From Deltaproteobacteria bacterium RIFOXYA12_FULL_61_11 (GTDB lineage Bacteria > Bdellovibrionota_F > JAHFAK01 > YA12-FULL-61-11): a stretch of 37,967 bases of DNA. The stretch covers positions 1-37,967 of the forward strand of contig MGSU01000247.1 in NCBI GenBank assembly GCA_001799195.1. Reading direction: 5' to 3'. Positions 1 through 37,967 of this stretch are shown piece by piece (positions within the stretch are counted from its first letter, which is position 1; each line of letters opens with the position of its first letter). The position numbers and the translations under genes were made by a program. Below the pieces are notes generated by a model that ran no database searches, was not told where the DNA came from, and saw nothing but the letters and a program-made list of their open reading frames with translations.

Positions 1-64
1 AGTCACGGACCTCGGACAGCGAGGTCTTCTCGTCAAAGCTGTATCGGTAGACGTCCTGGCTCAT
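1..64 (-). CDS. N-terminus of an uncharacterised protein, truncated by window edge (MSQDVYRYSFDEKTSLSEVRD...)
   Basis: Reverse complement of 1-64 starts with ATG at 64..62 and stays open to the window edge; it lies just downstream of the sigma-like gene on the same strand. Confidence 0.55.
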   Translation of the reverse strand, partial: MSQDVYRYSFDEKTSLSEVRD

Positions 65-100
65 TTTTGTCTCCGTTGGCTCCAGGCGGCTCATCTCCGC

Positions 101-730
101 TCAGCGGTTACCTACCGGCGCTCCGCGAGATGTGTCGGAGCCTTCCAGATAGGCGGCGAGGCCCGCGCGCTCGAAGCGGCTGCGAAGCTTCTGGACCGAC
201 TCGTAAAGGGTGCCGCGCGGGACACCGGTTTCCCGGGACACCTCGCTCACCGTGGAGGTCAGGAGCCGCAGGCAAAGCTCCCGCAGATCTGGAGACAGCT
301 CGGCGATGGTCCTGGCCATGTCCCGGCGCAGGTCGCGGAGGCCTTCGTCCTGGCGGGCCGCGTCCAGCGTCTCGCGCCGGTAGCTATCCTGATCGAGGAC
401 CGGCGGCGTGTCGCCGCTCCCTCCACCTTCGTCGGGCCGGCGCTCATCCAGGGAGCCGGCGTTGCAGCGGTAGTCCCGCAGCCCGGCCTTCTGCGTCTCG
501 ATGATCGTGGCGACCCGGTGCTCGACGATCCGCGCGATGAAGGTCTCGCGCTTCGCCTTCGACGGATCGAAGCGCGGGAGACGCCGCAGCAGATCCATCA
601 TCATGTCCTGCTCAAGGTCGTCGCGGTCGGCCTCGACGAGGCCCGTGCGGCCCACGAGCTGGCGCGCCTTGTGCCGGATGAGCTTGACTGCGTATTCATC
701 GAGTCCCTCGTACCTGTTGTCTCTTCCCAT
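101..730 (-). CDS. RNA polymerase sigma-70-like factor
   Basis: 209 aa; region-2-like segment (DRDDLEQDMMMDLLRRLPRFDPSKAKRETFIARIVEHRV) and C-terminal region-4-like HTH (LSPDLRELCLRLLTSTVSEVSRETGVPRGTLYESVQKLRSRFERAGL). Confidence 0.72.
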   Translation of the reverse strand: MGRDNRYEGLDEYAVKLIRHKARQLVGRTGLVEADRDDLEQDMMMDLLRRLPRFDPSKAKRETFIARIVEHRVATIIETQKAGLRDYRCNAGSLDERRPDEGGGSGDTPPVLDQDSYRRETLDAARQDEGLRDLRRDMARTIAELSPDLRELCLRLLTSTVSEVSRETGVPRGTLYESVQKLRSRFERAGLAAYLEGSDTSRGAPVGNR

Positions 731-899
731 CGGGCCCTCGCGGGCCGCGGAGGAAGTCGCCGATGGGTGTCAGCCAGAGCCGGAGCGGAGCCACGCGAGA
801 GCGGGGCGTTGCGAGTGCGCCAGTCCTGGCGACACCCACAACGACCTCCGCTTTGCGGCCGGTTCGTTGTCTGGTGCTACTGACCGTCCCTGAGCCGGG

Positions 900-1235
900 T
901 CAGGTGACCCGGGCCCCATCCGCGACGGTCATGCGGACGGGCAATCCGTTCTGCACCACGAGGCTCTCGACCGTGACCGACCGCTCCCGGTCGAAGAGGT
1001 CGAAGAGCTCGAGCACCTGTTCCTTCAAGGTGAAGTCGTCCCTGCTGCGCGCCGCGTGCGGCGCGTTGGTCTTGCCGAGGAGGAAGTCGCGCAGCACGCG
1101 CGGCGGCGGCTCGAACACCGGCTCTCCCTCGCGGACGGGGAGCCCCTCGATCCGGCCGAAGTTGACTTCCTGCATTAGCACCACCAGCTGCTGCCGCGCC
1201 GGCGACAGCGAGCGCTTGGTTTGCGTCGGGCTCAT
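900..1235 (-). CDS. hypothetical protein (MSPTQTKRSLSPARQQLVVLMQEVNFGRIEGL...)
   Basis: ORF in the minus-strand operon; start at 1235 gives an ATGA overlap with the stop of the upstream gene (1232). Confidence 0.55.
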   Translation of the reverse strand: MSPTQTKRSLSPARQQLVVLMQEVNFGRIEGLPVREGEPVFEPPPRVLRDFLLGKTNAPHAARSRDDFTLKEQVLELFDLFDRERSVTVESLVVQNGLPVRMTVADGARVT

Positions 1236-1687
1236 CGTTCGTCCCTCCTCGGCTCGCGAGAGCGCGCATACGCGGCGAACAGGCTCGTCCCGTCCTCGCA
1301 CCTGCCCGCTGACTCGACGTGGAGGTCGTGGTCTTCGTCGAGGACCTGCTCGACCTCCCAGCGCCGCAGGAGCCCGGGCAGCCGCTGCCAGTCGTCCTCG
1401 CCGAACACCGGTGTCGTGATGGGTTTCGTGCTCGCGTCGGGCTTCTCGATCTGGGCGAGCAGCTCGGCGATGGCGGGGTGCGGCCTGAGACGGGAGACAG
1501 AGTTCATGGTCCCGGACATACCGGCGCCCGGAGAAAGGTGTCGGCGTACGACCGCGCCGAGGGCGCAGGCGATGGCCTCCACGAGCTCGTCGCCCGGCTG
1601 CCTGACCGCGATCACGCCGCCGAGTGCGAGCACCGCGTCGCGCAGCGCGCCCTGGGCGGTACCAACTCGATGAGATGGGTTTGTCAT
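1232..1687 (-). CDS. hypothetical protein (MTNPSHRVGTAQGALRDAVLALGG...)
   Basis: Start at 1687 preceded by GAGGAACGCGTG (purine-rich SD-like); 4-bp overlap with the next gene. Confidence 0.55.
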   Translation of the reverse strand: MTNPSHRVGTAQGALRDAVLALGGVIAVRQPGDELVEAIACALGAVVRRHLSPGAGMSGTMNSVSRLRPHPAIAELLAQIEKPDASTKPITTPVFGEDDWQRLPGLLRRWEVEQVLDEDHDLHVESAGRCEDGTSLFAAYARSREPRRDER

Positions 1688-1722
1688 CACGCGTTCCTCC
1701 TCTGGCCCGCAGATCTCCAAAG

Positions 1723-1737
1723 CCGCGACTGTCGCGG
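1723..1737. promoter_or_regulatory. perfect 7-1-7 dyad CCGCGAC-T-GTCGCGG
   Basis: Read directly; about 36 bp upstream of the start codon at 1687. Single-base loop favours an operator-type dyad over a hairpin. Confidence 0.3.
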
Positions 1738-2042
1738 ACGGGGACGCGGGCGCTTCTGGTGAGGAAACGCGGTCTCGATCGCCGAGCTGGGACAGCCCTT
1801 CGTGCGATTCTTCGGGGAGCGCTTCGGCCAGGGGCGGACAGGGGGAGCTTCGTCGGTCGATGCCATCGTGGACCTCCTCGCCGGCGCTGTGGTTGCGGGG
1901 GAGGTCCTCGGGCGCTCGACCCAGGGTGCCTCGCGGTTCTTCCCGCCGGTCACCGGCTTCGTCGGAGGGTTGCTTGCGCAACGACCGTGCCGATGATCGA
2001 AGCGGAACAATTACGGCAAGTTAGGCGCGTCTCGATCCGGCC

Positions 2043-2091
2043 AGGAAAGCCTGGCGGCTCGTGAGGAAAGTCTGGAGCGGGTCCAGGAAAG
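2043..2091. repeat. three AGGAAAG direct repeats at exact 21-bp spacing
   Basis: AGGAAAG at 2043-2049, 2064-2070 and 2085-2091; extended similarity AGGAAAGYCTGG in the first two copies. Confidence 0.6.
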
Positions 2092-2217
2092 TCGGCCGGA
2101 CAGGTGGAGCGATCAACGTGCCAGTTGGTCCGATTCGATCGCCGGATGGAGCGGTCACGGCACGCAGATGGTGCGATGCCGTCCCGCAGGATGGCTCGCG
2201 GCGGATCACAGGGAGGT

Positions 2218-5178
2218 TCAGGCCATGCTCGCGGCTGCGGTGTCCCCGGCGCCGGCAAGCCCGAACGCTTTGTACATCTTCGACGCCTGGGCCTCGCCAA
2301 CGCCCATGATCTCGCCGGCGCGCTTCTGCAGCCCATCGCCGCGCTCGAAGCCCTCGGCCTGGCCGATCTCGTCGGCCAGCGTCCACAGCTCTCGCTTGCA
2401 GGAGTCCTCGTCGAGCGTCTCGACTGCGGAGATGATCGCAGGCGGGAGGCCGGTGTGCGAGAGATCCACGGCGGCGGCACCCTCGGCGGTCATCTTGGCC
2501 ACCGCGCGCTCCAGCTCCTTCTCCAGCCCGCGCACGTTGCCCGGCCAGTCGTGGCGCAGCAAGCCGACCAGGCAGCGGTCGGTCACGCGATGCGTCCCGG
2601 CGAAGTGCCTTGCGAGCAGCAGGATGTCGCCGCGCCGGTCGCGCAGCGGTGGAATAGTGATCCTCACCGTGATCCGGTCAAGCAGGTCGGCGCGCAGCGT
2701 CCGGTCTGCGACCACCTTGTCCAGTTCGGCGTTGGTCGCGAAGATGCACCTGACGTTGGGGGTGACGCTCTCACCGCCGACCTTCTCGACAGGGCGCCTC
2801 TCGAGCACCGACAGGAAGATCACCTGCAAATCGCTCGACAGCTCGGCCAGCTCGTCGACGAAGAGCGTGCCGCCGTTGGCCGCCATCAAGTGACCGGCCT
2901 TGCCGTTGCGCTCGATCCCCTGGACGCCGTGGTTCTTGCCGTAGCCGATCCACTCGCCGCGCTGGATGTTCAGGTCGCCGCCGGCCCCGCCCGCGTTGCG
3001 CTCCACGAAGGCCTTGCTCGCGCGGCCGCTCGACGCGTGGAGCAGCTTCGCGATGTGGGTCTTGCCAGTGCCTCGCTCGCCAAGGAGCAGGACCGCAGCG
3101 GCGCCGTCCATCAGGTTCGCGTGGTGGATGCCCTCGAACACCTCGAGCAGGGCGGGGCTCGATCCCACGACGATGCCGTTCGTGTCGATCTGCTGCCGAT
3201 AGGCGCGCTGCGCCGCGATCCTCTTCTTGTTGATGGCCGTGTGCAGGACGCGGACGTTGTCGGGCTTGTCGGTGGCGCGGGCCTCGCCGGAGACCGGCAC
3301 CGTCACGCGGCGCTTGCCGCCGTGCTTCTCGAACGTGACGTCGAGCGCCGTGGCCACGCCCGACACGGACAGCGAGACCGATGTGCCAGAGATGATGTCC
3401 ACAGGTGCGGTCGCTCCGTCGACGGCCGGAAGCTGGCCCGCGGGGCGCGCCGTGACGTCGAGGGCGGCACCGATGCCATGGTTCGTGAGCATCACCTTGT
3501 CACCGTCGCGCGCGGCGGTGAGCGAGGGCCACAGGGGAAGGCCGAACTGCTCCAGCACAGCCTCGTCGAGTGCGCGGTGGTCGGTGACTGGCTGCTTCAG
3601 CACCCTGGTGGCATCGGTGATCGTACGGGGGACTCGGCCCGCCGCGACGAGCCTCAGCGCCGCGGGGCTCTTCGAGTGGTTCGGCGGGAGAGCCTTGGCC
3701 GCGGTCATGCACCAGTCGAAGCGGAGCAGGAGAGGGCCGGTGTCGCCACTGCTGGCGACGAGGCGCGCGTGCAACAGGCCCACGAGCTTCCAGATCACCG
3801 CAGGGAGGATGTCCATCGTCAGGTCGTCGAGCCGCCACCGGAGCGCCATCACGCCGATCTCGCCGGTCTCGGGGTCGACGTCCCAGCTTTCCTGCTCCTT
3901 GTCGATAGCCCACGACAGAACTGCTTCTTCGACCTGGGCCCGCATCACCGCTGGGACCGCTTGGAGCTCGCGTGCGAGCGCGGCCGAGGCGAGCGCACCC
4001 ACGCGGTGCATCTTCGCGTCGGCCTGGCACGCGGCCAGCAGCCTCATCACCTGGCCCGGGTCACCTCTCGCCCGCTCGGTGAGAAGCCCGGCGACGTGCT
4101 CGGAGACGACCGCGGAGATCAGCAGCTCGTCCAGCGCACGCAGGTGCGGGAGCCAGTTGGCCCAGTTCGACGCCACGTCGATGCCGTCGAGCAGCTCCTT
4201 GCGCGCCTCCGCATTGATCAGCACCTCGCGGAACTTCGTCAGGTCGACGAGGTCGGGGAAGAGCCCGAGGTCGGTGTCCAGTTCGTCGAGCGACCGCCGC
4301 TGCTGCGTGTAGTAGTCGGCGTCCAGGATCGAGCTGACCGTGACGTCCACGACGTGATAGAAGACCCGCGCCTGCTCTTCCACTGTCGTGATCTGGTTCT
4401 TGTAGGTCAGCTTCGGGAACCGCAGGCGCAGCGCTCCGCTCGTCCCCCCGATGAAGAACCGAACTTGGATGGCCCCAGCGAGCTCCTCGGCCCGAACCGG
4501 GAGGTCCGAGTCGAAGGACTCGACCTTGACCTGGGCGTCGGCGCGGATCTCCTTGAGCCGCCCCGCGTTGGGATCGATGTACAGTCGGCTCTTGAAGCTC
4601 GTGTGGTCGATGCTCCGGTACTCCTCGGCCGAGGGTCCCGAGAACTTGATCATGTAGAGCCGCTCGACGAAGCGGGTGAAGCACAGCTCTCGGAGCTTCT
4701 CGAGGTCGAACTGCCGCTTGCTCACCGCCTCCTTGGGGATCTTGAGGAACGCGGAGTTGAAGTCGTCCAGGCGCTCGTCGGTGATGCGTCGACCACCGCC
4801 GGTCGTCGTGAAACGAAGGAGCCCTTCATCGTCGAGGAAGTACCGGATGCCGACCGTGTCGACGATGATGTCCTGCCAGGTGAACCAGAGTGGCCGTCGC
4901 TCGTCGTAGTCGTAGGCCCGGACTGACAACTCGTCCTGGAGCCCGAGGACCACGTGCAGGGCATCTCTCCCGCCCACCGCGTTGCGCGCGAAGACGCCGA
5001 ATCGGATCTGCGGCGTGAGCCATGCGTTATCCAGACCGGCGTTCAGCGCCGCGTAGTCGAACGGGATCGTTGTCTGGTACGACTGGATCGTGATCTCCCG
5101 CTGATCCAGGATGCTCTCGGCACGAGGTGCGACCTCCAGATGCTGGATGTGGTCCTTGGGCTCGTACCGAGTGCTCAT
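2218..5178 (-). CDS. large AAA+ protein with sigma-54-activator-type ATPase domain lacking GAFTGA; long N-terminal region of unknown function
   Basis: 986 aa; Walker A GERGTGKT, Walker B GGTLFVDELAEL, sensor FATNAELD, arginine-finger-type RADLLDRI, WPGNVRGLEKELERA, C-terminal HTH-like segment (RAGEIMGVGEAQASKMYKAFGLAG). The GAFTGA position reads GYGKNHGVQGI. Confidence 0.8.
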   Translation of the reverse strand: MSTRYEPKDHIQHLEVAPRAESILDQREITIQSYQTTIPFDYAALNAGLDNAWLTPQIRFGVFARNAVGGRDALHVVLGLQDELSVRAYDYDERRPLWFTWQDIIVDTVGIRYFLDDEGLLRFTTTGGGRRITDERLDDFNSAFLKIPKEAVSKRQFDLEKLRELCFTRFVERLYMIKFSGPSAEEYRSIDHTSFKSRLYIDPNAGRLKEIRADAQVKVESFDSDLPVRAEELAGAIQVRFFIGGTSGALRLRFPKLTYKNQITTVEEQARVFYHVVDVTVSSILDADYYTQQRRSLDELDTDLGLFPDLVDLTKFREVLINAEARKELLDGIDVASNWANWLPHLRALDELLISAVVSEHVAGLLTERARGDPGQVMRLLAACQADAKMHRVGALASAALARELQAVPAVMRAQVEEAVLSWAIDKEQESWDVDPETGEIGVMALRWRLDDLTMDILPAVIWKLVGLLHARLVASSGDTGPLLLRFDWCMTAAKALPPNHSKSPAALRLVAAGRVPRTITDATRVLKQPVTDHRALDEAVLEQFGLPLWPSLTAARDGDKVMLTNHGIGAALDVTARPAGQLPAVDGATAPVDIISGTSVSLSVSGVATALDVTFEKHGGKRRVTVPVSGEARATDKPDNVRVLHTAINKKRIAAQRAYRQQIDTNGIVVGSSPALLEVFEGIHHANLMDGAAAVLLLGERGTGKTHIAKLLHASSGRASKAFVERNAGGAGGDLNIQRGEWIGYGKNHGVQGIERNGKAGHLMAANGGTLFVDELAELSSDLQVIFLSVLERRPVEKVGGESVTPNVRCIFATNAELDKVVADRTLRADLLDRITVRITIPPLRDRRGDILLLARHFAGTHRVTDRCLVGLLRHDWPGNVRGLEKELERAVAKMTAEGAAAVDLSHTGLPPAIISAVETLDEDSCKRELWTLADEIGQAEGFERGDGLQKRAGEIMGVGEAQASKMYKAFGLAGAGDTAAASMA

Positions 5179-5189
5179 CGCGTCCCCCT

Positions 5190-5885
5190 TTATGCCGGTC
5201 TCCGAAGCGGTCGATCCCCCGGCGGCGGTCTCCGAACGGCGACGACCTTGCCCTGGATGCGCAGGTCGTCGTCAGGGCCGATAACGATCGGACGGTAGCG
5301 CGGGTTTTCCGGGCGCAGCTCGATCCGCTCGGCAGAGATCGACAGCCGTTTCACCGTGGCCTCGTCGCCAAGGAGCGCGACCACGACGTCTCCGCTCTCG
5401 GCGACAGGCTGTTGTCGCACGACGACGTAGTCGCCGCTGGCGATGCCCGCGCGCACCATGCTGTCTCCGTGAACCTCCAGGGCGAAGTGTCGTCCTCCGC
5501 GCACCATGTTCTGTTCGACGAGCAGCTCTCCGACGATGTTCTCTTCGGCAAGGAGAGGCTGGCCAGCCGCGACTGTCCCGACGATCGGCACGGGCTCGAG
5601 GCCGGCCACTTCTCGCTCCGGCTCCTCGACGATCTCGAGGGACCGCGCCTTCCGCGGCTCGCGCTTCACGTACCCCTTGCGGACGAGCTGGCTCACCTGC
5701 TCGTAGGCGCTGGCCGACGAGATGCCGAGGATGTCGCCGAGCTCCTTCGACGTGGGCGGGAACCCGCGCTTGCCGATGAAGGCCTGAATCGCCCGCAGCG
5801 TGCGCCGCTGCGGCTCCGTGATCTCCGTTGAAGTTGGGCGACCGCGCCGCTTCTCGTGCTGCTGGCCCTTGGGTTGTCTCGACAC
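5190..5885 (-). CDS. lexA: LexA-type SOS repressor / S24 peptidase
   Basis: 231 aa; N-terminal winged-HTH (QRRTLRAIQAFIGKRGFPPTSKELGDILGISSASAYEQVSQLVRKGYV), Ala-Gly cleavage-site-like VAAGQP, catalytic Ser in GDSMVRAGI, catalytic Lys in EATVKRL. Confidence 0.92.
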   Translation of the reverse strand: MSRQPKGQQHEKRRGRPTSTEITEPQRRTLRAIQAFIGKRGFPPTSKELGDILGISSASAYEQVSQLVRKGYVKREPRKARSLEIVEEPEREVAGLEPVPIVGTVAAGQPLLAEENIVGELLVEQNMVRGGRHFALEVHGDSMVRAGIASGDYVVVRQQPVAESGDVVVALLGDEATVKRLSISAERIELRPENPRYRPIVIGPDDDLRIQGKVVAVRRPPPGDRPLRRPA

Positions 5886-5946
5886 TCTGCTGGACCTCCC
5901 GGAAGCCGTCGAGGGGCCATGCCCCCTGAGGCTGCTGATGAATGGA

Positions 5947-5979
5947 GTCAGTATATATCCCTGACGTGTATCAGGTCAA
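5947..5979 (-). promoter_or_regulatory. predicted lexA promoter with overlapping operator-like dyads
   Basis: Minus strand: TTGACC (5979..5974), 18-bp spacer, TATACT (5955..5950). Overlapping inverted repeats on plus strand: GTCAG-N9-CTGAC (5947-5965) and CTGA-N6-TCAG (5961-5974). Confidence 0.55.
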
Positions 5980-6392
5980 ATTGGCCTCCGTGAGGTCTAA
6001 GTGCCGACACCTCGAGCTTCTCGCCGGTAGGTAACCAGCGACGCGACCAGCGGAGCAAGGCGATGAAGCGAGGGCACACGGACAACGAGACGCGAACGGA
6101 GGCAGGAGCCGCCGATCGGGATCGCGTCGCTGCCCGCGCCGCCCGGGAGGAGGTCACCGACATCCTGGCCGAGGCGCTCTGGACGCTCATCTGCACCGGC
6201 CGCGGGCCATCGCCGGCACCTTCGATCCGCTCCAGGGTGACGTCATGCTCCGGTGACTCGTCCGGCCGCGAGCAGAACCGTCAACCAGTTGAAAACACTA
6301 GGAATTGAGAGTTGCTTTACCCGGCGAACAACGCCTCCATGGCTGATGAGGCCGGGTGCATTGGGTGCCCCGGCGAGCCGAGGAGGATAACG

Positions 6393-6941
6393 ATGAGCCA
6401 ACGAAGAAAGGAAGCGGCGAGCAGGGCGCGCCGGGCCGTAGCGGATGTCGCCGGGCAGCTCGCGGCCCTACGAGAGATGACCGTGGGCCAGCTCTGCGAG
6501 CGGTACCGCGAGGTGTTCGGAGATCCGACCCGCTCCCGCAACAAGGACCACCTGCACAAGAAGATCGCCTGGCGGATCCAGGAGCTGGCCGAGGGCGGGC
6601 TCTCGGATCACGCCCGGGCGCGCATCGCCGAGCTGGCGCCCGGCGCACCGGTCCGGTGGCGATCGAGCAACGGCGGCGGGGCGGCCCGTCAGGCCCCCGA
6701 GCCGGACCAGATGAAGGACCGCGATCCGTGCCTGCCTCTGCCGGGCACGGTGCTCACACGCGAGCACCAGGGCGCCGAGCACCGGGTCACCGTGCTCGAG
6801 GACGGCTTCGAATACCGAGGAGCCCGCTACCGCAGCCTCTCGAAGATCGCGCAGGAGATCACCGGCACGAGGTGGAACGGCTACCTCTTCTTCCGTCTGA
6901 AGAACCGGGCGCGGGAGCGCGGCGCCGGAGGTGAGGCATGA
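6393..6941 (+). CDS. DUF2924-like protein, usually found next to recombinases
   Basis: Start at 6393 preceded by AGGAGG; conserved-looking ...VGQLCERYREVFGDPTRSRNKDHLHKKIAWRIQELAEGGLSDHARARIAELA... and C-terminal YRSLSKIAQEITGTRWNGYLFFRL. Confidence 0.75.
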   Translation: MSQRRKEAASRARRAVADVAGQLAALREMTVGQLCERYREVFGDPTRSRNKDHLHKKIAWRIQELAEGGLSDHARARIAELAPGAPVRWRSSNGGGAARQAPEPDQMKDRDPCLPLPGTVLTREHQGAEHRVTVLEDGFEYRGARYRSLSKIAQEITGTRWNGYLFFRLKNRARERGAGGEA

Positions 6942-8569
6942 GCGGCGCGAGGCGGCGGCCAGGATCCTCGAACGGGAAGCAGCCCGAGCCCAAGCGGCGC
7001 TGCGCCATCTACACGCGCAAGTCCACCTCCATCGGGCTCGAGCAGGAGTTCAACTCGCTCGACGCCCAGCGCGAGGCCTGCGAGCGGTACATCGCCGCTC
7101 GGGCCTGCGAGGGCTGGCAAGTCGTGCCCGAGCACTACGACGACGGCGGCTTCACGGGTGCGAACATCGATCGCCCGGCCTTCCAGCGCATCCTGGCCGA
7201 TATGGAGGCTGGAAAGATCGACGTGGTGGTCGTCTACAAGGTGGATCGCCTCTCGCGCTCGCTGCTCGACTTCGCCCAGGTCATGGACCGTTTCAACCGC
7301 TCGAGCACCGCCTTCGTGAGCGTCACCCAGAACTTCTCGACCGCCGATGCCATGGGCCGTCTCACGCTCAACATGCTGATGAGTTTCGCGGAATTTGAGA
7401 GGTCCATGATCGCGGAGCGAACCCGCGACAAGATCGTAGCCTCACGCCGCAAGGGCAAGTGGACTGGCGGTCCGGTGCCCATCGGCTACGACGTCGCCGA
7501 CAAGCACCTGGTCATAAACGAGCTCGAGGCCGTGGTGGTGCGCGAGCTGTTCGACCTCTACGAGCAGCACCGCTCGGCGCTCGCCGTGGCCCGCCTCCTC
7601 GACAAGGCTGGGCGAACCACGAAGCGCCACCGCGCCAACAACGGCAACGTGCGCGAGGGGAAGCAATGGACCAAGGACGCGGTCCTGCGCGTGCTCCGCA
7701 ACTCGCTCTACGCGGGCTACATGCCGTGTCACGGCGAGCTGCACGAGGGGGAGCACACGGCCATCATCGACCGCGAGCTCTGGCAGCGCGTCGCCGACCA
7801 GCTCGACGGCAAAGTGGGGCCCCGGCGGCCCGGCTCCCGCAACCCGGCCTACCTGCTCCGGGGCGTCTTGCGCTGCGGGCGGTGCGGCATGGCCATGACC
7901 CCGGCCTCGACCCGCAAGAAGGACGGGACCGAGTATCGCTACTATCGATGTGTGACCCGGGACAAGGAGGGCCGCGAGGCATGCACGGCGAGACCACTCC
8001 CCGCGGCGGCCATCGAGGGCTTCGTGGTCGAGCGTCTGCGCGAGGCAACCGCGAGCGGGGGTTTGGCCAGGGATGTGCGCGGGAAGCTGCTGGGTAAGCT
8101 CGATGCCCGCCGCAAGGGCCTGCAGACCGAGCGCCGGGACCTCCCGGCCAGGATCGCGAGCCTGTCGGCCGAGGGCCGCAACCTCGTGGAGACCCTCGGC
8201 CAGGCCAGGGGCACCGCGCACCGCCTGCTCGAGGAGCGCATTGAGGACATCGGCGGCCAGCTCGCCGCCTGCGAGCTGCGCCTCGCCGAGGTGGAGCGGG
8301 CGCTCAGCAACCTGGACCGGACCGAGATCGAGGTCCGCTGGGTGGCCGAGACGCTCGCGCGCTTCGACGCGGTCTGGGACGTGATGACCGCCGAGAACCA
8401 GGTCCGGCTCGTCGCGGCGGTCGTCGAGCGGGTCGAGGTGGACGAGCCGAGCGGCCGCGTCACCACCGTGCTCGCAGACCTCGACCTCGGCGACGACGAA
8501 GAAGATGACCAGGCCGACACCGCGCCCACGCCAGCCGCGGCTCAACCGACGATGGAGACCACACCATGA
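6938..8569 (+). CDS. large serine recombinase (site-specific integrase)
   Basis: 543 aa; AIYTRKSTSIGLEQEFNSLDAQREAC, VVVYKVDRLSRSLLDF, MLMSFAEFERSMIAERTRDK, recombinase domain, zinc-ribbon-like CGRCGMAM...YYRCVTRDKEGREAC, C-terminal coiled coil. ATGA overlap with the upstream gene. Confidence 0.93.
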   Translation: MSGARRRPGSSNGKQPEPKRRCAIYTRKSTSIGLEQEFNSLDAQREACERYIAARACEGWQVVPEHYDDGGFTGANIDRPAFQRILADMEAGKIDVVVVYKVDRLSRSLLDFAQVMDRFNRSSTAFVSVTQNFSTADAMGRLTLNMLMSFAEFERSMIAERTRDKIVASRRKGKWTGGPVPIGYDVADKHLVINELEAVVVRELFDLYEQHRSALAVARLLDKAGRTTKRHRANNGNVREGKQWTKDAVLRVLRNSLYAGYMPCHGELHEGEHTAIIDRELWQRVADQLDGKVGPRRPGSRNPAYLLRGVLRCGRCGMAMTPASTRKKDGTEYRYYRCVTRDKEGREACTARPLPAAAIEGFVVERLREATASGGLARDVRGKLLGKLDARRKGLQTERRDLPARIASLSAEGRNLVETLGQARGTAHRLLEERIEDIGGQLAACELRLAEVERALSNLDRTEIEVRWVAETLARFDAVWDVMTAENQVRLVAAVVERVEVDEPSGRVTTVLADLDLGDDEEDDQADTAPTPAAAQPTMETTP

Positions 8570-9060
8570 ACGACGACGCGACGAGGGCCTGCGAGACGAA
8601 CGAGGGCACCGCTGCCGAGGAGACCAGAACGTCCTCCGGCCAGCGCATCTTCACTGGCCAGCTTTTCCGCGTCCGCGACGGCCACGGCTGGGGCTTCAGC
8701 GAGGAGGCGCCCGCACCACCTCCAGGCCCGGTCCACCGCCCGGCCCGCGTCGCCCAGATGCTCGCGCTCGCCCACCGTTTCCAGGCCGCGATCGACCGCG
8801 GCGACTACCGCGACCGTGCCGACCTTGCCCGTCAGCTCGGGTTCACCCGGGCCCGGATCTCCCAGCTCCTCGATCTGCTGATGCTCGCCCCCGACCTCCA
8901 GGAGTTTGTCCTCGACCTCGAAGCCGTTGACGGCCGCGAGCCGCTGACCGAGAGGGCGCTGCGAGCGGTGGTGAAGATCGAACGCTGGGGTAAGCAGCGA
9001 ACTGCATTCCCTCGACCTCAGCCAGCGAATCCTCCGGATACGATCCACAGCCAGGTTTGA
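8566..9060 (+). CDS. HTH-domain protein (ParB/KorB-like HTH)
   Basis: ATGA overlap with the recombinase gene; HTH segment DRADLARQLGFTRARISQLLDLLMLAPDLQEFVL. Confidence 0.6.
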   Translation: MNDDATRACETNEGTAAEETRTSSGQRIFTGQLFRVRDGHGWGFSEEAPAPPPGPVHRPARVAQMLALAHRFQAAIDRGDYRDRADLARQLGFTRARISQLLDLLMLAPDLQEFVLDLEAVDGREPLTERALRAVVKIERWGKQRTAFPRPQPANPPDTIHSQV

Positions 9061-9068
9061 GACTTGTT

Positions 9069-9102
9069 CCGGCTGGTGCTACCTCGAGGGCTCACCGACC
9101 GG
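9069..9102. terminator. possible terminator between converging operons
   Basis: Imperfect inverted repeat CCGGCTGGTG / CACCGACCGG (two central mismatches) in the gap between converging genes; no poly-T tract. Confidence 0.25.
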
Positions 9103-9115
9103 ACGACCATCGCGC

Positions 9116-10096
9116 TCACAGGTCCACCAGATGGAACGCACCCAGATCATCGTTGAACTCCGTATTCGGGTTCACGTCACGAGCGAACTGCCCGTTCGTG
9201 ACGAAGACTTTCATTGACGGCCCGTTGGTGTCCACGACCACGCAGTTCGCCTGGTTGTTCGTGATGTAGCACAGCTCCCTGCTCGTCCACGCGCTGTATG
9301 CCAAGTGCTCGCTCCTCGCGTTGCCGAAGAGAGTCAGCCGAGGATTGACGACATCCAGGAAATCGCAACAACGCCCGGACTTCCGCCCGTGGTGCGGGGC
9401 AACGAGGATGTCTACGTTCTCGACATCCTTGCGGTGAGCATCGAGGACATGCTCCCAGGTGCCGTCGTGTGAGTCTCCCGCCAATAGGATTCGCCCCGCC
9501 TCCGATCGATAGAGGACTACGTATGAGGCGTCGTTGTAGTCATCCTCGACCAGATCCTTCGTCGGAGCCAAGACATGGAGACCGTCGCCTCCACCCTTAC
9601 CATCCTCGTTCCGGTTGTAGAACTGGCCGTGCGCGCCGGTGTAAAGGACGAGTCGCTTGGGGCTGGTTGTCGAATCGCGATCACGGATGTCCTTGTAGAA
9701 GAGCCAGTCCTCTTCCCGGTACGGTGCGCCCTCTCCGAATTCGATCTCCTTCGCGTTGTTCGTGTCCCAGAAGTTGACCGGGGCGAATTGCTCGAACAGG
9801 GCATAGATGCCGTCCATGTGGTCCATGTCAGGGTGGGTGAGGATGAACCTGAAGATGCTGGCTACTCCGAGGCCCCGAAGATACTCGATTGGGTTGACCG
9901 GATTTCTCTTCTGCGCGTAGTTGCCACCGGCTTTCTCCTTGTCCACCAGCGCCTTGGCCAAGGCCTCCTTTACGAGTCTCTCCGCGATCGATTCGACCGA
10001 CGCGTTGCACACGTCGACGACGGTGGTGTGACCTGAAGGATGCTGGATGATGGAGCAAGCGCCGTCGATGACGTTCAGGAAGTGGAAGATGCCCAT
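9116..10096 (-). CDS. MBL-fold (ComEC/Rec2-type) hydrolase
   Basis: 326 aa; HPDMDHMDG metal-binding motif, LLAGDSHDGTWE, ILVAPHHGRKSG. Confidence 0.85.
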   Translation of the reverse strand: MGIFHFLNVIDGACSIIQHPSGHTTVVDVCNASVESIAERLVKEALAKALVDKEKAGGNYAQKRNPVNPIEYLRGLGVASIFRFILTHPDMDHMDGIYALFEQFAPVNFWDTNNAKEIEFGEGAPYREEDWLFYKDIRDRDSTTSPKRLVLYTGAHGQFYNRNEDGKGGGDGLHVLAPTKDLVEDDYNDASYVVLYRSEAGRILLAGDSHDGTWEHVLDAHRKDVENVDILVAPHHGRKSGRCCDFLDVVNPRLTLFGNARSEHLAYSAWTSRELCYITNNQANCVVVDTNGPSMKVFVTNGQFARDVNPNTEFNDDLGAFHLVDL

Positions 10097-10122
10097 CGCT
10101 TGAATGCTCCCCGGCGGCTCCG

Positions 10123-10860
10123 TTAGATGTGATACCAGCGCCCGTCGACACGTAGGCGCTCCCGCCGGTCTTCGTAGTCAGGCAAGATCGTGCCGAGGAG
10201 TTTCCAGAACGCGGCCGAGTGGTCGCGCACCTCAAGGTGGCACACCTCATGCGCAACGACGTAGTCGACCAGGGACATCGGGGCCATGATGATGCGCCAG
10301 TTGAAACGCAGTTCTCCTTTGCTGCTGCAGCTCCCCCAGCGCTTCTCCTGGTTGCGGATTAACGTGGGTGGGCGCTCAACCCCTGCTCGTGTCGCGTACA
10401 GAGCGACGCGCTCGGGCAAGCGCCGCCCCGCCTGCTTGCGGTACCATGCAGTCACCGCGCTCTTGACGTGTTCCCAGCGCTGGTCAGCGTCCATCACCCG
10501 CCCGACCTGCACCACCAGGAAAGCGCCTCGAAGCGCGGCCTGGGGCTTCGCGATCCCCGGAAACCGCTCGATCTTCAATCGGTAGTGCCTCCCAAGATAC
10601 GCGCAGCTCTCACCACTCACGAACTCCATCGGCGGCGGCGCTGGACCGATCTCCTCGAACTCCAGTCTCCGCTGCAGAATCCAAGGCCCCTTCGACCGAA
10701 CCACGGCTTGCAGCCTATTGGCAGGTGTATCAGTCGGTGCCTTGAGAACGACCTCACTTGCGTCCACGGCAACGGTCACCGTATGGCGCCGGTGGCTTCG
10801 TTCGACGCGATAGTCGATGAGCGATGTGCCGAAGGCGACTTGGCCATGCTCCTGGGTCAT
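10123..10860 (-). CDS. DUF45/YgjP-like M48-type metallopeptidase
   Basis: 245 aa; HExxH as VVAHEVCHLEVRDHSAAFWKLLGTILPDYEDRRERL; RWGSCSSKGELRFNWRIIMAP. ATGA overlap with the stop of hsdR. Confidence 0.88.
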   Translation of the reverse strand: MTQEHGQVAFGTSLIDYRVERSHRRHTVTVAVDASEVVLKAPTDTPANRLQAVVRSKGPWILQRRLEFEEIGPAPPPMEFVSGESCAYLGRHYRLKIERFPGIAKPQAALRGAFLVVQVGRVMDADQRWEHVKSAVTAWYRKQAGRRLPERVALYATRAGVERPPTLIRNQEKRWGSCSSKGELRFNWRIIMAPMSLVDYVVAHEVCHLEVRDHSAAFWKLLGTILPDYEDRRERLRVDGRWYHI

Positions 10861-13853
10861 CGCGTCAGCCTCACGCGGGCGAGGTCCATCAATTTCGCGG
10901 TTAGAGCCTCTAGTTGCTCGCGGGGGTACCCAGCCCCACGGAGGTTGCGCTTTACTGCCTGTCGCATCCGGCGCTGGACGTCTTCCTTGTGGACCCAGTC
11001 GATGACTGCGAGATCCTGAAGATCAGCGAGGATCTGTGCCGCCTGGTCACGGCGCCCGCCATCGACAACCACGTCGGCGCTGGCGTTGGTGCCGCTGTCG
11101 CTCGCGATGCCGCCATCGGCAGTGCCCAGGAGTTCGTAGATGGCGAAGCCGGCTTCGTCGAGACCGACAGCCTGTGCCGTTGCGTGTACGTTCTTCATGT
11201 CGCGCACGACGTCGCCGAGGAGGCGTAGCTGCTCGGCAGCGCCGACGCGCGCCTGGCGGCGTTCCTCGATGATTTGCGCCAGGCGTTCCTGCAGACTCCC
11301 GTAGAAGACCGGGTTCTCGTCCATCCGAACATGGATCTCGTGGCGGATCGCGTGCTCCATCTCGCTCGCCCGAGCCTCATCCGAGCCGAGCTTCTTCATC
11401 TCGTCCTCGAACTCCGGTGCGAGGATCGAGACCGGCTCGAGGAGTTGTTCGACGCCGCCCGCCGCGATGTGTTCCTCGATGAGCGCCCGGACCTTTGCGC
11501 GGCACCCAGTCAGGTCGAATCGCGAGTCCCGAAAGCGCACCCGCGCTGCGTTGCGCACCTTGCCGAGCCACTTGAGGTCGGCCATGAATGGGAGTGCGGC
11601 GGGGTCGGGTAGGAGCATGTCCATGGCTTGGGCGAAGCGCCGAAAGGCCAGCTCGTACTCGGCGCGGGCGTCCTCTGGTTCCAGGATGCGGATGCAGCCC
11701 TCCACGTCGTCCCGCCCAATGCGAGAGAAGAAGCGCATGGCTGTGCGGTGGTACGACTCCAGCCGGGGGAGGAGGTCCGCCTTCGGTCGCATGGCGCCCT
11801 GGACGTCGGACGGCGCGAAGACGCTGAGCGCTTGCTCCAGGTATAGCGCTACGCCCCAATAGTCGACGACCAGCCCGTAGTCCTTGCCCTCAGCGGTCCG
11901 ATTCACACGCGCGATGGCTTGCAGGAGGGTATGCTCCCGCAGCGGCGCATCCAGGTACATCACCTGCTCGACGGGAGCATCGAAGCCGGTGATCAGCATG
12001 TCGCAGACGACAAGGATCGCGAGAGGGTCCTCCGGATCTTTGAAGCGTCCGATGAGCTTGCGCTGATCCTCCTTGGTCGTGCGCCATCTCGCCAGTCGCT
12101 CTGGGTCGTTGTGCGTGGACGACATGATCAGCGCCGATTCCGGCGCGCTGAGGCGATCCAGCGTTTCCTTGTAGGTCACGGCGACGTCGCGGCTGCATGC
12201 GACGACTTGCGCCTTGAACCCGTTGGGATGGATGAACTTCTCGAAGTGGTCGATGATGTCGAGGCAGACAGCCTCGATCCGTCTCGGCGCGGCGGCGACT
12301 GCTTCCTGGGTCGCGAAACGCTGTTTGATTGTTTCTCGCTCCTCATCAGAGCGGTCCCTAAAGATACGTTCGAAGACGGCATCAAGCGACTCACCCTCAA
12401 TGCGCTCAGGCGATTGCCGCATCTCGTAGAAAATAGGTACCGTCGCCCCATCCTGAACGGCCTGCTCAATCGTGTACTTGTGGATGTAGTCACCGAAAAC
12501 CTGCAGCGTGCTCCGGTCCTTCTTGTCGATCGGCGTGCCGGTGAATCCGAGGAAGCACGCGTTGGGTAGCGCCCGGCGCATGTTGGCGGCGAGGCTCCGA
12601 TACTGCGTCCGATGGGCCTCGTCGACCATCACGAAGACGTTCTCCGCGGTGTTGAGCACCGGGTGCCCCTCTGTCGCGGCCTCCTGAAACTTCTGCACGG
12701 TCGTCATCACCGTCTGGCCACCTCCTCGGTTCAGCAGCTCCCGCAGATGCCTCACGTTCCTGGCTTGCACCGGGTTGGGGAATCCGCAGCGCTGAAAGGT
12801 GCCGGTGATCTGGTTATCGAGGTCCTTGCGGTCGGTGACCACGATGAGCGTCGGGTTTGCCGCGATGCCGAGGCGCCGCAACTTCACGGCCAGAAACACC
12901 ATCGTGAGGGACTTGCCCGAGCCCTGCGTATGCCATACGATTCCGCCGCGCAACGTCGGCCTCTTGGCCTTTCGGATGCGTTCGATGGCGCCATTGACGG
13001 CGATGAACTGCGGAAAGCGGGCGAGCTTCTTGTAGGTTCGTGCCCCGTCGACCTCGAACACGATGAAGTTCTGCACGAGGTCGAGGAGCGTTCCCTTGTT
13101 CAGGAGACCCCAAAGGAGCACGTCCTGCGGTGTCGGGACGCGCCCAAGCGTCGCCCCGAGCTGGTCCAGCGTCAGAGGATGCGGGACCTTCCACTCGCTC
13201 CAGTTGCGCGCCGGCGTACCGATCGTGCCGTACTTTGCAGCCTGGCCGCAGGTTCCGATGAGGATCTGCGCTGCGTGGAAGAGACGCGGTGCGCCCAGGC
13301 CGCGAAACCGATCGTCAACCTCTTGGTAGCGGAAAAGCTGCTCGATGGCTTTGTCGAGCGGGTCGTTGATGGTGGGGCTCTTGCACTCGATGACGACGAT
13401 CGGGATCCCGTTCACGAAGACGACGATGTCGGGGACCGCGGTCTGCTTGGTGCCCGAGACACGGTACTGCCGGGTGAAGACAAACTCGTTCTTCGTTGGA
13501 TCGTCAAAGTCGATGAAGCGGACTGTCTGGCCGCGTATGCCTTGTCCGAGGTCCTGCTCCAACGAGATGTTGTGGACCAAGGCGGTGTGGACCTGCTCGT
13601 TCGCCTCGATGAGCCCGGTCGCCGCCGCGTGGGTGATGTGGCGGATCGCCTTCCTGACGTTGTCGTCGCTGATCCACGGATTCAGGCGCCGCAGCGCCGC
13701 CTCGAGGCGCTTGACCAGGACGGGCTCCGCGAGGCTCTCGCGCTCGGCATCGAGCACCTCGGCGGGCACGAATTCGTAACCGAGCTCGCGTAGCAGGGCG
13801 TCGGCCGGCTCTTCGGCGAGGTGAACCTCGTCCCATTTGAAATCCAAGGCCAT
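10857..13853 (-). CDS. hsdR: type I restriction endonuclease subunit R
   Basis: 998 aa; nuclease motif TAVPDIVVFVNGIPIVVIECKSP, Walker A HTQGSGKSLTM, DEAHRTQYRS, GFTGTP, MLITGFDAPVEQVMYLDAPLREHTLLQAIARVNR. Confidence 0.96.
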   Translation of the reverse strand: MALDFKWDEVHLAEEPADALLRELGYEFVPAEVLDAERESLAEPVLVKRLEAALRRLNPWISDDNVRKAIRHITHAAATGLIEANEQVHTALVHNISLEQDLGQGIRGQTVRFIDFDDPTKNEFVFTRQYRVSGTKQTAVPDIVVFVNGIPIVVIECKSPTINDPLDKAIEQLFRYQEVDDRFRGLGAPRLFHAAQILIGTCGQAAKYGTIGTPARNWSEWKVPHPLTLDQLGATLGRVPTPQDVLLWGLLNKGTLLDLVQNFIVFEVDGARTYKKLARFPQFIAVNGAIERIRKAKRPTLRGGIVWHTQGSGKSLTMVFLAVKLRRLGIAANPTLIVVTDRKDLDNQITGTFQRCGFPNPVQARNVRHLRELLNRGGGQTVMTTVQKFQEAATEGHPVLNTAENVFVMVDEAHRTQYRSLAANMRRALPNACFLGFTGTPIDKKDRSTLQVFGDYIHKYTIEQAVQDGATVPIFYEMRQSPERIEGESLDAVFERIFRDRSDEERETIKQRFATQEAVAAAPRRIEAVCLDIIDHFEKFIHPNGFKAQVVACSRDVAVTYKETLDRLSAPESALIMSSTHNDPERLARWRTTKEDQRKLIGRFKDPEDPLAILVVCDMLITGFDAPVEQVMYLDAPLREHTLLQAIARVNRTAEGKDYGLVVDYWGVALYLEQALSVFAPSDVQGAMRPKADLLPRLESYHRTAMRFFSRIGRDDVEGCIRILEPEDARAEYELAFRRFAQAMDMLLPDPAALPFMADLKWLGKVRNAARVRFRDSRFDLTGCRAKVRALIEEHIAAGGVEQLLEPVSILAPEFEDEMKKLGSDEARASEMEHAIRHEIHVRMDENPVFYGSLQERLAQIIEERRQARVGAAEQLRLLGDVVRDMKNVHATAQAVGLDEAGFAIYELLGTADGGIASDSGTNASADVVVDGGRRDQAAQILADLQDLAVIDWVHKEDVQRRMRQAVKRNLRGAGYPREQLEALTAKLMDLARVRLTR

Positions 13854-13854
13854 G

Positions 13855-15153
13855 CTACCGCCCCCTTACTGCGCCGCTGGCGCGCGCGCCGTTGGTCTTG
13901 CGCGCGCGGACCCGCACGCGGCCGGACAGCAGCCCCTGGGCGAGGCCCCGCTTGGTCTGGCGAAGCTGCTCGAGGTACCGAACCTCGGCCGTAATACGAA
14001 GGTCGAATGCCTCGCCCACGTCGGCGATGGCAGCCTGCTCGTCCAGCGGCGGTAAGAGAATCTTCAGGCGCTTGAATGCGTGCATGAAGATGTTGCGGAG
14101 TGTGGTGCTCCCGTCGCTGAGGCGCTGCCACTCGCGCTGCATGTGCCGAAACACCTGCTGGAGGTAGCGAGAGTCGAGTTCGGGCTCCGGAACGAACGCC
14201 ACGTAGTCTTGGCTGCACGCCATCGTCGCCGCCAGGCGGCTGCATTTGCCGCGCGATCCGCCGGTCCGGATCAGGAGCACGGATCCGACAGGGAGCATTC
14301 GTGCTGACGAGTTCGCGATGCCGAGCGGGCTGATGCGCCCGTCCGCATCGTTCACCTCGATTTCATTGAGACGATAGGAATCGGGCAGAGACAGCCACGG
14401 GATGTCGCCGTTCCAGTAGTCCGGTTCCTTGCGACTCGGCGTGTGCCCGCTCTCGAGCTTCGCGATCTTCGTTAGCGTCACGAGCTTCCAGTGCAACGGC
14501 ATCCTGTCGACCAACGACGCGATGCGCCCGATGGGCCACGACTCCGGCAGCGGCACGAGCTTCGTCTTGTGCTTCGCGTTCCCCTTGGTGAGCAGCTCGC
14601 GCATCAGCCAGAATTTCGATCGGCGAAGCTCAGCTACGAACTGGTCGGTTCCGTCAATCGCAGCATCTACGGCCGCGAGAGAACGAGAGATGCGCTGCTG
14701 TTCCTCCGTCGGTGGCGTAGTCACGACCGAGGCGAGGAATTCCTCAACCGGGACGCGTTGAGCCTTGCGAGAACCAATGGCCATCCCGCGATAGCGACGG
14801 TAAAAGGCGGGGCGAATCAGTACAGAGAGCAGCCAGGCAGGGTCGACGTCTGGCGCGATATCGAAGCACGGAAGGTCGAGCGTGCTCTCGTATCCATCGA
14901 GTTCTGGAGGGACGAGCCCGAACGCCCCGTTGAGGAAGTCGAGCTTACTGAAGATCAGCTGTCCTTGTCGCCGCTTGTAGTACTTCGTTGCCGAACTTCC
15001 ACCGCGATCGTTGACCTTGGCAACCACCCCCTTGCCGTAGAGTCGCACTGTGAGCTTCTGTGCAACCCCACCAGACGAGCCCGCCAAGCGGCTCTCCTTC
15101 AGAAAGTCGCGAAAGCGAGCCAGCCGCCATCCATCGAGGCCTTCATCGACCAT
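13855..15153 (-). CDS. hsdS: type I restriction-modification specificity subunit S, two target-recognition regions
   Basis: Start at 15153 (MVDEGLDGWRL) overlaps the end of hsdM by 11 bp; conserved-region signatures TPPTEEQQRISRSLAAVDAAI and LLPPLDEQAAIADVGEAFD. Confidence 0.88.
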   Translation of the reverse strand: MVDEGLDGWRLARFRDFLKESRLAGSSGGVAQKLTVRLYGKGVVAKVNDRGGSSATKYYKRRQGQLIFSKLDFLNGAFGLVPPELDGYESTLDLPCFDIAPDVDPAWLLSVLIRPAFYRRYRGMAIGSRKAQRVPVEEFLASVVTTPPTEEQQRISRSLAAVDAAIDGTDQFVAELRRSKFWLMRELLTKGNAKHKTKLVPLPESWPIGRIASLVDRMPLHWKLVTLTKIAKLESGHTPSRKEPDYWNGDIPWLSLPDSYRLNEIEVNDADGRISPLGIANSSARMLPVGSVLLIRTGGSRGKCSRLAATMACSQDYVAFVPEPELDSRYLQQVFRHMQREWQRLSDGSTTLRNIFMHAFKRLKILLPPLDEQAAIADVGEAFDLRITAEVRYLEQLRQTKRGLAQGLLSGRVRVRARKTNGARASGAVRGR

Positions 15154-16657
15154 AGCCGAGCTCCCGCAGCACCTTGTCCATGCGCTTGGCTGCTGCATCG
15201 CGCTCGGCCTCGGCCTTGGCGAGAGCGGCAAGAGCAGCCTCTACGTCAATGGGCTCCTCCGGTTCGAGCGTGTCGACGTACCGGCTGATATTCAGGTTGT
15301 AGTCGTTCTCCTTGACCTCATCGAGGGGAACCACACGAGAGAACCGGTCCTCGTCCTTGTAAGCTCGGAAGGCTTTGACGATACGTTCAACATCCTCCGG
15401 ACGCAGCACGTTCTGGTTGCTGCGGGCCTCGAATCCCTCTGCCGCGTGGATGAACAGGATCCTGCCACGGCGCTTCCTCGGCTTGTCGCGGTTCAGGATC
15501 AGGATTGCTGCCGGGATGCCGGTCCCGTAGAAGAGGTTCTCTGGCAACCCGATGATCGCCTCGAAGAGATCGTCATCGACGAGGCCCTTGCGTATGTCGC
15601 CGTCGCCGCTGCCGCGGAAGAGCACTCCCAGCGGCATCACGACTCCGACCATGCCCTTCGCGCTCAGAGTGGCGACCATGTGCTGCACGAACGCGTAGTC
15701 GCCCATATTCTTGGGTGGCAACCCGTAGTGAAACCGCTGGAATGGATCCTCAGCGGCCATCTCCGCGCCCCATTTGTCGAGGCTGAAGGGCGGATTAGCG
15801 ATCACGCGGTCGTAGAGCATCAGCTCGCCGCCGTGCACTAGCTTCGGCTCTCGAATGGTGTCGCCCTTCTCGATTCGTGCGTCTGGCAGGCCGTGAAGAA
15901 GGAGGTTCATCTTGCAGATGGCCCATGTGCCAAGGTTCTTCTCTTGTCCGTGGAGCGTTATGTCGATGGGATCGGTACCGATCCGGCGGCCCTGCCTGGC
16001 CGCGACGTGCTCGGCGCACTGGATGAGCATGCCGCCAGAGCCGCATGTCGGGTCGCAGATCCGCATCTCCTTGTCAGGGTCGAGGAGCTTCGTTATCAGC
16101 TCTACCACTCGTTGGGGCGTGTAGAACTCGCCGCCCTTCTTCCCAGCATCGTCGGCGAAGCGCTCGATCAGGAACTCGTAGGCGCGCCCGAGCATGTCCG
16201 GCTCTTCGAGGTCGGTATTGCGCAAGCGGATCTGCGCGAAGTGCCCAACCAGCCTGTGCAGGATGCTGTCGCGCTGCTTGCCATCGCCTAGCTTCCGGCT
16301 GTCGTTGAAATCTATGTTGAGGAGCACCCCCTCCAATGTGGGATTCGCCTCCTCAAGCGCGGAGCATGCCTTGTTGAGGGCGTTGCCGATGTCCTTCGTG
16401 AGCTTGCTGATCGCGTCCCAGCGAGCCCGCTTCGGCACGAAGAACTGGTGCTCATCTGGATCGGTCCAGGCGACATCCTCGTCCTCACCTTCGGCAATGA
16501 GGGTTTCAGCCTCCTCCTCGAAGCGATCAGACAGTCGCTTCAGAAAGAGAAAGCCGAAGATGTAGTTCTTGTAGTCGGACGAATCGATAGAGCCGCGCAG
16601 GATGTCGGCGGCGGCCCACAGGTGCCCGTTCAAGCGGGTGCGGGTCAAGATTGACAT
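15143..16657 (-). CDS. hsdM: type I restriction-modification N6-adenine methyltransferase subunit M
   Basis: 504 aa; SAM motif DPTCGSGGMLI, catalytic motif NPPFSLDKWG, N-terminal HsdM bundle (LNGHLWAAADILRGSIDSSDYKNYIFGFLFLKRLSDRF). Confidence 0.96.
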   Translation of the reverse strand: MSILTRTRLNGHLWAAADILRGSIDSSDYKNYIFGFLFLKRLSDRFEEEAETLIAEGEDEDVAWTDPDEHQFFVPKRARWDAISKLTKDIGNALNKACSALEEANPTLEGVLLNIDFNDSRKLGDGKQRDSILHRLVGHFAQIRLRNTDLEEPDMLGRAYEFLIERFADDAGKKGGEFYTPQRVVELITKLLDPDKEMRICDPTCGSGGMLIQCAEHVAARQGRRIGTDPIDITLHGQEKNLGTWAICKMNLLLHGLPDARIEKGDTIREPKLVHGGELMLYDRVIANPPFSLDKWGAEMAAEDPFQRFHYGLPPKNMGDYAFVQHMVATLSAKGMVGVVMPLGVLFRGSGDGDIRKGLVDDDLFEAIIGLPENLFYGTGIPAAILILNRDKPRKRRGRILFIHAAEGFEARSNQNVLRPEDVERIVKAFRAYKDEDRFSRVVPLDEVKENDYNLNISRYVDTLEPEEPIDVEAALAALAKAEAERDAAAKRMDKVLRELGYGR

Positions 16658-17421
16658 GATTTCTCTCCCTCCGATGGAGTGCTGTTCTTCGCGGACTCCT
16701 CGCCCAACGCAACAGCGGCTTCAAAGAAGCTCTCCGCGTAGTAGTGGGCCTTCCTGCGGACATACCGTGGTAGGATGACGGCGAGGGCGAGCGCACATAG
16801 CGCGATGATCGTGGAGGTGAGGGCCCACAGGATCGGGCGGTCGTACCAGACGAAGGCGGACCAGCATCCTGCGAGACTGGCGAGCGCAAAGATGCCCCAC
16901 ACCCAGCGCAGGCCAGCGAGGTTCCGGGCGAAGCCGTAGTCCACGTTGTGGAGGCGCATCCGTTCCGCCTTGGCCGCTTGCCACAAGCGATTACGCAGCG
17001 CCTGCACTGCATCATTGATTACCGCCTTCAACTCGCCTGCATCACCAGCGTCAACCGCCGCCTGGATGTCGAGCCCCAGCATGGACCGGATGGTCCCGTA
17101 CCACCGCTGCTTCTGCTGCGTGGATACAGACTTGTCGTCTGGATGGAGCCACCGGTTCGTCGGTGCGTCGTGCGGCCAGTCCGGCCAGAGCGCCTCCTGC
17201 AACCGGTTTCCGGCCGCTGAGGCGACGTGCGAAAGCGCGACAGCCAGAATCGCTCCGAGTCCGACGCCTGCCGCGACGACTTTCACCCACTCCATCAAGG
17301 GCGCGCCGAACGCCGCTGAGACCGGGAGCAACGGAAGCACGGACAGGACCGCCGGCAGGAAGCGAGCCTTCCTCTCGTAGTGATCGCTGAGGTTCACGTA
17401 ACTGAGCCAGGTCTTCTTCAT
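16645..17421 (-). CDS. predicted four-TM membrane protein
   Basis: Start at 17421 (MKKTWLSYVNL) gives an ATGA overlap with the E2-E1-JAB stop. Four hydrophobic segments: FLPAVLSVLPLLPVSAAFGA; VKVVAAGVGLGAILAVALSHVA; WVWGIFALASLAGCWSAFVWY; ILWALTSTIIALCALALAVIL. 3' end overlaps hsdM by 13 bp. Confidence 0.75.
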   Translation of the reverse strand: MKKTWLSYVNLSDHYERKARFLPAVLSVLPLLPVSAAFGAPLMEWVKVVAAGVGLGAILAVALSHVASAAGNRLQEALWPDWPHDAPTNRWLHPDDKSVSTQQKQRWYGTIRSMLGLDIQAAVDAGDAGELKAVINDAVQALRNRLWQAAKAERMRLHNVDYGFARNLAGLRWVWGIFALASLAGCWSAFVWYDRPILWALTSTIIALCALALAVILPRYVRRKAHYYAESFFEAAVALGEESAKNSTPSEGEKSCQS

Positions 17422-19709
17422 GACGACACTCCCTGCAGCAGGTTCTCTTCGCTCTTGATCTCCCCGACGTAGCAACTCGTCCGGCCGGGGTCTCCGACGA
17501 TCATCATCACTGCCGGCAGACCATCGGCCTCCATCAGGCTGGTAAGCCACGCGAAGACCTCCAGATCATCGTGACTCGCGGCGGTGCATGCGCCGCGGGG
17601 ATGGGAGTGCCATTCGCCGACGTACTCGATCATTCCGTGCGTGGTCTGCTGGACGTTATCCACCGCATCTCGAAGGCCCTTGCTCCCGCGGATGTACAAT
17701 GTGGGCCATTCCTCGCTGTCAGGAGGCGACGGCAACGCATCGGCGATGTACAAAATCGACCGCTCGACGTCGAATGACCCGAGGAGCACACCACCCGTCT
17801 CGTTCGGCAGCTTCTGCTCGCGAAGAGCCGAGAGCCTGTCGAGGAGGCCTTCGTCGGTCACGACCTCCCATCCGCCCGCCTGCAGGCGGATCACCGGCCG
17901 GGTGCTTGCCGCGATCCGGCGAACGCTCCCGTCGAGTTCCGCGCGCCAGACCGCGATCAGGGGGCCCGAGTCGCGCAGCCGCTCTCGCAGCGCTCCTGCC
18001 GCGATAGCGGCGTGCAGGGCCACCATGTGCTGAGGGAGGGTGCTGGTGATGTCGCGGCAGGATTGCCCGTAGCGTCGGCGACTCTGCTTCTCTCCGAAGT
18101 GGCCCTCGAGTGCCGGCTCGTCGATCGCCGCCCGGTAGTACTGCATCTCCAGGGCATCGAGCGGAAACCGCCGGTCCTGGTCTTCGGCGATGAGCACGAG
18201 ATCCTTCCCTGACGGGGTCATGAACAGCGATGCCCGCCTGGCGTTGCTGTCGACGTCGCACGCCAGCGTCCTGGCGACGGCTACCGACGTGGACACGTCG
18301 AGAATGGTATCCGCCTCCCGCATCACTCTCGCCAAATCCTCGCTACCCTCACCGGCGCAAAGCACGTCGCGCGGCAAGGCCAAGAAGAGGTTCTCGCCGA
18401 CAATCGAGTTCGCCACGAAGGCCAAGCCCTCGGCCTTGTTGCAGCCGATGAAATGTCCGTCGAGCGCGTGGCGAGCCGCGTTGTGCGGCATGAGCTGGTC
18501 GTGGTCGACTAATGTCCACTGGCCAAAACCGCTTCGGGCCAGGTGAAGGATGGCCTGCGAACCGAGCGCCCCCGCGCCGACTGCGGCAACGCGGAGTTTG
18601 GCGGGAGCATCGTCACCGTTCAGAAAGGCGGCCATCGAGCGGGTCAGATCGGAGGAGACGTTGAGAACGTCGACGGCGACGTCGTCTCCTCGCTTCTCTG
18701 CGTCCGGTTGGAGCAGCCCGGCAACTTCACCTTCGAAAACGTCCCACAGCCCGATTCGTTGCCCGAGATAGCGAATCCGAAGGTCTGCGGAAGCGCCGTG
18801 GTTCGCTGTGGCGTCGCCGAGGTAGAACGCCCAGGTCTCGACGCGCTCCGGCTCGCCTTCGTCCTCCCGCCGCATGGGGACCACGATGACCAGCAGCAGC
18901 CGTGCACCGAGGATCGCGGGGGTGGTCGCGTGCCATTCCTTGATGCGCTCTCGAACCTCCTCGAGCAGGTCGAGCCCGGTGCCGGCCAGGATCGAAGCCA
19001 GGTCGGCAAGAGAGCGAGGACGGCGATGGATTACGCCGTGCGTGTGTGGGGGCGTCCGATGGACGCTTGCCAGCATGTCGAGAGCCGCTCCGTCCGACGG
19101 CGGCTCGGTCTTCGCGATCAGGAACAGGCGCTGCCTTGCGTCCCTGCAGGTCACGAAGAGGCGCTGGGGCGCGTCGGTCGCGTCCCAGGCGGATCGCGGA
19201 AGAACGATGTGGCCCGCGTGCTCCCCAAGGAGCGGCTCCAAAGGCTGATCACCTTGGTGCAGCTCCCCCCGCGCGTTGAGCGCCAGCCACTCCCGGACGC
19301 GATGCACGAACCGCGGAGCGGTCCAGGTGCGCTTGATGTCCTCGTAGCGCTCATCGTAGAGGCAGAGGCTGCGGGGGTACTCCTCAATGTGAAGATTGAG
19401 ATGAGGGACGCGGGGGAAGTCGCGGCGCAGCGCGTAGACGATGGGGAAGGTGGCATCCTGCGCGTCGAAGCGCGCGGCGATTCGCTCCGATGCTCGGATC
19501 GGGTGGAGGGGCACCTGTGACACCTCGACATCAACGTCGAAGACCACCCATTCCGCATCGGCGTCCTTCCGGCACACTACGAAGGAGGCGAAGTCGATGC
19601 GACCCGCCCGAAGCTTCAGCGCCAGGTCCCGGCTCTTCTGGACGCAAAGTTCCTCGGGTTCTATAGGCTCGCCGCCCACATCGAAGAAGGGAGAGCTCAT
19701 CGGTGTCAT
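17418..19709 (-). CDS. E2-like + E1/ThiF adenylation + JAB/JAMM peptidase triple-domain protein
   Basis: 763 aa. E2-like HLNLHIEEYPRSLCLYDERYEDIKRTWTAPRFVHRVREWLALNARGELHQGDQPLEP; E1 nucleotide-binding VAAVGAGALGSQAILHLARSGFGQWTLVDHDQLMPHNAARH; putative E1 Cys RYGQSCRDITSTLPQ; JAMM EWHSHPRGACTAASHDD with upstream NETGGVLLGSF. Confidence 0.9.
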   Translation of the reverse strand: MTPMSSPFFDVGGEPIEPEELCVQKSRDLALKLRAGRIDFASFVVCRKDADAEWVVFDVDVEVSQVPLHPIRASERIAARFDAQDATFPIVYALRRDFPRVPHLNLHIEEYPRSLCLYDERYEDIKRTWTAPRFVHRVREWLALNARGELHQGDQPLEPLLGEHAGHIVLPRSAWDATDAPQRLFVTCRDARQRLFLIAKTEPPSDGAALDMLASVHRTPPHTHGVIHRRPRSLADLASILAGTGLDLLEEVRERIKEWHATTPAILGARLLLVIVVPMRREDEGEPERVETWAFYLGDATANHGASADLRIRYLGQRIGLWDVFEGEVAGLLQPDAEKRGDDVAVDVLNVSSDLTRSMAAFLNGDDAPAKLRVAAVGAGALGSQAILHLARSGFGQWTLVDHDQLMPHNAARHALDGHFIGCNKAEGLAFVANSIVGENLFLALPRDVLCAGEGSEDLARVMREADTILDVSTSVAVARTLACDVDSNARRASLFMTPSGKDLVLIAEDQDRRFPLDALEMQYYRAAIDEPALEGHFGEKQSRRRYGQSCRDITSTLPQHMVALHAAIAAGALRERLRDSGPLIAVWRAELDGSVRRIAASTRPVIRLQAGGWEVVTDEGLLDRLSALREQKLPNETGGVLLGSFDVERSILYIADALPSPPDSEEWPTLYIRGSKGLRDAVDNVQQTTHGMIEYVGEWHSHPRGACTAASHDDLEVFAWLTSLMEADGLPAVMMIVGDPGRTSCYVGEIKSEENLLQGVSS

Positions 19710-20836
19710 CCTGCCCGCGGAGCGCTTCGGGACGTAGCGATGATCGCTGCCGTCCGGGTGGTCTTCTTCGGGGTCGCCTTGTCCTTTCCGATCTCGATCA
19801 CCAGCGGCTCGGGCGCCGTGGTGTTCGGGTGCTCCATGGTGACCAGGAACTGGCCGTTGAGGTCGCCCGTGACGCCCTTGTGGTAGTTGGCGGCCTGCCG
19901 ATGGGGCGGCTGCGGGTCCTCGTCCTCATCGCTGCCCGCGGCAGGGATCGGCTTGCTCGTAGAGACGCATATCGCCCCGCTCGCGCCCTGCTCTTCGAAC
20001 AGCCAGGCGACCTGGTCAACTGCCTCGGTCTTGTCCTTGCCTTTTTCTGGGCCGATCGACTTGTAGCTGCAGTGGTGGGGCAGCTTTACGATGTCCCATT
20101 CCAGGCGCTTGTCGTTCTTCTTCGCCTTGGTGATGTCGACGATGTCGGCGAGAACCTCATGAGTCGAGTCGGCGAAAAGGAGCGCCCGGGTGTGCACGCC
20201 TTCGATTTCAAATGTCACTTGAAACACGAGCGAGTCCCCGTTCCGGTCCTCGAGCGTGTTCTCGTCCTGGCGGACGGCGAAAGGGGAGTGGACGAAAAAC
20301 TCGACCTTCTCCACGGCGAGGCTGAACTCGGGGGCGATCTTCCCGGCGTCGGTGATCAGGGCGAGCCGGTCCTCGAGCTTCAGGCCGTTCTCCTCGCACC
20401 ACTTCCGAAGACGCTCGGGGCGGGAGAAGACCCGGATGCCCTTTCCTTCCTTGAAGCGATGTCGCGCCTCTCGCTGGAGGATACGCGCCTCGTCCTCGTC
20501 GGGTGCCTTCTCCGTGATGAGCGCTGCGGGCACCCACATCACATTCATCTTGATGCGGTCGTCGCCCTGGTACTTCTGCGCGTGCCTGAGGTGGAAGAAC
20601 TCGGTCGAGCCACAGAAGTGGTCCTTGTCCAGGTGGGTGAACGCGACCACGTCGTAGTAGTCGCGCTTGCGCTCCTTGAGGTCGGCCCGGAGCAACTCGG
20701 GCAGGTCACACCGAAGATCGTCATCGTCGTCCGGGTCCCGGGTAGCGGCGAAGTCGACCAGAATCGTCCTGCCGCATTCCAGGTCGATCCGACAGCAGTC
20801 GGCGTTCCCGAGGGGGAAGAAAGTCATCTTGTGCAT
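19706..20836 (-). CDS. MBL-fold protein coupled to the E2-E1-JAB gene
   Basis: 376 aa; VVAFTHLDKDHFCGS, LLFADSTHE, VKLPHHCSYKSI; SD AAAGGAG before the ATG at 20836 and an in-frame TGA further upstream; ATGA overlap with the downstream E2-E1-JAB gene. Confidence 0.85.
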   Translation of the reverse strand: MHKMTFFPLGNADCCRIDLECGRTILVDFAATRDPDDDDDLRCDLPELLRADLKERKRDYYDVVAFTHLDKDHFCGSTEFFHLRHAQKYQGDDRIKMNVMWVPAALITEKAPDEDEARILQREARHRFKEGKGIRVFSRPERLRKWCEENGLKLEDRLALITDAGKIAPEFSLAVEKVEFFVHSPFAVRQDENTLEDRNGDSLVFQVTFEIEGVHTRALLFADSTHEVLADIVDITKAKKNDKRLEWDIVKLPHHCSYKSIGPEKGKDKTEAVDQVAWLFEEQGASGAICVSTSKPIPAAGSDEDEDPQPPHRQAANYHKGVTGDLNGQFLVTMEHPNTTAPEPLVIEIGKDKATPKKTTRTAAIIATSRSAPRAG

Positions 20837-20949
20837 GGAGCGTCTCCTTTGGCGCTTGCTTCACCGCCAGGTGCTCCTTGCAGAAGCGGTCCTTGCGGGT
20901 CGATGGCGATTCCGGCGTGAACCGGGGCTGTCTGTTGTTCGGTCGTCAT
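20824..20949 (-). CDS. possible 41-aa sORF: MTTEQQTAPVHAGIAIDPQGPLLQGAPGGEASAKGDAPCTR
   Basis: Hand-translated. ATG at 20949..20947 overlaps the upstream stop by ATGA; stop at 20826..20824 lies inside the MBL start region. Below the size cutoff of the supplied ORF track. No homology evidence. Confidence 0.35.
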   Translation of the reverse strand: MTTEQQTAPVHAGIAIDPQGPLLQGAPGGEASAKGDAPCTR

Positions 20950-21311
20950 GCCGTCCAAACCTCAGCACTTACGTCGAGCTCGCGTAGCCGACGGGTGGCT
21001 GATGCTTTCGAGCCCTCAGGCACGACGACGACGAACACCTGGTCATGCTCGGCCGCGTACGCTGCGAACAACGTCCACTGGTCAGCTGTGTGTTCGTTGT
21101 TGATGGAGTCCGCTGTCTCGACTTCCACGATGATGCCGTCTGCCGTGGCGTCAGGGACGTGGCCGCTGTCCGACCTCTTCCAAATGATCTTGGTTGGCGG
21201 GTCGTAGCCCTTCACGTCGGCCGCCACATTGCAGTACCCCTCGTTCTCGAGGTGGACTGCGACTGCCTTCACCATCTGATCATGGTCAGATTGCGATCTG
21301 CGCTTCGCCAT
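20946..21311 (-). CDS. small PD-(D/E)xK-like nuclease-fold protein
   Basis: 121 aa; GHVPDATADGIIVEVETADSINNEHTADQWTLFAAYAAEHDQVFVVVVPEGSKA resembles a minimal PD...ExE core followed by a beta-alpha-beta. Confidence 0.5.
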   Translation of the reverse strand: MAKRRSQSDHDQMVKAVAVHLENEGYCNVAADVKGYDPPTKIIWKRSDSGHVPDATADGIIVEVETADSINNEHTADQWTLFAAYAAEHDQVFVVVVPEGSKASATRRLRELDVSAEVWTA

Positions 21312-21314
21312 GGT

Positions 21315-21980
21315 TCAGCTCCTCTCCGGCAGCTCGGAGACGAGCGCGCCCCTCAATAGGGTGTTGGCCACTTCGCGCCCCAGCATGCGACGCCGTTCGG
21401 CAGCTTCGATGGCGGCGACGTAGTGGTCCTCGGCGGCTCGCACCAACTCTGCGATTTGCTGTTGCACCTCCAAAGGCGGCACGGGCACCTCAAGCCGTCC
21501 GACGCTCTTGGGGCTGAGCGCGAGGCCAAGAGTGGATGACCGGCTTCGACCCAGCAACGCGGCCTGGCCTCGCGGGCTTTGAAGGAAGGCGAAGAGCACG
21601 GGCGCCAGGAGGTCGGGCCCGGTACGGATACCGATCAGGTTTGAACTGAGTACGGCACCGTGCGCCTCCTCGGCAATGCACGCGACCTTTAGCTGACTAC
21701 CTCTGCACGTGATGACCACGTCACCGGCGTGAACCTGATAGCGGTCGGCAGAGTAGCCCTTGGGCACCGGGCGAGCCTCAAGCCTCTCGATGGGCGGCAC
21801 ACGTCCCTCACTCAGGTCCCGCACGTTGATCAAGGGCACGGAGTGGTGCTCGTCAGCGGCGGCGGCACGTCGAGAGGATGCCAGACCGACGAAGATAACC
21901 TTCGCAACGTCGGCCAGGCGACGACTGGGGCAAGCGGCGGTGCTGGTGGAAGAGCGCCTCATGTCCACCAGTTTAGTCAT
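21315..21980 (-). CDS. half-size type I specificity-subunit-like protein (one target-recognition domain)
   Basis: 221 aa; VPLINVRDLSEGRV, YQVHAGDVVITCRGSQ, LSPKSVGRLEVPVPPLEVQQQIAELVRAAEDHYVAAIEAAERRR. Confidence 0.75.
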   Translation of the reverse strand: MTKLVDMRRSSTSTAACPSRRLADVAKVIFVGLASSRRAAAADEHHSVPLINVRDLSEGRVPPIERLEARPVPKGYSADRYQVHAGDVVITCRGSQLKVACIAEEAHGAVLSSNLIGIRTGPDLLAPVLFAFLQSPRGQAALLGRSRSSTLGLALSPKSVGRLEVPVPPLEVQQQIAELVRAAEDHYVAAIEAAERRRMLGREVANTLLRGALVSELPERS

Positions 21981-21984
21981 TGCG

Positions 21985-22048
21985 TGCTGTATGTCAAGTC
22001 CAAAAATGCTGTACGGGAATACAACGATATATTTCAGATATCATAGCA
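21985..22048 (-). promoter_or_regulatory. AT-rich upstream region of the cargo operon with dyad, direct repeats and promoter-like elements
   Basis: Perfect IR GATAT-N7-ATATC (22026-22042); direct repeats TGCTGTA at 21985-21991 and 22007-22013 (22-bp spacing); minus-strand extended -10-like TGCTATGAT (22048..22040). Confidence 0.4.
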
Positions 22049-22170
22049 GTCCTCCAACACCCCCTCCTGATGTCTGTGGTCAGCAGGGTGTGGTTGAGGA
22101 GTTGGGTGATCCTCGCGCGGAGGGGTAGACCCACAGCTCTGGCCGAGGTGGCTTCTCGTCGGGTCTCCGC

Positions 22171-22497
22171 TCATTGCCGCTCCAAAGTCGTGATGACGTG
22201 GGCGCTCCCGCGTTCGATGGAGTTCAGGACCATGTTGAGGCCCACCACGGAGCGGCCGAGCCGTCCCAGACCTGTCACCACCACCACGTCGATCTCGCCC
22301 GAGGAGATTGCCCCGAGAAGCGAGGCCAGGCCGGGCCCAGGTCCGCCGCTACCGGACACGTTCACGTCTCGATATTCATGCACGATCACGCCGTCTCCAC
22401 GTTCGGCCACCGCAGCTCTCGCCGAGGTGATCTGCCGTTCCGCAGCAGCTGGACCGCCAGCCGCCGTGCGCGCGTACACGGCGTACCGGATCTTCAT
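22171..22497 (-). pseudogene. serine recombinase (resolvase N-terminal domain) fragment, catalytic Ser apparently absent
   Basis: MKIRYAVYARTAAGGPAAAERQITSARAAVAERGDGVIVHEYRDVNVSGSG...GEIDVVVVTGLGRLGRSVVGLNMVLNSIERGSAHVITT; ends after about 108 aa. The usual YxRxS reads YARTA, and DRLSR reads GRLGR. Confidence 0.6.
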
Positions 22498-22977
22498 CGT
22501 CTCCCTGTAGTCGCGGCTCAAAGTTGTTCCCTCCTCTCCTGGCGCCCGAGGTTCGGAGGCCAGGTCGACCGCGCGAGCTCCGCGGCTCCGAGAGCCATGA
22601 AGGGGTTTTCTGTTGGGGAAGGCAACTCTGAAAGGCACTCCCGTTCTCGGATTGGTCGTCTGCGTGCTGCCCCGATCTGGAACGTCCTCAACGAGTGGGA
22701 CGCTGGCGGGCTATGCGGTCGGCGTTGACGACACGTAGTCCGCGATCACGCCGGCGGCACCCCCTGTCAACCAAGCCTTCCGGCCCTTGCCCGTCGAGGC
22801 CCTCGCTGTCAACCAAGGCCCCGTGCTCTCTCCCCGCTCTCGGCTTCGGAGAGCACGATCGGCCCCGAGACGGCGTGCCGGAGGTCGTCTCCGTGATCTC
22901 CGCGAGCGCGGTGCCGAGAGCAAGCGACGAGGGGCGGGAGGCGGAAAGGCCCGCGAGAACTGGCCCTTCTACGACGA

Positions 22978-23003
22978 AGCCCCGGCGGTTGCCCGCCGGG
23001 GCT
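22978..23003. terminator. perfect 11-bp stem hairpin AGCCCCGGCGG-TTGC-CCGCCGGGGCT
   Basis: Read directly; lies downstream of tRNA-Asn on the minus strand. Confidence 0.5.
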
Positions 23004-23018
23004 CCTGTAAACCATGAA

Positions 23019-23038
23019 GCCCACCCGAGTTGGTGGGC
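23019..23038. terminator. hairpin GCCCACC-N6-GGTGGGC downstream of tRNA-Asn
   Basis: Perfect 7-bp inverted repeat. Confidence 0.35.
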
Positions 23039-23047
23039 GACTTTGAA

Positions 23048-23123
<76 letters not shown>

Positions 23124-23276
23124 TCATGGCCGGCTTTCGCCGACGAGGCGACGTATAGCCGAAGGGGTGGGTGGTGTCAAGCGCAAACAAGGGCATGGAC
23201 TGGATCATCCGTCTTCACGGGGGGAATAGATGGGAGTAGTGAAGGTAGGGAACACGGCATCAAACGGGGGCACTGA

Positions 23277-24962
23277 TTAATACAGGGAAATACCAGTTGG
23301 TTGGAGCATCTGGAGGAGGTAGGAGAGGGTCATCTTGACCTTCTGTTGGACTTCTTCGGCAGAGACCTTGGATCCGGGCAGGGGTTTTCCCTCGACGTTG
23401 GTGGTTTCGCCGTAGCGATCGTAGGTGATGACCAGAGAACCGGTGCCGGCCTGGATGATCTCCACGGGTTTCCCGTAGGTGTTGTACTTGAAGGTCATGC
23501 GCAGGTCTTTGCCCTTGGTCATGTCGGTAATCTTGCCACGGCGATTGTAGACGATGTCGAGGATCTCGCCGGTGCTCTCTTTGACCTGGATGAGATTGCC
23601 GGTGCTGTCGTAGCGGAAATCGATGGTGGTGCCGTCGTTGTACCGCATCGTATTGATCTGGTTGAACTTTTGTTCGTAGTTGTAATAAATGACGCGGCCG
23701 CTGGAGTATTCGCGTTTGGTCAGGTTGTCGTTGTCGTCATAGGTGAAGAATTCGCCCTGGCCGCGTTCGTCGGTCCTGGACAGGGGTTTGCCACAGCAGG
23801 CAGAAACCACGACAACTTCCTTCGATCCGCTGGGTTCGGTGGTGATCGACTTGTACTCGTCGTGGAAGTACTCGTAGGTCGTCACCTTGCCGTCCGAGGT
23901 GATGGCCTTGGTGATGTGGTGGAACTTGTTGGAGGGATCGACCTGGTACTGATACGTGGTCTTCTGGTTGGGGACCACGTGCTCCACGACGCGGTATTCA
24001 TTGTTGTACCGGAGGGTGGTTTCGCTCTTGTCCGGGAAGATCACCCGGAGCATGGTGTTCTTCTTCGAATAGAAGTATTGGGTCTTGCCTTTTGGGGTAG
24101 TCGCGGATTCGAGCCTCCCTTTGGGATCATAGGTATAGCGGTAGGTCTGGTTGAACGGATCGACGATACTGGCGATCTTGCCGTACTTGTTCCACTGGAA
24201 ACGGACCTTGCGACCGCACGGATCGGTGAGGGACTCGAGCGATCCCTTGATATAGGAATAGGACAGGGTGTTGTCGCTGCGATCGGTGATCTTAGTCACC
24301 TGACCCGTTTTGTTGTAGTACTCGGTCCGCCCGCTGAGCATGGTCCGGACATAGGTGCCGTCATTACCCTTGCGAATCCAGGATTTGCCGCGGGTCGTGG
24401 AAATATAGGTCCCGGGCTGGGGTTTCCCTCCGGCAAGCAGGTATTTGTTCTTCAAGGATGCATAGAACTCCTTATCGCTCTCGAGGCGCTGGCGGAGGGC
24501 TTCATACTCGTGACTGGGTTTGAGTTTGTTGAATACCCTTTTGTCTTCCGCCTTGCGGGCATCGAGGAGCAGTTCTATGACCTTGGCCTTGTGGATATCG
24601 TGATACGCATCGAACTCGTAGGTGCTGATGAACCCGTCTCCCTCGTTGAGGACCAGGGTCTTCCCGTTCTCGTAGATGCGCAGGTTGTGGTTAAAGGTCC
24701 AACCGATGCCGAAGGGGCCGTCGAACTGGTTCATGCTGTTATAGGAGCGTTGGATCTGGAGGTCGAAACCGTAACAGGGGAGAGCCAAGTCCTCTTGCGG
24801 CAGGTAGAAGTTGAGGTTGCGAACGTTGATCGGGTCAGGGGGATAATCGACGCGGAAGCGCTCCAGGGGGACACTTGCGCCGAGATAGCGTTCGGCGGGT
24901 GCATCGAACAAGGCCAAAACGGCAATCGGGAGGAGGAGGACGAGGACGGACAACAGCTTCAT
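23277..24962 (-). CDS. secreted RHS/YD-repeat protein
   Basis: Signal-peptide-like MKLLSVLVLLLPIAVLALFDAPA; repeated YD motifs (YNKTGQVTKITDRSDNTLSYSY, YTYDPKGRLESATTPKGKTQYFY, FRYDSTGNLIQVKESTGEILDIVYNRRGKITDMT). Confidence 0.85.
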   Translation of the reverse strand: MKLLSVLVLLLPIAVLALFDAPAERYLGASVPLERFRVDYPPDPINVRNLNFYLPQEDLALPCYGFDLQIQRSYNSMNQFDGPFGIGWTFNHNLRIYENGKTLVLNEGDGFISTYEFDAYHDIHKAKVIELLLDARKAEDKRVFNKLKPSHEYEALRQRLESDKEFYASLKNKYLLAGGKPQPGTYISTTRGKSWIRKGNDGTYVRTMLSGRTEYYNKTGQVTKITDRSDNTLSYSYIKGSLESLTDPCGRKVRFQWNKYGKIASIVDPFNQTYRYTYDPKGRLESATTPKGKTQYFYSKKNTMLRVIFPDKSETTLRYNNEYRVVEHVVPNQKTTYQYQVDPSNKFHHITKAITSDGKVTTYEYFHDEYKSITTEPSGSKEVVVVSACCGKPLSRTDERGQGEFFTYDDNDNLTKREYSSGRVIYYNYEQKFNQINTMRYNDGTTIDFRYDSTGNLIQVKESTGEILDIVYNRRGKITDMTKGKDLRMTFKYNTYGKPVEIIQAGTGSLVITYDRYGETTNVEGKPLPGSKVSAEEVQQKVKMTLSYLLQMLQPTGISLY

Positions 24963-25116
24963 GGGCGCCTCCGGCATTGAGGATCGGTCAAGGTCCGATC
25001 ATCGGCGCGGCATTGTAGCACGGCCCGTCGAAAGCGCAACCCGGAGATGACACCCAGAAATGACTTCCGGATTTGGAGAGCCGTGGGGTTCTCCACTCTC
25101 ATCCATCGGCGCGTTC

Positions 25117-26967
25117 TCAACCTTTCAGGACACTGGCGCGAAAGCTCTCGACAAGGCTGGAGAAGGGTTTGAAATAGGTCTCGTTGGCGGCCTGGTCCTG
25201 AGGAAGCCCTTTCGCGCAGGCCCGGATGAGCCGGAGCAGTCGGTCCGCACCGAAGGCGCGCTCGAGGTATTCCACCATGCCCAGGGACAAGAGGTAGGCA
25301 ATGGTCGCTTGCTCCGGCCCGAAATGGGCGAAGCTCTTGGCCAGCACGTCGAAAGAGGGTTGGTTGCCGGTCAAGAAAGCCTTGAGGGTGGCGCGTTGCC
25401 CCGGAGTGGTGCCGCGTTCGCCACCCACCAGCCCCTCGGAACGTTGGGCCAATCCTTCTTCGAGCCAGACCGGGAAGGGACGACCCCGGTGGAGGTCGGC
25501 GAGGACCGCATGGGTGAACTCGTGCGCCAGCACAGCCTGGGTCTGCTGACCGAATTCGAGGGCGTCGTTGAGGCGTATCTTCTCGCCATCGTAAAAGCCC
25601 GCGGTGTTATAATTGAAGATCCCGTTGAAACGCTGATAGGCCTCACGCGAATACAGCACCAGCCGGGTCTTCTCCGAGGGGGTGTGCCCGAGCTCTCGGG
25701 TGATGGCTCGGTAGAGTTCGGTGGCGACCCGGGTCAGTTCGCGCTTGAACTGGTTGGCCTCGGGGGTGCTGGCGTGACCTTTGTCATGGGTGATGACGAA
25801 GAAATCGGTCTCGAAGGTCGTTCCCTCGTCCCTACGGTATTCGACCTGCGCGATGCGTTGCCGACAGCGCTCGACCAAGGCGGAGTTCTTCCCGTGTTGG
25901 ATGACGGCTCGGAAATAGGCCAGAGCGTTGTCGGTCAGGCCGGGGTCCAGCTTCAGGAGCACCTCGCCCATGAGATACATCCCGGCAGGGTTGTCGGGGT
26001 TGACGGTGAGGAAATGGGATACCTGTTCGTGAGCAGAACGTAACTCGCCGCGTAGGTATTCGACCTCGCCGAGCAACAGGCGAGCGCGATGGTCGGCCGG
26101 CTGCTCGGTCAAATGCTTGCGCAAGATAGAGGACGCTTCGCCGTAACGTTTCCCCTGCAGTGCTGACCGGACCTCGACGAGCCCCTCACCCGAGGCAGCG
26201 ACGAGTTCGGTCCCTGGAAGTCCGCCAAGTTCGGGGAGGGGTTGGGGAGCAGTCTCGGCCGCGACGGCTTCCGACGATCGGCTGACCGGATCGCCCGGGC
26301 TGCTGAAATTGTAGTCGTGCGTGGCGGGCGGCAGACCGTCGAGCTCGGCGGTCAATTGACAGCGAGCCTGGTTCTCGCGGGGCACCACGGCAAGACTGAC
26401 CTGACCTCCGACGACCACTCCGTGGGTCGCGGTCGCGGTGCAGGGACCGAATACCCTGAAACGCATCGCCTCGCCCTCACGGTCGGCCGAGGTGTTGCCA
26501 AAGGCATCGATGGTCCAGACCGCAGTCCTCACGCCTTGCCGGTCCCCGATGACCGAGAGGGCATTGTCCGGTTCTATCTCGAGGGCAGTCGTGCCTGCCG
26601 GCAACACGGTCAGGGTGGCCGAGAGACTGGATTTACCGGCATGCACTCGTAATTGCACGACCTCGGCCTGCGTCCCCGGGTCGAGCTCGAGTTCGGTCCG
26701 GCCAGAGGGGACCTCGACTTGGTGAGAGGTGGTCGAGCCATCCTCGTGGAGGAGTTCGACCGTGACCCGTGGATCGCCGCGGCGCAGGGCATAGGGCCGT
26801 TCGAGCGTGAGGGTCAGGATCGGCAGGGACGGAGTTCCCGCGGTAATGTTGGAGGGGGTTATTCCCAGGGTAAGGACCGGCGCGCCGAAGCCCAGAAGTA
26901 TATAGAGGAGAGGACCGCCTATCGCGCTGCCGAGGAATATCGCGAGCAAGGAAACGATTTTACTCAC
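25117..26967 (-). CDS. TPR-containing, peptidase-MA-like membrane/secreted metalloprotease
   Basis: Zinc motif AHEFTHAVLADLHRGRPFPVWLEEGLAQ; TPR-like SILRKHLTEQPADHRARLLLGEVEYLRGELRSAHEQ. GTG start at 26967 (VSKIVSLLAIFLG) precedes a TM segment; the upstream ATG at 27075 is possible but would overlap the divergent gene. Confidence 0.7.
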   Translation of the reverse strand: MSKIVSLLAIFLGSAIGGPLLYILLGFGAPVLTLGITPSNITAGTPSLPILTLTLERPYALRRGDPRVTVELLHEDGSTTSHQVEVPSGRTELELDPGTQAEVVQLRVHAGKSSLSATLTVLPAGTTALEIEPDNALSVIGDRQGVRTAVWTIDAFGNTSADREGEAMRFRVFGPCTATATHGVVVGGQVSLAVVPRENQARCQLTAELDGLPPATHDYNFSSPGDPVSRSSEAVAAETAPQPLPELGGLPGTELVAASGEGLVEVRSALQGKRYGEASSILRKHLTEQPADHRARLLLGEVEYLRGELRSAHEQVSHFLTVNPDNPAGMYLMGEVLLKLDPGLTDNALAYFRAVIQHGKNSALVERCRQRIAQVEYRRDEGTTFETDFFVITHDKGHASTPEANQFKRELTRVATELYRAITRELGHTPSEKTRLVLYSREAYQRFNGIFNYNTAGFYDGEKIRLNDALEFGQQTQAVLAHEFTHAVLADLHRGRPFPVWLEEGLAQRSEGLVGGERGTTPGQRATLKAFLTGNQPSFDVLAKSFAHFGPEQATIAYLLSLGMVEYLERAFGADRLLRLIRACAKGLPQDQAANETYFKPFSSLVESFRASVLKG

Positions 26968-27024
26968 ACCGGCCCGTCGACGACTCCCGAGAGAGCGCCC
27001 CGGGATGGCTCGCTCGTTCCAACG

Positions 27025-27033
27025 TGCTATACT
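27025..27033 (+). promoter_or_regulatory. extended -10-like element TGCTATACT
   Basis: TGC + TATACT upstream of the plus-strand gene at 27068; no convincing -35. Confidence 0.35.
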
Positions 27034-27067
27034 GCAGGGAGCGTGAACCTCCGAGCGTCGCACTCTC

Positions 27068-28387
27068 ATGATCAACCTCCACCGACAGAGACGAATTCTC
27101 CAGGTCGCGGTAACCCTTGCGCTGTTCCTCCTCGGGAGTCCTCCCCACGTCCTGGGCGAAGACTACGGCGGTGAAGTCTACCAAACCCCTCCGAGCCAGG
27201 GCGAGTTGGTCTTACGCACCTTCGAACACATTGCCGAGGAAGGCACGCTCAGAGGCACCTATGTACAGGTCACGCCCGTGACCAGCGATGTTCCCATGCC
27301 ACGACTCGAGAATGGTGTCTACCGTTGCAACACCAATCATTATTGTCTGTGCGCCTCCATGGTCTATTACCATCTGACCAACGGCGTGAAGATGTTCATG
27401 TCCATGGGACTCTTGATCAGAGAACTCCCCTTCCATGCTTTCCTCAACGTGGAGCAGCTCGATGGTAAACCCTATCTGGTGAAGGCGGAGTTCCTGCCCG
27501 AGTACCCGGTCGAGCGCGTTCAGGGCCAAGATCGCTCGTCGGTGTTGCGCGACCTCTTCGTTTTCTCTGCGCCTTTCTATAGCGGCAGTTTCTGGATCTG
27601 GGAAGCCGATTTCATCGTCGGTCTGCTCGCGCGTTACGTCCTCACGGAATTGCTCGGCTACAATGTCCGTTTCTGGACCTTGCAAGACCCCCTCGAGCGC
27701 GATTTCCTGGACCAGATGAGCTACCTGTTCGGTGCCGATTACACCGGCCGGCCGGTGTTCTCGCCCGATTTCCTCGGCAGTGTGCTGGGAACTACCATCG
27801 ACCTTTCGGCGAAAGGGAGCCGGCGTTTTGCCGAGTTGTTCTGGGCCCTTCGTCAGGCCTTTCTCACGGCCGATCCGTCCGAGGGCCAGCGCCTGTTCAG
27901 GGCCTTGGTCATCAAGACGCTCAAAGACCTCACCCCGGCGCATCTCCAGGACACGGCCGAGGCCCGCAAGGACTTTGCCATGGTCCTGCTCAAGAACGAG
28001 CTCAAGGTCACGGCCGGCAAGCGTTGGAACACCGTACTCGACACGCTTACCAGCAGTGGGGTCGTGCCGAGCGGGTCCATCAGCCGTCTCGATCTAGGGG
28101 AGGTAACTCCCGAGACCGATGAGGATGCTACGATCACGATCGGTCCCACCGGCGGAGCCACCGTGGATCCTGCGGTCATCGCCCCCGTGGGCAGCGAACA
28201 GGGAAACCCGACAACAACCCCGGTGGTTGCCCCGGCCACGGATGTTTCCAGTGAGCCGAGCAAGAACGATGGTTCCGGGTGCGGCCGGATAGAAGCCCCC
28301 TCTCGAGACTCAACGGGGTTCTGGGTCTTGGGAGCAGGTTTGGGACTTGCGTGGAGCTTGAGGCGTCGGAGGTTGCGCCGTGCTTGA
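27068..28387 (+). CDS. secreted/anchored protein with MYXO-CTERM-like tail
   Basis: N-terminal signal-like hydrophobic segment; C-terminus GSGCGRIEAPSRDSTGFWVLGAGLGLAWSLRRRRLRRA (Cys, TM, Arg cluster). Confidence 0.65.
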   Translation: MINLHRQRRILQVAVTLALFLLGSPPHVLGEDYGGEVYQTPPSQGELVLRTFEHIAEEGTLRGTYVQVTPVTSDVPMPRLENGVYRCNTNHYCLCASMVYYHLTNGVKMFMSMGLLIRELPFHAFLNVEQLDGKPYLVKAEFLPEYPVERVQGQDRSSVLRDLFVFSAPFYSGSFWIWEADFIVGLLARYVLTELLGYNVRFWTLQDPLERDFLDQMSYLFGADYTGRPVFSPDFLGSVLGTTIDLSAKGSRRFAELFWALRQAFLTADPSEGQRLFRALVIKTLKDLTPAHLQDTAEARKDFAMVLLKNELKVTAGKRWNTVLDTLTSSGVVPSGSISRLDLGEVTPETDEDATITIGPTGGATVDPAVIAPVGSEQGNPTTTPVVAPATDVSSEPSKNDGSGCGRIEAPSRDSTGFWVLGAGLGLAWSLRRRRLRRA

Positions 28388-28709
28388 ACGCATCCTCGCG
28401 CTCCTCGAACGCCTGCTGGACTTCGACACCCACATCCTCGCCAGTATCACGGGTGGAGAACTCGAGGAAGCCGGCCGGTTGCTGCGAGACAAAGAAGTCA
28501 TCTTGGCCGAGTTGGAGACCTTGGATACCGCTGCTGTCGCCGAGGAACCGGCCGTAGTGGCACTGTTGACGAAGCTGCGCGAACTTGAGGGGTTGGTGAC
28601 CGAACGCCTGCAAACGCGCAAGGTGGAAACCGGGAACCAACGCAACCTCTTGGCCAAGAACCAACGTCTGGTCGGCCGTTTCCACTCGGTCCAACGCCTC
28701 AAGCGCTAA
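28380..28709 (+). CDS. small coiled-coil protein, FlgN-like at best
   Basis: 109 aa heptad-rich helix; short overlap with the preceding gene. Confidence 0.5.
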   Translation: MLERILALLERLLDFDTHILASITGGELEEAGRLLRDKEVILAELETLDTAAVAEEPAVVALLTKLRELEGLVTERLQTRKVETGNQRNLLAKNQRLVGRFHSVQRLKR

Positions 28710-28710
28710 A

Positions 28711-28743
28711 AAAAAAGGCCGGGGCCCTCTGCGGACCCCGGCC
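28711..28743 (-). terminator. intrinsic terminator, possibly bidirectional
   Basis: GGCCGGGG-N11-CCCCGGCC (28717-28743) with an A-tract at 28708-28716, which is a T-tract on the minus strand; lies 3' of the HU gene. Confidence 0.7.
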
Positions 28744-28765
28744 TCATCCGTATAGCTCAGCGAAA

Positions 28766-29044
28766 TCAGATCGCGTTCTTGAACTTCGGAGCGGGTTTGA
28801 AACCGACCGTCTTCGAGGCCTTGATCTTGATGGTGTCGCCGGTTTGCGGATTGCGACCGGTGCGGGCGGCCCTCTTCTTCACCGTCCAGGTACCGAAGCC
28901 GGGATAGGTGAACCGCTTGTCCTTCTTGATGCCCTTGGCGAGGGTGTCGAACAGGACGTCGCACACTTCGTTGATCACGGTCTTGGTCAGGTCGCGATGC
29001 TTGAGGGTGTCGGTCAGGTTGTTGATGAGCTCTGCCTTGGTCAT
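28766..29044 (-). CDS. HU-family DNA-binding protein
   Basis: MTKAELINNLTDTLKHRDLTKTVINEVCDVLFDTLAKGIKKDKRFTYPGFGTWTVKKRAARTGRNPQTGDTIKIKASKTVGFKPAPKFKNAI; start at 29044 chosen over the longer ORF. Confidence 0.95.
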   Translation of the reverse strand: MTKAELINNLTDTLKHRDLTKTVINEVCDVLFDTLAKGIKKDKRFTYPGFGTWTVKKRAARTGRNPQTGDTIKIKASKTVGFKPAPKFKNAI

Positions 29045-29294
29045 GGGGAACCTCCGAAATGTGTTGATCAACCGTTGCCTTCTAGCAACGTGTACCGTGG
29101 TAAGAGAATCCGGCCTCCCTGTCAAGGAAAATGTGTGATAGCAAGCCTCTGGGAGGTGCCAATCCAGGTCGACCACACCCCCCGGTTACTCGATATTCGC
29201 AGTAAAGACATACACTTGATCACATTGATATTTCTCTTGATGGTCTTGGGGAGAACATGAAATAAAAGGAGGTACGAAAGAAATTTCTCGCATT

Positions 29295-29354
29295 CGGGCC
29301 TTTTCAGGCGATCAGCACGAGGAGAACCCCCCTTCCGGCTGCCGAAAAGGCCCG
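29295..29354. repeat. 11-bp perfect inverted repeat CGGGCCTTTTC / GAAAAGGCCCG, 38-nt loop
   Basis: Read directly in the HU/29394 intergenic region, 3' of the 29394-30668 gene on the minus strand. Confidence 0.5.
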
Positions 29355-29393
29355 CGGCCCGATGATTCCGAGCAAGGATATGGCCCGAAGGTT

Positions 29394-30668
29394 TTACCTG
29401 CGTTCATCCAAGGCATGCGCAGACAGAGGGGCTACGCGATAGTGGTGATCTGCCAAGGCGGGTACGAGGGGAAGCTCCGCAGGGGTCAGCGGAGGCATTA
29501 CCAGGTTGCGCACCGTGAAGGAAAGGTCCCGTTCCTGATAGGCGAGCAGGTTGGTAAAACGGAAATACAGCCCCGGGCTCTGTCCGGGGAAACGTTCCGG
29601 GGGAGCCGGGAGCGAGTCGTAGACCAACGAACTCAGGGGTCGGATGGGGGTGCCGTCCAAGCCTTCTATCATGCAGATCGCGGTGCCGTGTTCCGAAGCC
29701 ACTCCGAGATGGCGGGCCGGCTGTTCCAGCCGCAGAGGCCCTTGCCCGGGGCGCAGAACCTGAAACTCCCCCGAAGTTCCGCTGAAATAGGTAAAGTCGC
29801 CCCGAGCGGCAAGTTCATGGAGATCGAGGCCACAGACGAGGTCCACTGCGCTGAAGACGGTACTGAAACGGAGCGGAATCTTGACCCTGAAACGATACAC
29901 GAACTCGTCCGGGTAGAAGAGGTAGGAAATGACATAGCTCTTGGTCGAGAACAGGACGAGGAGCCGCATCGACAAGCGCATTTGGCGGATCAGCCGCACC
30001 GGTCCTCGGCGCAGCCCGAGTACCTCGACCTCGAATTCGTCCTCATGTTTGTTCCAGGTCATCATGCCCAACAAGGTGGTCTGCAGCCGTATTTTCATCC
30101 GATCCACCACCTCGGGAAAGAAGGCCCGGCCCGGGGTGCGCCAAGAGTACGCCTCGACCAGCAACGGATTGGTTGCCGCGAAGCGGACCCGGTACACCGG
30201 AGTTGTGACCGTGAAGGCGCCGGCCGGGGTCTCGGTCGCGAGGATCTCCCCGGATTGCGAGGGGGCAACGCCGGGTCGTTGCGGAGAGCAGGAGAGGTAA
30301 AGACACCGTTGTTCCCCCCAGGGCGCGGTAAGGCGATAGCCTGTCGTACCGGACGCGGCAGCGGGACAATCCAGGCCGAGGTCGTCGAAGAAGAAGGCGA
30401 ATTCATCGAGAGGGCGTAGGGCGCGCTTGACCGTGGTCAGGGCATAGCTGCCGTCGGACTCGACCTGATCGAGTTGGTGGCGGACCCGGACCAGCCGGCC
30501 CTGCTCGGAACGCCAGGCCTCGACCTCGGCAGGAGTATGGCGCAGCAGGACCGGCACTTGCTCGACGGTCAGCACCACGGGACGATGGTGGCGCCGGACG
30601 AGCGGGGTGGCTTCGGCCAAAACATACCCGGATGCGAGCAGGAGGAGGAGAGCAAAAACACCTCGCAT
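29394..30668 (-). CDS. secreted protein of unknown function
   Basis: 424 aa; signal-like MRGVFALLLLLASGYVLAEA. Confidence 0.7.
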   Translation of the reverse strand: MRGVFALLLLLASGYVLAEATPLVRRHHRPVVLTVEQVPVLLRHTPAEVEAWRSEQGRLVRVRHQLDQVESDGSYALTTVKRALRPLDEFAFFFDDLGLDCPAAASGTTGYRLTAPWGEQRCLYLSCSPQRPGVAPSQSGEILATETPAGAFTVTTPVYRVRFAATNPLLVEAYSWRTPGRAFFPEVVDRMKIRLQTTLLGMMTWNKHEDEFEVEVLGLRRGPVRLIRQMRLSMRLLVLFSTKSYVISYLFYPDEFVYRFRVKIPLRFSTVFSAVDLVCGLDLHELAARGDFTYFSGTSGEFQVLRPGQGPLRLEQPARHLGVASEHGTAICMIEGLDGTPIRPLSSLVYDSLPAPPERFPGQSPGLYFRFTNLLAYQERDLSFTVRNLVMPPLTPAELPLVPALADHHYRVAPLSAHALDERR

Positions 30669-30674
30669 GGCAGG

Positions 30675-31958
30675 TCAACGGCCGGACGAGGGGAAGCGGT
30701 GGCGCAAGGCCGACAGCAGCTCCTCGCGGGCAGCATAGAGGTTGCGGTGCTTGGACCGGTCGTTGAGGATGAGACAGAAGGCGTGGTCCCCGAGGTAACC
30801 CGCATAGGACATGGCAGCATCGAGGGTCCCGGACTTCCAGGACTTGTGGAGCAGGTCGCGATGTGGGTACCAGTCGGTGCGCAACAGGCGGGTCATCGCC
30901 CGGCAGCTCAGGCGGTTCTCTCCGGCGATACCTGAGCCCTCAACCACGCGGACCTCTCCGTACCCCCGAGCCTCGAGGAAGTCCTGGAACGACCTCACGG
31001 CTTTGGACAGGACGACGGGTGGGGGCGTGCGCAAGCCCCCTGCCGCGAGCAGGAGTTGGTTGGCGGTGAAGTTGTTGGAATACCGCAAAAGCTCGCGCAC
31101 GAGCTCGGAGAGGGGTTTCGAAGCGCGGTGCAGGTAGAGGGGTTTACCGAGCGCCTGGGGCCAGGATCCCTGCACCTGCCGGCCGATGCGTAGCCCGTGC
31201 CGCTCGAAGAAGACGGCGAGGAGGTCTCCGGCAAGGGCCAATACCTCCACCGGAGTTCGGGCCGCGTTGATCCGGTCTTGGCTCTTGAGCAGGTAGCGCT
31301 TCGCCTGGGTCACCGCGAACGGTGTGATCGGGGTCTCCTCCTCGGCCGAGACGATGGTGCCGTCGGCGAGGCGGCGGACAAAGATGGTGTTGTAGTTGAC
31401 CACCAACGCACCGTTGAGCACGTCGTAGGGGTTGTCGCTCCCTGAGGTGCCGGGGATGGTCCCAACCGCGAAGGCGGTGCCGTCGAGATACAGGGTCTCG
31501 AGTTCAGTAATTCCCCGCGCCCGGAGCAAGGCCGAGACCTCTCGGGCCAAGCGATCGACCTCGCTCGAGGTCAAAGCCGGATCCCCGGTACCCCGTACAA
31601 GGAGGTTCTTCCCGGAGAGGTAGACCTCGGTCGTGAAGCGAAAGTCGTCGCCAAACGTGCTGAGGCCGTACCAAGCGGTGAACAGCTTCAGGATGGAGGC
31701 GGGGATCAGGGCTCGGTCGGGGTTGTGCTCCAAGACCTGCGTACCTTCTCGGGTAGTCACCATCAGACAGTCCCTCGAACCGAGCCGTCGGGTGATAGCC
31801 TCGTCCGAGGAGGCTGCCGGGAGCGAACCGGGAGGGAGGAGGAGAGCGGCGAGCACACATACGAAGCCGGAGGTACTCGGTCGCCGAAGCAACCTCAGGC
31901 AGCGTGGTATTCTACGGAGGTCATTGACTTTCAATGAAGAATGACTATGCATGGGCAC
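30675..31958 (-). CDS. dacB: D-alanyl-D-alanine carboxypeptidase/endopeptidase, PBP4/S13 family
   Basis: SxxK in IPASILKLFTAWYG, SxN in RYSNNFTANQLL, KSG in SWKSGTLDAAMSYAGYL. N-terminal start uncertain. Confidence 0.85.
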   Translation of the reverse strand: MPMHSHSSLKVNDLRRIPRCLRLLRRPSTSGFVCVLAALLLPPGSLPAASSDEAITRRLGSRDCLMVTTREGTQVLEHNPDRALIPASILKLFTAWYGLSTFGDDFRFTTEVYLSGKNLLVRGTGDPALTSSEVDRLAREVSALLRARGITELETLYLDGTAFAVGTIPGTSGSDNPYDVLNGALVVNYNTIFVRRLADGTIVSAEEETPITPFAVTQAKRYLLKSQDRINAARTPVEVLALAGDLLAVFFERHGLRIGRQVQGSWPQALGKPLYLHRASKPLSELVRELLRYSNNFTANQLLLAAGGLRTPPPVVLSKAVRSFQDFLEARGYGEVRVVEGSGIAGENRLSCRAMTRLLRTDWYPHRDLLHKSWKSGTLDAAMSYAGYLGDHAFCLILNDRSKHRNLYAAREELLSALRHRFPSSGR

Positions 31959-32093
31959 CTGAGCGGTCCTCCGACGGCTCCGGTTCCACGCTTTTCTACC
32001 AGGGCCTCGGGGCGGAGAGTTCGTCTCCCCAACCCACGGCCGAAGTCGTGGGGGCCGAGCCGCCGGTTTGCCTCCACCACGATCAGAGGAAGT

Positions 32094-32984
32094 ATGGGCG
32101 ACCAGCAGTCGAATGGCAAAAACAAAGAGAGGACACTGAGAGAACTTTTCGAGAATCCCGCGTTCTATGCCTCATCCGATGCACCGGCGAGTTCAGATGA
32201 GCCGGCCACCGGAGGTGGAATTGGAGTCGCGGAGCCCGGAGCGATGGACACTTCGGACCAAGGAATTGCAGTGATTGAGGAGTTCGAGCCCTCGTCCGGT
32301 AACCCGACCGCCAGTTCGTCCCCCGGGGGCGAGCCGGAGGAAGAACCGCGTTCGTACCTGGTCTCGGATCGCCGCTTCTGGGCGAGGGAACCAGTCGGTG
32401 ACGAGCTGCCGAGCCGCCGCAGCAGCGGCCTCCCAACCATGGTCGAGAAATTGGAGGAAGAACTCCAGCAGCGCGAGAAACAGCTCCAGGACTACATCGG
32501 GCAGTACAAACGCGAAAAACAAGAACTCGAGGACTTCAAGGTTCGCCAACGCCGGGAGCTGGAACGGAAGATCGATCAGGCGAAGACATCGTTCTTCCGG
32601 GAGTTCCTCGACCTCGTCGACAACCTCGAACTCTCCCTGGCCGTGCCGGTCGATAACAATAATTACAAAGCATTCCAGCAGGGCGTTGCCATGATCCACC
32701 AGCAACTGCTCGGTCTGTTCGGCAGACATCAGCTCGAGCGGGTGGTCACGGTCGGTAAACCCTTCGATCCGTGCAATGCCGAAGCCATCGACATCGTGGG
32801 GGTGGAAGATGCCGCTCTCGAGGACCGGGTACTCGAGGAACTGCAACCCGGTTACACGCACAAGGGCATCGTGATCAGAGCGGCCCGGGTGCGCGTGGGC
32901 AAGGTGATCCCGCGGTCCACGCCCGCGGCCGGAGAAGGAAACGACAACGAGGGCGACCGAGATGTCGCCGAGGAGGAAGCATGA
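32094..32984 (+). CDS. grpE: GrpE-family co-chaperone with long acidic N-terminal extension
   Basis: KREKQELEDFKVRQRRELERKIDQAKTSFFREFLDLVDNLELSL...GVAMIHQQLLGLFGRHQLERVVTVGKPFDPCNAEAI; AGAGGA upstream of ATG 32094. Confidence 0.9.
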   Translation: MGDQQSNGKNKERTLRELFENPAFYASSDAPASSDEPATGGGIGVAEPGAMDTSDQGIAVIEEFEPSSGNPTASSSPGGEPEEEPRSYLVSDRRFWAREPVGDELPSRRSSGLPTMVEKLEEELQQREKQLQDYIGQYKREKQELEDFKVRQRRELERKIDQAKTSFFREFLDLVDNLELSLAVPVDNNNYKAFQQGVAMIHQQLLGLFGRHQLERVVTVGKPFDPCNAEAIDIVGVEDAALEDRVLEELQPGYTHKGIVIRAARVRVGKVIPRSTPAAGEGNDNEGDRDVAEEEA

Positions 32985-34435
32985 AGTCGTGGGCCATCAT
33001 CGTTCTCAGCATCGCGCTTATCTGGCGGGCACCAGCGGCGGAGCTCTGGTCCGACGCCCCGCACCGAAGCGGTACAGCGGTGCCGTTGACCAGCGACACC
33101 TATGTCAACGTCTCGCGCAGGGTCCAACCCGCGGTCGTCTACATCAGCACCACCCAAGAGATCCTCGGTCACAAAGCCCAGCCGCGTTTCCAAGGGAAAC
33201 CGGGCGAGGACGACGAGCGCTTCGAGGACTTCTTCGAATATTTCGGCCCTCGCTTCTTCGAACACTTCTTCTCGATGCCCCCGGGGAGGCAGCAGGCTCC
33301 TCTGCAGGGGCTGGGCAGCGGTTTCCTGATCCACAAGGACGGTTATCTCGTGACCAACAATCACGTGGTGGAGAAGGCCAGCGAGATCACGGTGACCCTC
33401 CAGGACGGTGCAGATTTCCCGGCCAAGGTGGTCGGCGCCGACGGCCAGACCGACCTCGCCCTGCTCAAGATCGACGCCGGACGCTCGTTGCCGATCATCA
33501 ACTTCGGCGATTCCGACACGTTGCGCGTGGGGGACGTGGTCATCGCGGTGGGGAACCCCTTCGGTCTCGACCACACCATGACCCAGGGGATCGTCAGCCA
33601 GAAAGAAAGGACCATCGGGGCCGGCAAGTACGACCAGTTCATCCAGACCGACGCTTCCATCAATCCCGGCAATAGCGGCGGCCCGCTCCTGGACATCCAC
33701 GGCGACGTGGTCGGCATCAATACCGCGATCAAGGGGATCAACACCGGCATCGGTTTCGCCATTCCGATCAACTTGGCCAAGGAGATCCTGGCCCAGCTCC
33801 GCAGCACCGGCAAGGTCACGCGCGGCAAGCTCGGCGTGTATATCCAGAAGGTCACCAAAACCTTGCAACGGTCCTTCAAGCTCGACGAGGCCCGCGGTGC
33901 GCTGGTTTCGCAGGTGATACCCGGCAGCCCTGCGGCCAAGGCCGGGATCCAGAGCGGGGACGTCATCGTGCGTTTCGACGGCAAAGACGTCCCGGACAAC
34001 GTCAAGCTCCCGGCCCTTGTCGCCCACACCCCGGTGGGTAAGTCGGTCGAGGTAGTCCTGATCCGGGAAGGGAAGGAACGCAAGGTCAGAGTGGTCATCG
34101 AGAAGCTCGAGGACGAGGAGGGCGCACCTGCAGCACCTGAACCGCCGACCGTCGGGGAACTCGGGTTGGAGGTCCAGGAGCTGACCGCCACCTTGCGCAG
34201 GGAGTTCGGCCTTGGCGCCGAGGCCTCGGGCGTGATCCTCACCACCATCGATGCCGCCAGCCCGGCCTTCCTGGCAGGTTTGCGCCGAGGAGATATCATT
34301 CTCGATATCAATAGAAAAAAAATCAATGGCTTGGCTGACTACCGGAAGGCCATTGCCGGGCTCAAGAAGGGCGATAACCTGTTATTCTTGGTGCGCCGGG
34401 GGGAAGGCACCCTGTTCATAGCTTTCACCCTCTGA
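32981..34435 (+). CDS. HtrA/DegP-family serine protease with two PDZ domains
   Basis: Trypsin-like NHVVEKASEI (His), GQTDLALLKID (Asp), NPGNSGGPLLD (Ser); two PDZ domains; ATGA overlap with grpE. Confidence 0.95.
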   Translation: MKSWAIIVLSIALIWRAPAAELWSDAPHRSGTAVPLTSDTYVNVSRRVQPAVVYISTTQEILGHKAQPRFQGKPGEDDERFEDFFEYFGPRFFEHFFSMPPGRQQAPLQGLGSGFLIHKDGYLVTNNHVVEKASEITVTLQDGADFPAKVVGADGQTDLALLKIDAGRSLPIINFGDSDTLRVGDVVIAVGNPFGLDHTMTQGIVSQKERTIGAGKYDQFIQTDASINPGNSGGPLLDIHGDVVGINTAIKGINTGIGFAIPINLAKEILAQLRSTGKVTRGKLGVYIQKVTKTLQRSFKLDEARGALVSQVIPGSPAAKAGIQSGDVIVRFDGKDVPDNVKLPALVAHTPVGKSVEVVLIREGKERKVRVVIEKLEDEEGAPAAPEPPTVGELGLEVQELTATLRREFGLGAEASGVILTTIDAASPAFLAGLRRGDIILDINRKKINGLADYRKAIAGLKKGDNLLFLVRRGEGTLFIAFTL

Positions 34436-34465
34436 GCAGCAACTTCTGTTTCCAAGGAGACAGCA

Positions 34466-35275
34466 ATGACCATGGTTCCAGGATCCCCTGCTCACCGAAG
34501 CCGCGCGAGCCTGCTCGCGGTGATCCTGGTCTGCTCTTGGGCGAAGGCCTCGGGAGCTGCCCCGAGCCTGCGCGTCGATACGCCTCGACCCAACCCCGTC
34601 GAAGGGCGAGCCTTCACCCTCGAACTTACGGTGGACGGCTTGGGGTTCGACGAGGTCGTGCGCCCCCCGAAACCGGCCTTGCCAGAGGGGTTGACCCTGC
34701 TCGGGGTTTCCGCCGCAGCCTTGGGCGGCCAAGCGGGGGTCCGCTACACCTTGCGCTTCGAGGCGGTCCGGGCCGGGCAGTACCGGCTCGACGATCTGGC
34801 AGTGACCGTGGTGCGGCCCTCGGGCGAAGAACGTCTCGTCGCCCAAGCCCTCACCCTGGAGGTGCAGCCCTTCACCATCCTCGGCCTTCCCCCGGCTTGG
34901 CTCGCGGGGGTCGGCGCGGGTGGAATGCTCGTCCTCGCTCTCGGCCTGGGGTTGTTCCATCGGGGTAGGCGAAAGCGTGCTGAAACCTCCCGGGAGGCCC
35001 GAGCAGCGACCGACCGCTCGGCAGAGACCGCGACGTTGCTCGATGGACTCTCGCTCGCGCGCTCCGGCGGCGACTACCTTGCCTTCTACCGGAGCCTGAC
35101 CCGCTTGCTGGAATTGCACCCCGTGCTGCAGCAGGAGTTGGATCGCCGACATCTCGAGGATACCATCGAAGCCGTGGGGTACGGAGGCCATCTGCCCCCG
35201 CCCGAAGAACCCGCCGACCTGCAGCGCAGGGTGGAAGTGCTGCTACGGCGGGGAGAAAACGCGAATACCTTGTAA
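34466..35275 (+). CDS. BatD-like membrane-anchored beta-sandwich protein
   Basis: Signal peptide; SLRVDTPRPNPVEGRAFTLELTVDG; one TM (LAGVGAGGMLVLALGLGLF); lies directly before moxR-like and DUF58 genes. Confidence 0.5.
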   Translation: MTMVPGSPAHRSRASLLAVILVCSWAKASGAAPSLRVDTPRPNPVEGRAFTLELTVDGLGFDEVVRPPKPALPEGLTLLGVSAAALGGQAGVRYTLRFEAVRAGQYRLDDLAVTVVRPSGEERLVAQALTLEVQPFTILGLPPAWLAGVGAGGMLVLALGLGLFHRGRRKRAETSREARAATDRSAETATLLDGLSLARSGGDYLAFYRSLTRLLELHPVLQQELDRRHLEDTIEAVGYGGHLPPPEEPADLQRRVEVLLRRGENANTL

Positions 35276-35300
35276 CCCCTTGCGACAGGAGCCGAAGGAG

Positions 35301-36287
35301 ATGGACAGCAACATCGCCAGGACGACGGAACAGGTCAAAGAACAGAGCGCCAGGTTGGAGGCGGTGTTCAGCGCCGTGGAAACGGTGATCGTCGGGCAGC
35401 GGGGCATGCTCGACCGGTTGATGATCGGGCTCTTGGCCGACGGGCACGTCCTGATCGAGGGCGTACCGGGTTTGGCGAAGACCACCGCGGTCAAGACCCT
35501 GGCGGCCTGCCTGGACACCTCCTTCGCACGCATCCAGTTCACCCCCGACCTCCTCCCCGCGGACCTCATCGGCACCCAGGTCTTCCAGCCCAAGACCGGC
35601 GAGTTCACGGTGCGCAAGGGACCGATCTTCAACAACATCGTCCTCGCCGACGAGATCAACCGCGCTCCGGCCAAGGTCCAGTCCGCCCTCCTGGAGGCGA
35701 TGCAGGAACGCCAGGTCACCATCGGCAACGAGACCTCGAAGCTGGGAGAGCCCTTCCTGGTCCTGGCGACCCAGAACCCGATCGAACAGGAAGGCACCTA
35801 CCCCTTGCCCGAGGCGCAGGTCGATCGTTTCATGCTCAAGCTGAGAGTGACCTACCCTACGAAGCGCGAGGAGAAGGAGATCTTGCAACGCTTCGGCGGA
35901 GCACCTCTTGCCGTACCGACCCCGGTGCTCAACCCCGCGCAGATCTTGGAATTGCGAGCCCTGGTGCGAGAAATCTACCTCGACGAGAAGATCCAGGACT
36001 ACATCCTCGACCTGGTCTTCGCCACCCGGGAACCTCGCAACTACAAGTTGGACCTGGACCGTTTCATCACCTACGGAGCCTCCCCGAGGGCGTCGATCTA
36101 TCTCTCGCTCGCCGCCAAGGCCCAGGCCTTCCTCAAGGGACGCGGGTACGTCACTCCGCAGGACGTCAAGTCGATCGCCCGCGACGTGTTGCGCCATCGC
36201 CTGGTCCTGAGCTACGAGGCCGAGGCCGAGGAGTTGACCTCCGACGACCTTATCGGCCGCATCCTCGACACCGTCGAAGTGCCCTGA
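35301..36287 (+). CDS. MoxR-family AAA+ ATPase
   Basis: VETVIVGQRGMLDRLMIGLLADGHVLIEGVPGLAKT, QFTPDLLPADLIGTQVF, DEINRAPAKVQSALLEAMQERQVTIG, ATQNPIEQEGTYPLPEAQVDRFM. Confidence 0.95.
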   Translation: MDSNIARTTEQVKEQSARLEAVFSAVETVIVGQRGMLDRLMIGLLADGHVLIEGVPGLAKTTAVKTLAACLDTSFARIQFTPDLLPADLIGTQVFQPKTGEFTVRKGPIFNNIVLADEINRAPAKVQSALLEAMQERQVTIGNETSKLGEPFLVLATQNPIEQEGTYPLPEAQVDRFMLKLRVTYPTKREEKEILQRFGGAPLAVPTPVLNPAQILELRALVREIYLDEKIQDYILDLVFATREPRNYKLDLDRFITYGASPRASIYLSLAAKAQAFLKGRGYVTPQDVKSIARDVLRHRLVLSYEAEAEELTSDDLIGRILDTVEVP

Positions 36288-36301
36288 AGGAGGAGGTTGC
36301 C

Positions 36302-37243
36302 GTGGTCTGGACCTGGTTCAGCGCCCGGCGCAAGCCGCAAGTCTTGCAGGATCGGCCGACGTCGTCCGCCTTGCAACCGGAGCTGTTGCGACGGATCAAG
36401 GCCATCCATCTTCGCGCCGGGCACGTCGTCGATGACCTGCTCGCCGGCGAGTACGTCTCGGCCTTCAAGGGCAGAGGTATGGAGTTCGAGGAGGTGCGCG
36501 AATACGTCGCCGGCGATGATATCCGCACCATCGACTGGAACGTCACCGCGCGGACCGGCCTCCCCCACGTCAAACAATATCGCGAAGAGCGCGAGCTGAC
36601 CATGCTGCTCATGGTCGATGTCTCCCACTCGGGGCAGTTCGGCACGGTGAAAGAAGAGAAGCTGGACGTGGCCGCTCGGCTGGCGGCGGTCTTGGCCTAC
36701 AGCGCCATCAGCAACAACGACAAGGTCGGTTTGATCGTCTTCTCCGACCAGGTCGAGCTGTACGTCCCGCCGAAGAAGGGGAAGGGCCACGTGTTCCGAG
36801 TCATCAAAGAAGTGCTCCAACACCGGCCGCGCAAGCAGCGCACCGATCTCGGGGTGGCGCTCGGCTTCCTCAACCGGGTGACCCGGCGCAAGGCCGTGGT
36901 CTTCCTGCTCTCGGATTTCCAGACCGAGGGCTACGAGACGGCGCTGCGCGTGGCGGCCAGCAAACACGACCTGATCGCGGTGCAACTCCGCGATCCGCGA
37001 GAACTGGAACTGCCCGCCCTGGGCTTGCTCGAACTGGAGGATGCGGAGACCGGCGAGGCAGTGACCGTGGACACCGGCGACCGCGAGGTGTTGCGGCGGT
37101 ATCGCGAGTTGGCAAAGAAGGACCAACTCGGCCTGACCACGTTCCTGCGTTCGGTCGGGGTGGATCACATCGACGTCCGCACCGACCGGTCCGAACTGGA
37201 TCCGGTAATCCGTTTCTTCAGGATGCGCGAACGGAGGAGGTGA
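36302..37243 (+). CDS. DUF58-family protein (VWA-like)
   Basis: FKGRGMEFEEVREYVAGDDIRTIDWNVTARTGLPHVKQYREERELTMLLMVDVSHSGQFG; likely GTG start. Confidence 0.9.
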   Translation: MVWTWFSARRKPQVLQDRPTSSALQPELLRRIKAIHLRAGHVVDDLLAGEYVSAFKGRGMEFEEVREYVAGDDIRTIDWNVTARTGLPHVKQYREERELTMLLMVDVSHSGQFGTVKEEKLDVAARLAAVLAYSAISNNDKVGLIVFSDQVELYVPPKKGKGHVFRVIKEVLQHRPRKQRTDLGVALGFLNRVTRRKAVVFLLSDFQTEGYETALRVAASKHDLIAVQLRDPRELELPALGLLELEDAETGEAVTVDTGDREVLRRYRELAKKDQLGLTTFLRSVGVDHIDVRTDRSELDPVIRFFRMRERRR

Positions 37244-37244
37244 G

Positions 37245-37967
37245 ATGTTCACGGACAAGGAAGGACCTCCCACGACCGGCACGGGAGCGCGTGGTCCGAT
37301 CCTGCTCGCCGTATTGGTGTTGGCCTGCAGCGCCGGGCTCGCCTCGCTGATCGTCTGGTCGGGAGCGCGGCAAGGATCCCCGGGAGGCGTTGAGGTCCCT
37401 TCCCACCTGCGGGCTGCAGCCAACAAATTGAGCGCCGCTGGACTGCACGAGGAAGCGGCCCGCCTCTACGAACGCTATCTCGACGCCTTGCCTCGAGAAG
37501 CGCCGGGCAGGTCGGGGTTGGCCTTCACCATCGGCGATCTTTATAGTCAGGCGGGAGTGCATGCCAAGGCCCTGGCCTCGTTCTATCTCGCCGAGGCCCT
37601 CGGGCCAGACGAGAATCTGCGTCAGGAACTGGGCGGCCGTATCGTCGCAAGTCTGGAGAGGCTCGGCCGGCATGCCGCGGCCGAGTACGACCTTCGCGGC
37701 AGGACTCATCGCGGAGGCCAACCCCAGGGAGCTTCTCCGATAGTAGCGACTATAGGCGAAGAACACTTCACCCTCGGCGACCTGGACCGGGCCATCGCCG
37801 ACCTGCCTCCCTGGTTCCGGCAACGCCTCGAACGTCGTGAGGACAAGGTCGCGTATCTCTCGCGTTTTGTCGCCGAGGAACTGTTCCATCGCAAAGCATT
37901 GAAGTTACAATACGACAAGGCCGAGGACGTGGCCGATAAGGTGCAGCGGTACCTGCGCCAGGTCCTG
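37245..37967 (+). CDS. TPR + PpiC/SurA-N-like protein, truncated by window edge
   Basis: Hand-translated open frame from ATG 37245 after GAGGAGG; TM ILLAVLVLACSAGLASLIVW; TPR-like KLSAAGLHEEAARLYERYLDALPREAPGRSGLAFTIGDLYSQAGVHAKALASFYLAEAL; SurA-like IGEEHFTLGDLDRAIADLPPWFRQRLERREDKVAYLSRFVAEELFHRKAL. Confidence 0.6.
   Translation, partial: MFTDKEGPPTTGTGARGPILLAVLVLACSAGLASLIVWSGARQGSPGGVEVPSHLRAAANKLSAAGLHEEAARLYERYLDALPREAPGRSGLAFTIGDLYSQAGVHAKALASFYLAEALGPDENLRQELGGRIVASLERLGRHAAAEYDLRGRTHRGGQPQGASPIVATIGEEHFTLGDLDRAIADLPPWFRQRLERREDKVAYLSRFVAEELFHRKALKLQYDKAEDVADKVQRYLRQVL

Follow-up and report, generated by a model that had tools for sequence, protein, structure and literature searches.

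An operon assigned to the 6A-MBL system, with an E2-E1-JAB fusion protein and a probably conjugated MBL-fold partner

Gene content and family assignment

The DNA analyzed here (the window) is a stretch of 37,967 nucleotides from Deltaproteobacteria bacterium RIFOXYA12_FULL_61_11 and carries, on its minus strand, a compact operon of three genes. The first encodes a 376-amino-acid MBL-fold hydrolase that resembles the ComEC nuclease and is the probable conjugated protein (positions 19706 to 20836), the second a 763-amino-acid fusion of E2, E1, and JAB domains with an ATG start (17418 to 19709), and the third a 258-amino-acid protein with four predicted membrane helices (16645 to 17421), which is a candidate membrane effector according to its open reading frame, its hydropathy, and its relatives in the same operon slot. 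The MBL stop codon and the fusion start codon overlap in an ATGA, as do the fusion stop codon and the third-gene start codon at 17421, and the third gene shares 13 bases with hsdM, which belongs to a type I restriction-modification set (hsdM, hsdS, and hsdR) directly downstream on the minus strand (10857 to 16657; NCBIfam hsdM and hsdR over the cut-off).

In NCBIfam release 20.0 (June 2026), the source of the 6A-MBL family names, the fusion is the "anti-phage 6A-MBL system cap2_3 protein" (NF058523; 644.5 bits versus a cut-off of 320), and its upstream neighbor is the "anti-phage 6A-MBL system MBL-fold protein" (NF058524; 412.9 bits versus a cut-off of 220), so that both proteins reach about double their curated equivalog cut-offs. 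By these sequence matches, the operon is an anti-phage 6A-MBL operon, the term "anti-phage" being taken from the NCBIfam name. It has both genes of that system, with an equal fusion order, and we found no feature that distinguishes it. Iyer et al. (2006; PMC1779556) also listed, as their row 6a, a triple module that runs E2, E1, JAB within a single polypeptide, and they noted that a metallo-beta-lactamase gene adjoins this type almost always. The fusion is therefore not new. The sequence-only reading of this DNA had stressed that conjugase and deconjugase are joined in one chain here and separate as Cap2 and Cap3 elsewhere; the joined chain is confirmed, but its novelty is not, given the 2006 report and the NCBIfam equivalog 6A-MBL_cap2_3. 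The same reading overlooked the neighboring MBL gene, whose product is the probable conjugation substrate. PADLOC left the system unnamed, with the fusion matching generic E1-E2 and JAB models and the MBL-fold protein giving LmuA/RTasMBL/Avs1a-like matches.

The two genes are tightly coupled. An MBL open reading frame lies upstream of the fusion at all 79 homologue loci with upstream sequence on the contig (locus L019 starts at the contig edge and is outside this count), and relatives of both genes also occur on plasmids from many genera. Relatives of the window MBL-fold protein occur in about 2 to 3% of sampled genomes from two phylum groups, and a scan of viral contigs with this protein returned four loci only.

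The position downstream of the fusion is variable. Among 67 gene products encoded directly there, window included, 41 are patatins and 10 belong to the four-helix membrane family of the window, followed by Lactamase_B (4/67), a caspase-like protein (1/67), and DUF6338 (1/67). The third gene thus sits where a patatin stands elsewhere; its protein has 9 relatives in the same slot, one of them from Desulforhabdus (locus L010) with 54% identity. Pfam gave no match for this protein or for that of a 121-amino-acid upstream gene. At locus L063, the gene at 10088 to 11452 is likely to be the one encoding the caspase-domain protein of this count. On the other side of the operon, 14 of the 66 upstream genes examined are of the WYL type and 7 of the ImmA/IrrE type. 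Judged by these gene families, the 6A-MBL arrangement is that of a defense operon with exchangeable killing modules.

The hsdM, hsdS, and hsdR genes are neighbors and lie outside the conserved 6A-MBL unit. Together with a gene for a YgjP-type metallopeptidase they are tightly packed at 10123 to 16657, on the same strand as the 6A-MBL genes, and relatives of type I restriction genes are found near few homologue loci only (L053, L088, L036, L026, and L075). A short, one-domain HsdS-like gene is located upstream of the MBL gene (21315 to 21980), and no repeats able to excise the operon were found in common between it and the full hsdS gene (13855 to 15231). The defense genes are flanked by a full large serine recombinase gene (6938 to 8569) and a short resolvase-domain gene (22171 to 22638), as if they sat in a mobile element.

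The E2-E1-JAB fusion protein

The claim that E2, E1, and JAB share one polypeptide was borne out by Pfam, which placed three domains in that order, each above its cut-off: Prok-E2_A at residues 58 to 171 (81.5 bits, cut-off 25), ThiF at residues 370 to 473 (46.9 bits, cut-off 28.1), and Prok-JAB at residues 620 to 740 (38.3 bits, cut-off 25). The three active sites named earlier from the letters alone are likewise present, and we found no variation in them among 78 homologues taken from genome contigs of many phyla. For E2, this applies to the catalytic C116 (codon at 19362 to 19364, minus strand) with W141 and H151. For E1, it applies to G378, G380, and G383 of the GxGxxGS motif, to D402, D404, N410, and K425, and to the candidate catalytic C551 (codon at 18057 to 18059, minus strand). 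The JAMM motif (E...HSHP...SxxD; 17565 to 17801, minus strand) is complete, with the ligands E637, H701, H703, S712, and D715. Among divergent fusions encoded beside divergent MBLs, the Cys residues of E2 and E1 and all five JAMM ligands are kept wherever the gene appears intact. At one such locus (L134, 1321 to 7219), the stretches resembling E2-E1 and JAB occupy different reading frames, the gene being either broken or a split form of the fusion. The window protein can be described from its sequence as a predicted enzyme of ubiquitin-like conjugation that attaches a tag and removes it with the same chain.

Structure prediction, earlier put forward as a check, yielded a confident AlphaFold2 model on the 78-member alignment (pLDDT 92.2, pTM 0.85) with the fold of Cap2 plus Cap3. 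Its top Foldseek match in the PDB is full-length Cap2 (7to3; E value of 1.6e-27 over 654 aligned columns), followed by Cap2-CdnD02 tail complexes, and a domain-sized part of the model matches Cap3 in complex with a CD-NTase (9ild; E value of 4.1e-9). That extent is expected for the JAB domain, as a sequence search aligns 9ild to the JAB of the fusion. With Cap2 as the best match, Cap3 matched too, and the PADLOC E1-E2 and JAB models hit, the protein could be taken for a CBASS Cap2-Cap3 whose cyclase is encoded elsewhere. We consider this highly improbable: the SMODS cyclase model (PF18144) has no match in the genome of this organism, which is 87% complete, no such cyclase turned up in the list of gene families that neighbor the homologues, the adjoining gene is always an MBL gene, and NCBIfam keeps the families apart.

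The MBL-fold protein and its C-terminal tail

While Pfam gave no match for the window MBL-fold protein, its AlphaFold2 model has a pLDDT of 92.9, and the best PDB match of this model is the MBL domain of ComEC (9ic4; E value of 1.4e-13). The metal-site residues H68, D72, H73, D223, and H254 are invariant in 70 MBLs. Over the last 16 residues, the pLDDT falls to about 50. This disordered tail (residues 361 to 376; codons and stop at 19706 to 19756, minus strand) reads ...SRSAPRAG and is outside the NF058524 model, which stops near residue 351. In the 70-row alignment, R374 is 96%, A375 is 87%, and G376 is 100% identical, and the remaining tail on average varies more than the folded core.

The RAG motif was picked from the first nine MBL sequences, in which it is invariant at or near the C terminus, and tested on 80 new loci; since the choice was made on those nine, the later loci are a real test. 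In the whole set of 88 loci, the tail pattern [RK][AVQH]G plus 0 to 6 residues was found in 86, with R in 83, A in 77, and G in 86. Both exceptions (L040 and L065) are frameshifted records in which the other frame reads TTRAG* and PARQG*. A crude independence estimate over 37 clusters at 60% identity, with the motif coming from the first nine, puts the chance of this pattern at ~1e-47. HG or QG is the usual ending of the divergent MBLs from a profile search that are encoded beside divergent fusions, and in some of them a short extension follows; L134 is the lone unclear case. Related MBLs without a fusion partner had no such tail, except for one ComEC that ends in HGG.

The tail stops at G in 54 of the 86 loci and continues for 1 to 6 residues in the other 32, an example of a natural extension being PRAGRGN at locus L020. 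We read these extensions as precursor-like because they resemble BilA, which is trimmed by BilC. The conserved tail could instead be a docking or degradation signal, that is, a peptide recognized by the fusion or a protease and joined to nothing covalently, and such a motif would tolerate short extensions past the Gly. However, the extensions also fit precursor processing, and a docking peptide accounts less readily for the tails that end exactly at Gly, for the action of Cap2 on the last residue of a protein that lacks a beta-grasp fold, and for the retention of all three catalytic sites of the fusion. We therefore view docking as unlikely and conjugation through the tail as the better reading.

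Probable conjugation of the MBL-fold protein

In type II CBASS, a cyclase without a beta-grasp fold is joined to targets via a conserved C-terminal Gly or Ala; this residue is conserved only in systems that have complete Cap2 and Cap3, and Cap3 removes the cyclase (PMC10097602, PMC11153139). The 6A-MBL operon has a Cap2-like E2-E1 fold (7to3), a Cap3-type JAB, and a partner with a conserved small residue at or near its C terminus, a pattern that fits C-terminal conjugation, and it lacks a cyclase. For these reasons, the MBL-fold protein is probably conjugated, by analogy with the CBASS cyclase. The less expected result is thus the very probable identity of the tag, namely, the neighboring MBL-fold enzyme, whose floppy end nearly always closes with the same three-residue pattern.

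Alternatively, the fusion might conjugate a beta-grasp protein of the ThiS/MoaD type whose gene lies at another place in the genome, leaving the MBL-fold protein as an effector only. For JAB-associated E1s, Iyer et al. accepted ThiS/MoaD and further ubiquitin-like proteins as possible partners (PMC1779556), and the genome, at 87% completeness, contains one weak ThiS-family match outside the operon; none of the three operon proteins matched the beta-grasp models of Pfam and NCBIfam. A modifier acting in trans would, however, leave both the invariant last residues of the MBL tail and the constant MBL-fusion adjacency unexplained, and an operon that occurs across phyla and on plasmids is less likely to rely on a modifier supplied by its host. 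This alternative appears improbable.

Family membership, intact catalytic residues, coupling of the genes, conservation of the tail, and effector swapping are established here. As a whole, they are best explained by an MBL-fold protein that would be conjugated via its Gly tail, with reversal by the JAB domain and a swappable effector, a reading to which we assign a probability of roughly 0.8. The E1 domain would bind the disordered ...PRAG tail and adenylate its C-terminal Gly, after which the protein would move as a thioester to Cys551 of E1 and then to Cys116 of E2 and, by analogy with Cap2, be joined to lysines of a target, which could come from the phage, be a membrane or effector protein, or be the MBL-fold protein itself. 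The JAB domain of the same chain would take it off again, so that one polypeptide would set the balance, and may also trim MBL precursors, namely, the residues past the tail Gly in those relatives that need it; the window tail already ends at Gly. The conjugated protein would be a ComEC-like metal-dependent hydrolase, probably acting on DNA, and the swappable membrane-attacking protein (a patatin in most relatives, the four-helix protein here) would kill or arrest the cell. It is likely, if slightly less so than the reading as a whole, that the MBL-fold hydrolase is itself a modifier, the second without a beta-grasp fold after the CBASS cyclases, that it is often made as a precursor with 1 to 6 extra residues, and that one polypeptide trims, conjugates, and releases it beside an interchangeable membrane effector.

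A 2025 review names Cap2 as the sole ubiquitin-like transfer system known to act on a protein without a beta-grasp fold (PMC12355090), and the RAG tail offers a direct way to test 6A-MBL as a second one. The MBL-fold protein is also a candidate for the modifier left unnamed in the 2006 description, and the presence of conjugase and deconjugase in one chain provides a compact system for studying the balance of both activities. A literature search of incomplete coverage found no paper on MBL conjugation, so the tail prediction can be called new only tentatively; should the study from which the NCBIfam name stems have reported such conjugation, the window is one more example only.

Type II CBASS and 6A-MBL further share swappable effectors, including patatin, and nearby regulators of the WYL or ImmA type. 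They differ in that conjugase and isopeptidase form one chain in the window, with no separate Cap3 gene, and in that the partner is an MBL-fold hydrolase and not a nucleotide cyclase, no CD-NTase (SMODS) gene being found in the 87% complete genome. The terminal motif also differs: R-A-G plus an optional extension is conserved in 6A-MBL, whereas for CBASS cyclases conservation is reported for the last residue alone (PMC10097602). The Bil/Bub systems similarly use bacterial E1, E2, and JAB proteins for conjugation in defense, and the Bil JAB enzyme trims a precursor; unlike the window operon, they encode a beta-grasp modifier, and their enzymes are separate or differently fused. A ComEC-like MBL fold in phage defense is shared with the MBL nucleases of AVAST, Lamassu, DRT, and Hachiman (HamM; PMC12799240). 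The window contains a second MBL-like gene (9116 to 10096), whose product shows weak ComEC and 6A-MBL matches and ends in HLVDL, with no RAG tail; relatives of this protein are encoded near 6A-MBL operons at seven loci of other genomes (L063, L074, L019, L077, L079, L073, and L024).
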